Assembly (NCBI GenBank): GCA_035710745.1
Contig: DASTCX010000026.1
Coordinates: forward strand, 1-64,000
DNA from: Candidatus Eremiobacteraceae bacterium
GTDB taxonomy: Bacteria; Vulcanimicrobiota; Vulcanimicrobiia; Eremiobacterales; Eremiobacteraceae
Length of the DNA stretch: 64,000 bases
Reading direction: 5' to 3'
Shown: piece by piece, positions 1-64,000 of the stretch
How positions within the stretch are numbered: position 1 is the first letter of the stretch
How the letters are laid out: each line of letters opens with the position of its first letter
The notes under the pieces: generated by a model
Databases searched by the model: none
The model's input: the letters and a program-made list of their open reading frames with translations, nothing else
Told to the model about the DNA's origin: nothing
Position numbers and translations under genes: made by a program

Positions 1-66
1 CGCGCCAGCGTCGAGTTCTTTGAGGATCGAGACGATCTGCGATTCGGTGAAGCGGCTCTTCTTCAC
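1..66 (-). CDS. IS3-family transposase OrfA, N-terminal fragment
   Basis: The fragment covers 22 codons from a GTG start at 64-66, reading (M)KKSRFTESQIVSILKEL. This is the hallmark N-terminus of the HTH_Tnp_1 (transposase_8) OrfA of IS3 elements, the DNA-binding subunit made before frameshifting into OrfB. A purine-rich AAGGAGA lies just upstream of the GTG and serves as ribosome binding site. The gene is cut by the window edge, so whether it is intact cannot be judged. Confidence 0.75.
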   Translation of the reverse strand, partial: MKKSRFTESQIVSILKELDAGA

Positions 67-139
67 GTGAGTCTCCTTGGCGGGCCTTACGCCCGAGAAC
101 TCACAGTTTCCGCCTGTCCGAAATCACCGCCTCAGGTCA
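1..139 (-). mobile_element. IS3-family insertion sequence, one end only (rest beyond window)
   Basis: The first 66 bases encode the N-terminus of an IS3-type OrfA on the minus strand. Upstream of it, a sequence beginning TGACCTGAGGCGGTGATTTC (minus strand, from 139) looks like the terminal inverted repeat of an IS407-like IS3 element, which typically opens with TGACCTG or a close variant. The element would continue beyond base 1. The other end and the target duplication are not visible, so the exact boundary at 139 is an estimate. Confidence 0.6.
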
Positions 140-218
140 GCTCTTCGACCGCCTCTTCGATCGCCTTCACAACGGTCAACTGGGGGTCAAGAGGGTTCTT
201 GCGGGCTCGAAATGAGAA

Positions 219-246
219 CGCCACTTTCCCTAATGGAAAAGGGGCG
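219..246 (-). terminator. Hairpin terminator downstream of tRNA-Ala
   Basis: On the minus strand the RNA would fold as CGCC-C-CTTTTCC, loop ATTA, GGGAAAG-T-GGCG: 11 base pairs with one mismatch, followed by TTCTCATTTC. It sits directly after the tRNA-Ala 3' end and fits an intrinsic terminator, though the T-tract is interrupted. Confidence 0.6.
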
Positions 247-255
247 TTTCTGGCG

Positions 256-331
256 TGGTGGAGATGAGGGGACTCGAACCCCTGACCCCTTACATGCGAA
301 GCAAGTGCTCTACCAGCTGAGCTACATCCCC
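256..331 (-). tRNA. tRNA-Ala (anticodon CGC)
   Basis: A full cloverleaf can be drawn: acceptor GGGGATG pairs with CATCTCC (one G-U), D arm GCTC/GAGC, anticodon arm CTTGC-TTCGCAT-GTAAG with anticodon CGC, and T arm AGGGG-TTCGAGT-CCCCT. The discriminator is A and CCA is encoded (256-258). It reads the alanine codon GCG, which is common in this GC-rich genome. Confidence 0.95.
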
Positions 332-360
332 ACGGGTCCGGCGGATATCCTATCATACAA

Positions 361-390
361 GAAAAGACGGGGCAATACCCCGTCCTTTTT
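361..390. terminator. Bidirectional intrinsic terminator
   Basis: GACGGGG and CCCCGTC form a perfect 7-bp stem around a 5-base loop. It is flanked by AAAA on the left and CTTTTT on the right, so each strand sees a T-tract after the stem. It lies 25 bases beyond the stop codon of the minus-strand gene at 416-772, which it would terminate. Confidence 0.8.
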
Positions 391-415
391 CGTGCCCACT
401 GCCGTAAGGGTCGGG

Positions 416-772
416 TTATTGCCCGCCCGGGTCCATCGCGTTCGAGTCTTGCTGCGCCTGAAGTTCGTCTGAGGCCGCGCCGCCGTTCTGATCGCCTGCA
501 TGATTCGCGGCGGGTGCCGCCGTCGGCGCGCTGTTGGTGTCGACTTCTACCTGCGCCTGCGTCGCGAGCTGGCACTCGCCGGTGTCTTGCGACTGCGGAT
601 GCTGCTGGCACCACGCGAGCATCGTCGTGCGATCTTGCGTGTGCGCGACCCAGTAGTCGACGGTACCTTTATCGTTCGGATCGTGCGACACGGCGGGCGC
701 GAAGTAGCCTTTCGCCATCCACGCGATGATCGCGGTGGCGAGCAAGAGGCTCAAAAGACTGAAGTTCCGCAT
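416..772 (-). CDS. Small membrane-anchored hypothetical protein
   Basis: The 118-residue product has an N-terminal hydrophobic segment (about residues 4-20, LLSLLLATAIIAWMA), probably an uncleaved anchor or signal. It continues with a short hydrophilic domain holding two cysteines (C55 and C67, spaced as a possible disulfide in an exported domain) and a low-complexity Ala/Gln/Asp-rich tail. I recognise no family. It ends just before a strong terminator and is monocistronic. Export is inferred from the N-terminus only. Confidence 0.6.
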   Translation of the reverse strand: MRNFSLLSLLLATAIIAWMAKGYFAPAVSHDPNDKGTVDYWVAHTQDRTTMLAWCQQHPQSQDTGECQLATQAQVEVDTNSAPTAAPAANHAGDQNGGAASDELQAQQDSNAMDPGGQ

Positions 773-837
773 GTCTCAGATATCGGCAACCTAAACGTAC
801 GCGAGCGCGATTGTGACCGACGTCACGCACGCAACGC

Positions 838-1509
838 TTAGGGCGCCGGACTCCCTATTCGTATCGTCGTGACGCCGTTGATGAAGCGCGCTTGCGTCTG
901 ATCTTCGGGGACGACGAGCTGGCAGATCTCTGGTCCGGGCGGTGGCGCCCCATCGACCGCGTATGCGAGCAAGATCTGCTTGTTGTTGAACGCCACCTCG
1001 AATTCGGGAAACGAGACGAGCGCGGCGTCGCCATTGACGCCTTCGATGAGCGCGTATGCGCTGGTCGATCCAGTCGCCCCGCCGGGCCCGACCGGGGATA
1101 CCGAGGAGATGAGGTCGCGCAAGAGCACGCCGGTGTACGTGTGCACGCGCCACTTGCCGTCCGAGTCGAGCACGCGCAGCGTCAGCGACGATCGGCGCAT
1201 CCTCTGCAAGTCCTTGAGCGTGACGACGCGCGGGTCGGCGACGTCACCGACGACTTGAATGACCGATCCGGGCGGCGCCATGACCGAACCACCACCGGCG
1301 TTCGACGGCGAGTTCGGCTGCACGGGGGGCGTTGTCGCCGGTCCGTTCGGCGCCATCGTCGGCAACGCCGGAAGCGTCGTCACCGAAACCGTCGGTGACG
1401 GCGCGAGCGCTACCAACGCGTGCGCCGCTGCCGGCGCTGCATAGAGCCGGTTGGCCGCGACGATTGCGACGAAGGCGACGAGCACGATCGAACCGAGGAT
1501 ACGGGTCAT
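838..1509 (-). CDS. Exported protein with sulfite-oxidase-type molybdopterin-binding fold
   Basis: The 223-residue product has a signal-like N-terminus (MTRILGSIVLVAFVAIVAAN) and a Pro/Ala-rich linker to about residue 75. The following domain (VVGDVADPRVVTLKDLQRM ... YTGVLLRDLI ... FPEFEVAF ... ICQLVVPEDQ) resembles the oxidoreductase molybdopterin-binding (SUOX) fold. In catalytic members a cysteine in the middle of the domain ligates molybdenum. Here the only obvious cysteine is near the C-terminal end, so it may not be a molybdoenzyme. The ATG at 1507-1509 follows GGAGATCC. Fold assignment is moderate; the substrate is unknown. Confidence 0.6.
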   Translation of the reverse strand: MTRILGSIVLVAFVAIVAANRLYAAPAAAHALVALAPSPTVSVTTLPALPTMAPNGPATTPPVQPNSPSNAGGGSVMAPPGSVIQVVGDVADPRVVTLKDLQRMRRSSLTLRVLDSDGKWRVHTYTGVLLRDLISSVSPVGPGGATGSTSAYALIEGVNGDAALVSFPEFEVAFNNKQILLAYAVDGAPPPGPEICQLVVPEDQTQARFINGVTTIRIGSPAP

Positions 1510-1524
1510 CGGATCTCCTCGCGT

Positions 1525-1578
1525 GCCGAGCTTCGCTCGGCCTACTACATCCGGTCGAGCTAAAGCTCGACCGCTACA
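1525..1578 (-). repeat. Composite REP-like element, types A(GTAG) + B
   Basis: Reading the minus strand, GTAG is followed by CGGTCGAGC-TTTA-GCTCGACCG (type A), then GATGTAGTAG and GGCCGAGCGAAGCTCGGC (type B). It fills the gap between the SUOX-like gene and the alpha/beta hydrolase gene. This is the complete form of the ordered A-B unit seen again near 53.8 kb. Confidence 0.85.
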
Positions 1579-1588
1579 CTGCCGGTGG

Positions 1589-2341
1589 TTATTGCTGCGC
1601 CGACGGAAAGCCTCGCGCGCGCAGCCAGCGCGAGACGACGAAGCGCGACCGCTCGGCGCAGTCCGTGTGGTTCGCGTCGACGATCTCGAACGTTTTCGGC
1701 TCGCGCGCATCGTCGAACAGGCGTCTGACCGCGCTCGGCGGCACGAGCGCGTCGCGCAGTGCGGCGATCAGCAGGATCGGCCGCGGCGCGACGTCTCCGA
1801 CTCGATCGGTGTAGCGGTCCATCGCCGCTGTGATCGAGTCGGGGTCGGCTCCATCGACATACGCGGTCCGATTTCGCAGACCGGAGAGCATCGTGTCGTC
1901 CGTCAGCTGGCGGCTGCGGCCGGTCGACGTCGCCATCGCGATGACGCCCTCGATATCCGCATTCGCGACCGCGACGCCGATCGACGTGGCGGCACCCATG
2001 CTGTGGCCGCCGATGACGAGGTGCTCGATACCCTCCATGCGGCGCGCGACGGCGCACGCATCGAGGGCATTCGCGACGAGGTCGGCGCCTTCGCGCAGCG
2101 GCCCGCTGCTCGCGCCGAGCCTATGCCCGAGAAAATCGAATGCGAGCGAAGCGTAGCCGTCGGCGGCGAGGTGGAAAGCGAGTGGGTCGACGTTGTGTTT
2201 GGACGACGAGTAACCATGGCACAGGACGACGCACGTCCGCACGCCTTCCATACTATAGTAGAGACCGCGCACGGTCCCACCCGCGCTCGGGAATTCGACG
2301 CGGTCGATACGGACATGCGACATGTCGCGTAGTCTCACCAT
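1589..2341 (-). CDS. Alpha/beta hydrolase (serine hydrolase)
   Basis: The 250-residue cytosolic protein has an oxyanion-side HGY motif (residues 42-44), the nucleophile elbow GHSMG with Ser114, a likely acid Asp197 (ALRDALVPP) and His225 (DANHTDC). This is a complete triad in the right order and spacing for an esterase or acyl-hydrolase of the alpha/beta fold. A second start, MSHVRIDRV at 2323, is possible; the longer start lies 10 bases after the stop codon of the upstream gene and fits translational coupling. The substrate cannot be told from sequence. Confidence 0.8.
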   Translation of the reverse strand: MVRLRDMSHVRIDRVEFPSAGGTVRGLYYSMEGVRTCVVLCHGYSSSKHNVDPLAFHLAADGYASLAFDFLGHRLGASSGPLREGADLVANALDACAVARRMEGIEHLVIGGHSMGAATSIGVAVANADIEGVIAMATSTGRSRQLTDDTMLSGLRNRTAYVDGADPDSITAAMDRYTDRVGDVAPRPILLIAALRDALVPPSAVRRLFDDAREPKTFEIVDANHTDCAERSRFVVSRWLRARGFPSAQQ

Positions 2342-2351
2342 GCGTGAGCTG

Positions 2352-3671
2352 TCAGATGAGCGACCTCAATGTGAGCACGATGTCCTTCGTCGCTTTGCGC
2401 CGTTGATACGCGAGCGCGACCTTCGTCCCCGTCGGCCGATCGAACGACCGCACCGCGGAGTCGAGGTCGAGCGGCGGTTTGCCATCGATCGAGAGGATGA
2501 CGTCGCCCGGACGAAGTCCGACGCGATCCGCCGGCGATAGCGGCACGATGCTGCGCACGACCACTTGACCGTCGCGCCAGATGAGCCACAACCCGCTGCC
2601 GTCGAACGGCGACGGCGCCGCGTTCGTCGCCGCCGCGCCGCTCTGTGCGAGGGTAAGCGTGCCGCCGAGCTCGTCGATCGTCACCACGAACCGCGAGAGA
2701 AGGCCGCTGCCGATCACCGCGTGGACCGTCGATGATAGCAGCGGCTCTTCGCTCGAGCTCATCCTATCGACGAGCGGCCCGGCGATCGTCAATGCTCCCA
2801 TCGACATCGCCCCTGCACGTTCTACCGTTCCGTTGACCTCGTGATCCGGTTCGGCATCGCGGATGCCGATCGACCGCCTGCTGAAATCGGAACCGGCGCC
2901 TCCCCACACCGCGATGTCTTCGTCCGAGCAGACGTCGACGAAACACGGCGGCTCGTTCTTGCCGTCGATTCCGCACGCTACCGTAGGCATGCCATCGACG
3001 AGAGCCAGCGGGATCGCCGCCGCCCCCGCTGGGCGCGCCGCAGCGGCGGCCGCCTCGTCGCGGTAGATCGTCATGCTCACGTTCGCGTAGTCGATCGTCA
3101 CCGGGTAGTGCGCGAACAGATCGGCGCCGAGTATCCCAGTCGCGTTGGACCCGAGATACGCTTGCGCGAATGGCCCGATTCTCGCGGTCGCGACTTTCAA
3201 TCCGACGAAGCGGACGGCCCCGACTTGCAGCGTTCGGATCGAAGGCACGTCGCCGCCGCGATTGACCGGAATGGAATCATCGATCGTCGTCTGACGAAGA
3301 CTGCTCAATAGGAAGTCGCGACGAACACCGTCGAGCACGACGGGGACGTATGGTCGCCCGCCGTGCATCGCAAGCGGGATCGTCGACGAGGCCGCGTCGC
3401 CTTGCCAGAACGACGGCGCGAGCGTCGGTTCTGGGCGTGGAGTGACGACACCGATCGGCGCTGTCGTCGGCGAGATCGCCTGCGCATCGGGCGGAGGAGC
3501 CGGCGGCGGCGGAAGCGGCGTCAGCGTCGGAGTGGGCGTCGGGGTTTCGGTCGGTGCGGGCGCCGGAGCAGACGACGCCGTCGGAACGGGTTGTGGCAAG
3601 CGCGCCGCGACCGCAAGCGTGCAGCTCGCGATTGCGATGATCAAAGCCACGGCGAAAGCGCGCGCGATCAC
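2352..3671 (-). CDS. Retropepsin-like aspartic protease-fold protein with C-terminal PDZ domain
   Basis: The 439-residue product has an N-terminal hydrophobic signal, a Pro/Thr-rich linker (PTPTPTLTPLPPPP), a central region resembling the duplicated aspartyl-protease fold, and a C-terminal PDZ domain (SPADRVGLRPGDVILSIDG). The second lobe shows CFVDVCSDED, close to the usual D-T-G region. The first lobe reads FLLSSLRQ where Asp-Thr-Gly is expected, so activity is doubtful. The chosen GTG (3669-3671) overlaps the TGA of the upstream hydrolase, indicating coupling. Periplasmic or secreted location is inferred. Confidence 0.65.
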   Translation of the reverse strand: MIARAFAVALIIAIASCTLAVAARLPQPVPTASSAPAPAPTETPTPTPTLTPLPPPPAPPPDAQAISPTTAPIGVVTPRPEPTLAPSFWQGDAASSTIPLAMHGGRPYVPVVLDGVRRDFLLSSLRQTTIDDSIPVNRGGDVPSIRTLQVGAVRFVGLKVATARIGPFAQAYLGSNATGILGADLFAHYPVTIDYANVSMTIYRDEAAAAAARPAGAAAIPLALVDGMPTVACGIDGKNEPPCFVDVCSDEDIAVWGGAGSDFSRRSIGIRDAEPDHEVNGTVERAGAMSMGALTIAGPLVDRMSSSEEPLLSSTVHAVIGSGLLSRFVVTIDELGGTLTLAQSGAAATNAAPSPFDGSGLWLIWRDGQVVVRSIVPLSPADRVGLRPGDVILSIDGKPPLDLDSAVRSFDRPTGTKVALAYQRRKATKDIVLTLRSLI

Positions 3672-4507
3672 GAAGCCGACAAGAACTCCTCGACGATGCT
3701 GACAAAACGTTCGGGTTGCTCGATCTGCGGGCAATGCCCGCATTGCTCGAAGATCTCGAGGCGGGCGCGCGGCAGTACGCGCGCGAGTGAAGCGGCGTCG
3801 CTTGCCGGAAACAAGCGATCCTCATGACCCCAGATCGCGAGTATCGGAACGTCGAGCGAGGCGAGCCGTTCGTGGAACGGCTCGAGCCGCCGGCAATAGT
3901 CGAAGAATTTCGTGAACGTGTGGCGGGCGATGCGCTTTGCACGCGGATCGGCATGCCGCCGCGCGAGCTCATCGACGGTCTCATCGTCGACGCGCGACGC
4001 GTCGAAGAACGCCGTCGAGTACAGCGCGCGCGTCATCGCTTTCGTGCGCGGGATGCCGACGAACAGGCGCATGAGCGATGCCGCCGCCGTGCCGAGCAGA
4101 TTATTCGGCATCGGCGTGAATCCGACCGGGTCGACGAGCACGACGCGGCGATATCGTCGCGGCGAGCGGAGCGCATCGAGCATGAGCGCGAGCCCGCCGG
4201 CGGAGTGGCCGATCGCATCGAGCGAGCCGAGACCGAGCGCCGAAGTCGTCGCTTCGACGACTTTCGAGAAATACTCCGGGCCGCCGTACGGTTGCGCGTC
4301 GGGCGCCGGACTCTCGCCGAAACCCGGAAGGTCGAGAGCGATCGTCCGATGGTGTGACGCAAAGGCGGGCATGACGCGCCGCCAGGCGGTCGACGACTGA
4401 CCGAGGCCATGGAGCAACAGCAGCGGCGAACCGGCACCGGCTTCGAGATAGCGCGCGCGCGCGCCGGTGACGTCGACCGATCCCGCGGAAGGGCTGAACG
4501 CCTGCAT
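3668..4507 (-). CDS. Alpha/beta hydrolase
   Basis: The 279-residue protein shows HGLGQSSTAW (oxyanion region), nucleophile motif GHSAGG (Ser102), acid Asp230 (IWGHEDRLFP) and catalytic His258 (CGHCPQIEQP). This is the classic alpha/beta hydrolase arrangement of epoxide hydrolase-like or meta-cleavage-product hydrolase-like enzymes, with a cap domain around residues 125-210. The open frame runs further upstream, but that part is translated REP repeat, so the ATG at 4505-4507 is preferred. It is coupled to the downstream protease-PDZ gene by a GTGA overlap. Confidence 0.8.
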   Translation of the reverse strand: MQAFSPSAGSVDVTGARARYLEAGAGSPLLLLHGLGQSSTAWRRVMPAFASHHRTIALDLPGFGESPAPDAQPYGGPEYFSKVVEATTSALGLGSLDAIGHSAGGLALMLDALRSPRRYRRVVLVDPVGFTPMPNNLLGTAAASLMRLFVGIPRTKAMTRALYSTAFFDASRVDDETVDELARRHADPRAKRIARHTFTKFFDYCRRLEPFHERLASLDVPILAIWGHEDRLFPASDAASLARVLPRARLEIFEQCGHCPQIEQPERFVSIVEEFLSAS

Positions 4508-4556
4508 GAATGGCTGGATTCTTGACGGGCCGAGGGACTCCCGTACGCACGAGTGG

Positions 4557-4589
4557 GAGCGGTCGAGATTTATCTCGACCGCCGCGGCC
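4557..4589 (+). repeat. REP-like palindrome, type A(GGAG), GAGA stem
   Basis: GGAG precedes CGGTCGAGA-TTTA-TCTCGACCG and a CCGCGGCC tail. It lies between two minus-strand genes and, read in another frame, artificially lengthens the open frame of the hydrolase gene. Confidence 0.85.
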
Positions 4590-4619
4590 TTACTCTGTAG
4601 TACGGTTGAGATACGGGAG

Positions 4620-5510
4620 CTACGGCTGGCGCGGACCGACGTCGACGACGCCGCTCTCGCTCGCGGCCGTGATTTCAGGGCCGCCGCCCGCAAGGCTCAT
4701 CGACATCGCGTGTTGCGACCGGAAGCGGACGCTCGCGGTCCGAGCGAAGCGGTTTATCACCGAACCTCGCGTGCTTTGCGCGTCGATCGTCGCCGCTTGA
4801 CGTCCATCAAGGGTGACGTGCACGTTGCCGGTACCGCTCGTGAAGCGATACGGGCCGCCGGCCAGGCCTCCGAAACCCCAATCGATGTCGCCGCCCTCGG
4901 TCTTCACCTCGGCGCGTTCCGCGAGCATCGCCGTGCCCATGACGCTGCCGGTCGTCGTCTCGACGCGAAGGTTGCCGGCGACGTGCGTCATCGTCACGCG
5001 ACCAGACGACGTCCGGACATGGCCGAACCCGGCGAGCTCGCGAAGGTCGACGGATCCGCCATTCGTCACGACGACATAGGGCCCGCGGAACTGCGAGAGC
5101 GCTGCATCGCCGCTGTCGAGCTTGACCAGCACCGCCGCGTCGCGCTGCGGCACGTATACCGTCACGTCGCCGCCGGAGTTCTCGATGCGAACGCCCGTCG
5201 TTCCCTCACGCACGCCGGGAAGCGTGAAGCGCCGCGGCGGAAGACCCATGCCGCGCGGGATCATCATGCCCTGGTTGGTCGACGTGATATGAAACGTCGT
5301 CGCCGTCGGGTTGTCCCCGCCGACGACGCGGACCGCGCCGTCATCACCGCGCGTCACGGTGACGAGTCCAGCGGTCGAATGGATGACGACGACCGGAGCA
5401 TCGGGCGTCTGGACGATTTGATCGGCGAGCGCGGGTCGATAGGCCGCTAAAGCGGTGAGGGAGAGCAGGGCCGCGCTGAGCAGCGGGCGGGCGAGGCGAG
5501 CGATAGGCAT
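4620..5510 (-). CDS. DUF4097-type exported beta-helix protein
   Basis: The 296-residue product begins with a signal peptide (ARPLLSAALLSLTALAAYRPALA). Its rest is a run of short strands with Gly/Ser/Thr turns (ENSGGDVTVYVPQ, TNGGSVDLRELAG, TSSGRVTMTHVAG, TTTGSVMGTAML, KTEGGDIDWGFGG). That pattern is typical of DUF4097/adhesin-like beta-helices often found near two-component and anti-sigma systems. It lies 103 bases downstream of the histidine kinase gene on the same strand, so it may be part of that regulon. Enzymatic activity is not expected. Confidence 0.7.
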   Translation of the reverse strand: MPIARLARPLLSAALLSLTALAAYRPALADQIVQTPDAPVVVIHSTAGLVTVTRGDDGAVRVVGGDNPTATTFHITSTNQGMMIPRGMGLPPRRFTLPGVREGTTGVRIENSGGDVTVYVPQRDAAVLVKLDSGDAALSQFRGPYVVVTNGGSVDLRELAGFGHVRTSSGRVTMTHVAGNLRVETTTGSVMGTAMLAERAEVKTEGGDIDWGFGGLAGGPYRFTSGTGNVHVTLDGRQAATIDAQSTRGSVINRFARTASVRFRSQHAMSMSLAGGGPEITAASESGVVDVGPRQP

Positions 5511-5613
5511 GGTGCGAGGACCTAAGCGTACTGCGTTAGCGGCTCGAGCGCATGAGCCGGCAGTGAGCCGGATATGAGGCGTGCATGAGAACCCGCCGGC
5601 GCGCCGGCGCCGT

Positions 5614-7140
5614 TCATCGAGCGACATCCGCGTCACCGCTTCGCAGCAGCGGGATGTCGACGGTGAAGGTCGTCCCCTTCTCAGGTTCGCTCGCGACGGA
5701 CACGGCACCGCCGTGCACGCGCACGATGTTGCGGACGACCGCGAGGCCGAGACCCGTGCCTTCGACCGCGCGCGAGCGCGCACGATCAGCGCGATAGAAG
5801 CGCTCGAAGACGTGCGGCAAGGCGTCCGCCGGGATCCCCGGGCCAGTATCGCCGACGACGATCCGGCCGGTACCGTTGAGGCGTGCGACACCGACGCGCA
5901 CGCCGCCCGACGAAGTGAACTTGATCGCATTCTCGGTTAGGTTAGCGACGAGTTGGCGAAGGAGCCCGGGCTCGCCCATGACGACGGCGGGAGCAGTCGC
6001 GTCGATCGTGAGCGATAGTCCCTTCTGTTCGGCCGACGGACGCAACCCCGAAGCCGCATCCTTGACGACTGCCGCGAGATCGGTCGGCTCCATCGCGAGG
6101 GCGCTTGGGTCGTCCGTCTTCGCAAGCGTCAGCATCGCATTGAGGACGCGCGCCATGTTCGCGCTCTCGGCGCGGATGGTCTCGAACGCTTCCCGGCGGA
6201 TCTTCTCATCGCCATCGCCCCAGCGCTCGAGCATCTGCGCGTTCGCGCTGATGACCGTCAGCGGCGTCTTCAGCTCGTGCGACGCGTCCGCGATGAGCCT
6301 GCGCTCGCGAGCGAATGCCCCCTCGAGACGTTCGAGCATCTCGTCGAACTGCGCGGCGAGCTGGCCCAATTCGTCGCGCCGCCCTTGCCAGTTCAAGCGC
6401 TTTGCCAGATCCTCGCTGCCGATCTCGCGCGCCGCGCGCGCGATCGCGTTGATCGGACTGACCGCCCCGCGCGCCAGCCAGAACGAGACGCCGACGACCG
6501 CGGCCAACGCCAGGGCGACCGTGATGAGGAGGAAGATCGAAAGGTTCTGCTGCTCGGCGTAGACGCCCGCGAGCGAGGCCCCGACGATGAGCGTCAGGAT
6601 CGGAGCGCGGGGACTCGATTGGATCGTGCTGATCCGCACGAGCACCGGTCCGACACCGTTCGCGCTCGCGGTCCCCCAATCTCCGGTGAGGCCGCGCGGC
6701 GGGAACCATCGATCGTACGTCTGGATCGACAGATCGGCATCGCCGAGGTTCGTCGTCTTGCCGACGCGGAAATCGGCGCCGTTGTAGACTTCTGCGTAGA
6801 TGCCGGGTCCGACGAACGTATCGAGCGTCGTCTGATCGGCGAGCGCCGAGACCGCGGAAACGGGACCGAACGGATCGTTCGCCTCGGCGTGGGTGAACGA
6901 GTCGATCTCTTGCCCGACACCCTCGATGCGATCGGCGAGCGCGCCCCACACGATGCGCCCCGCCTCGATATAGACCGCGCTCGCGAAGACGAGGATGAAA
7001 AGCGCGAGCACGCCGCCGTACCACGCCGTCATCCGGCCGCGCAGCGAGGAGAAGAACGGGAACGGCGCGCCGCCGTCAGACGCGGAGCGCGTACCCGACG
7101 CCACGGACCGTGTGGATGAGCTTGTCATCTGTGTCGACAT
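5614..7140 (-). CDS. Sensor histidine kinase (EnvZ/BaeS type)
   Basis: The 508-residue inner-membrane kinase has TM1 at about residues 40-60, a periplasmic sensor region at 61-178, TM2 at about 200-222, a HAMP linker (ARGAVSPINAIARAAREIG), HisKA with His288 in DASHELKTPL, and HATPase with NLTENAIKF, GDTGPGIP and GTGLGLAVV. It follows the response regulator gene with a 65-base overlap if the first ATG is used; GTG at 7104 or ATG at 7032 would shorten the overlap, and none has a clear ribosome binding site. The stimulus is unknown; the downstream DUF4097 gene hints at envelope sensing. Confidence 0.92.
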   Translation of the reverse strand: MSTQMTSSSTRSVASGTRSASDGGAPFPFFSSLRGRMTAWYGGVLALFILVFASAVYIEAGRIVWGALADRIEGVGQEIDSFTHAEANDPFGPVSAVSALADQTTLDTFVGPGIYAEVYNGADFRVGKTTNLGDADLSIQTYDRWFPPRGLTGDWGTASANGVGPVLVRISTIQSSPRAPILTLIVGASLAGVYAEQQNLSIFLLITVALALAAVVGVSFWLARGAVSPINAIARAAREIGSEDLAKRLNWQGRRDELGQLAAQFDEMLERLEGAFARERRLIADASHELKTPLTVISANAQMLERWGDGDEKIRREAFETIRAESANMARVLNAMLTLAKTDDPSALAMEPTDLAAVVKDAASGLRPSAEQKGLSLTIDATAPAVVMGEPGLLRQLVANLTENAIKFTSSGGVRVGVARLNGTGRIVVGDTGPGIPADALPHVFERFYRADRARSRAVEGTGLGLAVVRNIVRVHGGAVSVASEPEKGTTFTVDIPLLRSGDADVAR

Positions 7141-7771
7141 CGACTTTGTTGCGCAAGTAGCGGATATAGACGTCGATGAGGTTCGATTCGCCGAGGAAAT
7201 CCGAACCCCAGACGCTGTTGAAGATCTCGTCGCGCGTATGGACTTTGTTCGGGTACATGAGCAGGAACTCGAGCAGCGAGAACTCCTTCGCCGTGAGCTC
7301 GATCGGTTTGCCGGCGCGGACGACCTCGTGCGTATCTCGGTTGAGGACGAGATCCTTTGCGGTCAGGAGTCGCGGGGCCGGCTCGTGGCTTCGCAGTTGA
7401 ACGCGGATCCGCGCGAGCAGCTCCTCGATCGAGAACGGTTTGGTCAGATAGTCGTTGGCGCCGGTATCGAGACCGGTGATCCGGTCCGGCACGGCGTCTT
7501 TCGCGGTCAGCATGATGATAGGAACGGATGAGTGCTTTCGGACGCGTCTGCACACCTCGAGGCCGTCGATGCGCGGCAGGAGCAGATCGAGGATGATGAG
7601 GTCAGGTCCTTTGAGCGCGCGCTCGATCGCGGTGGCGCCGTCGGCGCACCATTCGACTTCGAAGCCTTCGTGTTCGAGCTCGAGCTGCAAGACGCGCGCT
7701 ATCTTCTGATCGTCTTCGACGACGAGGATCTTCTGTTTCGGAGCAGCGGCGGGGGAAGGCCCTAAGTCCAT
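7076..7771 (-). CDS. OmpR/PhoB-family response regulator
   Basis: The 231-residue protein has a receiver domain with acidic pocket D20/D21, phosphoacceptor D62 (LIILDLLLPRIDG), conserved T and K (MLTAKDA, LTKPF), and a C-terminal winged-helix DNA-binding domain (LTAKEFSLLEFLL ... YIRYLRNKVD ... HTVRGVGYAL). The start follows AAGGAGG at ideal spacing. It is the partner of the overlapping histidine kinase and acts as a phosphorylation-dependent transcription factor. Its targets are unknown, though the DUF4097 gene next door is a candidate. Confidence 0.95.
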   Translation of the reverse strand: MDLGPSPAAAPKQKILVVEDDQKIARVLQLELEHEGFEVEWCADGATAIERALKGPDLIILDLLLPRIDGLEVCRRVRKHSSVPIIMLTAKDAVPDRITGLDTGANDYLTKPFSIEELLARIRVQLRSHEPAPRLLTAKDLVLNRDTHEVVRAGKPIELTAKEFSLLEFLLMYPNKVHTRDEIFNSVWGSDFLGESNLIDVYIRYLRNKVDVDTDDKLIHTVRGVGYALRV

Positions 7772-7879
7772 GCCGATCGCCTCCTTCCTTTAGAGTATCG
7801 GGGAGCCTGGCGGCGGGCATTAACACCCCGTGAGAGCGCCGACCGGGAGCGGCCCCTAAACCCTCCGAACCCTCGCCGC

Positions 7880-8419
7880 GTGAGCGGACGTCTCTTCGTG
7901 GCAGTCGATCTCGACGAACCGATGCGCGATCTCATCGACGATGCGATCGCGCGCCTGAAGGCCGCCGGCCTCGACGAGCGTTTCACTTCGCGCGAGAAAT
8001 GGCATGCGACGCTCGCGTTCCTCGGGCCTGTGGACGCGTCGCGGCGCGCCGCCATTAGCGAGGCGATCGCTACGGCCGCCAAGTCGTGCGACGCCTTCGA
8101 CCTGACACTCGACGTCGTCGGCGCGTTTCCGGACGCGCGCCGGCCTAAGGTCGTATGGGTCGGATCGTCGTCGCCGCAGACGGGTTTCGCCGCATGTGCC
8201 GAGGCGGTGCGCGCACAGTTATCCGCCATCGGCTTCGACTTCGAGTTCGACGCGGTCCCGCACGTGACGGTTTGCCGGCTCAAGCGTAGCGGTCCGCTCC
8301 CGGCCGTCGGAAGCCTGAACCCTCGAACGATCCATGTCGACTCACTCACGCTGTACGAATCGGCGCCCCAGGGCTCGTCGACCCGCTATGCGGTGCTCGG
8401 CGAAATGCCGCTGCGCTGA
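7880..8419 (+). CDS. thpR: RNA 2',3'-cyclic phosphodiesterase (LigT/ThpR family)
   Basis: The 179-residue protein carries the two HxT motifs of the 2H phosphoesterase family: HATLAFLG (His42) and HVTVCRL (His128). It begins with RLFVAVDLDEP, a typical ThpR N-terminus. The family opens 2',3'-cyclic phosphates on RNA ends and was first found as a 2'-5' RNA ligase. The start is GTG. It is transcribed away from the two-component genes. Confidence 0.88.
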   Translation: MSGRLFVAVDLDEPMRDLIDDAIARLKAAGLDERFTSREKWHATLAFLGPVDASRRAAISEAIATAAKSCDAFDLTLDVVGAFPDARRPKVVWVGSSSPQTGFAACAEAVRAQLSAIGFDFEFDAVPHVTVCRLKRSGPLPAVGSLNPRTIHVDSLTLYESAPQGSSTRYAVLGEMPLR

Positions 8420-8457
8420 CGAACGTTATGGAATCGAAGACCGCGAAAATGCGGAAT

Positions 8458-8502
8458 TGTAGCGGTCGAACTTTTAGCTCGACCGGCCGAGCGAAGCTCG
8501 GC
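8458..8502 (+). repeat. Composite REP-like element, types A(GTAG) + B, fused
   Basis: GTAG is followed by CGGTCGAAC-TTTTA-GCTCGACCG, then directly by GCCGAGCGAAGCTCGGC. Compared with the full unit the GATGTAGTAG spacer is missing, and the A stem has one mismatch and one extra loop base, so this copy is decayed. It sits just upstream of the SIMPL gene. Confidence 0.85.
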
Positions 8503-8518
8503 TCTGGAGTGCCGACAG

Positions 8519-9256
8519 ATGACGAATAACCTAGCCATGACAGCAGCCGCGTTAGCGCTGTTGCTCGGCGCGCCGGTCGCCGCCGGAGCCGACCCCGCTC
8601 AACCGCCGACGATCAGCGTCAGCGGAAGCGGGTCGGTGTCGTACGCACCCGATATCGCCAGCATCTCGCTCGGCGTTCGCGCGCAATCGGCGAGCGCGGC
8701 GGCGGCCGCGAACATGGTCAACGTGAGAGCCGGGTCCGTCGTGAGCGCCATGCACAAACTTGGCATAACAGACGCGGCCATCACGACGTCCGACTACTCG
8801 ATCTCGTACCAGCCGCCGGATAACTCGGAACAGCCGGTGCCGATGGGAGCGTCGACAAGCGTCGCGCCCAGGCGACCGGTCGCGCAAGGCTCCTACGTCG
8901 CGACCGAGACGATCGATGTCAAGTCGTCGATCGCGAAGGCCGGTCCGGTGCTCGACGCCGGCGTCTCAGCGGGCGCGAACGAGACGTACGGCATCTCGTT
9001 CGATACAAGCGAACGGACGGCGCTCTATCGCGAGGCGCTCTCGCGCGCCGTCGCCGACGCGCGCGCACAGGCGGAGATACTCGCGAAGGCGGCGGGCGTG
9101 AGCATCGCCGGCATCCAAACGATCAGCGTTGGATCAGGCCCCGGGCCGATCGAGCCGATGGTGCGAGCGATGAACTTCTCGGCGCAACCGGCGACGATCA
9201 GCGGCGGCACCGGCACGGTCGACGCGTCTGTCCAGGTCGTCTACCGGATCAGGTAG
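8519..9256 (+). CDS. SIMPL domain-containing (DUF541) exported protein
   Basis: The 245-residue product has a signal peptide (AMTAAALALLLGAPVAAGA) and a SIMPL/DUF541 domain opening with ISVSGSGSVSYAPDIASISL, the usual start of this family (E. coli YggE, the BP26 antigen). The middle shows ITTSDYSISYQPP and the end shows QAEILAKAAGVSIAGIQTIS, both family hallmarks. These proteins form periplasmic oligomers linked to oxidative stress tolerance, but their molecular role is unclear. A REP pair lies immediately upstream. Confidence 0.85.
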   Translation: MTNNLAMTAAALALLLGAPVAAGADPAQPPTISVSGSGSVSYAPDIASISLGVRAQSASAAAAANMVNVRAGSVVSAMHKLGITDAAITTSDYSISYQPPDNSEQPVPMGASTSVAPRRPVAQGSYVATETIDVKSSIAKAGPVLDAGVSAGANETYGISFDTSERTALYREALSRAVADARAQAEILAKAAGVSIAGIQTISVGSGPGPIEPMVRAMNFSAQPATISGGTGTVDASVQVVYRIR

Positions 9257-9292
9257 CACCAGTCGCTGCGCAGGACACGCTAAGAAAACGAT

Positions 9293-9316
9293 GACCGCCG
9301 GCCTGAGCCGGCGGTC
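9293..9316. terminator. Perfect 10-bp hairpin, terminator for the minus-strand small gene
   Basis: GACCGCCGGC and GCCGGCGGTC flank a four-base loop. On the minus strand it is followed by ATCGTTTTCTT, a good terminator tail for the small gene at 9372-9515. On the plus strand the tail is poor (TGCGCTTGTC), although it also ends the SIMPL transcription unit. Confidence 0.7.
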
Positions 9317-9326
9317 TGCGCTTGTC

Positions 9327-9339
9327 GAGGAGGAGGAGG
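9327..9339 (-). other. CU-rich anti-Shine-Dalgarno-like tract in a 3' UTR
   Basis: On the minus strand this reads CCTCCTCCTCCTC, between the stop of the small gene and its terminator hairpin. It could pair with Shine-Dalgarno sequences. On the plus strand the same bases form an over-strong Shine-Dalgarno followed only by a six-codon frame (TTG to TAG, 9345-9365). Function is inferred. Confidence 0.4.
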
Positions 9340-9371
9340 TTACGTTGAAAGCTTTGAGATGCTAGTCGGTG

Positions 9372-9515
9372 TCACTCGTCGCAACGAGCGATCGCGAGCG
9401 CCCAGCCACGCGGAGTCATCTTCCGCACCAAATAACCGTCTTTGGTCCGGTCGAAGTACTGGAAGCCGCTTGACAGCGCTTCCCCGATCGACTTGAAGAT
9501 CATAATCCCTTGCAT
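9372..9515 (-). CDS. Small uncharacterised protein, 47 residues
   Basis: The frame begins MQGIMIFKSIGEALSSG and ends TPRGWALAIARCDE. It has a short amphipathic start, a basic-aromatic middle (YFDRTKDGYLVRKM) and one cysteine near the end. I recognise no family. Support for reality: an own terminator-like hairpin with T-tract 56 bases after the stop, protein-like composition, and no competing gene in the 474-base gap between the SIMPL and pyrK genes. The second ATG (9503) is also possible. No membrane segment is evident. The rest of the gap, about 9516-9730, holds no other gene that I can see and should contain promoters for this gene and for pyrK. Confidence 0.5.
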   Translation of the reverse strand: MQGIMIFKSIGEALSSGFQYFDRTKDGYLVRKMTPRGWALAIARCDE

Positions 9516-9730
9516 GGCGTTGGCCCCCCATGGCCTTCTATCTGTATTACGGCCGTTGCGGCGAGATTGTTACTTTTGTCGTCCCGTCTTGAGGCTCTCA
9601 CCGAGTTTTTATGATGACAGGCACATGCAATTCGCCGTCATTACACTAGGTCGGAAGAAGATTGGAAGAGGTTCGGAAGAGATCGAATAGGCCAAAGGTC
9701 GCCCTTACGTTTGCGCGAAATCCGCGTCCG

Positions 9731-10552
9731 ATGGTGTCGACGCCGCTGTTAGAAGCCGCGGAACTCATAAGCCGGGAGCGCGTCGCTCCCGGTTTTTGGT
9801 GTCTTGGGTTTCGCAGCCCGGAAATTGCCCGCCGCGCCCGCCCCGCGCACTACGTGGCCATCGACCTGCCAGGCACGTTCTCCGTCCGCCTTCCGCTCGG
9901 CATCTGGACGGCGCGCGACGACACGTTCACGCTCCTCTTCCGCGAATGGGGCGAGCGGACGACGCGCCTCGCGTGCATCGCCGACCACGAGCCCCTATCG
10001 ATCATCGGGCCGCTCGGCAACGAATTCTCGCTCCCGGATACCGGCAAGCGCGCCGTGATCGTCGCCGGCGGGATCGGCGTCGTGCCGTTCTGGCTGCTCG
10101 TCCGCGAGCTGCTCGCCGCAAAAGTACGGACGACGGTGGTGCTCGGCGCGCGTTCGAAGCATATGCTCGTCGGCGTCGACGAGCTGCGCGCGCTCGGCGC
10201 CGAAGTCAAGATCTGTACCGATGACGGATCGGCGGGAACCCGAGCGACCGCGCTCGACCTCGCGCGCGAGTTGGCGCCGCCCGACATCTTCTACGGCTGC
10301 GGGCCGCCGCCGTTGCTGCGCGCCTTGGGCGAACACGCGAACGCCGCCGGCATCCCGTGTCAGATATCTATGGAAGAGACGTTCGGATGCTCGATGGGCA
10401 CGTGCTGGGGGTGCGTCGTGCCGATCCGTCGTGGCAGCCCGCAAGCCGTCGGCTACCCGCGGGCGACGAACGAGAAGCGCGAGTATGACTTCGCGCGCGT
10501 CTGCGTCGACGGCACCGTCTTCTGGAGTCGCGAGATCTTATGGAACCGATGA
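9731..10552 (+). CDS. pyrK: Dihydroorotate dehydrogenase B electron-transfer subunit
   Basis: The 273-residue protein has a ferredoxin-reductase fold: FAD region (RLPLGIWTARDDTFTLLFREWGERTTRL), NAD region starting AVIVAGGIGVVPFW and a C-terminal [2Fe-2S] site with C220, C225, C228 (CSMGTCWGC) and C258. It passes electrons from dihydroorotate, via PyrD, to NAD+. The ATG at 9731 gives the family length; the frame extends further upstream without a better start. It overlaps pyrD by 13 bases, heading pyrK-pyrD-pyrF-pyrE. Confidence 0.9.
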   Translation: MVSTPLLEAAELISRERVAPGFWCLGFRSPEIARRARPAHYVAIDLPGTFSVRLPLGIWTARDDTFTLLFREWGERTTRLACIADHEPLSIIGPLGNEFSLPDTGKRAVIVAGGIGVVPFWLLVRELLAAKVRTTVVLGARSKHMLVGVDELRALGAEVKICTDDGSAGTRATALDLARELAPPDIFYGCGPPPLLRALGEHANAAGIPCQISMEETFGCSMGTCWGCVVPIRRGSPQAVGYPRATNEKREYDFARVCVDGTVFWSREILWNR

Positions 10553-11508
10553 TCGGCGCCGCCCTAGAAAGCGACCTCGACCTTTCGGTCGAGCTCGGCG
10601 CGCTGCGGCTTCGCAACCCGATCATCGCGGCGAGCGGGTGCTACAACCGTGGCGCCGAGTTCGGTCGGATCATGGACGTCGGCGCGTACGGCGCCGTGAC
10701 GCTGAAAAGCGTGACTCGCGAGCCCCGGCTCGGCAACGAGATGCCGCGCCTGCTGTCGACGCCGGGCGGTTTGCTCAACGCGATCGGCTTGCAGGGGCCC
10801 GGCATCGCGTATTTCCTCGAACACGAAGCGCCGAAACTCCAGTCGGTGCCGACGGCGGTCATCGCGAGCGTCGCGGGTTTTTCCGTCGGTGAGTTCGCCG
10901 AAGTCGCTTCGCGGATGGACGGCATACCCGGCATCGTCGCGATCGAACTCGACGTCTCGTGCCCGAACGTCGATGCCGAGGGCGCTTGCTTCGCGGAGGA
11001 TCCGTCATCGACCGCCGCGGTCGTCGAAGCGGTGAAAGCGCGTGTGACGAAGGTGCCGATCATCGCGAAGCTGACGCCGAACGTGTCGGACATCAAGCCG
11101 GTCGCGCGGGCCGCCGAGGCGGCAGGCGCGGATGCGCTCTCCCTCATCAACTCGCTGCGCGGCATGTCGGTCGACGTCGATCGGGCGCGCCCGTGGCTGG
11201 CGAACAGCTCTGGTGGCCTGACCGGCCCCGCGATACGACCCATCGGTGTCTACCACGTGTGGCAGGCGGCGACCGCGGTGAAGATCCCGATCATCGGCAT
11301 GGGCGGCATCGAGAACGGGCGCGACGCGCTCGAGTATCTCATGGCCGGCGCGACCGCGATCTCGATCGGAACGGCGAACTTCCGCGATCCGCTCGCACCG
11401 CTGCATGTCGGTGAATCGATCGCTGCGGAACTTCGGAAGCGCTCGTTCACTCGCGTCCGCTCGCTCACCGGGATGGCGAACCCCGATTTCGCCGGAGTGC
11501 GTGCGTGA
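10540..11508 (+). CDS. pyrD: Dihydroorotate dehydrogenase, class 1B catalytic subunit
   Basis: The 322-residue flavoenzyme oxidises dihydroorotate to orotate. It has the class 1 catalytic cysteine C141 (ELDVSCPNVD), FMN-binding features (IIAASGCYN, TLKSVTREPRLGN, KLTPNVSDI) and the C-terminal GMGGIENGRDALEYLMAGA phosphate-binding loop. Adjacency to pyrK confirms the 1B type. The start may be this ATG or the one three codons later. It overlaps both pyrK and pyrF. Confidence 0.95.
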   Translation: MEPMIGAALESDLDLSVELGALRLRNPIIAASGCYNRGAEFGRIMDVGAYGAVTLKSVTREPRLGNEMPRLLSTPGGLLNAIGLQGPGIAYFLEHEAPKLQSVPTAVIASVAGFSVGEFAEVASRMDGIPGIVAIELDVSCPNVDAEGACFAEDPSSTAAVVEAVKARVTKVPIIAKLTPNVSDIKPVARAAEAAGADALSLINSLRGMSVDVDRARPWLANSSGGLTGPAIRPIGVYHVWQAATAVKIPIIGMGGIENGRDALEYLMAGATAISIGTANFRDPLAPLHVGESIAAELRKRSFTRVRSLTGMANPDFAGVRA

Positions 11509-12212
11509 AGCCCGAGCTCGTCATCGCGCTCGACGAACCGGATTGGGAACGCGCGTCGACTCTCGTCGCCAAGACGCGCTCGCGCGTGCAATGGTACAAG
11601 GTCGGCTACCAGGCGTACTACGGCTACGGCGAGCGGATCATCGCGCAGCTGCGCGACGAAGGAAAGTCGCTGTTCCTCGATCTGAAGCTTCACGACATCC
11701 CGACGACGGTCGCAGCGGGCGTGCGCGCCGCGGCGAAGACCGGCGCATCGCTCTTGACGTTGCACGCCGCCGGAGGCCGCGCGATGCTCGAGGCCGCCGC
11801 CGGGGCACGAGATGAGGTCTCTGAGAGATCGCGACTGCGTCTGCTCGCCGTGACGGTGCTGACGAGCATGCGGGCGGCGGACTTGCGCGAGGTCGGTGTC
11901 GACCACGATCCCGAGACGCTCGTACCGATGCGCGCACGCCTCGCGGCGTCATGCGGGGTCGATGGGGCCGTCTGTGCGGTCGCCGAGGCGCGCGTCGTGC
12001 GCGAGGCGACGGACAAAGATTTCGTCGTGCTTTGCCCGGGTATCAGACCTGCCGGTGCGTCCGAAGGCGATCAGCGCCGCGTCGCGACGCCGAGCGACGC
12101 AGCGAGAGCGGGAGCCGACTTTATCGTCGTCGGCCGGCCGATCGCCCAAGCCGCTGATCCGGGCGAAGCAGCCTATGCGATCACGCGCGAGATCGAGGGA
12201 ACGCTCGCATGA
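11505..12212 (+). CDS. pyrF: Orotidine 5'-phosphate decarboxylase
   Basis: The 235-residue TIM-barrel enzyme converts OMP to UMP. The catalytic D-x-K-x-x-D array is seen in FLDLKLHDIPTT (D59, K61, D64), with the C-terminal phosphate loop in DFIVVGRPIAQA. The GTG start overlaps the pyrD stop (GTGA), and its stop overlaps the pyrE start (ATGA), so all four pyr genes are translationally coupled. Confidence 0.95.
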   Translation: MKPELVIALDEPDWERASTLVAKTRSRVQWYKVGYQAYYGYGERIIAQLRDEGKSLFLDLKLHDIPTTVAAGVRAAAKTGASLLTLHAAGGRAMLEAAAGARDEVSERSRLRLLAVTVLTSMRAADLREVGVDHDPETLVPMRARLAASCGVDGAVCAVAEARVVREATDKDFVVLCPGIRPAGASEGDQRRVATPSDAARAGADFIVVGRPIAQAADPGEAAYAITREIEGTLA

Positions 12213-12778
12213 CACCGGCGGAGTTGCGCGCGATGCTCGAACGGCGCGGCGCCATGCTCGCTGGGCACTTCGTCTTGTCGTCCGGCCTCCACAGCGACCG
12301 CTTCATCCAGAAGTTCCGGATCTTCGAAGATCCGGCGACAGCCGAAGCGGTCGGCGCGGCGCTGGCCGATCTGCTGCGCCCGGCGAAACCGGACGTCGTC
12401 GTCACGGCAGCCGTCGGTGGGATCATTCCCGGCTTCGTCGTCGCGAAGGCGCTCGGAGTGCGGAACATGTTCGTCGAAAAGGTCGACGGCGTGCCGAGGC
12501 TGCGCCGCGGGTTCACCGTCGCTCCCGGCGAGCGTGTCGCAGTCGTCGAGGACGTCATGACGACCGGGAAATCCGTCGGCGAAGTCATCGACGTCGTTCG
12601 TGAAGCCGGTGGTGAAGTCGTCGCGATCGGGGCTGTGGTGAAACGCGGCATCGTCGATCTTCCGTTACCGGTGAGCGCATTGCTCGATCTGCCGCTCGCC
12701 GACTACGCGCCCGAGGACTGCCCGCAGTGCCGCGCCGGCGTGCCGCTCGAAGACCCGGGCAGCCGCCGCTCTATCTAG
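12209..12778 (+). CDS. pyrE: Orotate phosphoribosyltransferase
   Basis: The 189-residue enzyme makes OMP from orotate and PRPP. The PRPP loop is VAVVEDVMTTGKSV, and the GHFVLSSGLHSDRFIQK segment is the usual N-terminal signature of this family. It has a cysteine-containing C-terminal tail (APEDCPQCRAGVPL) also seen in thermophile-like PyrE. It ends the pyr operon and is followed by two REP palindromes. Confidence 0.93.
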   Translation: MTPAELRAMLERRGAMLAGHFVLSSGLHSDRFIQKFRIFEDPATAEAVGAALADLLRPAKPDVVVTAAVGGIIPGFVVAKALGVRNMFVEKVDGVPRLRRGFTVAPGERVAVVEDVMTTGKSVGEVIDVVREAGGEVVAIGAVVKRGIVDLPLPVSALLDLPLADYAPEDCPQCRAGVPLEDPGSRRSI

Positions 12779-12795
12779 GCGACCCCATAAAAAGG

Positions 12796-12827
12796 GAGCG
12801 GTCGAGATTCATCTCGACCGCCGCGGC
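12796..12827 (+). repeat. REP-like palindrome, type A(GGAG), GAGA stem
   Basis: GGAG plus CGGTCGAGAT-TC-ATCTCGACCG and the CCGCGGCC tail. It is the first of two in tandem after pyrE. Confidence 0.85.
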
Positions 12828-12848
12828 CATTCCAACCGAGCTAAAATG

Positions 12849-12882
12849 GAGCGGTCGACCTTCACGGTCGACCGCCGCGGTC
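12849..12882 (+). repeat. REP-like palindrome, type A(GGAG), GACC stem
   Basis: GGAG plus CGGTCGACC-TTCA-CGGTCGACCG and CCGCGGTC. Compared with its neighbour 21 bases away, the inner stem pairs changed on both sides (GA/TC to CC/GG), so the palindrome is kept. Both lie in the convergent gap between pyrE and the ABC permease gene. Confidence 0.85.
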
Positions 12883-12901
12883 TTTCTAGTTCGGATCGTC
12901 T

Positions 12902-13786
12902 CTAATAGTGTCCGAGCGTGCCGTCGCGGCGTGCGCGGTTGACCGCTGTTCGGAAGATGAAGAGCGACAGCGGCAAGAGGATGGCCGTCGCAACGAGCAG
13001 CCAGATCGCATCCGAGGCGACGGCGGGATCGGTCAGCGCTGCGCCCGCAGTCATTTTTTGGTGACCCGGCAGTAAGCCGATCGCCGCTCTGATGCCATTG
13101 AGCGAGTGGGTGATCGGCAGGCACCACGAGAGCAGCTGCAGCGGCTTTGGCAGGAGCGCCACCGGGATGAGCATTCCGCCGAGCAGCTGCGCGGCGCTGC
13201 CGGCCACGAATTGCGTCGGCGCGTTCTGCTTGAATGTCATGATCGTCGACGCGGCCATGACACCGAGCGGCGACATGCATGCGATCGTCAGCAGCACGAA
13301 TACTATGAGCGTCAGGAAGTTCACGTGCGAGAAGTCGACGCCGAGGAACATGCCCATGACGATATAGAGTATGACCTGAAGCGCGGTGAGCGTGAAGCCC
13401 CAAAGACCCGGCGACATGACGACGGTCGCGAGGCTCGTCGGCGTCACGAGCACGCACTCGAGCGTACCGAGCATCTGATCGCCGCGGATGGCGGTTTGGA
13501 ACGCCTGAAGCGCGGTCAGCTGAAACCGGGAGAAGCCGAGACTGATGAGCCAGTACGAAAAACCGGGGAAATGCGAGTTCTTGCCGGGGGGTATCAGTTT
13601 CGCGATGAAATAGAATACGAATACCTGCACGACGATCTGCAGCCATTGGATGATGAACGCCATGTCGTACGACGTGGCGATCCGCCGATCGCGCTTGTAG
13701 ATCGCGCCCGCCTTCGCAAGCGTCGCGAGCAACGTGTTCTGACCCGGTGCGGGAATCGCAGGTGCGATGCTACTCATCGCCGTCAC
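12902..13786 (-). CDS. ABC-2 type transporter permease
   Basis: The 294-residue integral membrane protein has about six hydrophobic spans (for example IIQWLQIVVQVFVFYFIAKL, FLTLIVFVLLTIACMSPLGV, AIWLLVATAILLPLSLFIF) and an ABC-2 core with the amphipathic stretch GGMLIPVALLPKPLQLLSWC. It overlaps the ATPase gene by 17 bases, forming an export ABC system. The cargo may be a drug, polysaccharide or lipid; nothing nearby decides this. Confidence 0.88.
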   Translation of the reverse strand: MTAMSSIAPAIPAPGQNTLLATLAKAGAIYKRDRRIATSYDMAFIIQWLQIVVQVFVFYFIAKLIPPGKNSHFPGFSYWLISLGFSRFQLTALQAFQTAIRGDQMLGTLECVLVTPTSLATVVMSPGLWGFTLTALQVILYIVMGMFLGVDFSHVNFLTLIVFVLLTIACMSPLGVMAASTIMTFKQNAPTQFVAGSAAQLLGGMLIPVALLPKPLQLLSWCLPITHSLNGIRAAIGLLPGHQKMTAGAALTDPAVASDAIWLLVATAILLPLSLFIFRTAVNRARRDGTLGHY

Positions 13787-14774
13787 CCGCTTGGGTTATG
13801 TCGGTGAAGACTTCCATCGGCCTCGGCTCGTCGAAGGTGAAGGACCGAACGGTGATGCCGTTGTCGCTCACAGCGCGCATGAGTTCGGTGACGGATCTTT
13901 CGTTCGTCGGTTCGATCTCGACCTCGACGGTGACACCGTTGGGGACGTCGACCGTGACGACGGTCGTCACGCCTGGGACCTCGCGCACACGCTGAAGGAG
14001 CGCCTCGTCCGTCTTGTCGACCGTGATCTGGTACTTGAGAAGGCGCGCGTAGCTCGCGTCGAGTTCCTTCGGCGGCCCGAGCGCAGCGATCGTGCCGCGC
14101 CGCATGATCGCGAGGCGGTCGCACAGCGCCCACGCCTCGTCGAGGAGATTCGTCGCGAGGATGACCGTCTTGCCCCGACGATTGACGAGCTCTTCGCGGA
14201 TGAGCGTTCTGATCTGCTCCGCGTGCACGGGGTCGACCGCGCGTGTCGGTTCGTCGAGATAGAGGATGGGTGCGTCGGAGAGCATCGCGCGCGCCATCGT
14301 GAGGCGTTGCCGCATGCCCGACGAAAAACCGGAGAACTTCGTGCCCATCGCGTCGGTGAGATCGACGACCTCGGCGACGTGCTCGATGCGTTTGCGGAGA
14401 ATATCGCCGCTCAACCCGGCGAGCGATCCGAAGAACTCGAGATTTTCGCGCGCTGTCAAACGGAAGTAGAAGCTGCGCTCTTCGCTGCTGCACAATCCGA
14501 TGCGGCGTTTGACGGCGATCGGGTGCTTCACCGCATCGATGCCGTCGACGGTGATCGTGCCCGCATCTGGCGTCGTCAGCGTGCAGAGAAGTTTGAGGAG
14601 CGTTGTTTTGCCGGCGCCGTTCGGGCCGAGGAGCCCGAAGAGCTCTCCGCGCTTCACGGTGAAAGAAATGCCGTGCAAGATCTCGCGGCGCGGGATCCTA
14701 CCCCGGTACTTGATGTTGGGGATAAGGCCGTACGAGATCGGGAACGATTTACGTAGTTGGTCGACGACGATCAA
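13770..14774 (-). CDS. ABC transporter ATP-binding protein
   Basis: The 334-residue protein has Walker A GPNGAGKTT (from residue 49), signature FSSGMRQRL, Walker B ILYLDEPT and H-loop region (here VILATNLLDEA, with Asn in place of the usual His). The C-terminal extension of about 100 residues is typical of ABC-2 exporters of the DrrA/NatA class. It overlaps its permease gene. The missing H-loop histidine is a real oddity that may slow ATP hydrolysis. Confidence 0.9.
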   Translation of the reverse strand: MIVVDQLRKSFPISYGLIPNIKYRGRIPRREILHGISFTVKRGELFGLLGPNGAGKTTLLKLLCTLTTPDAGTITVDGIDAVKHPIAVKRRIGLCSSEERSFYFRLTARENLEFFGSLAGLSGDILRKRIEHVAEVVDLTDAMGTKFSGFSSGMRQRLTMARAMLSDAPILYLDEPTRAVDPVHAEQIRTLIREELVNRRGKTVILATNLLDEAWALCDRLAIMRRGTIAALGPPKELDASYARLLKYQITVDKTDEALLQRVREVPGVTTVVTVDVPNGVTVEVEIEPTNERSVTELMRAVSDNGITVRSFTFDEPRPMEVFTDITQAGDGDE

Positions 14775-14909
14775 ATCAGGGTCCTCGGGCTTAGTGTATC
14801 GTACACGGATTACCGCATCTAGGGACTATCGGGACCGATGCCCGGGGCCGCCCGGCGTCAATTATGAAGGTTCGCCAGGCGGGTGGCCTTCTCTTGATAT
14901 CGGCTATCT

Positions 14910-15644
14910 TTAGCGGGACAACACGATATTCGAGACGACCTGCGTTCCCACATGCTGGGCAGTGAGCAGTTCGACGATCGACGCATGATGCGCCGTGAGG
15001 TCGAGCAGCTGAGCAGCGTCGACGCCCGCGCGGACGCCAAGCGCCGCCGTTCGCAGATGATGGACGAGCTCGGCCGAGAGCGATCCTGCAGCCGCGAGGT
15101 CGAGAGCTTCCGAGGAAGTGAGTTCTTGAATGATGCCGTCATCTTCGATCGAGGGAACACCGCCGCGTTGCGCCGGCAACAGCAGCCGAACGGCATGGGT
15201 GGCCGAAGCGAGCATTCGCGCGGCGTCGTCGCCGTCGATCCGTATCGGTAACCCCGAGAGTGCCGCGCCTTGCGCTGCGAACACCGGGATATAGCCTTGC
15301 TCGAGCAGCAGCGACATGAGCTGCGCGTTGACGGTCCGGACGACCGCATTGCCGTCACCGTCGTTCGCCGCGATGAGCGTGCCGGCTGAGGTGCCGTCGA
15401 GACCGACCGCGTCGCCGCCGATCCGATTGATCATGCCGATGATCTTTGCGCCGGTCTCGCGATCGTCGGCATCGTGGACGACGAGCGGGCGGACGCCGAG
15501 GCGACGCATGAAGATGAGGTCCGATATCAGCGTCGACGCTTCGGCCGATTGCGGATCGAGCCGGAGCACGACGGTGCGGCCGATGAACGCCTTCGCGGTC
15601 GGCAGCGATTCGGGATCGGGCGCGCTCAAGAAATCCATTGCCAT
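14910..15644 (-). CDS. ArgB-like amino acid kinase-fold protein, probably non-catalytic
   Basis: The 244-residue protein can be aligned by eye with N-acetylglutamate kinase along most of its length: LIFMRRLGVRPLVVH, LLEQGYIPVFAAQG, GDDAARMLASATHAVRLLL, and the C-terminal GVDAAQLLDLTAHHASIVELLTAQHVGT. But the phosphate-binding KYGGNA motif reads RLDPQSA, the HGGG loop reads HDAD, and the late GGM-K motif is absent. ATP binding is therefore unlikely. It might bind an amino acid-like ligand or regulate a true ArgB. It is followed by the ABC exporter genes on the same strand after 135 bases, which hold no clear feature. Confidence 0.6.
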   Translation of the reverse strand: MAMDFLSAPDPESLPTAKAFIGRTVVLRLDPQSAEASTLISDLIFMRRLGVRPLVVHDADDRETGAKIIGMINRIGGDAVGLDGTSAGTLIAANDGDGNAVVRTVNAQLMSLLLEQGYIPVFAAQGAALSGLPIRIDGDDAARMLASATHAVRLLLPAQRGGVPSIEDDGIIQELTSSEALDLAAAGSLSAELVHHLRTAALGVRAGVDAAQLLDLTAHHASIVELLTAQHVGTQVVSNIVLSR

Positions 15645-15716
15645 AATATTAGACGCACATCGGGTCCAGGGCGTTACTGGATACTACCCAAGTTTTCGGT
15701 TAAAGCGCTAAGAAAG

Positions 15717-15750
15717 TGGAGCGGTCGACCTTTATGGTCGACCGCCGCGT
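15717..15750 (+). repeat. REP-like palindrome, type A(GGAG), GACC stem
   Basis: GGAG plus CGGTCGACC-TTTA-TGGTCGACCG and CCGCG. It overlaps the intergenic gap upstream of the ArgB-like gene and just beyond the stop of the DUF2905 gene. Confidence 0.85.
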
Positions 15751-15755
15751 CCCTC

Positions 15756-15980
15756 CTATCGTCGGCGCGCGATCAGGTTGAGGACGATCGTCAAGATCAC
15801 TGAAATGAGGATGCACGTGGCGATCGGTATCGAGATCTGCCAACCTTTGCCGGACCACGTGAAGTCGCCGGGCAGCGAGCCGAGCCGCAAAGTGCGGCCC
15901 CACATGACGAGTAAGCCGACGACGACGAGCGTGATGCCTGCGCCCACTAGCAGCCTGCCCAACACGTCACTTTGCGACAT
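15756..15980 (-). CDS. DUF2905 family small membrane protein
   Basis: The 74-residue protein has two transmembrane segments (about residues 8-28 and 48-70) around the conserved LGSLPGDFTW loop that defines DUF2905. Its function is unknown; it sits in the inner membrane with both ends on the same side. It is monocistronic between REP elements. Confidence 0.88.
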   Translation of the reverse strand: MSQSDVLGRLLVGAGITLVVVGLLVMWGRTLRLGSLPGDFTWSGKGWQISIPIATCILISVILTIVLNLIARRR

Positions 15981-16040
15981 ATGCGGATATTCGGGTCACG
16001 TCGTCGAGGTTCATGGTTGCCCATAAGGCAATCGAAAAGT

Positions 16041-16117
16041 CGAGCTTCGCTCGGCCTACTACACTAAAACGCTCGAATGCAAGGCCGCGGCGGTCGACCA
16101 TAAAGGTCGACCGCTCC
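16041..16117 (-). repeat. Two REP-like palindromes, type A(GGAG) and type B
   Basis: On the minus strand, GGAG plus CGGTCGACC-TTTA-TGGTCGACCG (16084-16117) is followed about 20 bases later by TGTAGTAGGCCGAGCGAAGCTCG (16041-16063, trimmed at its 3' end). They fill the gap downstream of pth. Confidence 0.85.
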
Positions 16118-16143
16118 CTTCCTAAACGGAACGGCCGTACATT

Positions 16144-16722
16144 TTATTCTTGCGACGGAGGGGCGCCGCCGTTCGCGTTGACGAGCGCGATCGCCGCTTC
16201 GATTCCGCCGTGCAAGAACGTCTCGACGCCGGCGACGGCGCGATCGATCACTTCGACCAGCGCCTTCTCTTCCGCGGTCGTGAAGGCGCCGAGCACGACG
16301 CCGATCGCGTCCGGACTCGAACGTCCGACGCCGACCCGCAGGCGCGGATATTCCGGTGTCGAGAGAGCGTGCTCGATCGACCGCAAACCGTTGTGCCCGC
16401 CGGAACTTCCGTCGCGTCGCATTCGCAGCACGCCGAACGGCAATGCGATGTCGTCGCAAACGATGAGCGCGTTCTTCGGCAACACCTTATAGAACCCGGC
16501 GGCGCCGCCGACCGCCTCGCCCGAGTCGTTCATGTATGTCTGCGGCAACACGAGCAGCGCGTCGAAGGACTGCGCGTGCGCGACGCGAGCATGGAACTTC
16601 GAGCGCCACGATGTGACACCGTGACGGCGGCCGAACTCCTCGACGACCCGGAAGCCGACGTTGTGACGAGTACGAACGTATTGGGCCCCGGGATTGCCGA
16701 GGCCCACCACGAGGTGATGCAC
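16144..16722 (-). CDS. pth: Peptidyl-tRNA hydrolase
   Basis: The 192-residue enzyme releases peptides from prematurely dropped peptidyl-tRNA. Key residues are in place: N10 (GLGNPG), catalytic H20 (TRHNVGF), N65 (QTYMNDSG), D91 (CDDIALPFG) and N111 (GGHNGLRS). It follows rplY and prs on the same strand, the standard bacterial order. Confidence 0.97.
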   Translation of the reverse strand: MHHLVVGLGNPGAQYVRTRHNVGFRVVEEFGRRHGVTSWRSKFHARVAHAQSFDALLVLPQTYMNDSGEAVGGAAGFYKVLPKNALIVCDDIALPFGVLRMRRDGSSGGHNGLRSIEHALSTPEYPRLRVGVGRSSPDAIGVVLGAFTTAEEKALVEVIDRAVAGVETFLHGGIEAAIALVNANGGAPPSQE

Positions 16723-16763
16723 GCGTTCTTTCGGTCGTCGGAAGAGCGAGAAGAACGTCGCCG

Positions 16764-17420
16764 CTATTCCGCCGGTTCTTCGTCGGGTTTCTTCGCGCCG
16801 ATGAGCTCGGGCTCCGCAGGTGCGGCGCCAGGCACCGCCTCGGCGACCACAGGCTCTTCGACCTTCGCAGGCGGCAACACCGACACGACGATGTCGTTGG
16901 CATCCGCGGTGATCGTGACGCCTTCCGGCGCGACGAGATCGCGGACGTGGAGCGCTTGACCGATCTCGAGCTCGCGCACGTCGATCTCGAGGTGATCCGG
17001 CACGTTCGCGGGCAGTGCGCGGACGTCGACTTCGCGAGCGACGAGGTCGAGGATGCCGCCGTTCTTCACACCCGCGGCGGTGCCGACCGCGATGACCTTG
17101 ACGAGCGCGTCGACTTCTTCGTTCAAGTTGACCGCATGGAGGTCGAGGTGGATCGGACGCTTCGAGATGACGTCGTCCTGGCGTTCGTGGAGAAGCACCG
17201 GTGTCGTGCCGCGACCCTCGATCGTCAGGTTGATGATCGAGTGAACGCTCTTGCCGGACATCGCGCTGCGGAACTCGCGGGCGTCGATCGTGATGGGGAG
17301 CGCATCGCCGAACTCGCGTCCGTAGACGACGGCCGGGATCTTATGCTCGCCGCGAAGGCGACTCGCGGCTCGGGTGCCGCTTTGCGTCCGCGGTTTGGCG
17401 CTGAGGTTGACGGTTTCCAT
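16764..17420 (-). CDS. rplY: 50S ribosomal protein L25/Ctc, long form
   Basis: The 218-residue protein has the N-terminal 5S rRNA-binding L25 domain (ETVNLSAKPRTQSGTRAASRLR, VYGREFG) and the C-terminal TL5/Ctc beta domain (about residues 95-185, VKNGGILDLVAREVDVRALP). An acidic, Pro/Ala-rich tail follows. It binds 5S rRNA in the large subunit and is often induced by stress. It lies between prs and pth, 41 bases ahead of pth. Confidence 0.95.
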   Translation of the reverse strand: METVNLSAKPRTQSGTRAASRLRGEHKIPAVVYGREFGDALPITIDAREFRSAMSGKSVHSIINLTIEGRGTTPVLLHERQDDVISKRPIHLDLHAVNLNEEVDALVKVIAVGTAAGVKNGGILDLVAREVDVRALPANVPDHLEIDVRELEIGQALHVRDLVAPEGVTITADANDIVVSVLPPAKVEEPVVAEAVPGAAPAEPELIGAKKPDEEPAE

Positions 17421-17440
17421 TCCTATTCCTTATCGTGCGG

Positions 17441-18511
17441 TCAGTTAGAAGCGGTCGCGGGCTCGGGCATAGGCTCGACGGACCCCGCGTCAAAAAGCGT
17501 CGAGCCGAGCCGGTCACTCGACGGCTGCTCCTTGTCCTGCTCCTCATAGAGTTCGGATATCGATCGGTTCTGGCCGATGCGACGGATCGCGTCCGCCAGC
17601 AGCGACGCGACCGACAAAACCTTGATCTTGGTGTCGCGGATCGACTCGGGGACCGGTATCGTGTTGGTGACGACGACCTCGGAGATCTTCGATTCGACGA
17701 GCTTCTTCGCGGCGTTGTCCGCGAAGATACCGTGCGTCGCGCATGTGATGACCGACGTGGCGCCGCGCTCGAGGACCGCCTCTGCCGCTTTCACGAGCGT
17801 GCCGCCGGTCGAGATCATGTCGTCGACGATGATGGCGGTCTTGCCGGCGAGGTCGCCGACGACTTCGCTCACTTCGTTGACGTCAGGCCTCGGTCTGCGC
17901 TTGAAGACGACGGCGACCGATGCATCGAGCTTTTTCGCGAACGCTTCCGCGCGCGCGAAGCCGCCGGCATCCGGTGAGACGACGACGATCCCGGGCCCAC
18001 GCAGCTTTTTCGTGTTGATGATATAGTTGCGCAGGATGTAGCTCGCGGTGAGGTTGTCGACCGGCTCGTCGAAAAAGCCTTGGATCTGAGCGGCGTGGAG
18101 GTCGACGGTGACGATCCGATCTGCACCCGCGGCGACGAGCAGGTTCGCGAGCAGCTTTGCAGAGATCGGCTCGCGGCCTTTTGTCTTCTTGTCCTGCTTC
18201 GCATAGCCGTAGTACGGGATGACGGCCGTGATGCGATACGCCGACGCGCGTCGCAGCGCGTCGATCATCAGGAGCATCTCCATGAGGGAATCGTTGACGC
18301 CGCGGGCGCCGTTCTCCGATTTGCAGATCGATTGGATGACGAATGCGTCCGCGCCGCGGACGTTCTCGTGGATCTCGATCCGGCACTCGTCGTTGGCGAA
18401 CGTCGTCACGAGCGCTTTGCCGACGTCTTTACTGCCCAGCTTCTGGGCAATCTCCACGGCGAGCGCGCGATTGGAGTTGCCGGAGAAGAGGACCGGTTTT
18501 GCCGTAGCCAT
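17441..18511 (-). CDS. prs: Ribose-phosphate pyrophosphokinase (PRPP synthetase)
   Basis: The 356-residue enzyme makes PRPP from ribose 5-phosphate and ATP, feeding the pyrE reaction encoded nearby. It shows the ATP-binding flexible region (VIPYYGYAKQDKK), the metal-binding DLHAAQIQGFFDEPVDNL and PRPP loop IIVDDMISTGGTL. It is about 40 residues longer than usual, with an acidic low-complexity tail after the standard end near ISELYEE. It heads the prs-rplY-pth block. Confidence 0.96.
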   Translation of the reverse strand: MATAKPVLFSGNSNRALAVEIAQKLGSKDVGKALVTTFANDECRIEIHENVRGADAFVIQSICKSENGARGVNDSLMEMLLMIDALRRASAYRITAVIPYYGYAKQDKKTKGREPISAKLLANLLVAAGADRIVTVDLHAAQIQGFFDEPVDNLTASYILRNYIINTKKLRGPGIVVVSPDAGGFARAEAFAKKLDASVAVVFKRRPRPDVNEVSEVVGDLAGKTAIIVDDMISTGGTLVKAAEAVLERGATSVITCATHGIFADNAAKKLVESKISEVVVTNTIPVPESIRDTKIKVLSVASLLADAIRRIGQNRSISELYEEQDKEQPSSDRLGSTLFDAGSVEPMPEPATASN

Positions 18512-18572
18512 AACCTCGGTCTCCCCCTTTGGACCCGTCTTAGCGGACCTTGTCTTTCTGCATGCGGCGCAC

Positions 18573-18592
18573 GCCTGTCCTGTGGGACGGGC
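18573..18592. other. 8-bp hairpin in the divergent prs/DUF4386 region
   Basis: GCCTGTCC and GGACGGGC-type arms (one G-U) flank TGTG. The site lies between two divergent genes, so it is not a terminator for either; it could be a 5' UTR structure or operator for the gene at 18638. The evidence is only the inverted repeat. Confidence 0.3.
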
Positions 18593-18637
18593 TATGTTTT
18601 CAGTTACTTTTGGCGGACGCCCGCGATAGGAACACGC

Positions 18638-19318
18638 ATGACGTCGACCAGCAAGAAGGCGCGGATCGCCGGCTTTCTCTACCTCCTGTTAGCGGCGCTT
18701 GGACCATTCTTGCTCATCTACGTGCCGAACGCGCTCGTCGTCGGTGGAAACCCCTCGGCCACCGCCGCGAACATCCAAACGCACGAGACCTTGCTCCGGC
18801 TCGGAATCGCTTCCGACGTGGTCGGCGGCGTGTTAGCGCTCGCGGTCTCGCTCGCGCTGTACTCCCTATTCGAGACGGTCGACGTGAAGCTCGCGTGGCT
18901 CGTCGTCATCCTCGGCGGACTATTGCCGTGCGCGATCTATTTCCTCAACTCGCTCAACTGGTTCGCGGCGCTCGTGCTCGTCCATGGCGACTCGATCGCG
19001 CCGGCCTTCGCCGGACCGCAACGCGACGAACTCGTCATGTTGTTCATGCGGCTCCACCACTACGGCGTCATCGTGAGCCTCATGTTCGCGGGTCTGTGGT
19101 TGCTGCCGCTCGGCATGCTCGTCATCAAGTCGGGCTTCATCCCAACGTTCCTAGGCTGGTGGCTTCTGCTCGCGGGCGTCTCGTGGCTCGCGCAGAGCCT
19201 CACGCCGATCGTGCTGCCGCAGTACGCAGACATCGTCAGCAACGTCGGCTTCCCTTTCGGAGTCGGCGAAGTCGCGTTTTTACTCTGGCTGCTTGTCTTC
19301 GGCGCGAAGGAACATTAA
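18638..19318 (+). CDS. DUF4386 family membrane protein
   Basis: The 226-residue protein has six hydrophobic spans and begins STSKKARIAGFLYLLLAALGPF, the characteristic DUF4386 opening. Family traits also include the loop with NIQTHETLLRLGIASDVVG and the late GLWLLPLGMLVIKSGFIP. It acts in the inner membrane, with unknown function. The open frame extends far upstream in a divergent region, but the ATG at 18638 matches the family start. Confidence 0.85.
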   Translation: MTSTSKKARIAGFLYLLLAALGPFLLIYVPNALVVGGNPSATAANIQTHETLLRLGIASDVVGGVLALAVSLALYSLFETVDVKLAWLVVILGGLLPCAIYFLNSLNWFAALVLVHGDSIAPAFAGPQRDELVMLFMRLHHYGVIVSLMFAGLWLLPLGMLVIKSGFIPTFLGWWLLLAGVSWLAQSLTPIVLPQYADIVSNVGFPFGVGEVAFLLWLLVFGAKEH

Positions 19319-19323
19319 GCGCG

Positions 19324-19357
19324 ACCGCGGCGGTCGACCGTAAAGGTCGACCGCTCC
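19324..19357 (-). repeat. REP-like palindrome, type A(GGAG), GACC stem
   Basis: On the minus strand, GGAG plus CGGTCGACC-TTTA-CGGTCGACCG and CCGCGGTC. It lies in the short convergent gap between the DUF4386 and Kelch genes and may also help end transcripts. Confidence 0.85.
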
Positions 19358-19369
19358 ATTTTTACTGCG

Positions 19370-21640
19370 CTACGGTGTATAGATCTCCGCGCTTCTTATC
19401 GGGACGAAACTAGGACTCAGGCCACCCGCGACAAGCACGCGGCCATCGGCCAGGCGCACGGCGCTCTGCACCCAGCGCGCGATGTTGAGGTTTGCATCCA
19501 ACGTCCAGTGTTGAGTCGTAGGATCGTAGATCTCCGACTGTTTGACGAGCATGGTCGGCCCTTGGCCTCCGACGACCAGAACGCGACCGTCAAGCAGCAA
19601 CGTCGCCGTGTCCGCTATGCGCGTGACATTCATACCGCCTGCCGTTCCGGTCCACGAACCCGACGTTGGATCGAATAGCTGCGAGGTCGGCGGGTTGATC
19701 TCGTCGGTCGCGAGCACGTGGCCGTCGTCGAGAAGCACGAGATTGGCCGATTGGCCGTGGATCGATTGCGTGAACGTCCAGACATTTGTGACAGGATCGT
19801 ACAACTCGCACGTCAGCGTTTGGAGCGCGTCTTGCGACGTGCCGCCCTCGACGAGCGCGCGACCATCGGCGAGCTCGGTCGCGCCGAACGCGTAGCGCGA
19901 GATATTGAGGCTCGGCGTCGACGTGAAAGTGTTTGTCGACGGATCGTAGACGTCAGCGCTGTCGCGCGGAATCGTTCCGACCGATGCGCCGGCCGGAGCT
20001 ATGAAGGTGCCGTTCCCGAGCGGTATGAGCGCGCCCAACGTCCGAGGGCTGTTCATGATTCCGGCGACGGTCCACTGACCCGTCGACGGGTCGTAGATCT
20101 CGGCGGTCGACCGCCATACGTTACCCGCGTCGCCGCCGACGACGAGCACGCGACCATCGGGCAGCAGCGCCGCCGAGTGGCGGCAGCGACCGAAATGCAT
20201 GGAACCTGTCCGCGACCACTTCCCGGTCGCGGGATCGAACAACTCGGCGCTCGCGCCGCCGGTTGTGAACGGTTGCGTGCAACCTTCGACGAGCACTTTG
20301 CCGTTGCGCAAGAGCGTCGCGGGCGCACCCGCGCGAGCGACATTGAGCGAACCGGTCAGCGCGAAGCTCCCGATCGTGGGAGAATCGCCGACGCGCTCGA
20401 TCGAGCGAGTGACTGCCGGCAGTCGTACGGAGCGACGCGCCGAGAGCGGCGCGCGGGGCAGAAACGCTTCACGCGCCATCATTCCGAGCGTGAAGATCTC
20501 GGCCGTCGCTGTCGCCCCACGCCTCGTTCCTCCGCCGATGACCATCGCCCGACCGTCCGAGAGCGTCACCATGGCCTGTTCGTCACGCTCGACCTGCATG
20601 TCCGGAGTCAACGTCCATAGCGACGTCGCTGGGTCGAAGAGCTCGGCCGAGCGGAGCACGCGAAATGTCTGCGCGTCGTGCGTATAGCCGATCCCGCCGG
20701 CGGCCAACACCATACCGTTGCCGAGCAATGCCGATGTGTAGAATACGCGCCCGCTCACCTTGGGAATGCCGCCGATGACGACGTTCATATCGCCGACCGC
20801 CGACCAGGTCCCGGTCGAGGGATCGAAACGATCGGTGGACGGGAACGGATCGTACGCGACTTCGTCGCCGTAGGCGCCGCCGGCCACGATGATCGTGCCG
20901 TCGCGCAACGTTATTTGGGTGTGGAAGAACCGCGAGCTTGTCATCCTGCCCGCTAGGTTCCAAATGTTGTGCGCTGGATCGTAAACTTCGACGCTCCCTT
21001 CCGTCGGCGTTATGAACCCCGGGTCGCCGCCGGTGACCATCACGTCGCCGTTCGACATGAGCGAGGCCGCGTGACCCTCGCGTGCGACGGGCATGAACGA
21101 AGCGCCTCGCCATCGACCAGTCGCTGGATTGTAGATCTCTGTCGATGATAGCGACATGATGCTGTTCGCACCGACGCCTCCCACGACGAGTACTCTGCCG
21201 TCCGTCATCAAGGTCGCTGTGTGCGTCATGCGCGCGGTGCCCATCGATCCCGTACGCGACCACTTGCCGGTGGACGGATCGTAGAGCTCGCAGCGGTTCG
21301 TCACCCCCTGCGACGTCTCGCCGCCGGCGACGAGCACTTTGCCGGTTTGCAGGACCGTCAACGTCGCACCGACGCGGTCGACGCTCATCGATCCGGTCCG
21401 CGACCACATGCCCGTTGCCGGATCCCACAGTTCGGCCGACGCGAAGCTGTTCGGATTGTTGAATCCGCCCGCGACGAGAACTCTGCCGTCCGGCAGCGTC
21501 ACCGCGATGGGCGAGATGCGCGCCACGTGCATCGATCCGGTCGTCGTCCACGTGCCGGTTGCAGCTAAAGCGGCTCCGTAGCCCGACGAAAGGACGAAAA
21601 AAGCACACGCAAGCGGGCACGTGTAAAGCAATCGATTCAT
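19370..21640 (-). CDS. Exported Kelch-repeat (beta-propeller) protein
   Basis: The 756-residue product has a signal peptide (LLYTCPLACAFFVLSSGYGAALA) and about a dozen Kelch-type blades with the recurrent core DGRVLVAGG...AE(L/I)YDP.TG.W. They fall in two clusters, about residues 25-390 and 430-755, joined by a linker with an Arg/Pro-rich stretch, so two propellers are likely. No catalytic galactose-oxidase-like residues are evident. A secreted or surface binding role is inferred. An earlier GTG (21649) adds three residues. Confidence 0.8.
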   Translation of the reverse strand: MNRLLYTCPLACAFFVLSSGYGAALAATGTWTTTGSMHVARISPIAVTLPDGRVLVAGGFNNPNSFASAELWDPATGMWSRTGSMSVDRVGATLTVLQTGKVLVAGGETSQGVTNRCELYDPSTGKWSRTGSMGTARMTHTATLMTDGRVLVVGGVGANSIMSLSSTEIYNPATGRWRGASFMPVAREGHAASLMSNGDVMVTGGDPGFITPTEGSVEVYDPAHNIWNLAGRMTSSRFFHTQITLRDGTIIVAGGAYGDEVAYDPFPSTDRFDPSTGTWSAVGDMNVVIGGIPKVSGRVFYTSALLGNGMVLAAGGIGYTHDAQTFRVLRSAELFDPATSLWTLTPDMQVERDEQAMVTLSDGRAMVIGGGTRRGATATAEIFTLGMMAREAFLPRAPLSARRSVRLPAVTRSIERVGDSPTIGSFALTGSLNVARAGAPATLLRNGKVLVEGCTQPFTTGGASAELFDPATGKWSRTGSMHFGRCRHSAALLPDGRVLVVGGDAGNVWRSTAEIYDPSTGQWTVAGIMNSPRTLGALIPLGNGTFIAPAGASVGTIPRDSADVYDPSTNTFTSTPSLNISRYAFGATELADGRALVEGGTSQDALQTLTCELYDPVTNVWTFTQSIHGQSANLVLLDDGHVLATDEINPPTSQLFDPTSGSWTGTAGGMNVTRIADTATLLLDGRVLVVGGQGPTMLVKQSEIYDPTTQHWTLDANLNIARWVQSAVRLADGRVLVAGGLSPSFVPIRSAEIYTP

Positions 21641-21828
21641 CACGAACACCGTTCTAGCAGTGGGAAAGCGTCAGCGTGAATCCTTTGCCGTTTCTCGCGA
21701 ACAGGCCGAGTCCGGTGCAAAGTCGCCGCATGCCCCAAGCCCCCGTGCGTCTAACTTTGCGCCGCCGTACTGAAAAGTTGCTGAACGGATCGGCTCGATA
21801 CGCGATAGCCGTGGTTTTCGCAGCGCTT

Positions 21829-23448
21829 CTATCTGTTAACGCCGGCGGCGGGACCCAACATCAGCGTCTGCGCGTAGACCCATCCCTCGCGTCCGGCATC
21901 GGGGCCGTCCGTGACGTGCACGTGGAGTTCGGGCTGGTAGGCGGCGCCGTTGACATCGAGCACTTCGAAGCGCGTGTCGACCGGCTCGAGGGTCGAGTCC
22001 GAGTCGCCGCGGTAAGGAACATCAGGCCGGTCGTAGAGCCGGACCTTGGCGAACGGCTGCTGGATAATAGCTCTGGGCCCAGGTTCGCGCCACAGCTTGT
22101 CGCCGCCCACGAAGCCGCTCCACGACCCGTCGCGCGCCGCGATCGCATAAACGACGTATAGCCCACGATAGAGACGGTACGGGGAGACTGCCGTCACGGC
22201 GGTCGCCGTCGTCGCGGCGATCGTTCGGCGTTCGGTTCCGTGCACTAGACCGTCGAGCGATCCGTAGACCGTGGCGTAGTCCGCGTGGTGCCGGTCATGG
22301 TAAAGCCGCACGCTTTCACCCTTCGTGAACGCGGCGACGGGCGTCGCTCCGGCTGAATCGAAGTCGAAAGCCTGGTACGACATGAGCGGCAGCCTCCCGA
22401 ACGCCGCGTACTGCGCGGCGACGACGAGCGCCGGGATGACGAACGCGAGCATGTGCGGGCGCCGCCGAATCGCCGCTTCCGCGATCGCACCGATCGACAG
22501 CGCCATGATCGGCACCGCATACGCGACGCTCGTCAGCTTCGCGAGCGCGTCGACCGACAGCGCGGCGGCGACGAACTGTTCCACGAAGACTGCTGCGACG
22601 AAATACGGAAGCGCGGTACGCCTCGCCACGATCGCGCCGCTCAACAAGATGACGACAACTATGACGCTTAGAGTCGCCGCGAAATGCGGCTGGCTCATCC
22701 ACTCGTCCGGGTACGAGAACGCGAACAACGCCGCTGGTGCCCCGCGGATGTCCGCTCGCGCGATGGCCGCGGTCGTCGAATCGCTCGGCAGGAACGCTGT
22801 GCCGATCGCCAACGCCGCCGTCGCACACGCGACGCCGACTCCGAGATCCGGTCGCCGCACCGAAATCGAGCGCGTCAGAGCGTACGCCGCCTCCGACAGC
22901 ACGAGCCATGCCGACTCGACGTGCAGTCCGAGCGCGATAGCGGCAGTCGCAAACCATAGCATCCGCCACTTTCTGACGTACTGCGAGTCGCCTCGACCGA
23001 ACGCCTCCACGGTGAACCAACACGACAACGTGCCCGCGATGACGCCGAGCGCCGCGGGCGACATCTGGTTGACGAGCGCGAACAAGAATGGGCTCGTCGC
23101 CGCGACGGCGACCGCGACGCCCGCGCTCCACCAACCCGAGAGGGCACGCGCCGCTAGAAAGACGGCGATGGCGGACACGAAAAGACACGCGACGACGATC
23201 GCGTGCGGAACGCCGCCCGGGCACGCCAAAGAGTGAAGGAGCCTGGCGATCGGCATGAACGGCTCGACGTTGTCGAAACAACGTTGCGTTCCGCCGTCCC
23301 AGAGAATCTCTCGTCCCCGCAGCGCCGGAACGTTGCCGAGCTGCCAGCTTAGGAAGTCCAAAGCCGACCACAGCAGCGCAGCGGCGACACCGATCGGCAA
23401 CGCGCGCTGCAACCATTCCGGAACGGCGATGGGGTCGGTGAGCTTCAT
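21829..23448 (-). CDS. Large polytopic membrane protein, unknown function
   Basis: The 539-residue protein has roughly 8-10 hydrophobic spans between residues 15 and 380 (for example AIVVACLFVSAIAVFLAARAL, VIVVVILLSGAIVA, MLAFVIPALVVAAQYAAF). A soluble C-terminal domain of about 150 residues follows. The layout resembles bacterial GT-C-like or 'dolichyl-mannosyltransferase-type' membrane proteins, but the usual acidic DD/DE loop is not evident. The frame starts farther upstream; the ATG at 23448 gives a sensible N-terminus. It is divergent from uvrB. Confidence 0.6.
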   Translation of the reverse strand: MKLTDPIAVPEWLQRALPIGVAAALLWSALDFLSWQLGNVPALRGREILWDGGTQRCFDNVEPFMPIARLLHSLACPGGVPHAIVVACLFVSAIAVFLAARALSGWWSAGVAVAVAATSPFLFALVNQMSPAALGVIAGTLSCWFTVEAFGRGDSQYVRKWRMLWFATAAIALGLHVESAWLVLSEAAYALTRSISVRRPDLGVGVACATAALAIGTAFLPSDSTTAAIARADIRGAPAALFAFSYPDEWMSQPHFAATLSVIVVVILLSGAIVARRTALPYFVAAVFVEQFVAAALSVDALAKLTSVAYAVPIMALSIGAIAEAAIRRRPHMLAFVIPALVVAAQYAAFGRLPLMSYQAFDFDSAGATPVAAFTKGESVRLYHDRHHADYATVYGSLDGLVHGTERRTIAATTATAVTAVSPYRLYRGLYVVYAIAARDGSWSGFVGGDKLWREPGPRAIIQQPFAKVRLYDRPDVPYRGDSDSTLEPVDTRFEVLDVNGAAYQPELHVHVTDGPDAGREGWVYAQTLMLGPAAGVNR

Positions 23449-23552
23449 CGCTATAGCGGGATTCGCCCGTATGGCGATGCGGTCCGGGTTCGAGCCGGTA
23501 AATATGACAGGTTTGCATGGTCCGCAGGCGGCGCGTGTCGAATAGCCGCCAA

Positions 23553-25595
23553 ATGCCGCAATTCGAGGTCGTATCACCCTTCAAGCCGTCCGGCGATCAG
23601 CCGCAGGCGATCGCAAAACTCGCCGAAGGCGTCATGCGCGGCGATCGAGCGCAGGCGTTGCTCGGCGTCACCGGCAGCGGAAAGACCGCGACGATGGCCT
23701 GGACGATCGAGAAGGTCCAAAAGCCGACGCTCGTCTTGTGCCACAACAAGACGCTGGCGGCGCAGCTGTGCGGCGAATTCCGCGAGTTCTTCCCCAACAA
23801 CGCGGTCGAATATTTCGTCTCGTACTTCGACTACTACCAGCCAGAAGCATACATCGCGTCGTCCGACACGTACATCGAAAAGGATTCGTCGGTCAACGAG
23901 GAGATCGAGCGCTTGCGCCACTCGGCGACGCAGTCGCTGCTGACCCGGCGCGATACCATCATCGTCGCGTCGGTCTCGTGCATCTTCGGCCTCGGCTCGC
24001 CATCCGACTACATGGAGATGTCGCTCCACCTGCGCCGCGGCGACGAGTACGACCGCGACAAATTGCTGCGCAAGCTCGTCGATATGCAGTATACGCGCAA
24101 CGACATCGCGATGGTTCGGGGGACGTTCCGCGTGCGCGGCGACGTCCTTGAGTACGTCGCGGTCGACGACGAGATCATCACGCGGCTCGACTTCTTCGGC
24201 GATCAGATCGACCACATCACGCGCGTCAACCAGGTCACGGGCGAGATGATCGACGATCTCGAAGAGATCACGATCTTCCCGGCCAAACATTTCATCACGC
24301 CCGAGGAGAAACTGCGTCGAGCGGTCGAGACGATCGAGGCGGAGCTCGAAGAGCGCCTTCTCTACTTGCGGGGCGAGGGCAAGCCGCTCGAAGCGCAGCG
24401 CCTCGAGATGCGGACGCGCAACGACGTCGAGATGCTGCGCGAGATCGGCTATTGCAACGGCATCGAGAACTATTCGCGGCACCTCACCGGCCGAGCGCCG
24501 GGCCAGACGCCGTTCTGCTTGCTCGACTTCTTCCCCGACGATTGGCTGCTCTTCATCGACGAGTCGCACGTGAGCGTGCCGCAGGTGCATGGCATGTACG
24601 GCGGCGATCGGACGCGCAAGCTCGCGCTGGTCGAGTACGGCTTCCGCCTGCCGTCGGCTTTGGACAACCGCCCGCTCACCTTCGAAGAGTTCGACAAGCA
24701 CATCAATCAAGTCGTCTACGTCTCGGCGACGCCCGGCGAGTACGAGAAACGCGCGTCGACGCAGGTCGTCGAGCAGATCATCCGGCCGACCGGTCTCGTC
24801 GATCCGCAGATCATCGTGCGCCCGACGCAGGGTCAGGTCGACGATCTCATCGATGAAGTGCAAAAGCGCGTCGAAAAGGGCGAGCGCGTCCTCGTGACGA
24901 CGTTGACGAAGAAGATGGCGGAAGACCTCACCGACTATCTCATCGAGATGAACATCAAAGCGCGCTACCTCCACTCCGAGGTCGAGACGCTCGAGCGCAT
25001 CGCGCTTTTGCGCGACCTCCGTCTCGGCGAATTCGACGTGCTCGTCGGCATCAATCTATTGCGGGAAGGCCTCGATCTCCCGGAGGTCTCGCTCGTCGCG
25101 ATACTCGACGCGGACAAAGAAGGCTATCTGCGATCGGAGACCTCGCTCATCCAGACCGTCGGTCGTGCGGCACGACACGTGAGCGGCATGGTCCTCATGT
25201 ACGCGGACAATATCACGCAGTCGATGGAACGAGCGATCAACGAGACCGAGCGCAGACGGACGAAGCAGCTCGAGTACAACGCCGCACACAACATCGATCC
25301 GCAGTCGATCCGTAAAGCCGTACGCGACATCTTGTCGGCTGCGGTGGCCACCGACGCGAAGCGATCGCGCCGCCAGCTCAAAGAAGTGCCGCGCGAACTG
25401 CTCGTCGCGACGTGCCAGAAGCTCGAGCGCGAGATGAAAGAAGCCGCCAAGAATCTCGAGTTCGAGAAGGCAGCTGCCCTACGAGACGAGCTCTGGGAAC
25501 TGCGCAGCCAACTCCCCGACGCTGGCGACGCGACCCTCTCGCGCAAAGCGCCTAAGGTCTTCGGCAAGGAGCTGCGCGAAGCGGCGCTCTTCTAA
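23553..25595 (+). CDS. uvrB: UvrABC system protein B
   Basis: The 680-residue helicase-like subunit loads onto damaged DNA with UvrA and recruits UvrC. Visible are Walker A GVTGSGKT, the beta-hairpin region ([15 protein letters not shown]), DESHVSVPQ (DEAH-like), [10 protein letters not shown], and the C-terminal UvrB/UvrC-binding motif near [18 protein letters not shown]. The start at 23553 ([15 protein letters not shown]) matches the family N-terminus. uvrA lies 10 kb away. Confidence 0.97.
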
Positions 25596-25623
25596 CGAAC
25601 GACCACGCGTCTCAAAACAAAAA

Positions 25624-25695
25624 GAGCGGTCGACCTTTACGGTCGACCGCTGCGGTTTGCAAGCAGCAGGCCGAGCTACGCTCGGCATACCACAT
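25624..25695. repeat. Type A(GGAG-like) and type B REP elements in opposite orientation
   Basis: The plus-strand A copy (25624-25656) reads CGGTCGACC-TTTA-CGGTCGACCG with AGAG instead of GGAG. The B copy (25669-25695) is on the minus strand, GTGGTATGCCGAGCGTAGCTCGGCC. This opposed pair resembles a BIME. It lies in the convergent gap between uvrB and the BNR gene. Confidence 0.8.
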
Positions 25696-25712
25696 TGAGC
25701 ATCAGGCAGTGA

Positions 25713-27812
25713 CTACTGCTGTACCGGGAGCTTGCTGCGGATGACGCCTTCACCGAACGATGCGAGGAACAAGTAGCCGTTGCTCCACGACGCGCCGATG
25801 AAGTGGTGCGCGATCGCCTCGTGGTCGACGCGCTTCCAGGTGTTGCCCGCATCCGTCGAGACCCATGCGCCAAAGCGCGTCGTCAGGACGACGTCAGGGA
25901 TCTGACCCGTCGGCGGCGACGGATTGAACACGAGGCGGTTGCCGAAAAAGCGCGTCGCGTAGTAGGGGAGATTTCTTGGCGCGCGTTCTTTCGGCGTCGG
26001 GAACGCGAGGTGCGGCCACGGGCGCGACGGCGCCGGCTGTATGAACGTCTTGATGTGCGTAAAGCTGACGCCGTTGTCCGTGCTCCGGAAGACGAGGATA
26101 TTGTCGGTGGCCGGATCGTGGTCGGCGACGAGGATCGTGCCTGGCGTCGCCTGATCGAACGCGGCATAGAAGCGGTTGACCGGGTAGTAGAGCGTCGATT
26201 GGCCGAGCGCCTTATGAGGGAGGCCCGTCGACGGCGTCCACGTCGTACCGCCGTCGTGCGTGTAGTATAAATGCGGCGTCTGACCCGGCGCGCCGGTCGC
26301 GACGACGATCGACTTCGCATCGTTCGGCGAAACGGCTACTTGATACGGATACGTGAACGACCACCCCGTCGCGGTCCACGAGCTGCCGAAATTCGTGCTC
26401 GTGACGACGGACGGATTTTGATCGGCGTTCGTGATCCCATAGAGCTTGCCGGAATGCGTCGGGTCGAAGGTGACGGATTCGAAACCGGCGTTCACGACGA
26501 GGCTTGTCGTGGCGCACGAATTTGACGACATCCACAGACCCGAGTCGGGATGTGCGAAGTAGCAGTGGGTGTTGTCGTATGGGTCGAGCGTCACTTCGCC
26601 GCCCTCACCCGCGTTCGCAGCGCCCGGATACGTCCACGTCTTGCCGCCGTCGGTCGAAACGCCGGCCGAATTGTCTTGCAGTGCGACGAGAGCGTTGTTG
26701 CCGTTGTTGGCGACCTTGACGTCGTACGCGAGCGTGTCGTTCGTCTGCTCGTTGAGCGGAGGCGCCGTGCCGGTCGTGCAATGCGACGCGAAGAACAGGC
26801 CTTGGTCTTCGAGCAAATAGCATGCGTCGTCGGTGCGCGTGCCGTTCGAGGCGACGATGATGTAGCGCATGTCGACGCCGAATGGCTGTGCGCCGAAATG
26901 GATCGTCGGGTGCTGGTTGCCGTCAGCGGTGAAGTAGTAGATCGCGCCGCCGCCGTCGTCGCCCAAGTAGACGCGGTCCGCGACCGCGTTGCTCATCGCA
27001 AGCGCCTGCGCGCCGACGGAGCAGTTGCACTGGACGAACACCCAGGTCTTGCCGCCGTCCGTCGAGGCGTAAAGATTCTCGTTCCACGCGCTCGCGTCGT
27101 CGACGTTCGCGTAGACGATGTTCGTGTGGAACGGATCGATCGCGATATTGTGGACCGGCCCCGTACCGGGATGGCCCTTGAGCGTCCACGTGCCGCCGCT
27201 CAAGACGTACACGTCGCCGGCCATCGAGCCCGCCATCACAGCGCCCGCGGCGATATCGATGGTCGATGCGCCACCGCTGATCCCGAGCGAAGTCGACCAC
27301 GTCGCGCCGTCATCGACGGACGACAGAATACCGGCCGCGGTGGCGACGTAGATCGTCGAGCCGTTCTGCGCGAATTGGGTCGACTCGTTGCGGTCGACGT
27401 TCGTCCATGACGCGCCGCCGTTGGTCGAGCGGAACGTGCCGCCGAACTCGGTCGCGGCGAGCAATACCGATGGGTTCGATTGATCGAGCCAGAGGCCGTT
27501 GACGACAGACGAGATCGTGCCGTCGACGTTCTGCAGACCATTGTCAAGCGCGGTCCAATGCGCGCCGCCGTCGGTCGTGCCGTAGATGCCCATCTGGGAA
27601 GGCGACTCGCGGGGCGTGTTGCCCCAGCCGCCGCCGACGTACATTATGTTCGGATTGCTTTGGACGTACGCGAACGCGTTGAGCTTGCCTGAACCGATAT
27701 TCGGACCGTTCGGTCCGACCGGGATCCATCTGACGCTCGCGTCCGCCGCCGCATACGACGAGAAAACGACGATTGCACAGACGGCGATCATCACCGCTTT
27801 GAAGCGCATCAT
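25713..27812 (-). CDS. Exported BNR/Asp-box (sialidase- or VPS10-like) propeller protein
   Basis: The 699-residue product has a signal peptide (AVMIAVCAIVVFSSYAAADA) and many Asp-box repeats of the S-x-D-x-G-x-x-W type: TTDGGAHW, SVDDGATW, STDGGKTW (twice), THDGGTTW, STDNGVSF, STDAGNTW. This marks a multi-blade BNR propeller as in sialidases, Ycf48 or VPS10 proteins. The sialidase arginine triad is not evident, so a non-enzymatic binding role is more likely. Export is inferred. It is monocistronic. Confidence 0.8.
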   Translation of the reverse strand: MMRFKAVMIAVCAIVVFSSYAAADASVRWIPVGPNGPNIGSGKLNAFAYVQSNPNIMYVGGGWGNTPRESPSQMGIYGTTDGGAHWTALDNGLQNVDGTISSVVNGLWLDQSNPSVLLAATEFGGTFRSTNGGASWTNVDRNESTQFAQNGSTIYVATAAGILSSVDDGATWSTSLGISGGASTIDIAAGAVMAGSMAGDVYVLSGGTWTLKGHPGTGPVHNIAIDPFHTNIVYANVDDASAWNENLYASTDGGKTWVFVQCNCSVGAQALAMSNAVADRVYLGDDGGGAIYYFTADGNQHPTIHFGAQPFGVDMRYIIVASNGTRTDDACYLLEDQGLFFASHCTTGTAPPLNEQTNDTLAYDVKVANNGNNALVALQDNSAGVSTDGGKTWTYPGAANAGEGGEVTLDPYDNTHCYFAHPDSGLWMSSNSCATTSLVVNAGFESVTFDPTHSGKLYGITNADQNPSVVTSTNFGSSWTATGWSFTYPYQVAVSPNDAKSIVVATGAPGQTPHLYYTHDGGTTWTPSTGLPHKALGQSTLYYPVNRFYAAFDQATPGTILVADHDPATDNILVFRSTDNGVSFTHIKTFIQPAPSRPWPHLAFPTPKERAPRNLPYYATRFFGNRLVFNPSPPTGQIPDVVLTTRFGAWVSTDAGNTWKRVDHEAIAHHFIGASWSNGYLFLASFGEGVIRSKLPVQQ

Positions 27813-27923
27813 AAACTCCTCAAGGATTGCAGTAGGGGCCGCTTCATCGCCCGAGCTGCGATTCCATGTGAGAAGTCATCTAGCACCGTTGTGCGGTGCT
27901 GACATCCTCTTCGTATGACTATG

Positions 27924-27966
27924 AAAAAAACGACTCCGACCGTAACGTCCATGTTCCGGTCGGAGA
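27924..27966 (-). terminator. Intrinsic terminator
   Basis: On the minus strand CTCCGACCG and CGGTCGGAG form a perfect 9-bp stem with a 14-base loop region, followed by TCGTTTTTTT. It would end the transcript of the small CxxC gene at 28025-28228. Confidence 0.85.
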
Positions 27967-28024
27967 AGCGCTAGACGGTCGCGGCCCAGTCACGCGTCCG
28001 CCCGCTAGTCGCGGCCTCGCTGGG

Positions 28025-28228
28025 CTATGCCGCGAAATCGTCCTTCGATGCCGAGGATTTCGTGGATGTCGTGGCCGTGCGGCTGACAGGCACCGCGAGC
28101 CACGGTCGCTGGTCGACGGGCGGGTGCTCGCGCATGCACTCTCGTCGGATGCACTCTTCGCAAAGCGTCGCCGTTCCCAGATCCACCGTAGTCATCGCGG
28201 GCTTGTCGCAACCGCTGCATATCGACAT
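28025..28228 (-). CDS. Small CxxC zinc-ribbon-like protein
   Basis: The 67-residue protein has two close cysteine pairs, CSGC (residues 4-7) and CEEC (about 23-26) plus a nearby Cys, so a four-cysteine zinc site is likely. The C-terminal 25 residues are Ser/Thr-rich and probably disordered. A perfect terminator 60 bases after the stop supports that the gene is real. The longer frame upstream is less likely because ATG at 28228 starts right before the first CxxC. Function is unknown. Confidence 0.55.
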   Translation of the reverse strand: MSICSGCDKPAMTTVDLGTATLCEECIRRECMREHPPVDQRPWLAVPVSRTATTSTKSSASKDDFAA

Positions 28229-28373
28229 CGTCGTAGTCGTGTTCCCGCTGAGGAGGGTTCCAAGCAACGGCGTGTCTGCCGTCACGCAATATGACCAGGC
28301 GGCGTTACGGATGTTACATGTCCTGCGCAAAATATGACTACAGCCTGAAAAGGCGGCCTCAGCGCAAAGAAAT

Positions 28374-28400
28374 GGAGCGGTCGACCTTAATGGTCGACCG
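28374..28400 (+). repeat. REP-like palindrome, type A(GGAG), GACC stem
   Basis: GGAG plus CGGTCGACC-TTAA-TGGTCGACCG. It sits in the 276-base gap between the CxxC gene and the RND pump gene, and lacks the CCGCGG tail. Confidence 0.8.
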
Positions 28401-28450
28401 GAGACGGCCTCGCCTTGGGCAGTCGTACGCTTGTACGGTCTACGAGCAAG

Positions 28451-28485
28451 GCCGCGGCGGTCGAGCTAAAGCTCGACCGCTACGG
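28451..28485 (-). repeat. REP-like palindrome, type A(GTAG), GAGC stem
   Basis: On the minus strand, GTAG plus CGGTCGAGC-TTTA-GCTCGACCG and CCGCGGCC. It is 18 bases past the stop of the RND pump gene. Confidence 0.85.
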
Positions 28486-28503
28486 GGGCGATATAAACCG
28501 AGA

Positions 28504-31500
28504 TTAAGCCGCCTCGCTCGCGCGGCGGTTCTTCCAGCGCTCCTCGATGCTCGCGATGATGATGTAGAGCAGCGGGATCACGAACAAGTTGAGCAACGTC
28601 GAGACGAGCATGCCGCCGACGACGGCGGTGCCGATCGAGTGCCGCGCGTTCTGGCCGGCGCCCGACGCGAACACGAGCGGGCTGATGCCGAAGATGAACG
28701 CGAACGACGTCATCAGGATCGGCCGCAACCTGGTCTGAGCGGCTTGCACGGCGGCTTGCGCGACCGGTACGCCCTGCGCGCGCAACAGGTTCCCAAACTG
28801 CACGATCAGGATGGCGTTCTTGCTCGCGAGTCCCACGAGCATCACCAACCCGATCTGCGTGAAGATGTCGTCCTGCTGCCCGCGCAGCCAGACCGCGACG
28901 AGCGCGCCGAAGATCGCGAGCGGCACCGCCATGATGACGATCAGCGGATCGATGAGGCTCTCGTACTGAGCCGCCAAGACCAAGAACACGAATACGATTG
29001 CGAGACCGAAGATGAAGATCGTCGCGCTGCCTGCCTCGATCTGATCGAGCGACACGCCCGTCCATTCGTAGGACATCCCCGGCGGCAGCACTTGCGAAGC
29101 GACCTTTTGCATCTCTTCGATCGCTTGACCTGAAGATTCGCCCGGTCCGGGCTGTCCGTTGAATTCGACGGACCGGAACAAGTTGTAGTGCGCGATCGTC
29201 GGCGGTCCGAGCGTTTTCGTCGCCGTCATGATCGCCGACAGCGGCACCATCGTGCCGTCGGTCGCGCGGACGTAGTAGCTGTTGAGATCGTCGACCCGCG
29301 CGCGATACGGCGCGTCGGCCTGCACGTAGACGCGGTACGACTTATTGCGGTAGTTGAAATCGTTGACGTAGTCCGACCCGAGCATGGTCTGGAGCGTGTC
29401 GAAGACATCGCTCAGTTTGACGTGGAGCGTCTGCACCGCGTTGCGATCGATGTTCAGTTGGATCTGCGGGTTGTCGGCTCGGAACGTCGTGAACACCGAC
29501 GTGAGCAGCGGCCTGCCGTGCGCGTCGAAATCGGTGTTCGCCTTGTACATGATGCCGTTGGCGGTCGCGGCGAGCGCCGGGATACCGAGGTTCGCTTGAT
29601 CTTCGACTTCGAAATCGAAGCCGCCGACGTTGCCGGCGCCCTGGAGCGCGGGCGGATTGAACGCGAACACCGACGCGCCCGTGATGCCGAACAGCCCGCG
29701 CTGCACGTTTTGGATGACCGCCTGTGCGGTCTCGCCCGCACCGTGACGTTCCGACCAAGGCTTCAAGCGGGCGAACGCGATGCCGTTGTTCGAACCGACG
29801 CCGGTGAAGCTGAAGCCTGCGACGCTGAAAACGGCTTCGACGTCCGATTGGCTGAGCATGACGTGCTCGGCCTGGTTCATGATGTTCGAGGTGTACTGTA
29901 GCGACGACCCCGGCGGCCCTTGCGCGATGACGACGAAGAAGCCCTGATCCTCGTCGGGTATGAAGCCGGTCGGCACGATTTTGAACATGAAGACCGTGCC
30001 GACGAGCAACAGCGCGAATACGGTGAGGACCAAGGGGCGGTGCCCCATGATCCACGGCAGCGCGCGGCGGTAAAAACCGCGGATCCCATCGATCCCGCGC
30101 GCGACCACCTGCATGAATCGGCCGTGGTGCGTGGCCTCACCCTCGAGGAAGAGCGCCGCGAGCGCCGGCGCGAGCGTCAGGGCGGTGAACGCGGAGATCG
30201 TGATCGTCGAAGCGATCGTCAGGGCGAACTGTTTGTACAGCTCGCCGGTCGTACCCGGGAAGAATGCGACGGGGATGAACACGGCGAGAAGCACGAGCGA
30301 CGTCGCGATGACTGCGCTCGCGATCTCCTGCATGGCAAGGGGCGTCGCCGTCTTCGAGTCCTGTTTGTGCTCGTGGATATAGCGTACGATGTTCTCGATG
30401 ACGACGATCGCGTCGTCGACGACGAGCGCGGTGGCGAGCGTGAGACCGAAGAGCGTCAGCGTGTTGATCGAGAAATTGAACAGTTTGAGCAGGCCGAACG
30501 TGCCGAGCAGCGAGACCGGGATCGTGATCGCGGGGATCGCCGTCGTTCGCCAATCCTGGAGGAACAAGAAGATGACGAGCACGACGAGCAGGATCGTGAT
30601 CGACAGCGTCTTCAAGACCTCGTTGATCGACTCGTTGACGAAGACCGTCGCATCGAAGCCGATCTGGTAGTGGATGCCGGGCGGAAACGATTTCGACAGC
30701 TCGGCGAGCGCGGCGTTCACGCCCTTCGAGACGTTGAGCGCGTTGGCGTCCTGGAGCTGCAGCACGCCGAGACCGACCGCTGTCTTACCGTTGTAATTCA
30801 GATCGGTCGAGTAGTCTTCGGCGCCGAGCTCGACCCTGCCGACGTCCGAAACGCGGACCAGATAACCGGGGCCCGACTTGACGATGATGTTCGCGAACTC
30901 GTCGGGTGACGTGAGGCGTCCTTGGACGCGCACCTTCAATTCATAGGGCTGGTTCGCGGGGGCGGGCGGCCGCCCGATAGAGCCGGCGGCGACTTGGGCG
31001 TTCTGCTCGGACAACGCGCTCGTCACATCGTCGGCCGTGAGTCCGTAGGCTTGCAGCTTGCGCGGATCGAGCCACAACCGCATTGCGTACTTGCGTTCGC
31101 CGAAGATGATGACGTTGCCGACGCCTTTGACGCGCTTGATCGCTTCGGTGATATAGCGGTCGGCGTAGTTGCTCAAGAACAGCGTGTCGTATTTCGGGTT
31201 GTCCGACGTGAGGGCGATCGCCATGACGAACGACGACGAGTTCTTGTTGACGCTGATGCCGGTCGCTTTGACCTGCGCCGGCAACACGCCCTGAGCGACG
31301 CTGACCCGGTTCTGGACGTCTTGCGCCGCTTTGTCGAGATCGCGGCCGAGATCGAACGTCGCAGTGATCGAGCTCGTGCCGTCGTCCGAGCTCGTCGAAG
31401 AGAGATAGCGCAGCCCTTCCGCGCCGTTGATCTGCTCCTCGAGCGGATTCGTGACCGATGACTCGACGGCGGCTGCGTCGGCGCCGATGTAGACGGAGCT

Positions 31501-31638
31501 CACCGTCACCTGCGGCGGCGAGATGTTCGGATAACCCGCCACGGGCAGCGTCGGGATCGAGAGCGCACCGCCGAGCATGATGAGAGCGGCGAGCACGCCC
31601 GCGAAGATCGGCCGCGAGATGAAGAACTTGGTGAACAT
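28504..31638 (-). CDS. RND efflux pump permease (HAE1 family)
   Basis: The 1044-residue trimeric inner-membrane pump has the HAE1 length and layout. It begins FFISRPIFAGVLAALIMLGG (the typical F-I-x-R-P-I-F start), carries the TM4 aspartate pair in FGLTLATALVVDDAIVVIENI, and the TM10 lysine in GLASKNAILIVQF. It exchanges protons for export of drugs or lipophiles. Its start overlaps the stop of the adaptor gene (TGATG). No TolC-like gene or regulator is adjacent. Confidence 0.95.
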   Translation of the reverse strand: MFTKFFISRPIFAGVLAALIMLGGALSIPTLPVAGYPNISPPQVTVSSVYIGADAAAVESSVTNPLEEQINGAEGLRYLSSTSSDDGTSSITATFDLGRDLDKAAQDVQNRVSVAQGVLPAQVKATGISVNKNSSSFVMAIALTSDNPKYDTLFLSNYADRYITEAIKRVKGVGNVIIFGERKYAMRLWLDPRKLQAYGLTADDVTSALSEQNAQVAAGSIGRPPAPANQPYELKVRVQGRLTSPDEFANIIVKSGPGYLVRVSDVGRVELGAEDYSTDLNYNGKTAVGLGVLQLQDANALNVSKGVNAALAELSKSFPPGIHYQIGFDATVFVNESINEVLKTLSITILLVVLVIFLFLQDWRTTAIPAITIPVSLLGTFGLLKLFNFSINTLTLFGLTLATALVVDDAIVVIENIVRYIHEHKQDSKTATPLAMQEIASAVIATSLVLLAVFIPVAFFPGTTGELYKQFALTIASTITISAFTALTLAPALAALFLEGEATHHGRFMQVVARGIDGIRGFYRRALPWIMGHRPLVLTVFALLLVGTVFMFKIVPTGFIPDEDQGFFVVIAQGPPGSSLQYTSNIMNQAEHVMLSQSDVEAVFSVAGFSFTGVGSNNGIAFARLKPWSERHGAGETAQAVIQNVQRGLFGITGASVFAFNPPALQGAGNVGGFDFEVEDQANLGIPALAATANGIMYKANTDFDAHGRPLLTSVFTTFRADNPQIQLNIDRNAVQTLHVKLSDVFDTLQTMLGSDYVNDFNYRNKSYRVYVQADAPYRARVDDLNSYYVRATDGTMVPLSAIMTATKTLGPPTIAHYNLFRSVEFNGQPGPGESSGQAIEEMQKVASQVLPPGMSYEWTGVSLDQIEAGSATIFIFGLAIVFVFLVLAAQYESLIDPLIVIMAVPLAIFGALVAVWLRGQQDDIFTQIGLVMLVGLASKNAILIVQFGNLLRAQGVPVAQAAVQAAQTRLRPILMTSFAFIFGISPLVFASGAGQNARHSIGTAVVGGMLVSTLLNLFVIPLLYIIIASIEERWKNRRASEAA

Positions 31639-33008
31639 CAGTAACCCGGTTTCGGAGTCGCGTGCTGGGCCTGTGCGCCTTGCCCAGGCTTGGCGCCGGG
31701 CTTACCGCCGCCCGCCGCGGGTGGACCGCCCGCGCCCGGCGGTCCGCCGCCGCCCGGCGGCAGCGCCATGACCGGCATACCGGGTTGCAGCGTCGCCGAG
31801 TGATTCAAGATCGCCATCGTGCCCGGCTTAAGACCCGGACCCGACACTTCCATGTTCTGATCGTTCTCGAGACCGACTTCGACGGGGACCTGCTTCGCTT
31901 TGCCGCTGTCGATGACGAACATCGACATTCCGGCATCGGTCTGGAAGACGGACGCGCGCGGCGCGAGGATCACGTTCGATTTCTTCGCCTGGACGAACGA
32001 GACGTCGGCGACCATGCCGCCTCGCAGCGCGAGGTCTGGATTGCTGATCCGGATGCGCGCGAGGTACGTCAGCGACCCGGGCTCGGACGCGAGGTTGAAA
32101 TATTGCACCGTGCCTTGCCACGCGCGGCCCGGTACCGTCGAGATCGTCACCGTCGCCGGCGTTCCGACGTGGACGAACGGGAGGCTCGAGCCGGAGATGC
32201 CGACGTCGACGTAGACCGGATCGAGCTGCGCTACTTCCATGAGCGTCGTGTTCGGTGACGCGAGAGAACCGGGATCGACGTGACGCTGAGTGACGACGCC
32301 GTCGAACGGCGCGCGCACTTCGGTCTGCCCGATCTGCGATTCGACGAGCGAGACTTGCGACTGGGCGACGTCTACCGCCGCCTGCGCGTCCTTGAGGTTC
32401 GCCTGTGCGACGCTTTGCGAGGCCGGATTGACCTGTGCGTTCTGCGCGGCGACCTGCGCGCTGCGCAGTTGCGCCTGCGCGGCCATCGCGTCCGACCACG
32501 CCTGATCGAGCGCTTGCTGAGAGACGTAGCCCTCTTTGAACAGCGACTGGTCGCGCTGAAGGTTGGTCTGGGCGGTCTGGTTCGCGGCGCGGGCCGCGAG
32601 AAGACCGGCGTTCGTCGACGCGACGTCGCCCGTCGTGCCCGCTCGCGTCTGCGCCAGCTTTGCCTGCGCCGACTCGAGCGATGCCTGCGACGACTGCAAT
32701 TGCGCTTGGAGCGGTCCGTCGTCGATCTGTACGAGCAGTTCGCCGTGCGATACGTGCTCGCCGATCTGCGCGTTCACGGCTAGGACCGTGCCGGATGCGA
32801 CCGACGAGAGATCGGCGGTCAAAAGCGGCGTCACGGTGCCGGTGACGTCGAATGTTTGGGTGATCTGCCCGCGCGTCAGCGGCGCCGCCGCGACCGGGAA
32901 AGAGAAGCCGCCTGCGCCTCCGCCGCCGAAGCCGGCAGGAGGTCCGCCATGTCCGCATGATGCCGCCGCGAGTGCGCCCGCGAGCGCGAGAACCGTACGC
33001 TTTTTCAT
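31638..33008 (-). CDS. RND efflux periplasmic adaptor (MFP) subunit
   Basis: The 456-residue protein has a lipoprotein-type N-terminus (KKRTVLALAGALAAASCGHG, lipobox near AASC), a barrel-sandwich/lipoyl half (VLAVNAQIGEHVSHGELLVQ), a coiled-coil hairpin rich in Ala/Gln (about residues 115-215), and the second lipoyl half (GQTEVRAPFDGVVTQRHVDPG). It links the inner-membrane pump to an outer-membrane channel. The Pro/Gly-rich C-terminal tail of about 45 residues is unusual. It leads the two-gene RND operon. Confidence 0.93.
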   Translation of the reverse strand: MKKRTVLALAGALAAASCGHGGPPAGFGGGGAGGFSFPVAAAPLTRGQITQTFDVTGTVTPLLTADLSSVASGTVLAVNAQIGEHVSHGELLVQIDDGPLQAQLQSSQASLESAQAKLAQTRAGTTGDVASTNAGLLAARAANQTAQTNLQRDQSLFKEGYVSQQALDQAWSDAMAAQAQLRSAQVAAQNAQVNPASQSVAQANLKDAQAAVDVAQSQVSLVESQIGQTEVRAPFDGVVTQRHVDPGSLASPNTTLMEVAQLDPVYVDVGISGSSLPFVHVGTPATVTISTVPGRAWQGTVQYFNLASEPGSLTYLARIRISNPDLALRGGMVADVSFVQAKKSNVILAPRASVFQTDAGMSMFVIDSGKAKQVPVEVGLENDQNMEVSGPGLKPGTMAILNHSATLQPGMPVMALPPGGGGPPGAGGPPAAGGGKPGAKPGQGAQAQHATPKPGY

Positions 33009-33178
33009 ATCGAACGGCTATACGGTCAGCCCGCTTAAGCGACCTTCGCGTCCGCGGTCAGAAGCATGCCTACGACAGCAAGCCATACTGCCCGAACGGC
33101 CAGTGTCTCACCACGCGCAACGCCGACGAGCGGACCGACGGGCAGGATTCTCCGGAATCGTCAGCGGCCTGTCAGGAT

Positions 33179-34138
33179 TTAGTGGATGTCGATGTCTTGC
33201 GGATCGACCAGCCCCGTCAACGAACCGCTTATCGCGCGCAACGGCGCGATGTCGCCCGTACCGTTCTTCGGGTACACGGTGATCGACGCATTGGCCGAGT
33301 TCGCGACCGCGATGACCGTTCCGTGCACGCTCAATCCGCCCGGGCCGTCCAGTAGCGTCGCCGATCCCGAGATCGTGGCGAGTGGCGTCGCGTTGCCATT
33401 CGCATTCGCCGCGTAGACGATGACATTATTGCCGTCGGTGACGTAGATGCGTCCTTTCGTGTCGACGGCGACGCCGCGCGGCGAGTTGAGACCGGTGATC
33501 TCCGCCGTCGGGTTCACCGTTCCGTTCGAGTTCGCCGGATATTCGTTGAGCGATTGGTCGCCCGGATCGGCGACGTACAGCGTGCCGTTGAAAAGCGCGA
33601 TGCCGGCGGGTACGAAGAAGAAATTCTGACCGTCGAAGATCGTCGCGATCGCCCCGCGATTTCCGTTCGAGCCGGCCGCGTAGACGGTGATGTACGAATT
33701 GCCGCCGGTGCTGTTCGTCACGTACGTGATGCCGCTCGGATCGACGGCGATCCCTTGCGCGTTGTCGAGTTGCGTCAACGCTCCCGACACCACGAACTCC
33801 GGCGCGACGTTGCCCCTCGCGCCGGCCGCGAAAACCTCGAAGCTCGACTGCTCGAGCACGTAGAGCTGGCCTGAGCCGTCGTTGTCGACGCCGATCGGCG
33901 CCGCGAGGCCCGTGTTCCTCCCTTTCAACTTGGTCGACGGTTTGACGTCGCCGGTCGCGGTCAGCTTGTACGCGAAGATCGCGTTGGCGGACTCATCGGC
34001 CGCGTAGATCTTGACGCCGGTCAGCGCGGGCACGACGTTTCTATTCGGCGCCGCGGTGTGCTCGGCGAGAGTCGATGAGCTGCAAGCCGATGCGAATGCC
34101 GCACAAGCGGCGACGATGACGATCCCTGCCGTTCTCAT
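33179..34138 (-). CDS. NHL/six-bladed beta-propeller lipoprotein
   Basis: The 319-residue product has a lipoprotein signal (IVIVAACAAFASAC, Cys19) and repeated blades of the form GPVGVDNDGSGQLYVLE..., GIAVDPSGITYVTN..., GVAVDTKGRIYVTDG... typical of NHL or SMP-30-like propellers. A recurring linker contains GSATLLDGPGGLSV-like turns. It is likely a periplasmic or outer-membrane anchored binding protein. It lies 170 bases upstream of the RND genes on the same strand but is probably a separate unit. Confidence 0.75.
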   Translation of the reverse strand: MRTAGIVIVAACAAFASACSSSTLAEHTAAPNRNVVPALTGVKIYAADESANAIFAYKLTATGDVKPSTKLKGRNTGLAAPIGVDNDGSGQLYVLEQSSFEVFAAGARGNVAPEFVVSGALTQLDNAQGIAVDPSGITYVTNSTGGNSYITVYAAGSNGNRGAIATIFDGQNFFFVPAGIALFNGTLYVADPGDQSLNEYPANSNGTVNPTAEITGLNSPRGVAVDTKGRIYVTDGNNVIVYAANANGNATPLATISGSATLLDGPGGLSVHGTVIAVANSANASITVYPKNGTGDIAPLRAISGSLTGLVDPQDIDIH

Positions 34139-34225
34139 ACCGACATTGTACGCCTGTAGGACGCGGCGATTCAACGGGCCGATAGGCCTAGGACAAACTC
34201 TAGCAGGCCGAAAACCCGTCGGACC

Positions 34226-34939
34226 GTGATCCGTGCGATTTTCTTCGACCTCGACGATACGCTCGTCGACGACACGATATCGCTCGAGCAATGCGCCGAG
34301 GAAGCGGCGCGCGAGCTGGCGCCCGACCGAGGCGCGTCGCCGGTCGATCTCGGCGACGCATACGTCGACGCCGCCATCAACTTCTGGACGCAGCTCGGTC
34401 CCGGGTCGCCGAAACCCGCGATGGGCGCGATCAGGCCGATGATGTGGCGCGCCGCGCTGCAGCGCTACGGCATCGAGGACGAGCATTTGGCCAAACGTCT
34501 CGCCGCGCGCTTCGACGAGCTGCGCATCGAACGCGTCGAGCTGTTCCCGGAAGCCGTGCCGGTGCTGAGGTCGCTGCGCGCCGCCTACAAGATGGCCGTC
34601 ATCACGAACGGTTTCGCCGAGACGCACGAGCGGAAGATCGCGCAGCTCGAGCTCGAGCGTTTCTTCGACGTCGTCGTGCTCGCCGGCGAGCTCGAGATGG
34701 CCAAACCGGATCCCGCCGTTTTCGCCCACGCGATGGAGCTGCTCGACGTCGGCCCGGACGAGAGCATCATGGTCGGCGACCGTTACGATCGCGACGTCGA
34801 AGGTGCGCACGCCGCGGGCATGCGCGCGATCTGGATCCGTTGCCGCGGCGAAGAGGTGCCCCACGGCGCCCGTCTCCCGGAGGCCATCATCGACTCGATC
34901 GCCGGTCTGCCCGGAGCGCTCGCCGCTATTCCTGCGTAG
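34226..34939 (+). CDS. HAD superfamily hydrolase (YjjG/PynA-like)
   Basis: The 237-residue phosphatase has motif I FFDLDDTLVD (D8, D10), motif II in AVITNGF, motif III lysine in MAKPDPAVFAHA, and motif IV in IMVGDRYDRDVEGAHAAGM. The helical cap of subclass IA lies between motifs I and II. This is typical of nucleotidase-like or haloacid dehalogenase-like housekeeping enzymes; the substrate is open. The start is GTG. Confidence 0.9.
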   Translation: MIRAIFFDLDDTLVDDTISLEQCAEEAARELAPDRGASPVDLGDAYVDAAINFWTQLGPGSPKPAMGAIRPMMWRAALQRYGIEDEHLAKRLAARFDELRIERVELFPEAVPVLRSLRAAYKMAVITNGFAETHERKIAQLELERFFDVVVLAGELEMAKPDPAVFAHAMELLDVGPDESIMVGDRYDRDVEGAHAAGMRAIWIRCRGEEVPHGARLPEAIIDSIAGLPGALAAIPA

Positions 34940-35026
34940 ACCCGCGTGACGCAGCGCACAAAGATTCGCCGTCCATCACAACGGTGCCGATGAACCTGTC
35001 AGAACGATTGGGAGGTCCATCGTCAC

Positions 35027-35437
35027 ATGCGGAAATTACTCATCGCCGCGAGCAGCGCGGCAGCACTGTTCGTCATCGCGGCGGCCCATCCGGCGCCTGC
35101 GATGGCAGACTTCAAGATCTGCAATCAGTCGAGCGAGAAGATATCGGTCGCCATCGCGTACCACGATCAGGAAGCGGGCAACTGGGTGTCGCGCGGCTGG
35201 TGGAACGTCGATCCTGGCGAGTGCAAAGTCCCCTTGTCCGGCGAACTCAAAGATAGGTATTACTATCTGTACGGCGACGGTGAGCAGCACTACTGGAGCG
35301 GCGAGCATTCGTTCTGCGTCGACAATAACGACAAGTTCACGCTCAACGAAGCCGACACGACCTGCGACTACGACTACGAGGGTTTCCTCGAGGTCGATAC
35401 GGGCGACTCCAACGGCTACACGTATACGTTCCAATAA
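35027..35437 (+). CDS. DUF1036 exported protein
   Basis: The 136-residue product has a clear signal peptide (ASSAAALFVIAAAHPAPAMA) and the DUF1036 domain, seen as FKICNQSSEKISVAIAYHD, NWVSRGWWNVDPGEC and the following Tyr-rich stretch. Four cysteines (in CNQ, GEC, SFC, TTC) may form two disulfides. The ATG follows GGGAGG. Function is unknown; proteins of this family are small periplasmic or secreted proteins. Confidence 0.82.
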   Translation: MRKLLIAASSAAALFVIAAAHPAPAMADFKICNQSSEKISVAIAYHDQEAGNWVSRGWWNVDPGECKVPLSGELKDRYYYLYGDGEQHYWSGEHSFCVDNNDKFTLNEADTTCDYDYEGFLEVDTGDSNGYTYTFQ

Positions 35438-35471
35438 CACTCTCCGTATCTGAGATCGTCTCCACGAGAAT

Positions 35472-35506
35472 CCGCGGCGGTCGAGCTAAAGCTCGACCGC
35501 TACGGC
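35472..35506 (-). repeat. REP-like palindrome, type A(GTAG), GAGC stem
   Basis: On the minus strand, GTAG plus CGGTCGAGC-TTTA-GCTCGACCG and CCGCGGA. A broken half copy (GTAAAGGTCGACCGCTGCCG, 35516-35535) follows, so the gap before uvrA holds one intact and one decayed element. Confidence 0.85.
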
Positions 35507-35557
35507 TTTTTGCGCGTAAAGGTCGACCGCTGCCGTTTTAGCGAATCCAGCACGTCC

Positions 35558-38614
<3,057 letters not shown>

Positions 38615-38725
38615 TGACGCAGTGCATCGGCTAGGCCGGGTTCATATGGACCGCGATTCGGTACAAACCGGCGCTGAAGTAAATCCGCCGCGTCTTCCGC
38701 CGATGAGAAAGTACGAGGACTTATA

Positions 38726-39433
38726 ATGGCTGACGCTGCGACTCATCCGCAGAGCAGAGACGACCTGCCCGCTGCGCTCTCCTACCCGGTGTCGATCAAC
38801 ATCCGCAACTCCGATCTCGGCATCGACGAAAGCGGACATGCGTCACGTTTGAGCGAGACCGCGATGCTCGCGACGATCCGCTCGACGGTCAATCCGGGCA
38901 CCGTGTTCTTCACCGCCATCGACATGAAGGCGCTCAACGCGACCGCGCGGGGGCTCATCCGCGTCGTTTCGCAGCGTCCGCTCGAGGACGGCATCGGCGT
39001 CGAGACGCTTTTCGATTTCATCGAGCTGAGCGACGACGCCAAGCAGAAGATCCAGCGTCTCCTCACCGGCGGGCCCGCGGCAGCGACAATCGCTCCGCCG
39101 AGCGGCCGTAATTTCGCCACCGATCAGCTCGCGGTTCAACCGGTCTACCAGCGCGGCGATCTCGGACGCATGGACGTCGGGGTGTCGACGACCGAGCGCA
39201 CGTACTTCGAGCCCGCTCCGCTGCGGCAGCAAGCGCACGCGACGCGCAGCACGAAATTTTGGAACTCGCTCGGCGTCACCGCGTATGTCGCCGCGTTCCT
39301 CGTCGTCGTCGCGTTCTTCCCCGCCGGCCGCAAACTCGAGCTGACGGTGTGGAACACGATCGCCTGGAGCCTTTCGCGCACGTGGTACTGGGCGAACCAC
39401 GTCGGCGACGTCAAGCTCTACAACAACAGCTAG
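38726..39433 (+). CDS. Membrane-anchored PilZ-associated protein, unknown function
   Basis: The 235-residue protein has an N-terminal soluble domain (about residues 20-115, SINIRNSDLGID ... MLATIRSTVNPGTVFFTAIDM ... ETLFDFIELSDDAKQKI). A hydrophobic span follows near residues 187-205 (VTAYVAAFLVVVAFFPAG), with a short tail. The first domain resembles PilZ-like or c-di-GMP effector regions in layout only; the RxxxR motif is not seen. The ATG follows GAGGAC. The PilZ gene 35 bases downstream suggests joint function. Confidence 0.5.
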   Translation: MADAATHPQSRDDLPAALSYPVSINIRNSDLGIDESGHASRLSETAMLATIRSTVNPGTVFFTAIDMKALNATARGLIRVVSQRPLEDGIGVETLFDFIELSDDAKQKIQRLLTGGPAAATIAPPSGRNFATDQLAVQPVYQRGDLGRMDVGVSTTERTYFEPAPLRQQAHATRSTKFWNSLGVTAYVAAFLVVVAFFPAGRKLELTVWNTIAWSLSRTWYWANHVGDVKLYNNS

Positions 39434-39468
39434 GTTTCCGGGCCTCATTCGGGAAACATACCGCTGCT

Positions 39469-39822
39469 ATGAGCAATGGTGCTGATTCCCGTTCCTCGCA
39501 TCCCGGTGCCGAACGCCGGGCGCACGATCGCGTCGCGCGGTCGATGCCCGTCCATCTGCACAAGGGCCAAGAAGATAAGCGCTTCGATGCGAAGATCGTC
39601 AACATCAGCGCCGGCGGGATGCTCATCGAGACGGAGATGCCGCTCTCGCAAAACGATTTGCTCACGATCGATCTCGATCTGGCGGGCGAGAAGGAGCCGA
39701 TCTACGTCTACGGCACCGTCATCCGAAACGACGCACGCGGCACGGGTGTGTCGTTCGTCCGCGTCAGCGAGATCACGTCCGACCTCATCAACTATCTGAT
39801 CCGCAAAACCCCGACCGCCTAA
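39469..39822 (+). CDS. PilZ domain protein (c-di-GMP binding)
   Basis: The 117-residue protein has both PilZ signatures: an Arg-rich RRAHDRVAR (RxxxR) near residue 16 and NISAGGML ([D/N]xSxxG) near residue 46. Beta strands of the PilZ barrel follow (IYVYGTVIRNDARGTGVSFV). These residues bind cyclic di-GMP. The single-domain form usually acts by binding a partner, perhaps the membrane protein just upstream. Confidence 0.88.
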   Translation: MSNGADSRSSHPGAERRAHDRVARSMPVHLHKGQEDKRFDAKIVNISAGGMLIETEMPLSQNDLLTIDLDLAGEKEPIYVYGTVIRNDARGTGVSFVRVSEITSDLINYLIRKTPTA

Positions 39823-39835
39823 CACCACGATTGAG

Positions 39836-41945
<2,110 letters not shown>

Positions 41946-41949
41946 GTTA

Positions 41950-41977
41950 AATGTGGTATGCCGAGCGAAGCTCGGCT
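41950..41977 (+). repeat. Type B REP-like element overlapping a gene start
   Basis: GTGGTATGCCGAGCGAAGCTCGGC, a variant with TATGCC instead of TAGGCC. The ATG inside it is in frame with the HAD gene that follows. Confidence 0.8.
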
Positions 41978-42806
41978 CTTGAGTGAAAGGCTCGCCTTGC
42001 CGCTTCCAAAGCTCATCGCGATCGATCTCGACGGGACCGTGCTCAACTCGATGGGCAAGATCTCGCAGCGGACGAAAGCGGCCATCAATGAGGTCCGCGA
42101 CCGCGGTATTCGAGTCGTCATCGTCACGTATCGGGCCTATCGGTCGGCGAAGCCGCACGCGGCCGAGCTCGGCTTGCATGTGCCGCTCATCTGCGTCAAC
42201 GGCGCGCTCGTGAAAGACGCGAGCGACGATTCGGTGCTAGAGGAATTCTCGCTGGATCGCGACGCCGCTAGGGAGGCTGTCGACTACGGGCTCGCGCACG
42301 GCTACGACACCTGCTTATACATAGGCGAGCACTACGTCGCAACAGCCGACATCGTCAGCAAGTACGGCGGCGGCTGGGAGAAGCATCAGTGGCTCACGAC
42401 GCCGGATCTGCGCAAGGCGCTCGAGCATCCGACGCTCATGGTGCGCTACTTCGGCGACAACCGCTTCGAGCAAGCGCGGCTCGACCTACGCCATCTCGAT
42501 CTCGAAGAAGTCGACGATATGATCGACGACGTCTTCGAGCTGACGTTCATGCACAAAGGCATGTCGAAGCATTTCGCGCTCGAGCGCTTCGCCGCCGACC
42601 TCGGCATCGCGCGCGAAGACGTCATGGCGATCGGCGACGGTGCACTCGACGCAGGCATGGTCGGCTGGGCCGGCTGGGGCGTCGCGATGGCGAATGGTGC
42701 GCAAGTGACGCGCGACGTCGCGAACGAGGTGACGCTTTCGAACGACGACGACGGCGTCGCGGTCGTCCTCGAACGCCTGCTCAAAAGCGCATACGAAGAT
42801 TTGTAG
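41958..42806 (+). CDS. Cof-type HAD phosphatase
   Basis: The 282-residue HAD-IIB phosphatase shows motif I IAIDLDGTVLNS, motif II region VVIVTYRAY (with Thr), the large alpha/beta cap, then LALERFAADLGI (motif III region) and AIGDGALDAGMVGWAG (motif IV). Substrates in this class are sugar phosphates or FMN-like metabolites. The marked start is the ATG inside a REP element (M-P-S-E-A-R). A TTG at 41979 or 41997 would leave the domain intact, so the true start is open. Confidence 0.85.
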   Translation: MPSEARLLSERLALPLPKLIAIDLDGTVLNSMGKISQRTKAAINEVRDRGIRVVIVTYRAYRSAKPHAAELGLHVPLICVNGALVKDASDDSVLEEFSLDRDAAREAVDYGLAHGYDTCLYIGEHYVATADIVSKYGGGWEKHQWLTTPDLRKALEHPTLMVRYFGDNRFEQARLDLRHLDLEEVDDMIDDVFELTFMHKGMSKHFALERFAADLGIAREDVMAIGDGALDAGMVGWAGWGVAMANGAQVTRDVANEVTLSNDDDGVAVVLERLLKSAYEDL

Positions 42807-42829
42807 CGGTCGAGCTTTAGCTCGACCGC
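42801..42829 (+). repeat. REP-like palindrome, type A(GTAG), GAGC stem
   Basis: GTAG plus CGGTCGAGC-TTTA-GCTCGACCG. It overlaps the last codon and the stop of the HAD gene: the TAG stop (42804-42806) is part of the GTAG tetranucleotide. Confidence 0.85.
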
Positions 42830-42850
42830 AGACGACCTTGAAGTTGAAAG

Positions 42851-42884
42851 ACCGCGGCGGTCGACCGTAAAGGTCGACCGCTCC
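42851..42884 (-). repeat. REP-like palindrome, type A(GGAG), GACC stem
   Basis: On the minus strand, GGAG plus CGGTCGACC-TTTA-CGGTCGACCG and CCGCGGTC. Together with the copy at 42801 it forms an opposed pair (BIME-like) between converging genes. Confidence 0.85.
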
Positions 42885-42897
42885 CAAGACATCAGGG

Positions 42898-44466
42898 CTA
42901 CACGACGCGGGTCAGGTAGCCGTCGTCTTCCTCTTCCTGCTCGTCGTGCCAGTGGAGCGCGTCTTGGAGCGCGGCAGAGATGTCGCCCGCGGCGATCGAG
43001 TGCTTCTTCTGATCGTGCAGATACGCTGCGGTGATGCCGTGCCAGTACGCTGCGATCGCGGCGGCTTGTCGCGACGAACAGCCGGCGCCGAGCATCGCGC
43101 CGATCATGCCGGAGAGGACGTCGCCGGATCCGGCGGTCGCGAGCAGCTCGTTGCCGGTGAGGTTGACGTACGTCGCCTCTTTCGTCGCGACGATCGATCG
43201 CGGACCCTTGAGGAGCAGCGTCGCGTCGAGCGCTGACGCGAAGTCGTCGGCCGCCTTGATGCGATTCGATATCGCGGTATCCGCCTTTTCGCCGAGCAGT
43301 CGCGCGAACTCACCGTCGTGCGGCGTCAGCACCGCCTTCTTGCCGGACACGACGTCGGTATGACCCGCAAGCGCGAAGAGCGCATCGGCATCGACGACGA
43401 GTGGGCGCGCCGTCTCCCTGACGAAGCCGCGGACGATCGCCTGCGTCTTCTCTTCGCGACCGAGCCCAGGTCCGATGACGACCGCGCCCGAGTGGCGCGT
43501 CAGCTCGAGCAAGAAATCGACGATAGTCGAGGCATCGCCGTCGGGCCAAGGCGTGACGACCTGTTCGACGAGATGATGGCTGATCGCCGATGACGCGTCG
43601 TGCGGGCACGCGACGGTGACGTATCCGGCACCCGTTCGCTGTGCGGCGACGGCGCAGAGCACGGGAGCGCCGACGTATTGCCGGCTGCCGCCGATGATGA
43701 CGATGTCGCCCGCGGTCCGTTTGTTCGCCTGAGGGCTGCGGTGCGGCAACCAGTAGAAGAACTGCTGTTTCGTCATCACATGATAGCGCGCGCCGACCTC
43801 CGCGAGGATCGAGGGCGGGATGCCGATGTGCGCGACCCAGAGCTCGCCGACGTATGACGCGGCCGGATACAAGAGCATGCCGACTTTCGGTGCAGCCATC
43901 GTGACCGTCGCCGTCGCGGTGACCGCCGGCCCCGCGACCATGCCGGTGCTCGGATCGATGCCGGTCGGTACGTCGACGGCGATGACGTCGCGATCCGCGA
44001 TATTGATCTCGTTGACCCAGGTGCGGTACTGATCCCGGAGCGGGCCTGAAGACCCGGTGCCGAGCAATCCGTCGATGATGAGCGCGGCGGCGCGCAGCCC
44101 GGAGCGGAAGAATTCCGGCGACTGCTCGCGCAGGAACGAGATCGACGCGCCGAGACCTTCCATGATGTCGAGCTGCGCGCGGCATAGCTCGTCGCAGTCT
44201 TCGGCCTTGGCCGCCATGTAGATATCGGGCTCGAATCCGACCTGCATGAGGTAGCGCGCGGCGACGAGCGCATCGGCGCCGTTGTTTCCCGGGCCGGCGA
44301 CGATCGCCACGCGGATCGGGTCGCCGTCGAGATCGTCGAGGAAATCGCGGGCGAGATCGGCGACTGCCCGACCGGCCGACTCCATGAGCAACAACGGCGG
44401 GATGCCGACATCCTCGACGGTGCGGAGATCGGCTTGGCGCATTTCCGAAGCCGTAAGCGCGTTCAT
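42898..44466 (-). CDS. nnr: Bifunctional NAD(P)H-hydrate epimerase and dehydratase
   Basis: The 522-residue enzyme repairs hydrated NAD(P)H. The N-terminal YjeF epimerase half (about residues 1-215) shows VAIVAGPGNNGADALVAARYL. The C-terminal ATP/ADP-dependent dehydratase half (from about 230) shows VIGPGLGREEKTQ, TPHDGEFARLLG and TAGSGDVLSGMIGAML. The ATG overlaps the stop of acpS, giving an acpS-nnr pair, a common bacterial arrangement. Confidence 0.95.
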   Translation of the reverse strand: MNALTASEMRQADLRTVEDVGIPPLLLMESAGRAVADLARDFLDDLDGDPIRVAIVAGPGNNGADALVAARYLMQVGFEPDIYMAAKAEDCDELCRAQLDIMEGLGASISFLREQSPEFFRSGLRAAALIIDGLLGTGSSGPLRDQYRTWVNEINIADRDVIAVDVPTGIDPSTGMVAGPAVTATATVTMAAPKVGMLLYPAASYVGELWVAHIGIPPSILAEVGARYHVMTKQQFFYWLPHRSPQANKRTAGDIVIIGGSRQYVGAPVLCAVAAQRTGAGYVTVACPHDASSAISHHLVEQVVTPWPDGDASTIVDFLLELTRHSGAVVIGPGLGREEKTQAIVRGFVRETARPLVVDADALFALAGHTDVVSGKKAVLTPHDGEFARLLGEKADTAISNRIKAADDFASALDATLLLKGPRSIVATKEATYVNLTGNELLATAGSGDVLSGMIGAMLGAGCSSRQAAAIAAYWHGITAAYLHDQKKHSIAAGDISAALQDALHWHDEQEEEDDGYLTRVV

Positions 44467-44888
44467 CGAGCGGCCGCCTCGCCTGCGCCCGTCAGCGGCG
44501 ACGACATGACGCCGCCGGCCGGGTCGTCGGCTTCTAAGATGACGATCGCGATGGCGTCGCTCCGGCTATGCGTGATCGTGAGGTGCATCCGGCGCACGCC
44601 TCTCGCGCTCATCAGCTGTTCCGCTCTGCCGGTCAACTCGATGAAAGGTCGGCCGCTGCGCTGATGGCGCACGCCGACGTGTCGCCACGGGATCGCATGG
44701 CCGAACGCTTTTCGCGTCGCCTCTTTCGCGGCATACGCGCCGGCGAGGCGCTCCGCAGGATAGCGATAGCGCTTCGCGTGTGCGACCTCAGCTTCGGTGA
44801 ACACCTTGTGCGCGAAACGTTCGAGCTTGAGGTCGTCGAATTCGTAGCGATGCACTTCCGCGATGTCGACGCCGATCCCGATGATCAT
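44463..44888 (-). CDS. acpS: Holo-[acyl-carrier-protein] synthase
   Basis: The 141-residue enzyme transfers phosphopantetheine from CoA to ACP. Magnesium ligands D8 (GVDIAEVHR) and E56 (AAKEATRKAFG) are present, with ITHSRSDAIAIV near the end, the family's SHS-like segment. It is slightly longer than usual (about 120), with a tail that overlaps the nnr start. Confidence 0.93.
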   Translation of the reverse strand: MIIGIGVDIAEVHRYEFDDLKLERFAHKVFTEAEVAHAKRYRYPAERLAGAYAAKEATRKAFGHAIPWRHVGVRHQRSGRPFIELTGRAEQLMSARGVRRMHLTITHSRSDAIAIVILEADDPAGGVMSSPLTGAGEAAAR

Positions 44889-44943
44889 ACGTTAATGCTC
44901 CCGGATGCGCGCTCGCTCTCACCGGAGGACTGGAGCGGAGCGC

Positions 44944-45498
44944 GTGGAGAATCGGAACCTCACGGTGGAAAAAATAAGTCTCGTCCCCATGAACGGCGTC
45001 GGCACCGATTTCTGCGAACGGCTCGCCCCATGCCTGGAGGAGAGATTTTTCCACAAGTTCGCAGTCGAAAAGCCGCTCACCCTCTCCCTTACCCAGGCGA
45101 ACGCGACGCGCGGTCAGTTCTTCCTCAACACCGTCTTCAATCGCATGCTCGCCGCTTTCCCGCGGCAAGACGGTCTGCTGCTAGGCGTCATGGCCGGCGA
45201 CCTCTACAAAGCGGCGCACAATTATATCTTCGGCGATGCGAGCGAATCGGATCGGGTCGCGGTCGTATCGACTTTCCGGCTTCGCCCCGAGCACAACAAC
45301 GAGCCGCCGGATGACGGCTCGCTCTTCAACCGCACGCTCAAGGAATGCGTGCACGCGCTCGGCCACGCATTCGGCCTCAAGCACTGCTACAACACGCGCT
45401 GCGCCATGTATTTCAGCCATTCGGTCCACGACACGGACGGCAAGCTGACGTACTTCTGCGACTCGTGCGATAAGCGCGTGAGAGCAGCCAACCGCTGA
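44944..45498 (+). CDS. Archaemetzincin-like protein with altered active site
   Basis: The 184-residue protein matches archaemetzincin over the core: CVHALGHAFGLKHC with three zinc His, then CYNTRCAM and CDSC, the extra structural zinc cysteines that define the family. The usual catalytic Glu of HELGH is Ala here (HALGH, Ala138). One base (GCG for GAG, 45356) explains it. It may be an inactive zinc protein or an assembly error. GTG at 44944 follows GGAGCGGAG; an earlier ATG (44905) is possible. It diverges from acpS. Confidence 0.85.
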   Translation: MENRNLTVEKISLVPMNGVGTDFCERLAPCLEERFFHKFAVEKPLTLSLTQANATRGQFFLNTVFNRMLAAFPRQDGLLLGVMAGDLYKAAHNYIFGDASESDRVAVVSTFRLRPEHNNEPPDDGSLFNRTLKECVHALGHAFGLKHCYNTRCAMYFSHSVHDTDGKLTYFCDSCDKRVRAANR

Positions 45499-45614
45499 CG
45501 CGGACCTAGCGCCGCGCTCTAGAAAAGCCCCAAGCATAAGGACCCAAGGACGGACATCGGCCGTGCGCCGAAGTCGCGCGCCCTTATTTCGCTTTCTTGA
45601 GGGGGATATTTCCG

Positions 45615-46868
45615 ATGAGTACTACTCCCAAGCGGGCCTTTTCGCGTTGGAGTATCGGCATCGCATGCGGCGTGCTAGCCGCCGCGGGCGCGATCGCGCT
45701 TAGCCCGGCGGTCGCCTCCAGAGCGCCAGGCGGTGACCTATCGATAACGTGCAACAACTCGACGGAGTGCGTGCTCCGCACGAACGCCGGCACCGGACTG
45801 GCCATCGAGGGCATCGGCACGCAAAACACCGGCATCGACGGTCAGACGACCGCATTCAACACGAGGTCGAGTTTCTTCGGCGTTCGGGGCAGCGATCTCG
45901 CGACACCGAATCCGAACGGCACGCCGTTCAACAATGCGGGCGTGCTCGGCGAGACGTCGACCGGGATCGGCGTCTGGGGCAAAGCCGGGCCGGGCACCGC
46001 GATGGTCGCGAACGCGAACGGCGGCGACGGACTCTTCGGCACGACGCAGAGCAACGTCACGGGCATAGCGTCGGCCGGCGTCTTCGGTGAAGACGTGGGC
46101 AACTCGTCGCAGGCATTCGGCGTTCTCGGCTTCTCCGGCACCGGCATCGGCATACAAGCCGATCAATTCGAGCGCGGCAGATTCCTCAACGCCGCATTCC
46201 TCGGCCTGACGTTCTCGTCAACCATCACGACGGAGTTCCCCGCGGCACCGCCTGGCGGCGTTTTCAACTCCGACATCGGCGAAGGCGTCGTCGCGGAAGC
46301 GCAAGGGCACACGGCTGAAGCGCTCGCCGCCGCGAATTTCGGCGGCGGTCCGCTCTTCAGAGCGTACGCGGCCAGCACGGAAAAGCTCGATCTCGACAAT
46401 GCCGGCAACATGGTCATCGCCGGAACGCTGACGCAGAACGGCACACCGCACGATGCGATGCAGACGTCGAGCGGTAATCGCGTCGTCATGTACGGTCCGA
46501 TGCAAGCGGTTGCGACCGTGGAAGACGTCGGCGAGGCGCAGCTGTCGGGCGGTCAGGCGTACGTCCACATCGACGCGCGCTTTGCGGGCACTATGGATCT
46601 GACGCGCTCGTACCTCGTCTTCCTGACGCCGCAGGGCGACACGCCCGGTCTCTACGTGACGCAGAAGAGCGCTGCGGGTTTCGTGGTCCGCGAGCACGGC
46701 GCACGATCGAACATCGTCTTCGACTATCGCATCGTCGCCGCGCCGTACGTATCGCAAGGCGCACGTCTCGCAAACGCCCCATCGATGCTGACGAACGCGT
46801 TCACTCGCAGCGTCACGACGCACAAACCGACCGTGCTACCGAACGGCACGATCGCCGTCCGCCACTAG
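45615..46868 (+). CDS. Exported repetitive protein, unknown function
   Basis: The 417-residue product has a signal-type N-terminus (WSIGIACGVLAAAGAIALSPAVA). Its middle is built of short Gly/Asn-rich units (GVRGSDL, GVLGETSTGIGVWGKAG, GVFGEDVGN, GVLGFSGTGIGI), a pattern of parallel beta-helix or fibre proteins. The C-terminal 130 residues (AQLSGGQAYVHIDARFAG ... LVFLTPQGDTPGLYV) are globular. I cannot name the family. RBS GGGGGAT precedes the ATG at 45615. Surface or secreted location is inferred. Confidence 0.65.
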   Translation: MSTTPKRAFSRWSIGIACGVLAAAGAIALSPAVASRAPGGDLSITCNNSTECVLRTNAGTGLAIEGIGTQNTGIDGQTTAFNTRSSFFGVRGSDLATPNPNGTPFNNAGVLGETSTGIGVWGKAGPGTAMVANANGGDGLFGTTQSNVTGIASAGVFGEDVGNSSQAFGVLGFSGTGIGIQADQFERGRFLNAAFLGLTFSSTITTEFPAAPPGGVFNSDIGEGVVAEAQGHTAEALAAANFGGGPLFRAYAASTEKLDLDNAGNMVIAGTLTQNGTPHDAMQTSSGNRVVMYGPMQAVATVEDVGEAQLSGGQAYVHIDARFAGTMDLTRSYLVFLTPQGDTPGLYVTQKSAAGFVVREHGARSNIVFDYRIVAAPYVSQGARLANAPSMLTNAFTRSVTTHKPTVLPNGTIAVRH

Positions 46869-46905
46869 CGGCGCACACTCGACCGCTCCTAAAGAACGAA
46901 AAAAT

Positions 46906-46940
46906 GGGAGCGGTCGAGATCTATCTCGACCGCCGCGGTC
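46906..46940 (+). repeat. REP-like palindrome, type A(GGAG), GAGA stem
   Basis: GGAG plus CGGTCGAGAT-CT-ATCTCGACCG and CCGCGGTC, in the convergent gap after the repetitive-protein gene. A half site (CTCGACCGCTCC, 46879-46890) lies 17 bases upstream. Confidence 0.85.
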
Positions 46941-46949
46941 TAACGGTGT

Positions 46950-47465
46950 TTAGCGATGCAGCTCTCGGAGCGCCCAGGCCACGGCGATCTGCGTCTTCGC
47001 GTCCGGAATCTCGTCGCGTTCGATCATCCGCTGCACGTCCACGACCGCGAATGTCTGGACGTGGAGTACCTCATCGGCCTCAGGCTGCGGTTCGCCCGCG
47101 GTCAATCCCTCGGCGACATATAGATGAAGGAGCTCGGAACAAAAACCTGGCGCCGAATAGAACGACCACAACTTGCGCAGAGATTTGCAGCGGTAACCCG
47201 TTTCTTCAAGCAGTTCGCGGCGTGCAGCGATGGCCGTGTCCTCGTCGCCGTCGAGCTTGCCGGCCGGAACCTCCCACAACTCACGTCCGATCGCGGGCCG
47301 GAACTGGCGCACCAAGACGATCGATGCCGGATCCGGCTGTGCGATGACGCAGACGCCGCCGTTGTGTTCCACGATCTCGACGTCGGAACGGTTTCCGTTC
47401 GGATAGATGACGTCGTCCACGCGCACGCCGATGATGCGCCCTTGGAAGATGCGGCGGGTACCCAT
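46950..47465 (-). CDS. NUDIX hydrolase, ADP-ribose pyrophosphatase type
   Basis: The 171-residue enzyme has a full NUDIX box, GKLDGDEDTAIAARRELLEETGY, within PAGKLDG...; the REELLEETG core is complete. The preceding VVRQFRPAIGRELWEVPAG matches ADP-ribose pyrophosphatase (NudF-like). It would cleave ADP-ribose to AMP and ribose phosphate, cytosolic. The GTG start at 47498 would add 11 residues; ATG 47465 fits the family better. Confidence 0.9.
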   Translation of the reverse strand: MGTRRIFQGRIIGVRVDDVIYPNGNRSDVEIVEHNGGVCVIAQPDPASIVLVRQFRPAIGRELWEVPAGKLDGDEDTAIAARRELLEETGYRCKSLRKLWSFYSAPGFCSELLHLYVAEGLTAGEPQPEADEVLHVQTFAVVDVQRMIERDEIPDAKTQIAVAWALRELHR

Positions 47466-47541
47466 GACCTGGACCAAGAAACACCTCTCGACCCACAAAT
47501 CGCTTGAAACCCGTTAGATTGCACCAGCCCCGAGGATATCC

Positions 47542-48753
<1,212 letters not shown>

Positions 48754-48758
48754 CTCGC

Positions 48759-50243
48759 ATGGCCGTCGCGCTCGAGCAGCAGACGTACGAGCTCTTCATC
48801 AACGGTGAGTCGGTGAAGCCTCAGTCCGGCAATTACACCGACATCGTCAACCCTTCGACGAACAAGCCGATCGCGCGGGTCGCCGCGGCCGGGATCCACG
48901 ACGCCGACGCAGCGGTCGCATCGTCTCGAGCAGCGCTCGAAGGCAAGTGGGCGACGATGCCGCCGGCACGCCGCGCGCGCGTGCTCTTCAAGATCGCGAA
49001 CATCCTCAGCGAGCGCATCGACGACATCGCCAAGACGGAGGTCTTGAACACCGGCAAGACGCTCGCCGGCGCGAAGGGCGAGATCAATCAGATCATCGAG
49101 CTGTTCGAGTTCTACGGCGGCGCGGTGACGAAGCTCATGGGCTCTACGATGCCGTCGCTTCCCGGCTACTTCAACTACACGCTCAAAGAGCCGGTCGGCG
49201 TCTGCGCACAGATCGTGCCGTGGAATTATCCTCTGCTCATGGCGGGCTGGAAGGTCGCGCCTGCGATCGCCGCCGGCAACGCCGTCATCCTCAAGCCTGC
49301 GTCGCCGACTCCTCTGACCGCGCTTATGCTCGGCCAGATCTGTCTGGAGGCCGGGTGCCTGCCGGGCGTCGTCAACGTGCTGCCGGGTCCGGGGGCGACG
49401 GTAGGCTCGTACCTCGCCGGACATCCGGGAGTCGATAAGATCGCGTTCACCGGTGAGACGAAGACCGGCGCGACGATCATGGAGATCGCGTCCGCAACGA
49501 TCAAGCGCGTGACGCTCGAGCTCGGCGGCAAGTCGCCGAGCCTCGTCTTCGACGATGCCGACATCGATGCGGCCGTCGCCGGCGCCGTCTACGGCATCTT
49601 CCACAACGCCGGGCAGTCGTGCGACGCGCGCTCGCGCATCCTCGTCCACGAGAGCGTCAAGGACGCGTTCACGGCGAAGTTCGTCGAGAAGGCGAAGTCG
49701 CTGCGCGTCGGCGATCCGATGGACCCGAAGACGCAGATCGGCGCGATCATCTCGCGCAGCCAGTTGGAGAAGATCGAGGGCTACGTCGGGATCGGTTCGC
49801 AGGAGGGCGCAGTTGTCGCGTGCGGCGGCCAGCGGCCCGAGGGCGAGTTGAGCGCCGGCAACTTCCTGCTTCCGACAGTGCTCGACAAGGTCCGCAACGA
49901 CATGCGCGTCGCGCAGGAAGAGATATTCGGTCCCGTCGCGGTGATCACGACCTTCAGGGATGAAGCCGAGGCGATCCGCATCGCGAACGACACGGTCTAC
50001 GGTCTGGCGGCGTCCGTTTGGACGCAGAACGCCGGCCGCGCCCATCGCGTCGCGCATGCGATCAGAGCGGGCGGCGTCGCGATCAACACGCCGTTCTCGA
50101 TCCATCCTGGAATGCCGTTCGGCGGCTACAAGCAGTCGGGATTCGGCCGCGAGCTCGCGTTGCAGACGCTCGATCTCTACACGGAGACGAAGGGCGTCGT
50201 CATGTACACCGGCACGAAGGCGGTCAACCCCCTCGGCGTCTGA
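48759..50243 (+). CDS. Aldehyde dehydrogenase (NAD(P)+)
   Basis: The 494-residue enzyme has the active cysteine in NAGQSCDARSRI, the catalytic glutamate in ELGGKSPSLVF, and the NAD-binding GFTGETKTG-like region (AFTGETKTGATI). The C-terminal MPFGGYKQSGFGREL is typical of betaine/4-aminobutyraldehyde-type members. The substrate is not certain. It is coupled with the thiolase and may help oxidise aldehydes from amino acid or side-chain breakdown. Confidence 0.93.
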   Translation: MAVALEQQTYELFINGESVKPQSGNYTDIVNPSTNKPIARVAAAGIHDADAAVASSRAALEGKWATMPPARRARVLFKIANILSERIDDIAKTEVLNTGKTLAGAKGEINQIIELFEFYGGAVTKLMGSTMPSLPGYFNYTLKEPVGVCAQIVPWNYPLLMAGWKVAPAIAAGNAVILKPASPTPLTALMLGQICLEAGCLPGVVNVLPGPGATVGSYLAGHPGVDKIAFTGETKTGATIMEIASATIKRVTLELGGKSPSLVFDDADIDAAVAGAVYGIFHNAGQSCDARSRILVHESVKDAFTAKFVEKAKSLRVGDPMDPKTQIGAIISRSQLEKIEGYVGIGSQEGAVVACGGQRPEGELSAGNFLLPTVLDKVRNDMRVAQEEIFGPVAVITTFRDEAEAIRIANDTVYGLAASVWTQNAGRAHRVAHAIRAGGVAINTPFSIHPGMPFGGYKQSGFGRELALQTLDLYTETKGVVMYTGTKAVNPLGV

Positions 50244-50258
50244 CCAGACCTGTGAAAA

Positions 50259-50293
50259 GGGAGCGGTCGAGATTTATCTCGACCGCCGCGGTC
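50259..50293 (+). repeat. REP-like palindrome, type A(GGAG), GAGA stem
   Basis: GGAG plus CGGTCGAGAT-TT-ATCTCGACCG and CCGCGGTC, directly after the aldehyde dehydrogenase stop and at the end of the convergent membrane gene. Confidence 0.85.
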
Positions 50294-50296
50294 TTG

Positions 50297-50773
50297 CTAC
50301 ATCCAGTCGCAGCAGAAGATCTTCAAGGAGATAGCGAGGTAGCCGTCTGCGAAGAAGAGCAGTGACCAGATGACGCCGAGCACCCAGTTGATACGCGAGG
50401 CTCGCGGGAACGCGGATAGGACGACACAGTAGGTAACAGCCATCGCGGCCGGACCCCAGGCGTTCCAGAAAAGGATGAACGACAGAGGGTCTCCTGGTAT
50501 GTGGAAGACCGTCGTCCATCCGATCGGCACGACAAGGCCCATCAGGATCGACCACAGCGTCGTCGAGATGAACGACCGACTCGCGACGACGCGGCTCGTA
50601 CGGACGAAGGTGAACGTCGAGAGCATCACGCCGAACAGCCACGCGATCGCGACCCAGAAACGAACGCCCTCGACGCCATTGACCCAGATGAGCGGCAGCT
50701 CTACGGCGATGAAGATCGCCGTAAGTACGACATTGACGATCATGTACGGGAGCGGAGACCTTGGCGGTTTCAC
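50297..50773 (-). CDS. Small polytopic membrane protein
   Basis: The 158-residue protein has about five hydrophobic spans (for example IVNVVLTAIFIAVELPLIWV, FWVAIAWLFGVMLSTFTFV, LWSILMGLVVPIGWT, INWVLGVIWSLLFFADGYLAI). I recognise no family. It overlaps the stop of the gene upstream by 4 bases, so the two are translationally coupled. It is located in the inner membrane. Confidence 0.7.
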   Translation of the reverse strand: MKPPRSPLPYMIVNVVLTAIFIAVELPLIWVNGVEGVRFWVAIAWLFGVMLSTFTFVRTSRVVASRSFISTTLWSILMGLVVPIGWTTVFHIPGDPLSFILFWNAWGPAAMAVTYCVVLSAFPRASRINWVLGVIWSLLFFADGYLAISLKIFCCDWM

Positions 50774-51378
50774 ACGCCGACTATGTCGTTGACTATCCGG
50801 TCGCTCAGCCGCTCGATGACTTCCGCTTCATGCCGCGCCAACGAGATCGCTTCTTCGAGCGACGTCGAACCTTGCGGGCCCGCCGCGTTCGTGATCGTCA
50901 GGAAGAACTTGTCTGGCTGCGCGAAGAGCGGTTCGACGTGAACGTCGTGCTGCGCGCCGTCTTCCGAAGCGAACACGTAACGCAACCCCGCGAATGCACA
51001 GCGGCCGACAAGTTCGCTCCACGACGGTCGCGGCGGTGCATACGACTTCAGAACGCCGACAGGATCCAAACCCTCCATCGCCTGGATCGTCCCCGCGCCC
51101 TCCACCTTGATGCGAAACGGTGGTACGACGTGGAGGATGGGGACGATCTTGCGCAGGTCGTCATACATCCGGTCGACCGCTGCCGTGACCGAAGGCGTGT
51201 TCATCGCGGTCAGTTCGATTTTTGTCGGGTCGACGATCAAGACGCGGCCCTTTTGGGGCTCGGTGAACATCGCGCCGCCCGGGATCTGCGTCAGCGTCGG
51301 ATAGTCGCGATGAAGCTCGCGCAGGAGCTCGCCCTGGATTGCCGCGTCGAGCGGCTGGCCCGGCGGGAAGCGATACAA
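50770..51378 (-). CDS. Hypothetical soluble protein coupled to a membrane protein
   Basis: The 202-residue product is mostly alpha/beta with no membrane span; no motif is evident (segments include PGGAMFTEPQKGRVLIVDPTKIELTAMN and FRIKVEGAGTIQAM). The only in-frame start near the N-terminus is TTG at 51376-51378, and the frame is open for about 30 codons further upstream, so the true start is uncertain. Overlap with the downstream membrane gene suggests a paired function. It is divergent from the 2-oxoacid dehydrogenase operon; the 259-base gap holds promoters but no gene. Confidence 0.6.
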   Translation of the reverse strand: MYRFPPGQPLDAAIQGELLRELHRDYPTLTQIPGGAMFTEPQKGRVLIVDPTKIELTAMNTPSVTAAVDRMYDDLRKIVPILHVVPPFRIKVEGAGTIQAMEGLDPVGVLKSYAPPRPSWSELVGRCAFAGLRYVFASEDGAQHDVHVEPLFAQPDKFFLTITNAAGPQGSTSLEEAISLARHEAEVIERLSDRIVNDIVGV

Positions 51379-51637
51379 CCCAAATGCGAACTTGAGGAAG
51401 TTGAAAGGCCCGAGTCTGATGGCGCGAAGCCTCCATTGAGCGAAAGGATGTATCCGTCAGACGACTAGGTAGATGAAAGGAAGTTTCGACTCCTTGCCTC
51501 GCCGAGCACGTTTCCGGATGGCGGAGGGAAAAGCCGAATATCTATAAGAAGCGCAAACTCGCTTCACCCAGGGTCGTCTTTCGCTCGTGCGAGGTTCGAT
51601 CGAACCGTCACGAGCGTCTGCTCCATCGGAGTCATCC

Positions 51638-52738
51638 ATGACCGTTACCCCCTTTACCGACACGCCGATCAAAGTGCTCGAGTACGACGGCACGCCCGGC
51701 CCGGACGTCGACTCGCTCGGGTTGTCGAAGGACGAGTTCCTCAGCATCTATCGCTGGCTCGTTTACGCGCGCGCGGTCGACGACCGCGGCTACATCCTCG
51801 TCCGCCAAGGCCGCTCGGGCTTCTACGCGCAGATCGCCGGCCAAGAGGCGTCGCAGATCGGCAGCGCGCTGCCGCTCGAGCGTACCGACTATCTCTTCGG
51901 CGATCATCGATCGCAAGGCAGCATGCTCGTCAAGGGATTGCGCGCCGCCGAGTGGTTCGCACATCAGCTCGGCCGCATGCTCGACCCCTCCAAGGGCCGG
52001 CTCATGCCGCACGGACCGGGCCGCAAAGACCTACGTATCGTGCCGCCGTCGTCGACGGTCGGCAACCAGATCACCGAAGCCGTCGGCACCGCGATGGCGC
52101 AGAAGATCAAGAAGACCAAGGAGATGACGATCTGCTACTTCGGCGACGGAGCGACGAGCGAAGGCGACTTCCACGTCGGCATGAACTTCGCAGCCGTGTA
52201 CGGCTCGCCGATCATCCTGTTCTGCCAGAACAACCAGTACGCGATCTCGGTTCGGCTCGACGAGCAGACGCATACGAAGACCATCGCCGAGAAAGCGAAG
52301 GCGTACGGGATGGAGGGCTATCTCGTCGACGGCAACGACGTGCTCGCCGTCTACGCGGTGACGAAGCACTGCGCCGACAAAGCGCGGCGCGGCGACGGCC
52401 CGAGCCTCATCGAGGCGTACACGTATCGCTACGGTCCGCACTCGTCGGCCGACGACGACACGCGCTACCGCCCGAAGGGTGAACTCGAGATGTGGCGCAA
52501 CGAGCGCGATCCGATCACGCGCTTCCGCAGGTTCCTCGAAAAGCGCAAACTTTGGGATGACGCGAAGGAGCAGAAGCTCCAAGCCGAGTGCAAAGCGGAA
52601 GTCGCCGCGGCGCTCGAGGAAGCCGAGAAGAGCCCCGCGCCGGAGCCGATCACCGTGCTCGACGACGCATACGAGAAGTTGACGCCGCAACTCGAATGGG
52701 AGCGCAAAGAGCTCGCGGCCGAATTGGGGATCAACTGA
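51638..52738 (+). CDS. bkdAA: Branched-chain 2-oxoacid dehydrogenase E1 alpha subunit
   Basis: The 366-residue thiamine diphosphate subunit shows the TPP/Mg motif GDGATSEGDFH ... NNQYAIS and the E1 region FYAQIAGQEASQIGSALPL. It ends with EMWRNERDPITRFRRFLEKRK, typical of branched-chain rather than pyruvate E1. It decarboxylates 2-oxoacids. ATG 51638 follows GGAG. It overlaps the E1 beta gene (TGATG). A pyruvate-type function cannot be excluded. Confidence 0.88.
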   Translation: MTVTPFTDTPIKVLEYDGTPGPDVDSLGLSKDEFLSIYRWLVYARAVDDRGYILVRQGRSGFYAQIAGQEASQIGSALPLERTDYLFGDHRSQGSMLVKGLRAAEWFAHQLGRMLDPSKGRLMPHGPGRKDLRIVPPSSTVGNQITEAVGTAMAQKIKKTKEMTICYFGDGATSEGDFHVGMNFAAVYGSPIILFCQNNQYAISVRLDEQTHTKTIAEKAKAYGMEGYLVDGNDVLAVYAVTKHCADKARRGDGPSLIEAYTYRYGPHSSADDDTRYRPKGELEMWRNERDPITRFRRFLEKRKLWDDAKEQKLQAECKAEVAAALEEAEKSPAPEPITVLDDAYEKLTPQLEWERKELAAELGIN

Positions 52739-53739
52739 TGGCGACCGCACAAGCAGAGAAGAAACAGACGACGAGCACGATGGTGCAGGCCGTCCGGTCC
52801 GCGCTCATCGACGAGATGTCGCGCGACGAAGACGTCGTGCTTCTCGGCGAGGACATCGGCATCCGCGGCGGCGTCTTCCTCGTCACCGAAGGCTTGATCG
52901 ATCAGTTCGGCAAGGACCGCGTCATCGACACCCCGCTCGCGGAGTTGGGCATCATCGGCGCGGCGGTCGGGATGTCGCTCTACGGCTTGAAGCCGGTCGC
53001 CGAGATCCAATTCATCGACTTCCTGTTCCCCGGTTTCGACATGCTCGTCTCGGAAGCGGCGAAGATGCGCTACCGCTCCGCCGGCGAGTTCGCCTGTCCG
53101 ATGGTCGTGCGTTCGCCGTACGGCGGCGGCGTCCGCGGCGGCGGCTACCACTCGCAGTCGCCCGAGGCGTACTTCGTGTCGACGCCGGGCTTGAAAGTCG
53201 TCGCGCCGAGCAATCCGTACGATGCGAAGGGATTGCTCATCGCGTCGATCCGCGATCCGGATCCGGTCGTGTTCATGGAGCCGAAGAAGATCTATCGCGC
53301 GGTGAAGAACGAAGTGCCTGAAGGCGCGTACGAAGTGCCGCTCGGCAAAGCGGCGGTGACGCGCGAAGGCAAGCACGTCTCGTTGATCTCGTTCGGCGCG
53401 ATGGTGCACGTCGGGCTCGAAGCAGCTGAGCTCGTGAAGAAAGACGGCGTCGAAGTCGAGGTCATCGACTTGCGGACGCTCCAACCGTACGACATGGATG
53501 CGATCGCGAAGACCGTCGCGAAGACTGGCCACGTCGTGCTGCTCCAAGAAGCGCCGACGATCGGCGGCTTCATGGGCGAGATCGCCGCGCACATCGCGGA
53601 ACATCACATCGGCTACCTCGAGGGTCCGCTCGTGCGTGTCGGCGGCTGGGATACGCCCTTCCCGTATGCGCTCGAAAAGGCGTACATGCCGAACGCCGAG
53701 CGCGTCAAGCGCGCGATCCAAAAAACGCTGAACTATTGA
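52738..53739 (+). CDS. bkdAB: Branched-chain 2-oxoacid dehydrogenase E1 beta subunit
   Basis: The 333-residue subunit shows VVLLGEDIGIRGGVFLVTEGL, FACPMVVRSPYGGGVRGGGYHSQSPEA, TPGLKVVAPSNPYDAKGLL and DPDPVVFMEPKKIYR. The YHSQSPEA and EPKKIYR patterns are those of branched-chain type E1 beta. It forms an alpha2-beta2 E1 with the upstream product. After it the genes pause for a triple REP cluster before E2. Confidence 0.9.
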   Translation: MATAQAEKKQTTSTMVQAVRSALIDEMSRDEDVVLLGEDIGIRGGVFLVTEGLIDQFGKDRVIDTPLAELGIIGAAVGMSLYGLKPVAEIQFIDFLFPGFDMLVSEAAKMRYRSAGEFACPMVVRSPYGGGVRGGGYHSQSPEAYFVSTPGLKVVAPSNPYDAKGLLIASIRDPDPVVFMEPKKIYRAVKNEVPEGAYEVPLGKAAVTREGKHVSLISFGAMVHVGLEAAELVKKDGVEVEVIDLRTLQPYDMDAIAKTVAKTGHVVLLQEAPTIGGFMGEIAAHIAEHHIGYLEGPLVRVGGWDTPFPYALEKAYMPNAERVKRAIQKTLNY

Positions 53740-53740
53740 G

Positions 53741-53828
53741 TGTGGTATTCCGAGCGCAGCTCGGAGATGATGTAGCGGTCGAGCCTTAGCTCGACCGGCC
53801 GGATGTAGTAGGCCGAGCGCAGCTCGGC
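53741..53828 (+). repeat. Triple REP-like cluster, B-A(GTAG)-B
   Basis: In order: GTGGTATTCCGAGCGCAGCTCGGAG (53741-53765), GTAG plus CGGTCGAGC-CTTA-GCTCGACCG (53771-53796), and GATGTAGTAG plus GGCCGAGCGCAGCTCGGC (53801-53827). It lies within an operon between E1 beta and E2. The first B has a compensating change at both stem ends (TCC/GGA for GCC/GGC). Confidence 0.88.
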
Positions 53829-53843
53829 GATGGAGACCGCGAC

Positions 53844-55193
53844 ATGCCCGTCGAACTCGAGATGCCCGAACTCGCCGAATCCGTCATCGAAGGCGAGATC
53901 GTCAAGTGGCTCGTCAAAGAGGGCGACCACGTCGCGATGGACCAGCTCATCGTCGAAGTGATGACCGACAAGGTGACGGTCGAAGTCCCGTCGCCGTTCG
54001 AAGGCGTGCTCCTCAAGCAAGTCGCCAAGGAAGGCGAGGTCGTCGCGATCGGCAAGCCGATCGCGATCTTCGGCAAGGAAGGAGAGACGTTGCCGGCCGG
54101 GGGCGAGAGCGTGCCGATGGAGCACGTCACGCCCGGCAAGGTCGTCTCCGAAGGCGAGGCTGCGTCTTCGCCGGCATCGTCGCCATCGAAACCCGGGCCG
54201 AACGGTCACGCCGCCGTCGATGGAGGCTCGAGCGCAGCTACGCCGTCCGCTCCGACGGCAGCTGCCGCAGAGAGCGCGACGCTTAGCGCATTCGGTAAGC
54301 CGATGGCCGCACCGGCCGTACGCAAACTCGCGCGCGAACTCGGCGTGGATCTCAACAACGTTCGCGGCTCAGGAGATGGTGGCCGCATCCGCGGTGAGGA
54401 CGTGAAGCGAGTCGCGGCGTCGCTTACCGGTGCGACGACAGCTGCATCGCGGCCGGCAGCGGCCGCCCCTCAGGTCTCTACAGAGTCCGGCGGAACGGAG
54501 CGCGTTCCGCTTCGCGGGCTGCGTCGTGCGATCGCGGACCGCATGACCCAGAGCAAACACACGGCCGTGCATACGCTCCACGTGGACGAGGCCGACCTCA
54601 CGGAGCTCGTCGCGTTGCGCGCCGGAGCGAAAGAGATCGCCGCGCAGCGCGGCGTCAAGCTCACGTACTTGCCGTTCTTCGTCCGTGCGGTCTGCTACGC
54701 GCTGAAGAAGTATCCATACATGAACGCGTCGCTCGACGACGCGGCGCACGAGATCGTCCTCAAGAAGGACTACAACATCGGCATCGCGGCGAACACCGAC
54801 AACGGTCTCGTCGTCCCGGTCGTCCATCATGCCGATCGGCTGACGATATTCGAACTCGCGAACGTTATTAACGCGCTGGCAGACAAGGCGCGCGCCGGCA
54901 AGCTCGCACACGACGACATCGCCGGCGGCACGTTCACGATCACGAATGTCGGCTCGGTCGGCGGCTTGTTCACGTTCCCGGTCATCAACTATCCGGAAGT
55001 CGGCATCCTCGGCACGCACGGCATCCAGGAACGCCCGGTCGTCCGCAACGGCCAGATCGTCATCCGTCACATGATGTACTTATCGATCTCTTTCGACCAC
55101 CGCGTCGTCGACGGCGCGCTCGCGGCGCGTTTCGTCCGCGAAGTCGCGGACTATCTCGCCAGCCCCGCGCTGATGCTGATGGAGGGGAACTAG
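53844..55193 (+). CDS. bkdB: Dihydrolipoamide acyltransferase (E2)
   Basis: The 449-residue core enzyme has an N-terminal lipoyl domain with Lys43 (EVMTDKVTVEVPSP), Ala/Pro-rich linker, a peripheral subunit-binding domain (about residues 150-190, AAPAVRKLARELGVDLNNVRGSG) and a C-terminal acyltransferase domain with the SFDHRVVDGA active-site motif. It takes the acyl group from E1 and hands it to CoA. The complex type is inferred from E1. Confidence 0.93.
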   Translation: MPVELEMPELAESVIEGEIVKWLVKEGDHVAMDQLIVEVMTDKVTVEVPSPFEGVLLKQVAKEGEVVAIGKPIAIFGKEGETLPAGGESVPMEHVTPGKVVSEGEAASSPASSPSKPGPNGHAAVDGGSSAATPSAPTAAAAESATLSAFGKPMAAPAVRKLARELGVDLNNVRGSGDGGRIRGEDVKRVAASLTGATTAASRPAAAAPQVSTESGGTERVPLRGLRRAIADRMTQSKHTAVHTLHVDEADLTELVALRAGAKEIAAQRGVKLTYLPFFVRAVCYALKKYPYMNASLDDAAHEIVLKKDYNIGIAANTDNGLVVPVVHHADRLTIFELANVINALADKARAGKLAHDDIAGGTFTITNVGSVGGLFTFPVINYPEVGILGTHGIQERPVVRNGQIVIRHMMYLSISFDHRVVDGALAARFVREVADYLASPALMLMEGN

Positions 55194-55196
55194 AGC

Positions 55197-56600
55197 GTGG
55201 CGACACGGTACGACGCGATCGTCATCGGCGGCGGCCCCGGCGGCTACTCGGCCGCGATCCGGCTCGGCCAGCTCGGCAAGAAAGTGCTATGCGTCGAGAG
55301 CTACCGCCTCGGCGGCGTGTGTCTCAACGTCGGCTGCATGCCGAGCAAGGCGCTGCTCCACGTCGGCGAGGTCATCACCGCCGCGCGCGACGTCAAGGAG
55401 ATGGGCATCACCTTCGGCGAGCCGAAAGTCGACCTCCCGACACTGAACAAGTGGAAGTCGAAGATGATCGACGACCTCGTCGGCGGCATCGGCACGCTCT
55501 TCAAAGCGAACAAGGTCGAAGCGATGTTCGGCGTCGCGACCATCGTCGACAAGAACACCGTCCGCGTCAAGAAGAACGACGGCGGCGACGAGACGTTGAA
55601 TGCCGACAACCTCGTCATTGCGACCGGATCGGAACCGGTGGCGCTTCCCGGCTTCGAGCGAAACGGCAAGACCGTGCTCAATTCCGACGACGCGATCGCG
55701 ATGGCGGAAGTGCCGCGCAGCATCGTCATCCTCGGCGCCGGTGTCATCGGCCTCGAGTTCGCGACGATCTATCGCCGGCTCGGCGCCGAAGTCACCGTCG
55801 TCGAGATGCTCGACCGCGCCTTGGGCGATACGGATCTCGAGACCTCGACGCTCTTGCTGCGCATCCTCAAGAAACAAGGCATCAACATCCACCTCAAGAC
55901 GAAGTGCGCGAGCGTCGACGTGCGATCGAATGGGATCGTCGCGAAGCTGCAAGGCGAAGTGAACGTCATGCAGGAGGCCGAGAAGATGCTCGTCGCCGTC
56001 GGCCGGCGGCCGCGGACACCGCAGGGCGCCGACAAGCTCGGCCTCGCGATCGATCGCGGTTTCATCAAGGTCGACGAGCTGCGGCGGACCGCCTTGCCAA
56101 GCGTCTACGCGGTCGGTGATTGCACCGGCGCGCCGCTCCTCGCGCACAAAGCGATGAAGGAAGGCGTCATCGCGGCCGAGGTCATCGCGGGCATGAAGTC
56201 CGCTTACGATCCGATGGCGATGCCGAACTGCGTCTACACGGATCCCGAAGTCGCGACGGTCGGCCTTTCGGAAGAGCAAGCGAAGGCGGCCGGCTACGAG
56301 ATCAGCATCGGCAAGTTCCGCTTAGCTGCGCTCGGCCGAGCGCGCACGGTCGGCATCACCGAAGGTATGGTCAAGGTCATCGGCGACAAGAAGACGGACC
56401 TCGTGCTCGGCGTTCACATCGTATCGCCGATGGCCGAGGCGATGATCGCCGAAGCGGTCATCGCGATCGAGATGGGCGCTACCGTCGAGGATATCGGCCT
56501 GTCCGTGCACCCGCATCCGACGTTCTCCGAGTCTATCATGGAAGCGTCGGAACTCTTGCACGGCCGAGCTATCCATATGGTCAACACCCCACCCAAGTAA
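55197..56600 (+). CDS. lpdA: Dihydrolipoyl dehydrogenase (E3)
   Basis: The 467-residue FAD enzyme reoxidises the E2 lipoamide. Motifs: FAD site IVIGGGPGGYSAA, redox disulfide C42-C47 (GGVCLNVGCMPSK), NAD site VILGAGVIGLEFATIY, and C-terminal His-Glu pair in SVHPHPTFSE. The GTG start lies 3 bases after the E2 stop, so expression is coupled. Confidence 0.96.
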   Translation: MATRYDAIVIGGGPGGYSAAIRLGQLGKKVLCVESYRLGGVCLNVGCMPSKALLHVGEVITAARDVKEMGITFGEPKVDLPTLNKWKSKMIDDLVGGIGTLFKANKVEAMFGVATIVDKNTVRVKKNDGGDETLNADNLVIATGSEPVALPGFERNGKTVLNSDDAIAMAEVPRSIVILGAGVIGLEFATIYRRLGAEVTVVEMLDRALGDTDLETSTLLLRILKKQGINIHLKTKCASVDVRSNGIVAKLQGEVNVMQEAEKMLVAVGRRPRTPQGADKLGLAIDRGFIKVDELRRTALPSVYAVGDCTGAPLLAHKAMKEGVIAAEVIAGMKSAYDPMAMPNCVYTDPEVATVGLSEEQAKAAGYEISIGKFRLAALGRARTVGITEGMVKVIGDKKTDLVLGVHIVSPMAEAMIAEAVIAIEMGATVEDIGLSVHPHPTFSESIMEASELLHGRAIHMVNTPPK

Positions 56601-56602
56601 GC

Positions 56603-56659
56603 GATGTAGTAGGCCGAGCGAAGCTCGGCGAAATGTAGTATGCCGAGCGAAGCTCGGCG
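56603..56659 (+). repeat. Two tandem type B REP-like elements
   Basis: GCGATGTAGTAGGCCGAGCGAAGCTCGGC (56601-56629) is followed by ATGTAGTATGCCGAGCGAAGCTCGGC (56633-56658), a variant with an internal ATG. The second could start translation of a 12-residue extension to lipB (M-P-S-E-A-R-R...). It lies between lpdA and lipB in one operon. Confidence 0.88.
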
Positions 56660-56672
56660 AATAGAGCCAAGC

Positions 56673-57326
56673 ATGGACGCCATCCTCGAAGATCTCGGAC
56701 GCATCAGATACGGGCCGGCGCTCGACATCCAACGCCGCGCGCACGGCGAGCGCGTGCGCGACGAACGACCCGACACGTTCTTCTTCTGCGAACACGAGCC
56801 GGTCATCACGATGGGCAAGTCGGGCAAGAATCAGAACCTGCTCGTGTCGCGCGATGAGCTCGCGCGCCGCGGCGTCGACTACTTCGAAGTCGAACGCGGC
56901 GGAGATCTGACGTATCACGGCCCCGGCCAGCTCGTCGGGTACCCGATCTTCAAACTCGGTCGCTTGCGCGAGGTGCAAGGTTTCGTGCGCAAGATGGAGG
57001 CGGCCATCATCGAGGCGATCGGCGCGTTCGGGGTCGTCGGCGAGCAGCGCAAAGATCACGCGGGCGTCTTCGTTCGCGGCGCGAAGATCGCGTCGATCGG
57101 CGCGGCGGTGCGGTCGGGCGTCACGCTTCATGGATTCGCGCTCGAAGTCTGCACCGATCTCGGTTACTACCGGCTCATCAATCCGTGCGGCATGCCCGAC
57201 GTCGAAACGACGTCGGTGACGCGCGAGGCCGGTCGGGAAATATCTCTCGAGGATATCAAGCCGCACATGCGCATAGCGCTCGAAAAAGCCTACTCGGTGA
57301 CGTTCGTCGAACAGGTGGCGTCGTGA
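56673..57326 (+). CDS. lipB: Octanoyltransferase
   Basis: The 217-residue enzyme moves octanoyl from ACP to lipoyl domains. Motifs RGGDLTYHGPGQLVGYPI, the lysine in GAKIASIGAAVRSGV and the nucleophile cysteine in NPCGMPD are all intact. ATG 56673 matches family starts; an in-frame ATG inside the upstream REP could add 11 residues. It works with LipA and serves the E2 encoded upstream. Confidence 0.95.
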   Translation: MDAILEDLGRIRYGPALDIQRRAHGERVRDERPDTFFFCEHEPVITMGKSGKNQNLLVSRDELARRGVDYFEVERGGDLTYHGPGQLVGYPIFKLGRLREVQGFVRKMEAAIIEAIGAFGVVGEQRKDHAGVFVRGAKIASIGAAVRSGVTLHGFALEVCTDLGYYRLINPCGMPDVETTSVTREAGREISLEDIKPHMRIALEKAYSVTFVEQVAS

Positions 57327-58183
57327 TCGCACGCAAGCCGGAATGGCTCAAAGTCAAACTGCCGACCGGCGAGAATTACAACAACTTGCTGTCGATCGTG
57401 CGCGAGCGTAAGCTCCACACGGTCTGCCAGGAAGCGATGTGCCCGAACATCGCCGAGTGCTGGGGCGTCGGCACCGCGACGTTCATGATCCTGGGCGACA
57501 CGTGCACGCGCGGCTGCCGCTTCTGCAACGTCAAGACCGGCCATCCAAACGCGATCGATCCGCTCGAGGCGTTCAAGCTCGCCAAGAGCGTCGAAGAGCT
57601 GAAGCTCAACTATTGCGTCATCACGTGCGTCGACCGCGACGACTTGCCCGACGGCGGTGCGCAGCAGATGGCCGAAGCGATCCGCGCGATCAAGGCCCGC
57701 ACGCCGCATGTCAAGGTCGAAGTGCTGACGTCTGATTATCGCGGCGATCTTTCGGCGGTTCAGACCGTGCTCGACGCCGACCCCGACGTCTACGCGCACA
57801 ATATCGAGACGACGCGGACGTTGACGCCACGAGTGCGTGACCGTCGTTGCGGCTACGATCAGACGCTCTCGGTGCTCGCCTATGCGAAACAGCGGCGGCC
57901 CGAGAAGTACACGAAGTCGAGCATCATGCTCGGCCTCGGCGAGACGGACGAAGACGTCTTGCAGGCCGCGCACGATCTCCGCGCAGCCGGCGTCGATATC
58001 ATCACCTTCGGCCAATATCTGCAGCCGACGAAGCGGCATCTCGCGGTCGTCCAATTTGTGACGCCGGAGAAGTTCGCGTGGTTCGCCGCGCAAGTGAAAC
58101 CGATGGGCTTCCATCAGGTCGTCTCGGGCCCGCTCGTCCGCTCCTCATATCACGCAGAGCAAGCCTTCACGACGATGATGTAG
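57323..58183 (+). CDS. lipA: Lipoyl synthase
   Basis: The 286-residue radical SAM enzyme inserts sulfur into protein-bound octanoyl. Both cluster motifs are present: the auxiliary CQEAMCPNIAEC and the radical SAM CTRGCRFC, plus the late serine-bearing GPLVRSSYHAE (RSSYHA, the family's auxiliary-cluster serine). The GTG overlaps the lipB stop. It completes the E1-E2-E3-lipB-lipA unit. Confidence 0.97.
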   Translation: MIARKPEWLKVKLPTGENYNNLLSIVRERKLHTVCQEAMCPNIAECWGVGTATFMILGDTCTRGCRFCNVKTGHPNAIDPLEAFKLAKSVEELKLNYCVITCVDRDDLPDGGAQQMAEAIRAIKARTPHVKVEVLTSDYRGDLSAVQTVLDADPDVYAHNIETTRTLTPRVRDRRCGYDQTLSVLAYAKQRRPEKYTKSSIMLGLGETDEDVLQAAHDLRAAGVDIITFGQYLQPTKRHLAVVQFVTPEKFAWFAAQVKPMGFHQVVSGPLVRSSYHAEQAFTTMM

Positions 58184-58191
58184 ATGATGTA

Positions 58192-58219
58192 AATGTGGTA
58201 TGCCGAGCGAAGCTCGGCC
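58192..58219 (+). repeat. Type B REP-like element
   Basis: ATGTGGTATGCCGAGCGAAGCTCGGC after lipA. The variant TATGCC is like that at 41950. Confidence 0.85.
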
Positions 58220-58297
58220 CTCTACATCGGCCGTCTACGCCACGCGGGTTGCGAAGGTCGCCAAAGCCAAGAACTCTAATCTAAGCGAGAATCTCCA

Positions 58298-58317
58298 ACC
58301 GCGTCATGTGACGCGGT
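58298..58317. promoter_or_regulatory. Perfect 20-bp palindrome, candidate operator
   Basis: ACCGCGTCATGTGACGCGGT is a perfect inverted repeat with 9-base arms, 29 bases before the ATG at 58347. It differs from all REP classes (no GTAG/GGAG, no TCGACC core). Its position suits a repressor site or a 5' UTR hairpin. Only the symmetry supports it. Confidence 0.4.
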
Positions 58318-58346
58318 CGACCTTCGTTTAAGCGGAGCGATCATCG

Positions 58347-60122
58347 ATGTTGCGTACGGTTGTCGTCGTCGGGTTGTCCGCTCTTGTCATTGGGCTGACC
58401 TTGCCCAATATGTTCGTCGCACGCGACATGAACCAGATACCGTTCAGCGTCGACTTCCACTACGACGTCATTTCGTTGACGCCAGATTCGATCGCAACGC
58501 AAGCAGGCCTTCGGGTCGGCGATCACATCGAGCCGCCGACGACCGACATCCTAGCGCGCATGGCAATGCAGACCTGGTATTTGTATCGTCCGGGCAGCTC
58601 GACGAAGTTCATCGTCGACCGCGCGGGCAGCAGCATCCCGATCGTGCTTCGATATCCCGCCGCGCAAGCGACCGGCGTTGAAGCGGTTTCGATCGTGAAG
58701 CGTTCCACCGCGACCATCTTCATCGTCGTGGCCGCGATTCTGTTGCTGCTGCGGCCGAGTCTTATGACGTGGGGCTTCTGGCTCTATGCCATCGGAAGCA
58801 CGAACGGTGGATCCGCGGTCTTGGAGTTCGTCGGCACGACACCGATAGTCATCGCCAACACGGCGCTCGTGACGATTTGTTACAACATCCTCGCGCCGCT
58901 CGGCCTGTTGATCTTCGCGACGAACTTCCCATCGCGTTCCTCGAGCGGTTGGAGGTATCGGATCGAAAAGCTCATCCCGATATTCAGCATCCTTCTCGCA
59001 TTGCCATCGGTGTCGTACGTTCTCTTCTTGCTTGGCATCGTACAGCCATCGGCAACGTTTGCGGTCATGAATGTCGTGACTGAAGGCGTCGGGTTGATCG
59101 CGCTCGCGACACTCGCTGCAGGTTTCGTCCTATCAGGTCCAGAGCAGCGCCAGAGACTACGCTGGGTCGTCGCTGGTTTCGCGATCTTCTATGCCGCGTA
59201 CGCGTACCAGGAGTTAAGCCAGTTTCTGCCTGGTCAAGGTTGGCCTTCGCAGTGGACGAACGCCGGCGACCCGTCGGACATCTTGAACGGCCTCGTCGTC
59301 TTCATTCCGATCAGCGTCGCATACGCGGTCTTCAAGCATCACGTGCTCGATCTCAACTTCGTCATCGGACGCGGCCTCGTCTACGGCATCCTCACGTCGC
59401 TCGCGGTCGCTGTCTTCGCGATCATCGAATGGTTCATCGGCGGTGTCCTCGCACAGACGCGTCTCGCCGCCGCAGGCGAGGTGGTCGCTGCCGTCGCGAT
59501 CGGCTTTTGGTTGAATCGCTTACATGGGCGCGTCGACCGGCTCGTCGACTCCGTCATCTTCCGCAAACGCCACCTCGCAGAACAGCGTTTAGCTCGTGTC
59601 GCCTCCGGGCTCCAGCACAGCGAGTCGTATTCGACGATCGCGCAGATCGTCGTCGAGGAGCCGATGGACGCGCTCGGCTTCAGATCGGCCGCGTTCTATC
59701 GTCGCGTGGACAACGGCGACTTCGCCCGCGACGCTGCGGAGGGCGTCGACAAGTCGAACACGCCGATAGGCGCGCACGACCCGCTTCTCGTTCACCTCAA
59801 TGGAGAGCGTGGTCCGGTCATGCTCGATCAGATCGGCTGGAACGTCCCTGGCCTGCCTATTGGCGAAAACACCCCGATCGTCGCTCTGCCAGTCTTCAAC
59901 CGTCACCAGCTGCGAGCGATTGCTTTGTACGGGCCTCACGAAACGGGCGAGGCGATCGATCCGGACGAGATGCGCTCGTTGGCCGCGCTGTGCTCGGCCG
60001 CCGGTGCGGCGCTCGATCACACAGCGGCGGCCGAGTTGTCGCAGCGCCTTGAGGAATATCGTCAGACCGTCAATGCCCTCAGAGCGGATTTGCAAACGCT
60101 CCGAAGCGCCGCCGCTATTTGA
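58347..60122 (+). CDS. Membrane protein with PDZ-like and GAF-like regions
   Basis: The 591-residue protein has an N-terminal anchor (VVVVGLSALVIGLTL), a PDZ-like region (SIATQAGLRVGDHIEPP, about residues 48-110), about eight membrane spans (about 115-395), then a GAF-like domain (about 410-560, IAQIVVEEPMDALGFRSAAFYR) and a C-terminal coiled coil (LSQRLEEYRQTVNALRADLQ). The layout is that of membrane sensor kinases, but no HisKA, HATPase, GGDEF or EAL domain follows. The output is unknown. A perfect palindrome precedes the start. Confidence 0.65.
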   Translation: MLRTVVVVGLSALVIGLTLPNMFVARDMNQIPFSVDFHYDVISLTPDSIATQAGLRVGDHIEPPTTDILARMAMQTWYLYRPGSSTKFIVDRAGSSIPIVLRYPAAQATGVEAVSIVKRSTATIFIVVAAILLLLRPSLMTWGFWLYAIGSTNGGSAVLEFVGTTPIVIANTALVTICYNILAPLGLLIFATNFPSRSSSGWRYRIEKLIPIFSILLALPSVSYVLFLLGIVQPSATFAVMNVVTEGVGLIALATLAAGFVLSGPEQRQRLRWVVAGFAIFYAAYAYQELSQFLPGQGWPSQWTNAGDPSDILNGLVVFIPISVAYAVFKHHVLDLNFVIGRGLVYGILTSLAVAVFAIIEWFIGGVLAQTRLAAAGEVVAAVAIGFWLNRLHGRVDRLVDSVIFRKRHLAEQRLARVASGLQHSESYSTIAQIVVEEPMDALGFRSAAFYRRVDNGDFARDAAEGVDKSNTPIGAHDPLLVHLNGERGPVMLDQIGWNVPGLPIGENTPIVALPVFNRHQLRAIALYGPHETGEAIDPDEMRSLAALCSAAGAALDHTAAAELSQRLEEYRQTVNALRADLQTLRSAAAI

Positions 60123-60152
60123 CGAACCGCTCTCTCTTCACTCTCATAGCAA

Positions 60153-60187
60153 GGCCGCGGCGGTCGACCGTAAAGTTCGACCGCTCC
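60153..60187 (-). repeat. REP-like palindrome, type A(GGAG), GACC stem
   Basis: On the minus strand, GGAG plus CGGTCGAAC-TTTA-CGGTCGACCG (one stem mismatch) and CCGCGGCC. It is in the convergent gap before birA. Confidence 0.82.
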
Positions 60188-60206
60188 CCTTTCACTTTAA
60201 TAGCAA

Positions 60207-60238
60207 GATCGCGGCGGTCGAGATAAATCTCCGCTCCC
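60207..60238 (-). repeat. REP-like palindrome, type A(GGAG), GAGA stem, deleted
   Basis: On the minus strand, GGAGCGG then AGATTTATCTCGACCGCCGCG. The 4 bases TCGA of the left arm are missing, so the stem cannot form fully. This is a decayed copy next to an intact one. Confidence 0.75.
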
Positions 60239-60252
60239 CATTTTGAGAATTG

Positions 60253-61062
60253 CTAGGAAAGCACGTCGACGTCGCCGAGCATCACCGGGACGCGGCCGCG
60301 CGATGTCTTGAGCACGAGCGAACCGTCGGGAGCGACGTCGAGCACTTCGCCTTCGTGTAGCGTCGCCCCATCGAGCGCTTTCACCACGACGTATTGACCG
60401 ACCAGACCTGAGCGCGCTCTCCATTCCCCGATCACAGCGCTCGGCTGCTCCACGAGCGCATCGAACGATTCCTCATATGCACGCAGCGCGGCGACGAGAA
60501 GCGCGGTGCGATCGATCGCCGCTCCGGCGACATCTGATAACCAGGCCGCGCTCGACGCGATCGATTCGGGTACGGACGACGGCCGGTTGACGTTGAGCCC
60601 GACGCCGACCACGATGCGCGTGCTCAAACCCTCGGAACGTCCCTCGCACAAGATGCCGGCGCACTTGCGTCCGCCGAGCAGCAGATCGTTCGGCCACTTC
60701 ATATCCGATGTGATGCCGCACACACTCGCAACGGCACGAGCGATCGCGAGCGATGACCAAAAACCGACCGCAGGCAACGATGTCGCGCTCATATCACTGG
60801 GAAGTATCGTCGAGAATAGCAGTCCCGAAGCGATCGGCGACGTCCAGCGACGCGCCGAACGACCTCGCCCCATGTCCTGCGACTCCGTAACAAATGATAT
60901 GCCACCGGCGTCTAAGTCGTGCAGGACATCGAGTGCGCGAGATTGCGTCGAGTCCGTGCCGACCGAGTACCGCACGATGCCGAAGCGCGGCAGGTCGCGG
61001 ATCCCCGACTCAAGAGCATCCTCGTCGATCAGCGAGGGCGGAAAGGACCGGAGGTCAGACAT
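60253..61062 (-). CDS. birA: Biotin-[acetyl-CoA carboxylase] ligase
   Basis: The 269-residue enzyme biotinylates the carboxylase carrier protein. The biotin loop is GRGRSARRW (residues 65-73; usually GRGRxGRxW, so a Gly is replaced by Ala), KWPNDLLL carries Lys122, and a C-terminal SH3-like domain follows (GEVLDVAPDGSLVLKT). There is no N-terminal winged helix, so it is the monofunctional type without repressor activity. The C-terminal half of the open frame on the opposite strand is not real. Confidence 0.92.
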   Translation of the reverse strand: MSDLRSFPPSLIDEDALESGIRDLPRFGIVRYSVGTDSTQSRALDVLHDLDAGGISFVTESQDMGRGRSARRWTSPIASGLLFSTILPSDMSATSLPAVGFWSSLAIARAVASVCGITSDMKWPNDLLLGGRKCAGILCEGRSEGLSTRIVVGVGLNVNRPSSVPESIASSAAWLSDVAGAAIDRTALLVAALRAYEESFDALVEQPSAVIGEWRARSGLVGQYVVVKALDGATLHEGEVLDVAPDGSLVLKTSRGRVPVMLGDVDVLS

Positions 61063-61111
61063 CTACGTGCTACATCTCGAACGGCAAAATGGGAAGGCGG
61101 AGGCTACTAAC

Positions 61112-61894
61112 TTGTCACGGAAAGTGACGATCAAAGAACTTGCGGCGACGCTCGGCGTGTCCGTGCCGACGCTTCGCAAGTACGGCGAATGCGGCCTGTT
61201 GGGCGTCGACGAGGTGTCCGGACGGACAAACCTCTTCGATGAAGCAGCAGCGCTCCACCGTGTCGCCGAGATCAACCGACTGAAGAGCAAAGGCTATTCG
61301 CTCTCGCTCATCCGCGAGAAGCTCGAGCAGCCGAACGGCCACAGCCGCCTCAACCTCGGCCTCGAAGATGAGACTTTCAGCCACGGACGGCACGTACTCC
61401 TCATCGTCAAAGACATGGAAGAGTACGTCGGCTTCGCGCGATCCTTCGTCGACAACGGGCTGCGCGGACATCAAGCGGTCGTGCTGTGCGTCCACCCGGA
61501 CCATCGCGATCGGCTCGAAGCGATGATCTCGGCGTGCGGCCACGACGTCGAAGCGCTCCGGCACACGCACCAGCTCACCTTCACGTGGTACGAGTCGCTC
61601 AGCGGTTTCGACGCGATCCGACAGATCGAGTCGTTCGACGCGACCGTGCGCGAAGTCATGAAGGCCGGCTGGAGCGAAGTTCGTTTCCTTGGCCATCCGG
61701 AAGTCGACCCTTCGGAAGTCGACGCCGCGGCGCTACGCAAATACGAAGAGCGCCTGAGCGACTGGATCGCCAAACTTCCCGCGCTGCTCGTCTGCGTGTG
61801 GATGGCGCCGAAAGGCAACGCGCAAACGCTCCTCGAGCTGCAGCGCCTTCACCGCGAGTTCGTGTGTGGAGAAGACACGTTCGTCAAGACCTGA
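61112..61894 (+). CDS. MerR-type regulator with MEDS sensory domain
   Basis: The 260-residue protein has a MerR-like helix-turn-helix ([25 protein letters not shown], about residues 6-30; [19 protein letters not shown]). A MEDS (DcmR-type) domain follows from about residue 85 ([24 protein letters not shown]). MEDS domains are thought to sense small hydrocarbons or redox state in methanogens and methylotrophs. The start TTG at 61112 has GGAGG at ideal spacing; a GTG four codons later is the alternative. It diverges from birA. Confidence 0.85.
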
Positions 61895-61916
61895 CGGCTG
61901 TCAGCGCCAGGACTCT

Positions 61917-61949
61917 CCGGCGGTCGACCTTAAAGGTCGACCGCTCGGT
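61917..61949 (-). repeat. REP-like palindrome, type A(GGAG-like), GACC stem
   Basis: On the minus strand, CGAG plus CGGTCGACCTTTAAGGTCGACCG (perfect 23-base palindrome with the loop) and CCGGAG. On the plus strand it is followed by CTCGGTTTTT, so this copy can also act as a terminator for the MerR gene. Confidence 0.8.
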
Positions 61950-61983
61950 TTTTCCCGGGCATATAGTAAGGAAGGAACGAACC

Positions 61984-63730
<1,747 letters not shown>

Positions 63731-63751
63731 GGCGCCGAAATGGATGTCGGT

Positions 63752-63824
63752 GGGCCTGTAGCTCAGCGGTTAGAGCGGCCGGCTCATAACCGGTTGGTCG
63801 AAGGTTCAAATCCTTCCGGGCCCA
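63752..63824 (+). tRNA. tRNA with CAT anticodon (Met or lysidine-modified Ile2)
   Basis: Acceptor GGGCCTG pairs with CGGGCCC (one G-U); D arm GCTC/GAGC; anticodon loop CTCATAA; T arm GAAGG-TTCAAAT-CCTTC; discriminator A; CCA not encoded. The CTCATAACCG anticodon arm and the TTGGTCG variable region resemble tRNA-Ile2 genes such as E. coli ileX more than elongator tRNA-Met, but this cannot be settled by eye. It is not the initiator, since the stacked G-C stem pairs are absent. Confidence 0.9.
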
Positions 63825-63845
63825 GTTTTGAAACGCGCAAGATGT

Positions 63846-63921
63846 GCCCCCATCGTCTAGAGGCCTAGGACACCGCCCTTTCACGGCGGCGACGGGGATT
63901 CGAATTCCCCTGGGGGTACCA
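63846..63921 (+). tRNA. tRNA-Glu (anticodon TTC)
   Basis: Acceptor GCCCCCA pairs with TGGGGGT (one G-U at the first pair); anticodon arm CCGCC-CTTTCAC-GGCGG gives TTC; T arm GGGGA-TTCGAAT-TCCCC; discriminator A and CCA encoded. It lies 21 bases after the CAT tRNA and likely shares its transcript. Confidence 0.95.
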
Positions 63922-63925
63922 AAAA

Positions 63926-63953
63926 CGAAGCGGACCGAAACCGGTCCGCTTCG
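63926..63953. terminator. Strong hairpin after tRNA-Glu
   Basis: CGAAGCGGACCG and CGGTCCGCTTCG form a perfect 12-bp stem with loop AAAC. On the plus strand no T-tract follows (TGTCAC), on the minus strand TTTTTGG does. It likely ends the tRNA transcript and may also stop a minus-strand transcript entering from beyond the window. The last 47 bases hold no feature that I can support. Confidence 0.6.
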
Positions 63954-64000
63954 TGTCACTACGTGCGCTGCAAATATGAAAACCGACGGCGAGGGGGGCT

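Follow-up and report, generated by a model that had tools for sequence, protein, structure and literature searches.

The window analysed here, a stretch of 64,000 nucleotides of a Candidatus Eremiobacteraceae draft genome, carries an archaemetzincin-like gene, amz, transcribed divergently from acpS. The genes and features at this locus are the following.

44965..45498, plus strand: amz, archaemetzincin-like, 177 aa, GTG start (PF07998, homologue starts, AlphaFold2, Foldseek)
44922..44933, plus strand: CCGGAGGACTGG, upstream element of amz in the window genome
44463..44888, minus strand: acpS, 4'-phosphopantetheinyl transferase (PF01648 and synteny), divergent from amz and kept throughout the class
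42898..44466, minus strand: nnrD/nnrE fusion, NAD(P)H-hydrate dehydratase plus YjeF_N (PF01256, PF03853), a conserved neighbour downstream of acpS

Alignment placed the start of amz at GTG 44965, where conservation sets in at V/M-E-K-I and where homologues start too. A longer frame from ATG 44905 was rejected, its extension not being conserved. Adjoining amz on the other side, positions 45615-46868 (plus strand) encode a 417-aa protein without a Pfam match, which occupies the same place in L121, the genus's other genome, and is absent from the other loci of the family (family f1). A near-perfect palindrome, GGTCGAG-6 bases-CTCGACC, is dispersed over the window, with 20 strand matches at up to three mismatches versus 0.02 expected; the copies at 42808, 46912 and 50265 are intergenic.

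1553, 4561, 12800, 28459, 35479, 39844, 42808, 46912, 50265, 53777: copies of the palindrome

Direct reading of positions 45352-45366 gave CAC GCG CTC GGC CAC, which encodes HALGH. The active site and the adjoining metal site are laid out as follows.

45352..45387, plus strand: active-site helix and third ligand, HALGHAFGLKHC, residues 130-141 (H130, A131, H134, H140, C141)
45355..45357, plus strand: Ala131 (GCG) replacing the catalytic Glu, GCG in 14/14 family genomes
45385..45468, plus strand: Cys4 structural zinc site C141/C146/C165/C168 and Met148, invariant in the compared sets and known from archaemetzincin crystal structures

The extended motif reads HALGHAFGLKHC-YNTR-CAM-x16-CDSC. All three zinc His codons are present (45352-45354, 45364-45366 and 45382-45384), as is that of the Met-turn Met148 (45406-45408), and the four Cys codons begin at 45385, 45400, 45457 and 45466; a zinc bound by four Cys at this site has been seen in archaemetzincin crystal structures (PMC3427221). 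Read against the signature HEXXHXXGXXHCX4CXM...CXXC, the three His, the Met and the four Cys are present and invariant in the family, and the Glu is replaced by Ala. The initial annotation had described HALGH in place of HELGH, with GCG at 45355-45357 and with the zinc His and extra Cys intact, and this description is confirmed by the direct read and by the family genomes. The interval that it gave, 45343-45400, takes in HALGH, the first Cys and a single base of the codon for the second Cys; the third and fourth Cys lie downstream of it.

Membership of peptidase family M54 was supported by a PF07998 (Peptidase_M54) score of 59.9 bits versus a cut-off of 24.4. The score against NF033823, at 143.7-144.3 bits, fell just short of its cut-off of 145. 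The nearest PDB relatives by sequence are archaemetzincins. The window protein is confidently predicted to adopt the archaemetzincin fold: AlphaFold2, run with 51 sequences, gave a mean pLDDT of 95.0 and a pTM of 0.92, and a Foldseek comparison of the model with the PDB returned 3zvs, 2x7m, 3lmc and 4axq first, then other metzincins. The top five PDB matches were all archaemetzincins, with TMq of 0.82-0.85 (0.83 to 3zvs).

Ala occupies the Glu position in all 14 genomes of family f1, which span nine genera (Eremiobacterota/Vulcanimicrobiota); this family of uncultured soil bacteria takes in Candidatus Eremiobacter sp. RRmetagenome_bin22. The Ala codon is GCG in every one of them, and the three zinc His codons show synonymous variation only (CAC/CAT 8/6, 12/2 and 8/6). 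For amz within the family, dS was about 1.1 and the median dN/dS 0.124 (NG86), or 0.13 in the comparison between groups. Elsewhere dN/dS was 0.06 in the His-less genus g22, 0.04-0.12 in HELGH/HEIGH groups and 0.15 in a group with Asp, and was thus alike in groups of dead and intact type. Changes specific to the family are fixed near the motif, for example at residue 152, four positions beyond the Met-turn Met, where His has replaced Asn.

Distances in AMZ were also compared with those in its neighbour AcpS. Inside family f1 the AMZ/AcpS ratio was 0.83, AMZ being the better conserved of the two; it was 1.28 between f1 and its sister family f2 and 0.99 between f1 and f3, and comparisons between HELGH types gave 1.05-1.17. 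A strong acceleration after Glu loss is not clear for f1 (1.28 to f2, 0.99 to f3), and the f1-f3 ratio of 0.99 speaks against a general drift after that loss. Acceleration was clear in genera g22 and g29, which diverged faster than AcpS, with ratios to f2 of 1.55 and 1.81.

The region upstream of amz carries an element shared within the family. In the window, GGAGGACT precedes the amz start by no more than about 80 bases, as it does in 8/9 other f1 loci inspected (L121-L128); it is missing there from all 41 loci inspected outside the family, whether from other families or from other phyla. Some further members of f1 have the 13-mer CCGGAGGACTTGC, which is absent from the window genome, where CCGGAGGACTGG stands. 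In some genomes a putative short leader frame, with a TTG start and a TGA stop, comes after GGAGGACT. The element could belong to this dead-type lineage as a regulatory or leader sequence, or may simply reflect shared descent.

Synteny and copy number identified the gene that had changed. Of 118 loci examined, 101 have a divergent acpS beside amz; those without it are 15 loci from outside class Eremiobacteria and two truncated loci from within it. This acpS-nnrD context is common to the active-type and to every dead-type lineage of the class. M54 was found in 96/101 genomes searched, with no internal stop codon in any match, and the window genome and each of the 13 other f1 genomes gave a single match, so that no second, intact M54 copy was seen in them. 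Since the acpS locus is conserved and the gene is single copy, one orthologue was altered in place, without a duplicate. Sister families mostly have HELGH. Orthologues from other families of the class (e.g. L130, L132) are the same gene at the same divergent locus, with 47-57% identity, and presumably able to catalyse; they keep the intact HELGH motif, whereas the window protein has Ala. Carriage on plasmids was considered and rejected, with a single distant match. The conserved neighbours acpS and nnrD gave no pointer to a binding partner.

The state of the active site was then tabulated for 110 aligned homologues from the phylum. The full H-E-H-H set was present in 67, and one more kept Glu with one His lost. 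Ala with three His was found in 15/110, namely the 14 genomes of family f1 and the distant L099 (family f5), whose HALGH lies outside the class and is apparently independent. Asp (10/110) and Asn (1/110) together make up one clade in class Eremiobacteria, with HDLGH/HDIGH, and Gln occurs in three homologues from outside the class (HQLAH/HQLSH in L100-L102, family f6), as in CarG of Myxococcus xanthus. The Asp/Asn clade and the types in which His is also altered are listed here.

L010, L014, L015, L017, L023, L024, L030, L064, L066, L071, L098: Asp/Asn clade
L047-L052, L114, L115 (genus g22, eight genomes): YALGR..RSC
L046, L113 (g29): RALGR/RSIGH
L055 (g43): CGLGR
L045 (g19): HAVGR
L105: QKMGH

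In g22, g29, g43 and g19, all syntenic orthologues, Glu is gone together with two or all three zinc His, and the Cys4 site is kept; the four Cys are invariant across the compared E, D/N, f1 and His-less sets. Asp types may retain weak activity, and the one-genome cases HELGR (L097) and HNIGH (L098) could be errors. On trees built after removal of the active-site columns, family f1 formed a 100/100 clade. The first tree needs eight changes between E and non-E states, and a second, with L105 excluded and four outgroup rows added, needs seven (6-8 across 200 bootstrap trees). On these trees Glu was lost at least six to eight times within the phylum, with the Cys4 zinc site kept each time.

In metzincins this Glu polarises the zinc-bound water (PMC3427221), and exchanging it for Gln (E183Q) leaves Thermococcus AMZ-tk with minimal activity (PMC4681839). 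We favour, with a probability of about 0.75, the view that the window protein is a genuine pseudo-archaemetzincin, which lost Glu in the f1 ancestor and has since been kept as a zinc-bound, non-proteolytic binding or adaptor protein. A pseudoenzyme kept for binding had been one of two explanations offered at the outset, and the fixation of Ala in 14 genomes of nine genera, the dN/dS of about 0.12 and the exclusively synonymous changes in the zinc His codons all support it. The course of events would be that a HELGH-bearing, acpS-linked, single-copy orthologue acquired Ala in place of Glu in the family's common ancestor, and that the HALGH protein was afterwards held under strong purifying selection. 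Zinc would still be bound at both sites, His3 and Cys4, and the activation of water for peptide hydrolysis would be lost. A partner, protein or peptide, may bind in or near the metzincin cleft, with an adaptor or regulator role by analogy with CarG. Elsewhere in the class there are lineages that keep Cys4 after losing His3, so selection probably acts on a function of the folded surface and the Cys4 module and not on catalysis.

The other explanation offered at the outset was an assembly error, GCG for a true GAG. A one-base change in a draft genome of 41 contigs would suffice for such an assembly or sequencing error, but the same GCG stands in 14/14 orthologues, which are about one substitution per synonymous site apart and, by their record titles, come from different metagenome projects. 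The comparison with orthologues that had been proposed as a check thus found HALGH throughout the family, the window genome being no lone outlier among HELGH relatives, and we reject an error as practically inconceivable. Hardly more credible is a functionless gene in decay. Loss of the catalytic residue, and proteins in g22 and g29 that outpaced AcpS, would be expected of one, but dN/dS is 0.12 in f1 and 0.06 even in the His-less g22, and M54 persists in 96/101 genomes with matches free of internal stops.

It is also unlikely, though less so, that the protein is still an enzyme, with slow or different hydrolysis at the His3-bound zinc and with the part of Glu taken by some other residue or by a substrate-assisted mechanism. 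In favour of this, the His3 site is intact and under purifying selection, and changes specific to the family, such as that at residue 152, are fixed near the motif. In standard in vitro assays the archaemetzincins of M. kandleri and A. fulgidus, although intact, were inactive (PMC3427221), so assistance to catalysis by another group is conceivable in the HALGH protein. Against this, Glu loss nearly abolishes activity in the archaemetzincin tested (PMC4681839), and the class includes several lineages in which gene and locus persist although the His3 site is gone; catalysis is therefore not what keeps the gene in those lineages. An orthologue of CarG, acting in transcription with a CarD-like RNA polymerase-binding protein, would belong to the same family and show the same type of change, with Glu replaced and the His3 and Cys4 ligands retained, and the match to the CarG model NF033824, at 81.5 bits, is weak but real. 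That score is far under the equivalog cut-off of 250, NF033823 is the better match, and amz is divergent from acpS whereas translation of carG is coupled to that of carD (PMC8156234). No CarD turned up in the window genome, where CarD_TRCF_RID matched only two frames, neither of them CarD-like in architecture: one of 1141 aa, taken by its length to be Mfd, and one of 778 aa, a UvrD/PcrA-like helicase. In a phylum-wide search for CarD domains, all frames among the class matches listed were at least 546 aa. Given the NF033824 score, and with no CarD-like protein found in this genome, we rejected CarG orthology, which we regard as very improbable.

A non-proteolytic pseudo-archaemetzincin thus remains our preferred reading for family f1. 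More tentatively, and less likely than not, the archaemetzincin of class Eremiobacteria as a whole could serve mainly for binding, as it would have done ancestrally without need of proteolysis, catalysis being an optional trait that was dropped independently many times. Some lineages would then have dropped the catalytic zinc site too, with the Cys4 module and the surface held. If true, archaemetzincins in general would be zinc-dependent recognition proteins, which would fit the lack of activity of archaeal AmzA proteins that are intact. The natural series of orthologues described here bears on the biological role of archaemetzincins: running from HELGH through HDLGH and HALGH to proteins with no catalytic zinc site, mostly at one locus and all under purifying selection, it separates catalytic from binding function without mutagenesis. 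The annotation "Zn-dependent metalloprotease" may be wrong across much of the phylum.

An inactive archaemetzincin was already known in CarG, and no report of pseudo-archaemetzincins in Eremiobacterota was found in the open-access literature. The novelty lies in a separate lineage, with no CarD found in the window genome, and in repeated loss in place at a conserved locus, which sets pseudo-archaemetzincins outside the myxobacterial CarD/CarG system. With AfAmzA and MkAmzA (MEROPS M54; structures 3zvs, 4axq, 2x7m and 3lmc) the window protein has in common the fold, as predicted, His3, the Met-turn and the Cys4 zinc finger, at 28-36% identity; the archaeal proteins retain the catalytic Glu, whereas the window protein has Ala. 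CarG of M. xanthus has HQxxH in the motif HQx2Hx2Ex2HCx4CxMx16Cx2C (PMC8156234), binds two zinc ions, has no protease activity and is a transcription factor (PMC3427221; PMC8156234), working with CarD as a regulator of transcription (PMC4374960). Both CarG (NF033824, 'non-proteolytic archaemetzincin-like protein') and the window protein are archaemetzincin-like, keep His3 and Cys4 and have Glu replaced, by Gln in CarG and by Ala here; CarG has been shown to be non-proteolytic, whereas the window protein would be so by its sequence. CarG is reported only from myxobacteria, its gene being coupled to carD, and the window gene lies divergent from acpS-nnrD. Human AMZ1, an archaemetzincin too, also has a substitution in its active site, where the third His is Asn, Ser or Thr (PMC3427221); the eukaryotic protein has lost a His, whereas the window protein has lost the Glu.
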